This document shows positions 1-15,568 of a stretch of 15,568 nt of DNA, piece by piece. The stretch is taken from positions 1 through 15,568 of the forward strand of contig JALGVQ010000085.1 in assembly GCA_025774615.1 (NCBI GenBank). The letters run 5' to 3'. The notes beneath the pieces were generated by a model, which was not told the origin of the DNA, searched no databases, and was given only the letters and a program-made list of their open reading frames with translations. Each line of letters opens with the position of its first letter. Position 1 is the stretch's first letter. Both the position numbers and the translations under genes were made by a program. The stretch comes from a bacterium (lineage in GTDB: Bacteria > Blakebacterota > Blakebacteria > Blakebacterales > Blakebacteraceae).

Positions 1-1
1 G

Positions 2-256
2 CGGGACGACATCTACATCTTCACCCTGGTCTCTGATGATGGCTCCAGGCTCCTGATAGATGGCAACGTCGTGGTCGACAATGACGGTCTGCATGGATCG
101 CAGGGCCTGGAGGGTACCGTTTCTCTGGCTGCGGGTGCGCACGAGATCGTGGTCGAATGGTTCAACAAGACCGGCGGCGCCGATCTCGACCTGCTCTTTG
201 CGCCGGCGGGTGAGCGGGCAGCGCGGGTGCCTGCTTCCTTTTTCAAACATCGTTGA
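2..256 (+). CDS. C-terminal end of a PA14-domain protein (5'-truncated by the window)
   Basis: The frame is open from the window edge to a TGA at 254-256 and encodes about 84 residues. The visible part is the second half of a PA14 beta-barrel domain. It shows the hallmark SDDGSRLLIDG, then VVVDNDGLHG, then a GTVSLAAGAHEIVVEW strand pair, and ends LDLLFAPAG. PA14 domains bind carbohydrate in many secreted glycosidases, adhesins and sugar-linked enzymes. The domain lies at the extreme C-terminus, followed only by a short basic tail, so the catalytic or anchoring part is upstream and not visible. It converges on the cysteine-synthase-like gene, whose stop lies only 12 nt away. The domain call is secure; the protein's overall function cannot be told. 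Confidence 0.85.
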   Translation, partial: RDDIYIFTLVSDDGSRLLIDGNVVVDNDGLHGSQGLEGTVSLAAGAHEIVVEWFNKTGGADLDLLFAPAGERAARVPASFFKHR

Positions 257-268
257 CGTTGTTCTAGA

Positions 269-1387
269 TCAGTGCGCTCTGCGTGGGCAGGGCGGGAGGT
301 CAGCCTCTTCCCGGTAATCGATCGCTCCGCATTCCAGACAGACCACCGGATCGCAGCAGGTCTTGCAGACGCGTTTATATGAGCTGAACCCGATGAATTC
401 CACTTCCGGTGACAGGAATCCATCCTTCACCGGTTCCTCCCTCAGGAGATCGGTGCTGAGATACTTCTTGTTGTCGTCTGAAAAAACGGTAACAACGGTT
501 GCGTCTCCTCCCAGTTCCTCCTGAGCCTTCAACGCGCCGAGGAAGTTGGCCCCGGAAGAGATGCCGACACCCATTCCCAGTTCGGACGCGAGCTTCTGAG
601 CCATGATGATAGCATCACCATCATCGACACTGATGACATCGTCGAGTTCCTCGAGATCCACGATGGCAGGGATGAATTCATCTGAGATCCCCTGGATGCG
701 GTGAGAACCGACTTTGTACCCGGTTGAGAGGGTCGGGGAGTTTGATGGTTCGAGTGGATGGATCTTCACTTCCGGACGCATCTCCCGGAGGTAACGACCG
801 GTTCCCATGACAGTACCGCCGGTGCCCACTCCAGCCACAAAGGCGTCCGGCTTCAGGGCACGGAACCGGAGTTGCCACCATACTTCGGGACCAGTCGTCT
901 GGTAGTGGGCCTCGCAGTTGTCGTCATTAGAGAATTGGCGGGGGAGAAACGTTCTCTCACGGCTCGAAGCCAGATCCTCGGCCCTCTCAATGCTCCCGAG
1001 AAAGCCACCCTCTTCCTTGCTGATGAGATTGATCTGCGCGCCAAGACTGCTGATGAGGTTGATCCGCTCGGCGCTCATCCAGCTAGGCATGAAGATGGCA
1101 ACCGGATGGCCCATCGCCCGTCCTATCGCCGAAAAGGAGATGCCGGTGTTTCCACTGGTCGCCTCGATGATGAGGTCGCCCGGGCTCAATTCCTCTCTCG
1201 CATAGGCTTGTCGGATAATATGCAGGGCCATACGATCCTTGATGCTCCCTGTAAGATTCAGATTCTCTGCCTTCGCGTGGATACTCCGCTCCTCGCCCCG
1301 GAAGGTGAATTTCAGTTCCAGGAGCGGAGAGTTCCCGATGAGCGTGGCCAGTCCATTCAGTCTGCGGTTGAGTTCTTCATACGGCAC
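269..1387 (-). CDS. PLP-dependent cysteine synthase family protein with Cys-rich C-terminal tail
   Basis: Fold-type II PLP enzyme of the O-acetylserine sulfhydrylase / cystathionine beta-synthase group, about 372 residues from the GTG at 1387. Visible motifs are IGNSPLLEL at the N-terminus, the PLP-binding Lys in [11 protein letters not shown] (K50), the substrate loop TSGNTG (77-82), the phosphate-binding GVGTGGT (187-193) and [13 protein letters not shown] near the C-terminus. The probable role is making cysteine from an activated serine and a sulfur donor in the cytoplasm. The substrate may differ from that of classical CysK, because the protein is about 50 residues longer. The extra tail holds CKTCC and CLEC, resembling a metal-binding knuckle. 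An ATG at 1441 would add 18 unconserved-looking residues without a ribosome binding site. The GTG has AAGGGGG five bases upstream (1393-1399), so I prefer it. The gene is divergent from the oxidoreductase gene. Confidence 0.88.
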
Positions 1388-1568
1388 AACAGCCCCCTTA
1401 TGGCATCGGTTTGGTTCGGACTGCACAATATTGCATATCATGCATGACGGAAATCATCGAGTTGGTCTCCTGTTCCAGAAATGAGTAGTGTCATGTCACG
1501 GTTGTTGCGCGACAGGGCACTGGAGCGATCCAGGGCCATTGAAATCGATCTCAGCGGGGGGGAGTAGT

Positions 1569-2573
1569 ATGGTTCGTTTCGGGATCGCGGGATTCGGATT
1601 GCACGCAGTGAGACGCCTGCTGCCCGGCTTCGCCGGCTCGGAGCGCTGTATAGTCACCGCGCTCTCCCGGCGCGACAGTGAGAAGGCGGCAGCCTCAGCC
1701 CGCGAGTTCAATATTCCGCATACCTTCACCTCGACCGGAGAATTGTGCTCATCGGGTGAGGTGGATGCTGTTTTTATAGCCTCACCTGACGTGCTGCACC
1801 TTCCCGATGTTCTGACCGCCATAGAACACCGGATCCCGGTCCTCTGTGAGAAACCGCTGGCGATGAACGCCGATGAGGCCCGGCGGATGGTGGACGCGGC
1901 GTCAGAAGCAGGGATTCTGTTCGGAGTGGCGCACATATTCCGGTTTGAGGAGAGTGTTGGAAGGTTCCGGGAGCATATCGAACAGGGGGATATCGGCCGC
2001 CCGCTCTTTGCTCGTGCAGAGTTCCACTATCCCGGTCTGAACAGTCCGAGAGTATGGCTGAATGATCCGGCGATGGCATGCGGGGGGCCGATCGCCGATG
2101 TCGGGGTCCACTGTATCGATACCCTGCGATACATCCTGCAGGACGAGATCCTCAGCGTCTCAACCAATGCAACCGGGGATGACCTGTCGGCGCCATTCGA
2201 AGCCACTGCCCTCATGACACTTCTCTTTTCAAAGAAGACGCTTGCTGCGGTTGCAGTCTCCACCCGCCGGGAGTACAGGACCGTGTTGGAAGTGATCGGT
2301 GATGAAGGGATGCTGTCAGCTTCAGACGCGCTGAATGTAGAACGTCCCGTGACCATGGAACTGCGTCGAGGGAGCGGCAACGAGGCGGCCGAAAGAGAGG
2401 TGGTGTCGAACACCCGGGCGTATACCCGTCAGGTCGATGCCTTCGCCGAGGCTGTTGAGAAGGGTGGGGAGTTCACGATCCCCGGGGAAGAGGGGTTGAA
2501 AAACCAGCTCGTCCTGGACGCCCTTTACAGGAGCAGGGCGTCCGGGCAGGTTGAGCTGGTCGAACAGATCTGA
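1569..2573 (+). CDS. Gfo/Idh/MocA family NAD(P)-dependent oxidoreductase
   Basis: About 334 residues. The N-terminal Rossmann fold starts FGIAGFGLHA (a variant dinucleotide-binding glycine motif). It is followed by VDAVFIASPDVLH and the family hallmark CEKPLA with the catalytic-type Lys at residue 95. The second hallmark GGPIADVGVHCIDTLRYIL (172-190) supplies Asp177 and His181 of the substrate pocket. The C-terminal half is the family's open beta-sheet domain. Such enzymes oxidise or reduce sugars, inositols or related polyols in the cytoplasm; the substrate cannot be read from sequence. I chose the ATG at 1569 because GGGGGGAG lies four bases upstream and the Rossmann strand begins directly after it. 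An in-frame ATG at 1488 would add 27 residues unlike the family. Length is normal. It converges on the selenoprotein candidate. Confidence 0.88.
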   Translation: MVRFGIAGFGLHAVRRLLPGFAGSERCIVTALSRRDSEKAAASAREFNIPHTFTSTGELCSSGEVDAVFIASPDVLHLPDVLTAIEHRIPVLCEKPLAMNADEARRMVDAASEAGILFGVAHIFRFEESVGRFREHIEQGDIGRPLFARAEFHYPGLNSPRVWLNDPAMACGGPIADVGVHCIDTLRYILQDEILSVSTNATGDDLSAPFEATALMTLLFSKKTLAAVAVSTRREYRTVLEVIGDEGMLSASDALNVERPVTMELRRGSGNEAAEREVVSNTRAYTRQVDAFAEAVEKGGEFTIPGEEGLKNQLVLDALYRSRASGQVELVEQI

Positions 2574-2582
2574 ACTGTCAGA

Positions 2583-2599
2583 AACGATCAGTGATCGTT
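2583..2599. terminator. Short inverted repeat between convergent genes, possible weak bidirectional terminator
   Basis: AACGATCA and TGATCGTT flank a single G, giving a six-base-pair stem with a five-base loop. It lies between the end of the oxidoreductase gene and the redoxin gene and overlaps the redoxin stop codon (TGA at 2588-2590). There is no strong U-tract on either side, so termination is only a suggestion from its position. Confidence 0.25.
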
Positions 2600-3118
2600 G
2601 TTGAGTTCCTCCACGATGGCGTCCTTGATCATTGTTTCCTGGCCATCCCGGAATCCGCGCCAGTGCTGCTTTATCCTGCCGTCCTTCCCGATGAGGAAGC
2701 TGTTCGGGTATCCTGAGGTGTTGAATTTGGACTCCACGAACGCTCTGTTTGCTTCCGCAAATGTAAATGTCAGTCCGTGCTCTTCAATAAATGTATCTGC
2801 ACCTTCGCGGTCGTCATTGATCTCTACTGCAAGAATCTGTAGATCTTCGTGATCTTTCAGTTCTCCATACATCGTCTGAACGTGTGGCAACTCCACACGA
2901 CAGCCACCTCACGTGGGGAACCAGAACACGATCAACGTTACCTTTTTGTCCAGATCCTCATGCGTGATGGTCTTACCGTCATATGTGGTCAGACTGAAAT
3001 CCTCGACTTTGGCTCCGATCTCACCGATCTCCTGGGGTGACGTTCCCATACCCGTCATGAAGAAGAGAGCGGGGAGGAGGATCAGAGCAAAGGCAGGAAG
3101 GAGGCGATTCCGTTTCAT
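2588..3118 (-). CDS. TlpA/thioredoxin-like selenoprotein (in-frame TGA read as selenocysteine)
   Basis: Reading through one TGA (2909-2911) gives a continuous 176-residue protein. It has a basic then hydrophobic N-terminus (1-25, signal peptide or membrane anchor), then a complete TlpA/AhpC-TSA redoxin fold. The active site reads FWFPT-U-GGCRVELPH, with U70 and Cys73, aligning with the FW..WCxPCR.E.P motif of TlpA proteins so that U replaces the first (nucleophilic) Cys. The conserved cis-Pro loop follows as SGYPNSFLIGKDGRI (Pro138). The protein is expected to act as a thiol-disulfide or peroxide-type redoxin outside the cytoplasmic membrane. Both halves are in the same frame, the family is complete across the TGA, and a SECIS-like hairpin follows it. 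The start ATG has GAGGT six bases upstream (3125-3129). The alternative is a nonsense mutation; the exact position at the catalytic residue argues against it. Selenocysteine machinery is not in this window. Confidence 0.85.
2876..2903 (-). promoter_or_regulatory. Candidate bacterial SECIS hairpin downstream of the in-frame TGA
   Basis: On the coding strand, CGTGTGG (2899-2893), loop AGTTG (2892-2888) and CCACACG (2887-2881) form a perfect seven-base-pair stem. Below it, CTG (2903-2901) pairs with CAG (2878-2876) across a U/UU internal loop. The apical loop begins 16 nt after the TGA and holds a G-U near its 5' side. This spacing, small loop and G/U content fit what is known of bacterial SECIS elements recognised by SelB. 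The hairpin lies inside the coding sequence, as expected for bacteria. Function is inferred from shape and position. Confidence 0.7.
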
Positions 3119-3262
3119 GGCAGTACCTCATCGGATGGGCAGGTGAAGGATGCCCGGTTCAACTAAGGACTCCTTCATAAGAATATACGGATACTCGGAC
3201 TGAAAAACCCGTGTTTAAAGCTGTGGAATCAGATAATCGTCTCAGTGGGGGGAGTCACACCC

Positions 3263-3880
3263 TCACGACGGATCTGTGTCGAGTGCCTGCCGGATCCTCT
3301 GCATCAGATCGGTGAAGAGGTATGGCTTCTGGATGATATCTGAGACCCCTTCAGCAACCAGACTCTTGTGCAGATCGGCTTCCAGGTACCCACTGGCGAG
3401 GATAATCCTCATGTCGGGCTTCATCTCCCGGATCGCATGGAATATCTCATCCCCACTTAATCCGGGAAGACCAACGTCGGAGAGGACGAGATCGATCGAG
3501 TCACGCTTTTCGCTGAAGATCGACAATGCTTCCTTCCCGTCTCCGATTGAGATAACAGTATACCCGTTCTCCCTGAGGAGGTCTTCAAGTAGAGACCTGA
3601 TCGCCTCCTCATCCTCCACGATCAGAATGGTCTCCTCGCCACCAGTCGGGAGGATCGATTCCGGGGGAATCGATCCTTCCTCTTCCCTGTACCCATCGGA
3701 GAGGGCGGGGAGATAGATACGGAAGGTGGTGCCACTGCCCGGTTCACTTCGCACGCTCAGGAAGCCTCCATGATCCTGGATGATGCCGTAGACGACCGCC
3801 AGACCGAGGCCGGTTCCCTGGCCGGTCTCCTTGGTGGTGAAGAACGGTTCGAAGATCCGTTGACGTGTTTCTCTGTCCAT
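3263..3880 (-). CDS. Fragment 3 of the broken kinase: C-terminal half of HATPase_c plus receiver domain
   Basis: The frame actually extends upstream of the ATG at 3880 through the G1 box DICDTGIGM. From the ATG it has the F box (IFEPFFTTK) and the G2 box GQGTGLGLAVV. A linker follows, then a complete REC domain from residue 82: acidic pocket VEDEE, phosphoacceptor Asp135 in LVLSDVGLPG, and Lys185 in IQKPY. As a separate product it could in principle still act as a receiver, but the ATPase half lacks the N box. Confidence 0.7.
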   Translation of the reverse strand: MDRETRQRIFEPFFTTKETGQGTGLGLAVVYGIIQDHGGFLSVRSEPGSGTTFRIYLPALSDGYREEEGSIPPESILPTGGEETILIVEDEEAIRSLLEDLLRENGYTVISIGDGKEALSIFSEKRDSIDLVLSDVGLPGLSGDEIFHAIREMKPDMRIILASGYLEADLHKSLVAEGVSDIIQKPYLFTDLMQRIRQALDTDPS

Positions 3881-3978
3881 GCCGATCCCGGTGTCACAGA
3901 TATCAAGGAACAGATATCGGTCACCCCCGGCCTCAGCATGCCTTCTCCGGACAGAATTGCCGGTATTTGAACCGGTTG

Positions 3979-4362
3979 TTATCGATAGTACTTCGGAAAG
4001 GTCGAGGTGATGATGTCTCTGATCTCGGTAACGCTGTCATTGATATCGACTGCCACGAATGTCACCTCCGCCTGACGGGCGAAGGTCAGAAGCTGCTGAA
4101 CGATCCTCGCGCCCCGTTCGCCGGCTTTGGTGATCGCTTCGAGACTGTTCCTGATACGTATTGGATCGTTGTCGGATCGTGAGATGAGATGAGTGTGCGC
4201 CAGAACGATATTGAGGATGTTGTTGAAGTCGTGGGCGACTCCACCGGCGAGCGTGCCGATACTCTCCAGCTTCTGGGCCTGTCGCAGCTGATCTTCAAGG
4301 TTCTTCCGGTAGGTGATATCCCGGGCGATACCGAGGATGCCAATGGGTCTGCCATCCTCCAA
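3979..4362 (-). CDS. Fragment 2 of the broken kinase: end of PAS3 and HisKA dimerisation domain
   Basis: Begins in the C-terminal part of PAS3 (DGRPIGILGIARDIT), followed by the HisKA phosphoacceptor helix QAQKLESIGTLAGGVAHDFN. Its His precedes Asp-Phe-Asn, the H box of this kinase class. It continues through the second helix (RIVQQLLTFARQ) and stops at TAA (3979-3981) where the ATPase domain should begin. The frame is open upstream of the ATG at 4362 towards the frameshift, so that ATG is probably not a real start. Confidence 0.7.
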   Translation of the reverse strand: MEDGRPIGILGIARDITYRKNLEDQLRQAQKLESIGTLAGGVAHDFNNILNIVLAHTHLISRSDNDPIRIRNSLEAITKAGERGARIVQQLLTFARQAEVTFVAVDINDSVTEIRDIITSTFPKYYR

Positions 4363-4391
4363 TCGAGGTGCCGAAGAAAACTCGCCAATTA

Positions 4392-5435
4392 CTAATCACC
4401 CGACCTGCAGAGAATACGGAGTTCACTGACCGGGGGGATGGAGCCGGACATGAGGTCACTGACCAGGTGGAGCGCCTTTTTACGGTCATCCGGGTGGAGG
4501 ATCTCGATGAACGGTTTATCGATCCACTCCTCCCGTGACCAACCGGTGATCTTTTCGAACGCCCGGTTGAGGGTGAGCAGGAGTCCTTTCTCAGTGATGG
4601 TGAAGATCGCGTCCCGGGCGCTCTCAACGAGATTCCGATACTGCTCTTCACTGTGTCGCAGGGCTTCCTCGGTACGCTTCCAGTCGGTAATATCTCTCGC
4701 TACGGAGAGATTGCACGGTTCCCCATGCAGATCGATGATCTCGACCGAGAATAGACAGATGTGAAGAGCCCCATCTTTGTCCTGGAACTGGTATTCCTGG
4801 TTCCTGATCCGTCCTTCCTTCTGCAGTGCCTCCTTCATCTTCTCTCTGTCTAACGGGTCAGGCCAGATCTCGAGTTCCAGTGCGGACTTCCCAATCACCT
4901 CATCACGGCTGTACCCGCTCAGATGAAGAAATCCATCATTCACTTCATACAGTTCGCTGGTGGCAAGGGAACTGATCGTGATAGAGTCGGGACTGGCATA
5001 GAATGCGTTTGAGAATTTGTTTTCGGAGGCACGAAGCGCCTCCTCGGCAGTCTTGCGTTCGGTGATGTCTCGGACCAGCGCAAGCAGGATGTTTTTCCCC
5101 AGAAGGGATCCTGTTTTCAGATTCACCTCGACCCAGAAGAGCTCACCTGACTGCTTTTTACAGTGCCACTCGAAGAGAACTTCTCCGGTTTCCAGAGCTT
5201 TCCCGATCTCCGCCATGGCGCCGTCCTGATCGAAGCCCGGCTCACCTGAACTGAAGTCGCCGACTTCGAGTCCCCTGAACTCCTCAACTGTGTAACCGAA
5301 CACCTCACACGTCTTCTGGTTGACGTCGAGGATCGCTCCGGTTTCTGCGTCATGTATGAAGATTGCATCGTTGGCGGCGTTGAATATCTCCCGCCAGGAG
5401 GAATCAGGATTCTGCCAGATCGACTGTTCGCTCAT
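4392..5435 (-). CDS. Fragment 1 of the broken kinase: three PAS sensor domains
   Basis: 347 residues holding PAS1 (about 14-127, ending LALVRDITERK), PAS2 (about 137-255, ending LSVARDITDWKR) and most of PAS3 (from about 262, SEEQYRNLVESARDAIF). There is no membrane segment, so the sensor part is cytoplasmic. The start ATG at 5435 follows a weak GAG-containing site. The fragment stops at TAG within PAS3 because of the frameshift. If translated alone it would be a signal-input module with no output. Confidence 0.75.
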   Translation of the reverse strand: MSEQSIWQNPDSSWREIFNAANDAIFIHDAETGAILDVNQKTCEVFGYTVEEFRGLEVGDFSSGEPGFDQDGAMAEIGKALETGEVLFEWHCKKQSGELFWVEVNLKTGSLLGKNILLALVRDITERKTAEEALRASENKFSNAFYASPDSITISSLATSELYEVNDGFLHLSGYSRDEVIGKSALELEIWPDPLDREKMKEALQKEGRIRNQEYQFQDKDGALHICLFSVEIIDLHGEPCNLSVARDITDWKRTEEALRHSEEQYRNLVESARDAIFTITEKGLLLTLNRAFEKITGWSREEWIDKPFIEILHPDDRKKALHLVSDLMSGSIPPVSELRILCRSGD

Positions 5436-5543
5436 TACAATCTCATTCCATCCCGTTCGATATTCATCAGTTCCTGAGAATGGTCAGTATAATGGCAGGG
5501 AGAAGGTGCTGAATAGTATCGAGTCGCTGCGATCCGGGAGAGC

Positions 5544-6944
5544 TCAACTCCCCGGCAGGGTCTCATCATCGCGGATCTTCTGAGCGATCCCGATGCCGGT
5601 GGCCCCACAGATGAGGGCGAAGATGAAGCCGGTGTAGTTCATGACTGCCCAGGGCAGGTACTCGATGGTAGGGACCCCCAGGGTCGCGGCCATGAACACT
5701 CCCGCCGCGCTCCAGGGAATGAGGGGCACCACGACAGTGCCGGAGTCCTCGGTCGTGCGGGAGAGGTTCTTGGCGGCCAGCCCCCGTTCCCGGAACGCAG
5801 GCGCGAAGAGTTCCCCCGGAACGATGATCGAAAGGTAGCTGGAACCGGTCACAAAGGCGGTGGTGACACCGGTTGCCACCGTCGAGGCGATCAGGCCGAA
5901 GGTGTGCTTCACCCTGCTCATCAACGCCTCCAGTATCCGATCGAGGATGCCGCATCCGCTCATGATGCCGGCGAACCCGAAGGCACAGAAGACGATCAGG
6001 GTCACATCCATCATTGCCATCATACCGCCTCTGGCGAGCAGGCTGTCGAGATCGACAATCCCGGTGGCCGGCTGGTAGCCGAGGATCGTGGCCTCCATCA
6101 CCTCTCGCAGGGGTGCTCCCTGGAAAATCAAAGCGAGAATCGCCGCCACCAGGCTTGCCAGCAGGATACCGGGCAGAGTGGGGAGCTTGCGGGCCGCGAA
6201 CCAGAGGATGACCACGAGGGGCAGGAGCAGGAGGATGTTGAAGCGGAACGCGTCCCGGAGCCCGTTCTGGAGCGGTCCGATATCGGGCATCACTGTCGGG
6301 TTGGAGCCGAGACCGACGATCAGATAGACGATCAGTCCCAGCGTCCAGGCGGGGAATGTCGTCCAGAGCATCCATCGGATGTGGTCGAAGAGGTTGGCTC
6401 GGGCAACGACCGGGGCCAGGTTGGTGGTGTCACTGAAGGGGCTCAGTTTGTCACCGAAGTAGGCGCCGGAGACCACTGCGCCGGCCGCCGCGCCCATCGG
6501 TACTCCCAGCCCTTGTGCCACCCCGATAAGAGCCACGCCCACGGTGCCGACCGTGCCCCATGAGGTTCCCGTCGAGATCGAGACGATCGAGCAGATGACA
6601 CAGGCAGTCACCAGGTAGAGCTTCGGAGAGATCAGCTGCAGCCCGTACCAGATGAGCATCGGGATAGTACCGGCCGCGATCCATGAGGCGATCAGAGCCC
6701 CGACGGTGATGAGGATGAGCATCGCCGGCATCGCCTTGGAGAGGGAGCTGACGATCCCCTGTTCCATCTCTTTCCAGCTGTATCCGAGGCGCCGGGCGAT
6801 GAAACCGGCCACGGCGGCCGAAGCCAGCAGGACGACCTCGATCCTGAAACCCTGCCAGGCGTAGCCGAGCCCGAGGAACAAGCCCATGGCGATCAGGGGA
6901 GTCAGCGCTTCCCCGAGGGTCGGTCTGCGGTGGATAGCTTCCAT
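5544..6944 (-). CDS. nhaC: Na+/H+ antiporter, NhaC family
   Basis: 466-residue integral membrane protein with about eleven or twelve hydrophobic segments. The diagnostic NhaC stretches are SISTGTSWGTVGTVGVALIG (122-141) and VVSGAYFGDKLSPFSDTTNL (157-176), followed by ANLFDHIRWMLWTT. Later, VTGSSYLSIIVPGELF and VVPLIPWSAAGVFMAATLGV are also typical. The family exchanges sodium for protons (some members exchange malate or lactate) across the inner membrane. Length is normal for the family. The ATG at 6944 has no clear ribosome binding site, but the sequence right after it already matches the family (RPTLGEALTPLIAMGLF). It is divergent from the M28 peptidase gene and followed 108 nt later by the broken kinase; no functional link is evident. 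Confidence 0.9.
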   Translation of the reverse strand: MEAIHRRPTLGEALTPLIAMGLFLGLGYAWQGFRIEVVLLASAAVAGFIARRLGYSWKEMEQGIVSSLSKAMPAMLILITVGALIASWIAAGTIPMLIWYGLQLISPKLYLVTACVICSIVSISTGTSWGTVGTVGVALIGVAQGLGVPMGAAAGAVVSGAYFGDKLSPFSDTTNLAPVVARANLFDHIRWMLWTTFPAWTLGLIVYLIVGLGSNPTVMPDIGPLQNGLRDAFRFNILLLLPLVVILWFAARKLPTLPGILLASLVAAILALIFQGAPLREVMEATILGYQPATGIVDLDSLLARGGMMAMMDVTLIVFCAFGFAGIMSGCGILDRILEALMSRVKHTFGLIASTVATGVTTAFVTGSSYLSIIVPGELFAPAFRERGLAAKNLSRTTEDSGTVVVPLIPWSAAGVFMAATLGVPTIEYLPWAVMNYTGFIFALICGATGIGIAQKIRDDETLPGS

Positions 6945-6993
6945 AGGCGGTGGAGAGTAGTGAATTCCCCGGGTGGCTTCAAGGAGTCGCTTT

Positions 6994-7002
6994 TGCTAGA
7001 AT
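6994..7002 (+). promoter_or_regulatory. Candidate extended -10 promoter for the M28 peptidase gene
   Basis: TGCTAGAAT matches the extended -10 form TGn-TATAAT with one mismatch. It lies in the divergent NhaC/M28 intergenic region. A start near 7009 would give a leader of about 90 nt before the ATG at 7101. No convincing -35 box is visible, which is usual for extended -10 promoters. Confidence 0.4.
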
Positions 7003-7100
7003 GCTCCGTGATCGGAAATGGTATGGAAGAGAGAATCCACCACGATCGATACGATCGATCTGAACGAACAAACTGGGTACCCGACAAGGGAGCAGTGGCG

Positions 7101-8555
7101 ATGCGGCGAATGGCAGCAGGTATCATGTTCGGACTCATTCTGACATCAGGTGTGAGCGCGCAGGAGCAGGTCGATCTCGAGATGTTCAGCAGGATTAGGG
7201 CTGAAGGGTATGAGCGGTCACAGGTTATGGAAATGTACAACCAGTTCGTGGACGTCTACGGACCGAGGTTGACCGGCACGAAGATCTATAAAGAGTCGGC
7301 CGAATGGACCCGCGACCGGCTCGAGGAGTGGGGTCTCGACAATCCCCGGCTCGAGACATGGGAGTTCGGCCGCGGCTGGACCCTTGAGGGATTCACCGCC
7401 GAGATGACCGCTCCACGGTTTACGCCCCTCATCGCCTATCCGACCGCGTGGAGTCCCTCCACGAAGGGGAGGATCGAGGGACGTCCGGTGATGCTGGCCG
7501 GGATGTCACTCGCCGAACTGGAAGCCCTTCGCGGTACGCTTGCCGACAGGATCGTGATGACCCGGCCGGAGGTGACCCGTTTCATCGTGACCGACCGTGA
7601 TCCTCCGGTGGATGAGCGTCCGGGCGGGTATTCAGATGACTATCTCCAGCAGGAACCGGCAAGCAGGAGGGAACTGCAGCTATTCCTGGCCAGTGAATCG
7701 ATCGGTGCCGTCGTGGAGCCGAGCCGGGGTGTGCACGGTACGGTCTTCGTCCTGGGAAGGGACCGGGGTGATGACTATCCCCCCATCATCAACATGGCCT
7801 CCGAACACTACAACATGATCGTCCGCATGCTCGACATGGGGCTCCCGGTGGAGATGGCGGTTGAGGTGAAGGCGCGGTTCGAGGAGGAGGACACCAACGG
7901 TTACAACATCCTGGCCGAGATCGAGGGGACCGATCGGGAGATCGGAGATGAGGTGGTCATGCTCGGCGCTCATCTTGACTCGTGGCACACTTCGCCGGGT
8001 GCGGGTGACAATGCCGATCATGTCGCCGTCTGTATGGAGGCGATGCGGATCCTGAAGGTGCTGGGTGTACAGCCGAGCCGGACGATACGGATCGGTATCT
8101 GGGGTGGGGAAGAGGAGGGACTCCTTGGTTCACGCGAGTGGGTGGCGCGCCATCTCAGCGGCGACGAGAACCAGGTAGCCCGGGATAAGTTCTCCGTCTA
8201 CTTCAACCTCGATCCCGGCTATGGCCCCGTCTACGGCTTCTTCCTGGAAGAGATGGAATCGGCTCGGCCGATCTTCAGCGCGGTCCTCGATCAGTTCGCT
8301 GATCTGGACGCCAATACCCTGGTCCATCAGGGAATCGGCAGCACCGACCATGTGCCGTTCCTGAGGGCTGGTGTGCCAGCCTTCGAGGCGATTCACGATT
8401 ACGTCGATTACGACGTGCGCATCCACCACACCAACATGGATACCTGGGAACGGGTGACCGAGGATGACATGAAGCAGGCCTCGGTCGTGATGGCCGCGCT
8501 CATCTATCACGCCGCCATGCGGGACGGAATGTTTCCACGAAGGCCACCCAACTGA
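7101..8555 (+). CDS. Secreted M28-family zinc metallopeptidase (aminopeptidase-like)
   Basis: 484 residues. A signal peptide (MRRMAAGIMFGLILTSGVSA, cleavage after residue 20) sends it to the periplasm or outside. An inserted PA-like region precedes the M28 catalytic domain. Metal and catalytic residues are visible in order: His291 (GAHLDSWH), bridging Asp303 (GAGDNADH), the Glu pair 337-338 (WGGEEEGLLGS), Asp371 (FNLDPGYG) and a His in RIHHTNMDTWERV (probably 443). Members remove N-terminal residues from peptides using two zinc ions. The ATG at 7101 was chosen because AAGGGAG lies eight bases upstream (7086-7092) and a signal peptide begins there. An in-frame ATG at 6930 lies before the predicted promoter and would bury the signal peptide. 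Confidence 0.9.
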   Translation: MRRMAAGIMFGLILTSGVSAQEQVDLEMFSRIRAEGYERSQVMEMYNQFVDVYGPRLTGTKIYKESAEWTRDRLEEWGLDNPRLETWEFGRGWTLEGFTAEMTAPRFTPLIAYPTAWSPSTKGRIEGRPVMLAGMSLAELEALRGTLADRIVMTRPEVTRFIVTDRDPPVDERPGGYSDDYLQQEPASRRELQLFLASESIGAVVEPSRGVHGTVFVLGRDRGDDYPPIINMASEHYNMIVRMLDMGLPVEMAVEVKARFEEEDTNGYNILAEIEGTDREIGDEVVMLGAHLDSWHTSPGAGDNADHVAVCMEAMRILKVLGVQPSRTIRIGIWGGEEEGLLGSREWVARHLSGDENQVARDKFSVYFNLDPGYGPVYGFFLEEMESARPIFSAVLDQFADLDANTLVHQGIGSTDHVPFLRAGVPAFEAIHDYVDYDVRIHHTNMDTWERVTEDDMKQASVVMAALIYHAAMRDGMFPRRPPN

Positions 8556-8599
8556 TCACCTGCCGGTAACGAGATCTGCAGTGAGAGATATATTGAACA

Positions 8600-8617
8600 G
8601 GACGGGGGTGTCCGTTT
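8600..8617 (+). terminator. Weak hairpin with short T-run after the M28 gene
   Basis: GGACG (8600-8604) and TGTCC (8609-8613) pair around a GGGG loop, the last pair being G-T, followed by GTTT. It lies between the convergent M28 and DUF5615 genes. The stem is short, so it is only a possible terminator. Confidence 0.25.
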
Positions 8618-8625
8618 CCTGATTC

Positions 8626-9075
8626 TCAGATAGTCGCACCGATCCGCTCAAGAGCACGCATGTAGCGGGGCCGGGTTTCCCGGACCCGCTGATCAGTATC
8701 CTGTCCGTCAGGCACGGGTAACCAGGCGATCCCGCCTGCTATCTGATCGAGCTCTCCATATTGGCTGGTCCACTTGAGAACAGCATCGATGAGAACTCCG
8801 GGATCTTTTTCAGGTATCGAGGGGGAAACGAGCAGGATGCCGGGGAAGGATCGATGGAAGTGAAGATAGATACGAGCCAACCGGCTGAAATCTCCAATAT
8901 CTCGGGTGACGAGTAGACGCTGGAGTTCTGTGGCTGCCTCCATGATCCTTTCATCCGGGGCTCCAGACAGGCCTGCTTCACAGATATGCAGAGCATCGAG
9001 ATTGCGTCGTCTCAGTCCTTCAGCCACTGCCAGACTGATATGTTCATCGAGGAGGAATCCGGGTCGCGGACTCAT
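8626..9075 (-). CDS. DUF5615 family PIN-like protein, probable toxin of a type II toxin-antitoxin pair
   Basis: 149 residues. The N-terminus FLLDEHISLAVAEGLRRR is the DUF5615/PIN-like signature, with Asp10-Glu11. GAPDERIMEAA and LLVTRDIGDFSRLA follow, giving Asp41 and Asp59/Asp62 as the other likely acidic metal ligands of a PIN-type nuclease pocket. By analogy with VapC-like proteins it would cleave RNA when free. That activity is inferred from the fold family only. The length is somewhat above that of minimal members because of a C-terminal extension from about residue 110. Its ATG overlaps the stop of the upstream gene by four bases (ATGA), so the two are translationally coupled. Confidence 0.8.
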   Translation of the reverse strand: MSPRPGFLLDEHISLAVAEGLRRRNLDALHICEAGLSGAPDERIMEAATELQRLLVTRDIGDFSRLARIYLHFHRSFPGILLVSPSIPEKDPGVLIDAVLKWTSQYGELDQIAGGIAWLPVPDGQDTDQRVRETRPRYMRALERIGATI

Positions 9076-9464
9076 TCGAACTTCTCACGCATGAGACGCC
9101 AGAGCCGTTCGTTCTCATTCAGGTGATGATCGATGGAATCGGGGAACAGCCGGTAGTAAACCAGTGCCTGTTCCATGCCTTCGGAGGGCAGACCACCGTA
9201 GTGCTTGCTCACGCCATCCAGGTCACCATCGTAGCCTCTCCGGGTCATGATGAATTCCCAGAGCTCCGGTCCGTCCTTCATGGCCGGACGCGGTCCATCC
9301 AGACTGTCGCGATATTCCAGAGCCGGAAGGTTGCTCCCGACCCACCATTGTTCCACCACCCGGCGCAGGCCTTCAGAGGGGCCAGCGTTGTATTTTGCGA
9401 ACTCTTCTTTGAGTTCCTCGCTCAGCCATTCCGGCAGGCGCGTCGTCAGAACGGTTGCAGACAT
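9072..9464 (-). CDS. RHH / DUF433-like antitoxin partner of the DUF5615 protein
   Basis: 130 residues. The N-terminus SATVLTTRLPEWLSEELKEE looks like a ribbon-helix-helix strand and helix. The C-terminal part, with the pattern SKHYGGLPSEGMEQALVYYR followed by FPDSIDHHLNEN, resembles the helix-turn-helix of DUF433 antitoxins. It likely binds and neutralises the downstream PIN-like protein and represses its own promoter. The start ATG at 9464 is preceded by GGGGGTGAG four bases away. A possible upstream ATG at 9497 falls next to the predicted -10 box and would be outside or at the edge of the transcript. The gene overlaps the toxin gene by four bases. The pairing rests on gene order; DNA binding is inferred. 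Confidence 0.7.
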   Translation of the reverse strand: MSATVLTTRLPEWLSEELKEEFAKYNAGPSEGLRRVVEQWWVGSNLPALEYRDSLDGPRPAMKDGPELWEFIMTRRGYDGDLDGVSKHYGGLPSEGMEQALVYYRLFPDSIDHHLNENERLWRLMREKFE

Positions 9465-9498
9465 AATGCTCACCCCCGCGATTGTGCAGTACACCATG

Positions 9499-9528
9499 AA
9501 TATACTGTATACAGCAGTTACGATGCAA
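9499..9528 (-). promoter_or_regulatory. Promoter of the toxin-antitoxin pair with internal palindromic operator candidate
   Basis: On the minus strand, TTGCAT (9528-9523) and TATATT (9504-9499) are separated by 18 bases, a good sigma-70-type promoter. Within the spacer lies the perfect ten-base palindrome CTGTATACAG (9505-9514), touching the -10 box. A repressor bound there would block RNA polymerase, which fits antitoxin autoregulation. The predicted transcript starts near 9492, leaving about 28 nt before the antitoxin ATG. Confidence 0.5.
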
Positions 9529-9565
9529 GTAACCGCTCTGGCTCAACTGGGGGCTGGTCGATATC

Positions 9566-10747
9566 TCAGAACCAGACCGTGGCCCTCGCCACAAGCGAAT
9601 AGTATCCGGGCGGGAAGGCGCCCTCGTCATCACCCATCGTGTATCCCCCGAAGATGATCAGATCGGCGTTCTGGGCGATCGAGATGTCGAGCCTCGGATT
9701 CAGCACGAATGAACCGTCCGGCGTCGCAAAGAAGTAGAGACCGCCCCTGGTGAGATCCCCGATGTCCTTGCCGAGTCCGACCAGGTACCACTGGCTCGAG
9801 ATCGGTTCTCCATATGCGAGGTATGCCAGCCAGTCATGGACGGGGTAGGGGGTGGCTGTTTCAGCCCGCTGGTTTATAAGAGTCTCAGCCATGAAATAGA
9901 GACCATTGTTCAGGGTGTAGTCGAAACCGATGGCAGCCCGGAGGAAATCATCCTCGGTCTCCATCATGTTGTAGTTCCCCTCGAACCAGAGTCCGAGTCC
10001 GAAGAGCGAACCGGTGAATTCAAGGCCCAGCGCGCGCCGCTTCTGTGTGACGGGCATCCATGTCACGGCATCGAAGGAAGTCGAATCGGTGACTGAATGA
10101 GCGGTCAGGGCGACGTCGTAACCGATCTCCGAAATATGCGTTCCCAGACGGACAGCGTACCCCGACTCGGCGATCCGGTCGCCGGGTGCGGCGATCAGTG
10201 AGAGTTGTCCCCCGATCCCCCAGCGGTAATCAAACCGCAGGGCAGTGACCCCTTCCTTCTCGTACGTGGGATCGAGCATGTTCTTCCGGTGAAAGAGATC
10301 GGTGGGGTTGAACGAGTAGGCCGAGCCCCAAGCGAGCTGTTGCTTCCCGGCCCGGAACCGGATCTTACCCTTCTCCCAGGTGAGGTAGGCGTTGTCGAGA
10401 TAGAGGCGTTCCCGGGGCAGGGTGATCTCGGCCGGAAGTCCCAGCTGGTTGAATACGGTCTGCACCGAGGGAGGCAGGAAGGGGGTGATGTTCCGGCTGA
10501 TCTCTCCGTGATAGACGATATAGTTCATGTTGCCGTTGAAACTCAGTCCACCCGGAATGCCGCTTGCGAAATCGAGCCTGAGTTTCGAGGCGTCCATGAT
10601 CAGTTCATCGGTGTCTTTCGAATAGTCCGCATTGAGAGTGTGTTCGTAGTACCCCGTGATCTGGAGCTCCTGGGCCCCGGCCGGAGCGGCAAGAAGCAGC
10701 ATTGTCAGTACTGCTGACAGAGTGGATGCGCGGGCTGTCATGGTCAT
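9566..10747 (-). CDS. Outer-membrane beta-barrel protein of the MMPL export operon
   Basis: 393 residues. A signal peptide (MTMTARASTLSAVLTMLLLA, then PAGAQ) is followed by alternating amphipathic strands and a C-terminal ATVWF. The terminal Phe is recognised by the BAM outer-membrane assembly machinery. It resembles DUF1302-type or porin-like barrels that accompany RND/MMPL exporters, and strands such as LRLDFASGIPGGLSFNGNMN and RFRAGKQQLAWG fit that group. It may offer an outer-membrane exit for the exporter's substrate. The ATG at 10747 has GGGAGG nine bases upstream (10757-10762); an in-frame TTG at 10768 is less likely. It begins 17 nt after the exporter stop, so it is the last gene of the operon. 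Specific family assignment is moderate. Confidence 0.75.
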   Translation of the reverse strand: MTMTARASTLSAVLTMLLLAAPAGAQELQITGYYEHTLNADYSKDTDELIMDASKLRLDFASGIPGGLSFNGNMNYIVYHGEISRNITPFLPPSVQTVFNQLGLPAEITLPRERLYLDNAYLTWEKGKIRFRAGKQQLAWGSAYSFNPTDLFHRKNMLDPTYEKEGVTALRFDYRWGIGGQLSLIAAPGDRIAESGYAVRLGTHISEIGYDVALTAHSVTDSTSFDAVTWMPVTQKRRALGLEFTGSLFGLGLWFEGNYNMMETEDDFLRAAIGFDYTLNNGLYFMAETLINQRAETATPYPVHDWLAYLAYGEPISSQWYLVGLGKDIGDLTRGGLYFFATPDGSFVLNPRLDISIAQNADLIIFGGYTMGDDEGAFPPGYYSLVARATVWF

Positions 10748-10764
10748 GGCTATGCTCCTCCCTT

Positions 10765-13700
10765 TCAACGGGGCGGCAGCGGCCGGGTCAGGCCCGCCTG
10801 GGTGAAGAGTGATGGATCAGGTTCCTGGGCAAAGGTCATCTCCAGGGTCTCCATGAGGGTCCTCGAGTCCTTCTGGTGACTCACCATCTCGAATCGCATG
10901 GCTACCGTCCGGCCCTCGATCTCCGTGAATTCGGTCAGGAAGAGGGTCTTCAGATGGGTGCCTTCATCGTAGTATTCGATCTTCCTTGAGAGGGCGTCTT
11001 CCACCCCCGCCCAGATGAGGATGTACTCATATGATGGCCCGCTCGGAGTGGGGGTACATTTCAGTTTTACCATGCGCTCCCCGTCCAGGTTCTCATAGCC
11101 GAGCACCTCGGCCGTGTAATCCTCCTCAAAATCCCCCGAGGCCATGTCCTCATAAGAAAAATCCGAGCCCATCGCACTCTGCTTCCGGGTGTGACCCACG
11201 AAGTGGCGGGTGGTGTCACGGCGCTTCATGTAGTACCAGATGTCATCACCGCCGTTGAGCTGCAGTATCCGGTCGCCTGCCACCCGGGCCGGTTCGGTAT
11301 AGGCCATGAGTCCCACGTCACCCTCCTCCGCCGACCAGGAGCGGATCAGGAACGACCGCTCCGCGCCGGTCGAGGTAGTGATGGTCTGGCGCATCACGGC
11401 ATAGGAATTATCTGCTGTCTCGGTGTCGGCGATCCGTGCCAGCCATTCCGCCCCGGTCTCCTGGGCTCCCGAGGTGGTCGGAAGAACCAGCAGCGCCAGC
11501 AGAGAGAGGAGGGCGGTGGTCTTTACCGCGTGGACCTTGATGTTCGTTCCACCGAAGAGACGCATAACCGCCGGCAGGAAGACCACCGAAGTGATGAAGC
11601 AGCAGCCCACGCCGATCATCAGCACGATGCCGAAGCTGGCCATGGCCACGTGGGGCATGAAGCCGAGACTGCCGAACCCGATCATGGTGGTGAGGGTCGT
11701 CAGCAGGATCGCCCGGCCGACGAACCGGAATGAGTTGTAGATCCGCATGCTGCCCTCCGAGGTGTCCTCCTGGAAACGGTGCAGGGCGTGCACCCCGTCG
11801 TCGATACCGATCCCCAGGATCACCGGTATCGCCATGAAGTTCATGTAATTGTACTTCATCCCCAGGATGTACATGATCCCGATCATCATCGCCGTACCGC
11901 CGACGAGCGGGAGCATGGCCAGCAGCCCCAGCGGTCCGCGGAAGGTGACCAGGAGCAGCACCAGGATGACGATGGCGGCCACGATCATGCCGTTCAATCC
12001 GTCCTGACCTGATTTCTCGAGGAAGTCGAGGGTCATCTGGGCAGTACCGCTGATACCGGGATCGACCTGCTCCATCTGTTCGGCGAACCGGTTCAGGGTG
12101 GTCTGGTGCCAGAGATAATCCCTGGCGGTGATATTAACCAGGTACTGCTCGCTGCCGTCGCGGGGCAGCAGGCTCCGCCGGAGCACCCCGGGCAGATCCT
12201 CCACGCCGACCCGATCGGTGCCGGTCATCCTGATCAGGTTATCGCGCATCCGGTCGAACCAGGCCTGTTCAATCGAGGTGACGAGGCCGGGTTCGACTCC
12301 TTCCCCGAGCAGTCGGGTGAGGGTGGGGAGGACCGCGTTCTCATCGGTCGTGTCAGTCTCATTGTCATACCCGGTCATCCGGTCGAGACTCTTGACAGCC
12401 CGGTCAAGACCTCCCGTGAAGGCAAGATTACTCATCAGGTCGAGGTTATCCCAGAGTCGCTCGATCTCGACGGCCAGCGCTTCTCCGGTCAGGGCTCCGC
12501 TCCGGAGAGGGAGCCGGGTGCCCTCGATTCGCTGCCGGAAGGTTTCCAGACGGGGAGTATACGATGCATACCGGTCCGCGGTGGGCAGGTAATCACTGAT
12601 GGTTGATACCTCTCCTACCATCGAGAGGTTCTTGAGCCGATCCTTCATGTCGCGTGCGGCTTCGATCGAATCGACGATGATCCAGCCACCTTCGGTCATG
12701 CTTCCGAACCGCTCGGGGATCTCCCGCTGAAGACGGACATTCTCCAGGCCCTTCGGCTCAAGGTTCAGCCAGTCGAGCTCGTATTCATTCCTGAAGCCCA
12801 TCCAGAGGGAAATACCCATTACGGTGATGAAAAGGGCGAGGAAGAGCCCCCATCGCTGCCAGCTCAGTTCCGAGACCCTGCCGATCAGTGGCCACCCCTC
12901 ACTGGCACCGGGTACCGTCACGGATCTGCCCTTCTTTTCCATCCGCCGGCTGCGGAGCACAAGCAGGGGGGGGAGGATGAGGAAGACAGCCACGAGGGTG
13001 AGGAAAAGACCAGCTCCACAGGTGAAACCGAGTTCACTGATCCCCTTCGTCTCACCGACGAGGAGGGCAAGGAAGGCCGCCGATGTGGTAAGTCCTCCGG
13101 CCAATACCCCCACACCTGTCCCGGTTATCGTATAGATCAGCGACTCGCGTACCGAGTGGCCCTGGCTCATCTCCTCGTAGAATCGGGTGATCAGGTGGAT
13201 GGCGAAGTCGATCCCGAGGCCGAGCAGGATTATCGAGAACATGATGGTGAACATATTCAGTGAACCGTACACGATCTCGAGGGCCGCCGATGTCCAGATG
13301 ATCCCCACCAGGAGCGGAGCCAGAGCCACCAGGGGCAGCACCCAGCCGCCGAAGTTCCGGGCCAGCAGCAGGTAAATCAGCACCATTGCGATCACCATCA
13401 GAACGATCGAGCTGGTGGTCATGGCGTCCATCTCATCCTTCTGCAGGGGACCGTTCCCCGAGAGCATGATCTCCACTTCGGGGAACTGCGGGCGAACCTC
13501 CTCCAGGATGTCCTGGACCTGGACGACCATATCGAGCAGGAGGCTGAATTCCATTATCGAGTACGTGGGCGTACAGATGATCAGCATCATGCCGCGATCG
13601 AGGCTCAGCGTCCATGGATCACCCACCACCATGGCATCGACTGCCTCTTCGATGGTCGCGTACTCCTCACCGGCGAGTCTGGCAGCGAGGATCTCCAATG

Positions 13701-14229
13701 ACCGTTCGATACCCTGCGTCGACCGGGCGATCGCGACCTCGTCCTCGCGCATGTTCTCTTCGCTGTCGGTGTACTCCCGCTCGAAGTCGTCGTTGATACC
13801 GCGGAGGAATCCTATCAGTGAGGGATCACCCAGCCGTTCGAGGCTACGGTCGAGGTCCTTCTCCTCGGTGAGCATCAGGGCATGGTCGAGGAAGTAGTCC
13901 ATCGGGAGGGTGCCCTGAACGTTGTAGATCAGTTCGAGTGCTTCCAGACGGGGAACCAGCACCTCGGCCGCCTCGATCATCCGGTCGCGGTCACCTTCAA
14001 GGACGACAAGGGTATTCGCTTCCCCGAACCTCTCGGTGACCTCAACGTATGATTGGACCGCCGGTGAATGCTCCGGCAGCATGTCCTGGACATTGGTCTT
14101 TGTTTCCAGTCCGCTGGCCACTATTGCTGCACCGATCGTCACGATCGAGACTATCAGCAGGATCCTACCGGGGTGCTCATCGCTGATGCGGGCGATCACT
14201 CCACCGATGTTTCTGAGCAGGTTCCTCAT
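10765..14229 (-). CDS. RND/MMPL-family exporter fused to a C-terminal LolA-like periplasmic domain
   Basis: 1154 residues. Residues 1-890 are an RND/MMPL transporter. It has TM1 (about 22-40), a periplasmic loop, a five-to-six-helix bundle with GLGIDFAIHLITRFYEE (337-353), a second loop (about 480-745), and a second bundle with GIGIDDGVHALHRFQED (806-822). Asp340 and Asp810 are the likely proton-relay residues. Residues 904-922 form an extra hydrophobic segment ending TTSGAQE, which looks like a signal peptide with a cleavage site. Residues 925-1154 match the LolA-like 'outer membrane lipoprotein-sorting' family usually made as a separate protein, with an internal YTEPARVAGDRILQL motif. The exporter would use the proton gradient to move a lipid-like substrate, and the LolA-like part could carry it through the periplasm. 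GGGAGGA lies eight bases before the ATG, and the start overlaps the TetR stop by four bases (ATGA). Confidence 0.88.
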   Translation of the reverse strand: MRNLLRNIGGVIARISDEHPGRILLIVSIVTIGAAIVASGLETKTNVQDMLPEHSPAVQSYVEVTERFGEANTLVVLEGDRDRMIEAAEVLVPRLEALELIYNVQGTLPMDYFLDHALMLTEEKDLDRSLERLGDPSLIGFLRGINDDFEREYTDSEENMREDEVAIARSTQGIERSLEILAARLAGEEYATIEEAVDAMVVGDPWTLSLDRGMMLIICTPTYSIMEFSLLLDMVVQVQDILEEVRPQFPEVEIMLSGNGPLQKDEMDAMTTSSIVLMVIAMVLIYLLLARNFGGWVLPLVALAPLLVGIIWTSAALEIVYGSLNMFTIMFSIILLGLGIDFAIHLITRFYEEMSQGHSVRESLIYTITGTGVGVLAGGLTTSAAFLALLVGETKGISELGFTCGAGLFLTLVAVFLILPPLLVLRSRRMEKKGRSVTVPGASEGWPLIGRVSELSWQRWGLFLALFITVMGISLWMGFRNEYELDWLNLEPKGLENVRLQREIPERFGSMTEGGWIIVDSIEAARDMKDRLKNLSMVGEVSTISDYLPTADRYASYTPRLETFRQRIEGTRLPLRSGALTGEALAVEIERLWDNLDLMSNLAFTGGLDRAVKSLDRMTGYDNETDTTDENAVLPTLTRLLGEGVEPGLVTSIEQAWFDRMRDNLIRMTGTDRVGVEDLPGVLRRSLLPRDGSEQYLVNITARDYLWHQTTLNRFAEQMEQVDPGISGTAQMTLDFLEKSGQDGLNGMIVAAIVILVLLLVTFRGPLGLLAMLPLVGGTAMMIGIMYILGMKYNYMNFMAIPVILGIGIDDGVHALHRFQEDTSEGSMRIYNSFRFVGRAILLTTLTTMIGFGSLGFMPHVAMASFGIVLMIGVGCCFITSVVFLPAVMRLFGGTNIKVHAVKTTALLSLLALLVLPTTSGAQETGAEWLARIADTETADNSYAVMRQTITTSTGAERSFLIRSWSAEEGDVGLMAYTEPARVAGDRILQLNGGDDIWYYMKRRDTTRHFVGHTRKQSAMGSDFSYEDMASGDFEEDYTAEVLGYENLDGERMVKLKCTPTPSGPSYEYILIWAGVEDALSRKIEYYDEGTHLKTLFLTEFTEIEGRTVAMRFEMVSHQKDSRTLMETLEMTFAQEPDPSLFTQAGLTRPLPPR

Positions 14230-14888
14230 GATGTCATTCCTCCCGACTCCCTGGTGCTGTCAGCTGAACCGGGCTGTTCCAGCGCCTGCTGTGTGAAGTC
14301 GATATACGTTTTGGCAAAAGCCTCGAATTCCGTTTTCTCCATCTCTTCCCAGTGGTTGCTCAGCCATTCGTCATGGACGTGGTCGAGTGCCATGAACAGG
14401 TTGATGAGCAGATCCTCCGGCAGGTCATTGCGGATGACACCCAGTTCGAGTCCCCGTCTGACGAACCCCCCGACCCAGGCGATGGCATCGGAGAAGACCT
14501 TGCCGAGCGGACCACTGGTCCGGATCTCCTCGGGCAGGTGCCAGACCGCCTTGCTGAGTCCAAGCATCCACGGCTGGACTTCGATGAGGTCGAAGGGGTG
14601 GAGGTAAAGAGCATGGAGCTTCTCCCAGAAATTCCCAGCGGTGATTTCATCAACATTCGCAACCGGCTCATCAAGGAAGTCCATCCAGTAGTGCCGGATC
14701 ACCGTCGCGATCAGGTCGGCCTTGTCCTCGAAGTAGTAGTAGACGGCGCCCTTGCTGATATCGGCCCGCTCGAGGATCCGACTCATGACTGCTTTTTCAT
14801 AACCGTTGTCGGCGAATTCCCTGGCAGCGGCCTCGAGGATCTGCTCCTTCTTCTCCTCAGGCATCTTCTCAAATCGTGGTAACGGCAT
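14226..14888 (-). CDS. TetR/AcrR family transcriptional regulator of the export operon
   Basis: 220 residues. The N-terminal DNA-binding domain reads EQILEAAAREFADNGYEKAV, then MSRILERADISKGAVYYYFEDKADL, a textbook TetR helix-turn-helix (about 30-60). The rest is the all-helical ligand-binding and dimerisation domain. It likely represses its own operon and releases DNA on binding a hydrophobic ligand. I chose the ATG at 14888 because GGAG lies nine bases upstream. An ATG nine bases earlier sits directly on that site, and a far-upstream ATG at 15017 lies at the -35 box. It is the first gene of the operon, and its stop overlaps the exporter start. Confidence 0.9.
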   Translation of the reverse strand: MPLPRFEKMPEEKKEQILEAAAREFADNGYEKAVMSRILERADISKGAVYYYFEDKADLIATVIRHYWMDFLDEPVANVDEITAGNFWEKLHALYLHPFDLIEVQPWMLGLSKAVWHLPEEIRTSGPLGKVFSDAIAWVGGFVRRGLELGVIRNDLPEDLLINLFMALDHVHDEWLSNHWEEMEKTEFEAFAKTYIDFTQQALEQPGSADSTRESGGMTS

Positions 14889-14958
14889 CCGAATCATCTC
14901 CGTAACTCGTTGCTGGTCAACGGTCCGGCGTTCGACCTGTCGGTATATACGGTCGTTC

Positions 14959-14985
14959 AAACCAATTGTTTCGACCGGTTGGTTT
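14959..14985. promoter_or_regulatory. Candidate TetR operator (inverted repeat AAACCAA-n13-TTGGTTT)
   Basis: AAACCAA (14959-14965) and TTGGTTT (14979-14985) are perfect inverted arms separated by 13 bases. The right half extends to ACCGGTTGGTTT, a shape common among TetR-family operators. The site lies just downstream of the predicted -10 box of the regulator's own promoter, covering the start of transcription, so binding would repress the operon. Confidence 0.55.
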
Positions 14986-14987
14986 AA

Positions 14988-15017
14988 AATATTGCAGAAA
15001 CAGAACGGCAGTGTCAA
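14988..15017 (-). promoter_or_regulatory. Predicted promoter of the TetR-MMPL-barrel operon
   Basis: On the minus strand, a perfect TTGACA -35 box (15017-15012) and AATATT (14993-14988) are 18 bases apart. The start would fall near 14981, inside the inverted repeat and about 90 nt before the TetR ATG. The -10 match is four of six. Confidence 0.5.
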
Positions 15018-15203
15018 CAGGAGATAGAAGGGGACATAATTGCCACTTCAAGGGGGAAGGATCCCATAACGAATTGTCTGAGATACACGATTCGGCGAAT
15101 ATCGGGTGTAACTTTGATCGCCGGACATCCGTGTGTAGAGGAAAGTGTTATCTGCTTAAAGGTGCAATCTTCTTATCTACAAACGCCCGACTGGAGGTCG
15201 ATC

Positions 15204-15568
15204 GTGAGGGGTCCCTTCGTCCGCACTGTTTTCCCTGCTGTATTCCCTGTTGCCGTTCTTCTGCTCCTTTCCGCCGGCTGTTCGAGCCGGACCGGTGATG
15301 ATGGTCGTGAGAGCATCCACGATCGTGTCGTGCATCTTGAGGATGAGCTACACTTGACTGTTCCCGATGTCCCCCGGTGGTGCGGTCAGCTCGACCTGGT
15401 GAAACAGAAGGTGGATGTCGGCGATTGTGATCTCTACGTGGAAGAGGAGGGCAGTGGGACGCCACTGGTGCTGATCAACGGGGGGCCGGGTGGCACGCAT
15501 CACGGTTTTCACCCATGGTTCTCCCGTGCCGCTGCTTTTTCCCGGGTCATCTATTATGACCAGCGGGG
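15204..15568 (+). CDS. Lipoprotein alpha/beta hydrolase, proline-iminopeptidase-like (3'-truncated by the window)
   Basis: Starts at GTG (15204) with GGAGG six bases upstream (15193-15197) and runs open to the window edge, 121 codons. The N-terminus has a hydrophobic segment ending LLLLSAGC, so Cys26 is a likely lipidation site and the protein is probably anchored in the envelope. Downstream, PLVLINGGPGG is the oxyanion-hole motif (HGGPG-like) of S33-type alpha/beta hydrolases, and RVIYYDQRG is the next conserved strand. The nucleophile elbow and catalytic His lie beyond the window. The substrate is unknown; S33 members cleave N-terminal proline from peptides or act on esters. It is divergent from the TetR operon. 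Confidence 0.8.
   Translation, partial: MRGPFVRTVFPAVFPVAVLLLLSAGCSSRTGDDGRESIHDRVVHLEDELHLTVPDVPRWCGQLDLVKQKVDVGDCDLYVEEEGSGTPLVLINGGPGGTHHGFHPWFSRAAAFSRVIYYDQR

Follow-up and report, generated by a model that had tools for sequence, protein, structure and literature searches.

A redoxin gene read through an in-frame TGA as a probable U-x-x-C selenoprotein of the thioredoxin fold

The window, by which we mean the whole 15,568-nucleotide stretch of DNA analysed here, carries on its minus strand a gene (2588..3118) that starts with an ATG at 3118, ends with a terminal TGA at 2590-2588 and contains exactly one internal TGA in frame, at codon 70 (2909..2911). Reading this TGA as selenocysteine (Sec, U) yields a protein of 176 residues including Sec, with the translation MKRNRLLPAFALILLPALFFMTGMG...VTLIVFWFPT-U-GGCRVELPHVQ...NTSGYPNSFLIGKDGRIKQHW...NNDH-stop which can also be written MKRNRLLPAFALILLPALFFMTGMGTSPQEIGEIGAKVEDFSLTTYDGKTITHEDLDKKVTLIVFWFPT-U-GGCRVELPHVQ...NTSGYPNSFLIGKDGRIKQHW...NNDH. 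Standard ORF calling breaks this gene into two pieces, 3118-2909 (69 aa, from ATG) and 2896-2588 (102 aa, from GTG). A sequence-only reading of the DNA, which gave no strand, had proposed that the two fragments form one redoxin joined over the TGA. We found this to hold on the minus strand: the joined protein scores 61.1 bits with Pfam AhpC-TSA, where the cut-off is 26, and 50.3 bits with Redoxin, where it is 26.6, over a single stretch, residues 34-155, that spans the TGA, and the TGA column is kept in relatives. The plus strand of 2588-3118 was also considered as a gene and was rejected, as no gene lies there.

The genes around the redoxin, named from reading their translations, follow the order NhaC-type antiporter, histidine kinase, redoxin, Gfo/Idh-type oxidoreductase, cysteine-synthase-like gene and PA14-type gene, and the same order surrounds the redoxin in genome G001. 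The adjoining PAS histidine kinase with a receiver domain (5435-3263, minus strand) is broken up by shifts of frame and is missing a segment found in its intact 765-residue G001 homologue, damage that reflects either assembly errors or gene decay. The cysteine-synthase-like protein (1441-269, minus strand) has a Cys-rich C-terminal tail that is kept in G001.

Within the (W)CxxC motif, here FWFPT-U-GGC, Sec70 stands in the column of the nucleophilic Cys, and this column holds Cys in 2l5o, 4nmu, the Cys paralogues and the Cys homologues. The resolving Cys73 (2900..2902, minus strand), second residue of the U-x-x-C pair, is invariant in six aligned relatives, and cis-Pro138 in SGYP (2705..2707, minus strand), read from the translation, is invariant in the three nearest sequences. 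The TGA on the first Cys column of WCxxC, the retained second Cys and the cis-Pro (Y-P138) are seen in the translation just as the sequence-only reading had placed them. The N-terminal segment (3044..3118, minus strand) is signal-like, with KRNR followed by hydrophobic residues up to about position 25 and without a lipobox Cys; model confidence there is low, as expected for a signal peptide. From this segment it can fairly be inferred that the redoxin is exported.

We identified five relatives from other MAGs that share the TGA at the Sec70 column, with identities in the alignment of 74% (L038), 59% (L039), 40% (L040), 41% (L041) and 27% (L043). The scan for relatives was seeded with short peptides including GCRVELPH, so that this peptide is shared by construction; the seeding imposed neither the TGA nor the codons. 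The homologue alignment suggested by the sequence-only reading thus shows TGA, and neither TGC nor TGT, in the relatives at this column, and they have no stops elsewhere. A further hit (L042, from a Saprospiraceae MAG) has the Cys form FWATWCGPC, and in that genome no selB match exceeds the cut-off. Comparison of the source gene with that of G001 gave pN 0.124 and pS 0.59 upstream of the TGA and pN 0.169 and pS 0.79 downstream; nonsynonymous change is far lower than synonymous change, and selection is purifying, on either side of the TGA. Because the TGA falls at the same column in five relatives and both sides are under purifying selection, its position in the frame is more than chance. No relatives of the redoxin were found in viral contigs, and the plasmid collection yielded only Cys-type or unannotated TlpA/ResA homologues with <43% identity. 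An exact-motif pattern allowing TGA, TGY or TGG at the Sec column found only the L043 locus among 396 genomes of the L043 group, and the GGCRVELPH form is therefore uncommon in that group.

Downstream of the TGA we observe a bacterial SECIS hairpin, CGUGUGG-AGUUG-CCACACG (2881..2899, minus strand), that starts 9 nt past the TGA and has a 7-bp stem and a 5-nt loop, AGUUG (2888..2892, minus strand). Published rules for bacterial SECIS elements (bSECIS) require a loop of 3-9 nt, a stem of 4-16 bp and a G in the first two loop positions (PMC13188914), as well as a spacing of 16-37 nt and an MFE of at most -7.5 kcal/mol (PMC13188914). The hairpin at 2881..2899 lies within all of these constraints, with a UGA-to-loop spacing of 16 nt, G at loop position 2 and -9.9 kcal/mol when folded alone. 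Nearly the same hairpin is present in the five TGA relatives. An Rfam scan of the window gave no match at the gathering threshold, and the case for a SECIS is therefore built on the published rules together with covariation. Folding energy was dropped as proof of a SECIS since it is not significant: the energy is unremarkable, with a z of -1.16, and among 3000 synonymous recodings 903 folded as well as the native hairpin region. A perfect stem of at least 7 pairs with a G-bearing loop in range arose in 560 of 20000 recodings.

The comparative evidence for the hairpin is much stronger than the energy. The hairpin codons CGT GTG GAG TTG CCA CAC are the same in six sequences, one TTA excepted, and synonymous sites outside the hairpin in those six are near saturation. 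Among these codons CGT, TTG and CCA are minor in the window, and the chance product for the conserved hairpin codons under window codon usage is 8.4e-5. Across 16 homologues of the wider family, AGUU of the loop is invariant and the 6-bp stem core pairs in 99% of cells. At stem pair 15-29, U-A is replaced by C-G in 3 sequences, and at stem pair 17-27 either A-U or C-G replaces U-A in 7, giving two-sided changes in 10 cells over two stem pairs; these counts are of sequences and not of independent events. Three stem pairs never vary in the 16. None of 500 shuffles reached the observed covariation score, and slid alignments scored lower. Additionally, in L073-L075 RVELPH becomes RVELPR through a change of CAC to CGC that is matched by CGT to CGC in the stem partner.

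The source genome encodes selA (509 bits), selB (321 bits) and selD (351 bits), and a tRNA-Sec (66 bits) that ARAGORN reports as tRNA-SeC with anticodon tca. The selD gene (L016, G000:C273) is a selenoprotein gene too, with its own in-frame TGA in CAG-U-ASK. The sequence-only reading had proposed a search for the sel genes in which absence of selB/selC was to count against selenocysteine; all four components were present. TGA is the terminal stop in nine other genes of the window and is thus an ordinary stop that has not been reassigned. This genome has 16 AhpC-TSA (PF00578) matches, nine of which contain exactly one TGA. In all nine, this gene and eight further loci (L056, L057, L060, L061, L065, L068, L069 and L070), the TGA is at the catalytic column, which gives strong independent support for the Sec reading. 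The motifs are FTFV-U (two, of the peroxiredoxin type), WU-PPC, WU-GPC (two), PTU-GGC (this gene), TU-PPF and TU-PPY (two deiodinase-like proteins) and TU-KEC; one of the FTFV-U proteins scores 258 bits to PrxU, just under the cut-off of 270, on a partial sequence. The bacterium appears to employ selenium in over half of the AhpC-TSA-family enzymes found in its genome.

The TGA could instead be a true stop created by a point change from TGC or TGT, through gene decay or sequencing error, leaving the two halves as a pseudogene. The frameshifted histidine kinase next to the redoxin (5435-3263), with its lost stretch, fits such an account because it indicates that the contig has damaged genes or errors. 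However, the same-column TGA recurs in five independent assemblies and at the equivalent column of eight other redoxins of the genome, both halves are under purifying selection and the hairpin covaries; the relatives' TGA and the selection in practice refute this account, which we regard as very improbable. Even less probability attaches to two separate proteins, a short exported peptide ending at the TGA and a second protein from GTG 2896. The ORF caller gives exactly this split, but it would divide the modelled thioredoxin fold after strand 60-66 and ahead of helix 71-87, and the second piece would be without residues 70-73. Its GTG is also a Val codon inside the SECIS that is GAG or GCG in homologues, so that the start codon is not conserved. 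A changed genetic code with TGA read as Trp or Gly genome-wide would likewise leave the frame open, yet the 10 genes of the window that were checked, among them this one, all end in TGA, the internal TGA aligns to Cys and not to Trp or Gly, and the Sec machinery is complete; we give this reading next to no weight. Because machinery, code, the relatives' TGA and the SECIS agree as four lines of evidence, the gene very probably encodes one selenoprotein with Sec at the active-site nucleophile position, Sec insertion at codon 70 being what we infer from sequence. The U-x-x-C selenoprotein of the sequence-only reading is thus borne out by the Sec machinery, the TGA in relatives and the covarying SECIS.

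The main open rival accepts Sec and differs from our reading in the reaction only: the protein would be a selenol peroxidase (Prx-like) and not a disulfide reductase. The best Pfam match is AhpC-TSA, Sec suits peroxide chemistry and the genome contains Sec peroxiredoxins. On the other side, DsbE-like proteins, ResA and 2l5o are closest in fold and sequence, the motif is UxxC where Sec peroxiredoxins have TxxU, and the protein appears exported; we consider a peroxidase unlikely, though a real alternative. The fold model (mean pLDDT 82.7) is of the thioredoxin type and places residue 70 immediately ahead of helix 71-87; among solved structures, a DsbE-like protein and ResA resemble it most. Because of these fold matches and the signal-like N terminus, we favor an exported thiol-disulfide reductase of the TlpA/ResA/DsbE group in which Sec70-Gly-Gly-Cys73 forms the redox pair, with Sec as nucleophile and Cys73 resolving; the disulfide-reductase role is probable. 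The departure from WCxPC, with Thr69 for the usual Trp and Gly72 for the usual Pro, counts against this assignment.

In the mechanism that we propose for the selenium-dependent reductase, SelB carrying Sec-tRNA-Sec would bind the hairpin downstream of the UGA and insert Sec, and translation would end after residue 69 if selenium or SelB were lacking. Outside the cytoplasm, the selenolate would attack the disulfide, or another oxidised thiol, of a partner, and the mixed selenide-sulfide would be resolved by Cys73. A DsbD-type membrane reductase could then restore the reduced Sec-Cys pair. The source genome encodes one DsbD with a C-terminal WCVAC domain, and our guess is that it may act as the reductant donor for the redoxin.

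UxxC selenoproteins named 'Prx-like' and 'thiol-disulfide isomerase-like' were reported in 2005 (PMC1088965), and a 2026 table includes UxxC redoxin-family and TlpA-related selenoproteins (PMC13188914). The change from Cys to Sec has been described as a general trend (PMC1794560). The protein described here resembles the UxxC 'Redoxin family protein' and 'Thiol-disulfide isomerase-like protein' in its thioredoxin fold, in having Sec for the first cysteine of CxxC and in its downstream bSECIS (PMC1088965; PMC13188914), and it is an added example of these already catalogued UxxC redoxin-type selenoproteins. The view that it represents a rare form for the TlpA group did not stand: published lists already include UxxC selenoproteins of the thiol-disulfide isomerase-like, redoxin-family and TlpA-related kinds (PMC1088965; PMC13188914), and the clade of this gene alone holds 15 sampled Sec members. 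Two NCBIfam (seleno)protein models cover the same domain and score it far lower than their cut-offs, namely redoxin_TUGYCR (NF053656; 26 bits, cut-off 100) and WAxxUGC_long (NF041054; 29.8 bits, cut-off 300), whose motif contrasts with FWFPTUGGC here. The best NCBIfam match is ResA (NF002854), at 78.8 bits against a cut-off of 170. Other members of the clade also lie far under the redoxin_TUGYCR and WAxxUGC_long cut-offs and below that of ResA. The best PDB sequence match is 2l5o (1.1e-19), a putative thioredoxin of Neisseria meningitidis in the Cys form with FWFPSCPGC at its active site. Fold, domain boundaries, the signal-like N terminus and the cis-Pro are like those of Cys-form ResA, TlpA and DsbE; unlike these proteins, it has Sec for Cys and PTUGGC in place of WCxPC. 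The window showed no cytochrome c maturation context.

When 247 genomes of the L041 group were searched with a profile, 44 of them gave matches, and 13 of the matches have one TGA; this wider clade was surfaced by the profile search only and not by the exact-motif pattern. In a tree of 42 redoxins, the gene falls inside a 15-sequence clade (support 99/96) that is all Sec among the sampled sequences, and Sec also occurs outside this clade in several separate lines. The clade motif is mostly PT-U-x-x-C-x-x-E-(L/F)-P, with ST for PT in L039, and the clade, whose likeness to published UxxC redoxins is drawn from their descriptions, may already be among them. Further UxxC redoxins with an in-frame TGA are L035 (G001:C491, minus strand), with AWMUGACR and an 8-bp hairpin, and L025 (G003:C47), with FWGVWUGSCR and a hairpin that is weak by simple scan. 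We found selB over the cut-off in 9 of 11 TGA-form genomes versus 7 of 13 Cys-form genomes tested, and because this difference is weak, selB presence was rejected as a marker that would sharply divide Sec from Cys genomes. It is below the cut-off in 2 of the 11 Acidobacteriota-group TGA-form genomes and also in G005 and G007; the genomes lacking it may be incomplete MAGs.

The gene's group is possibly an unnamed subfamily. We tentatively suggest, with less than even confidence, a Sec-only redoxin clade PTUxxCxxE(L/F)P that spans at least two bacterial groups and in which SECIS and protein have evolved together. Under this reading, Val, Glu or Ala five residues past Sec goes with the Pro codon CCA, CCT or CCG, and His-to-Arg nine residues past Sec goes with the change of the stem partner from CGT to CGC. 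If this is true and no Cys member exists, Sec would not be exchangeable with Cys in this enzyme. In the covarying SECIS of the all-Sec clade an RNA signal is seen to shape amino-acid choice, and the clade offers a natural set of sequences in which to ask why selenium is retained in some enzymes of the thioredoxin fold. With this gene the thiol-redox selenoproteome gains a well-supported case from a GTDB-type phylum sampled by four genomes only, in a genome where nine of 16 AhpC-TSA-family redoxins, including two peroxiredoxin-like and two deiodinase-like proteins, appear to use selenium.

Elsewhere in the window, on the minus strand and by translation only, we observed an RND/MMPL-type transporter (14229-10765) with an apparent C-terminal fusion to a domain of the outer-membrane-lipoprotein-sorting type, and two small overlapping genes (9497-8626) that resemble a toxin-antitoxin pair, the second of them DUF5615-like.
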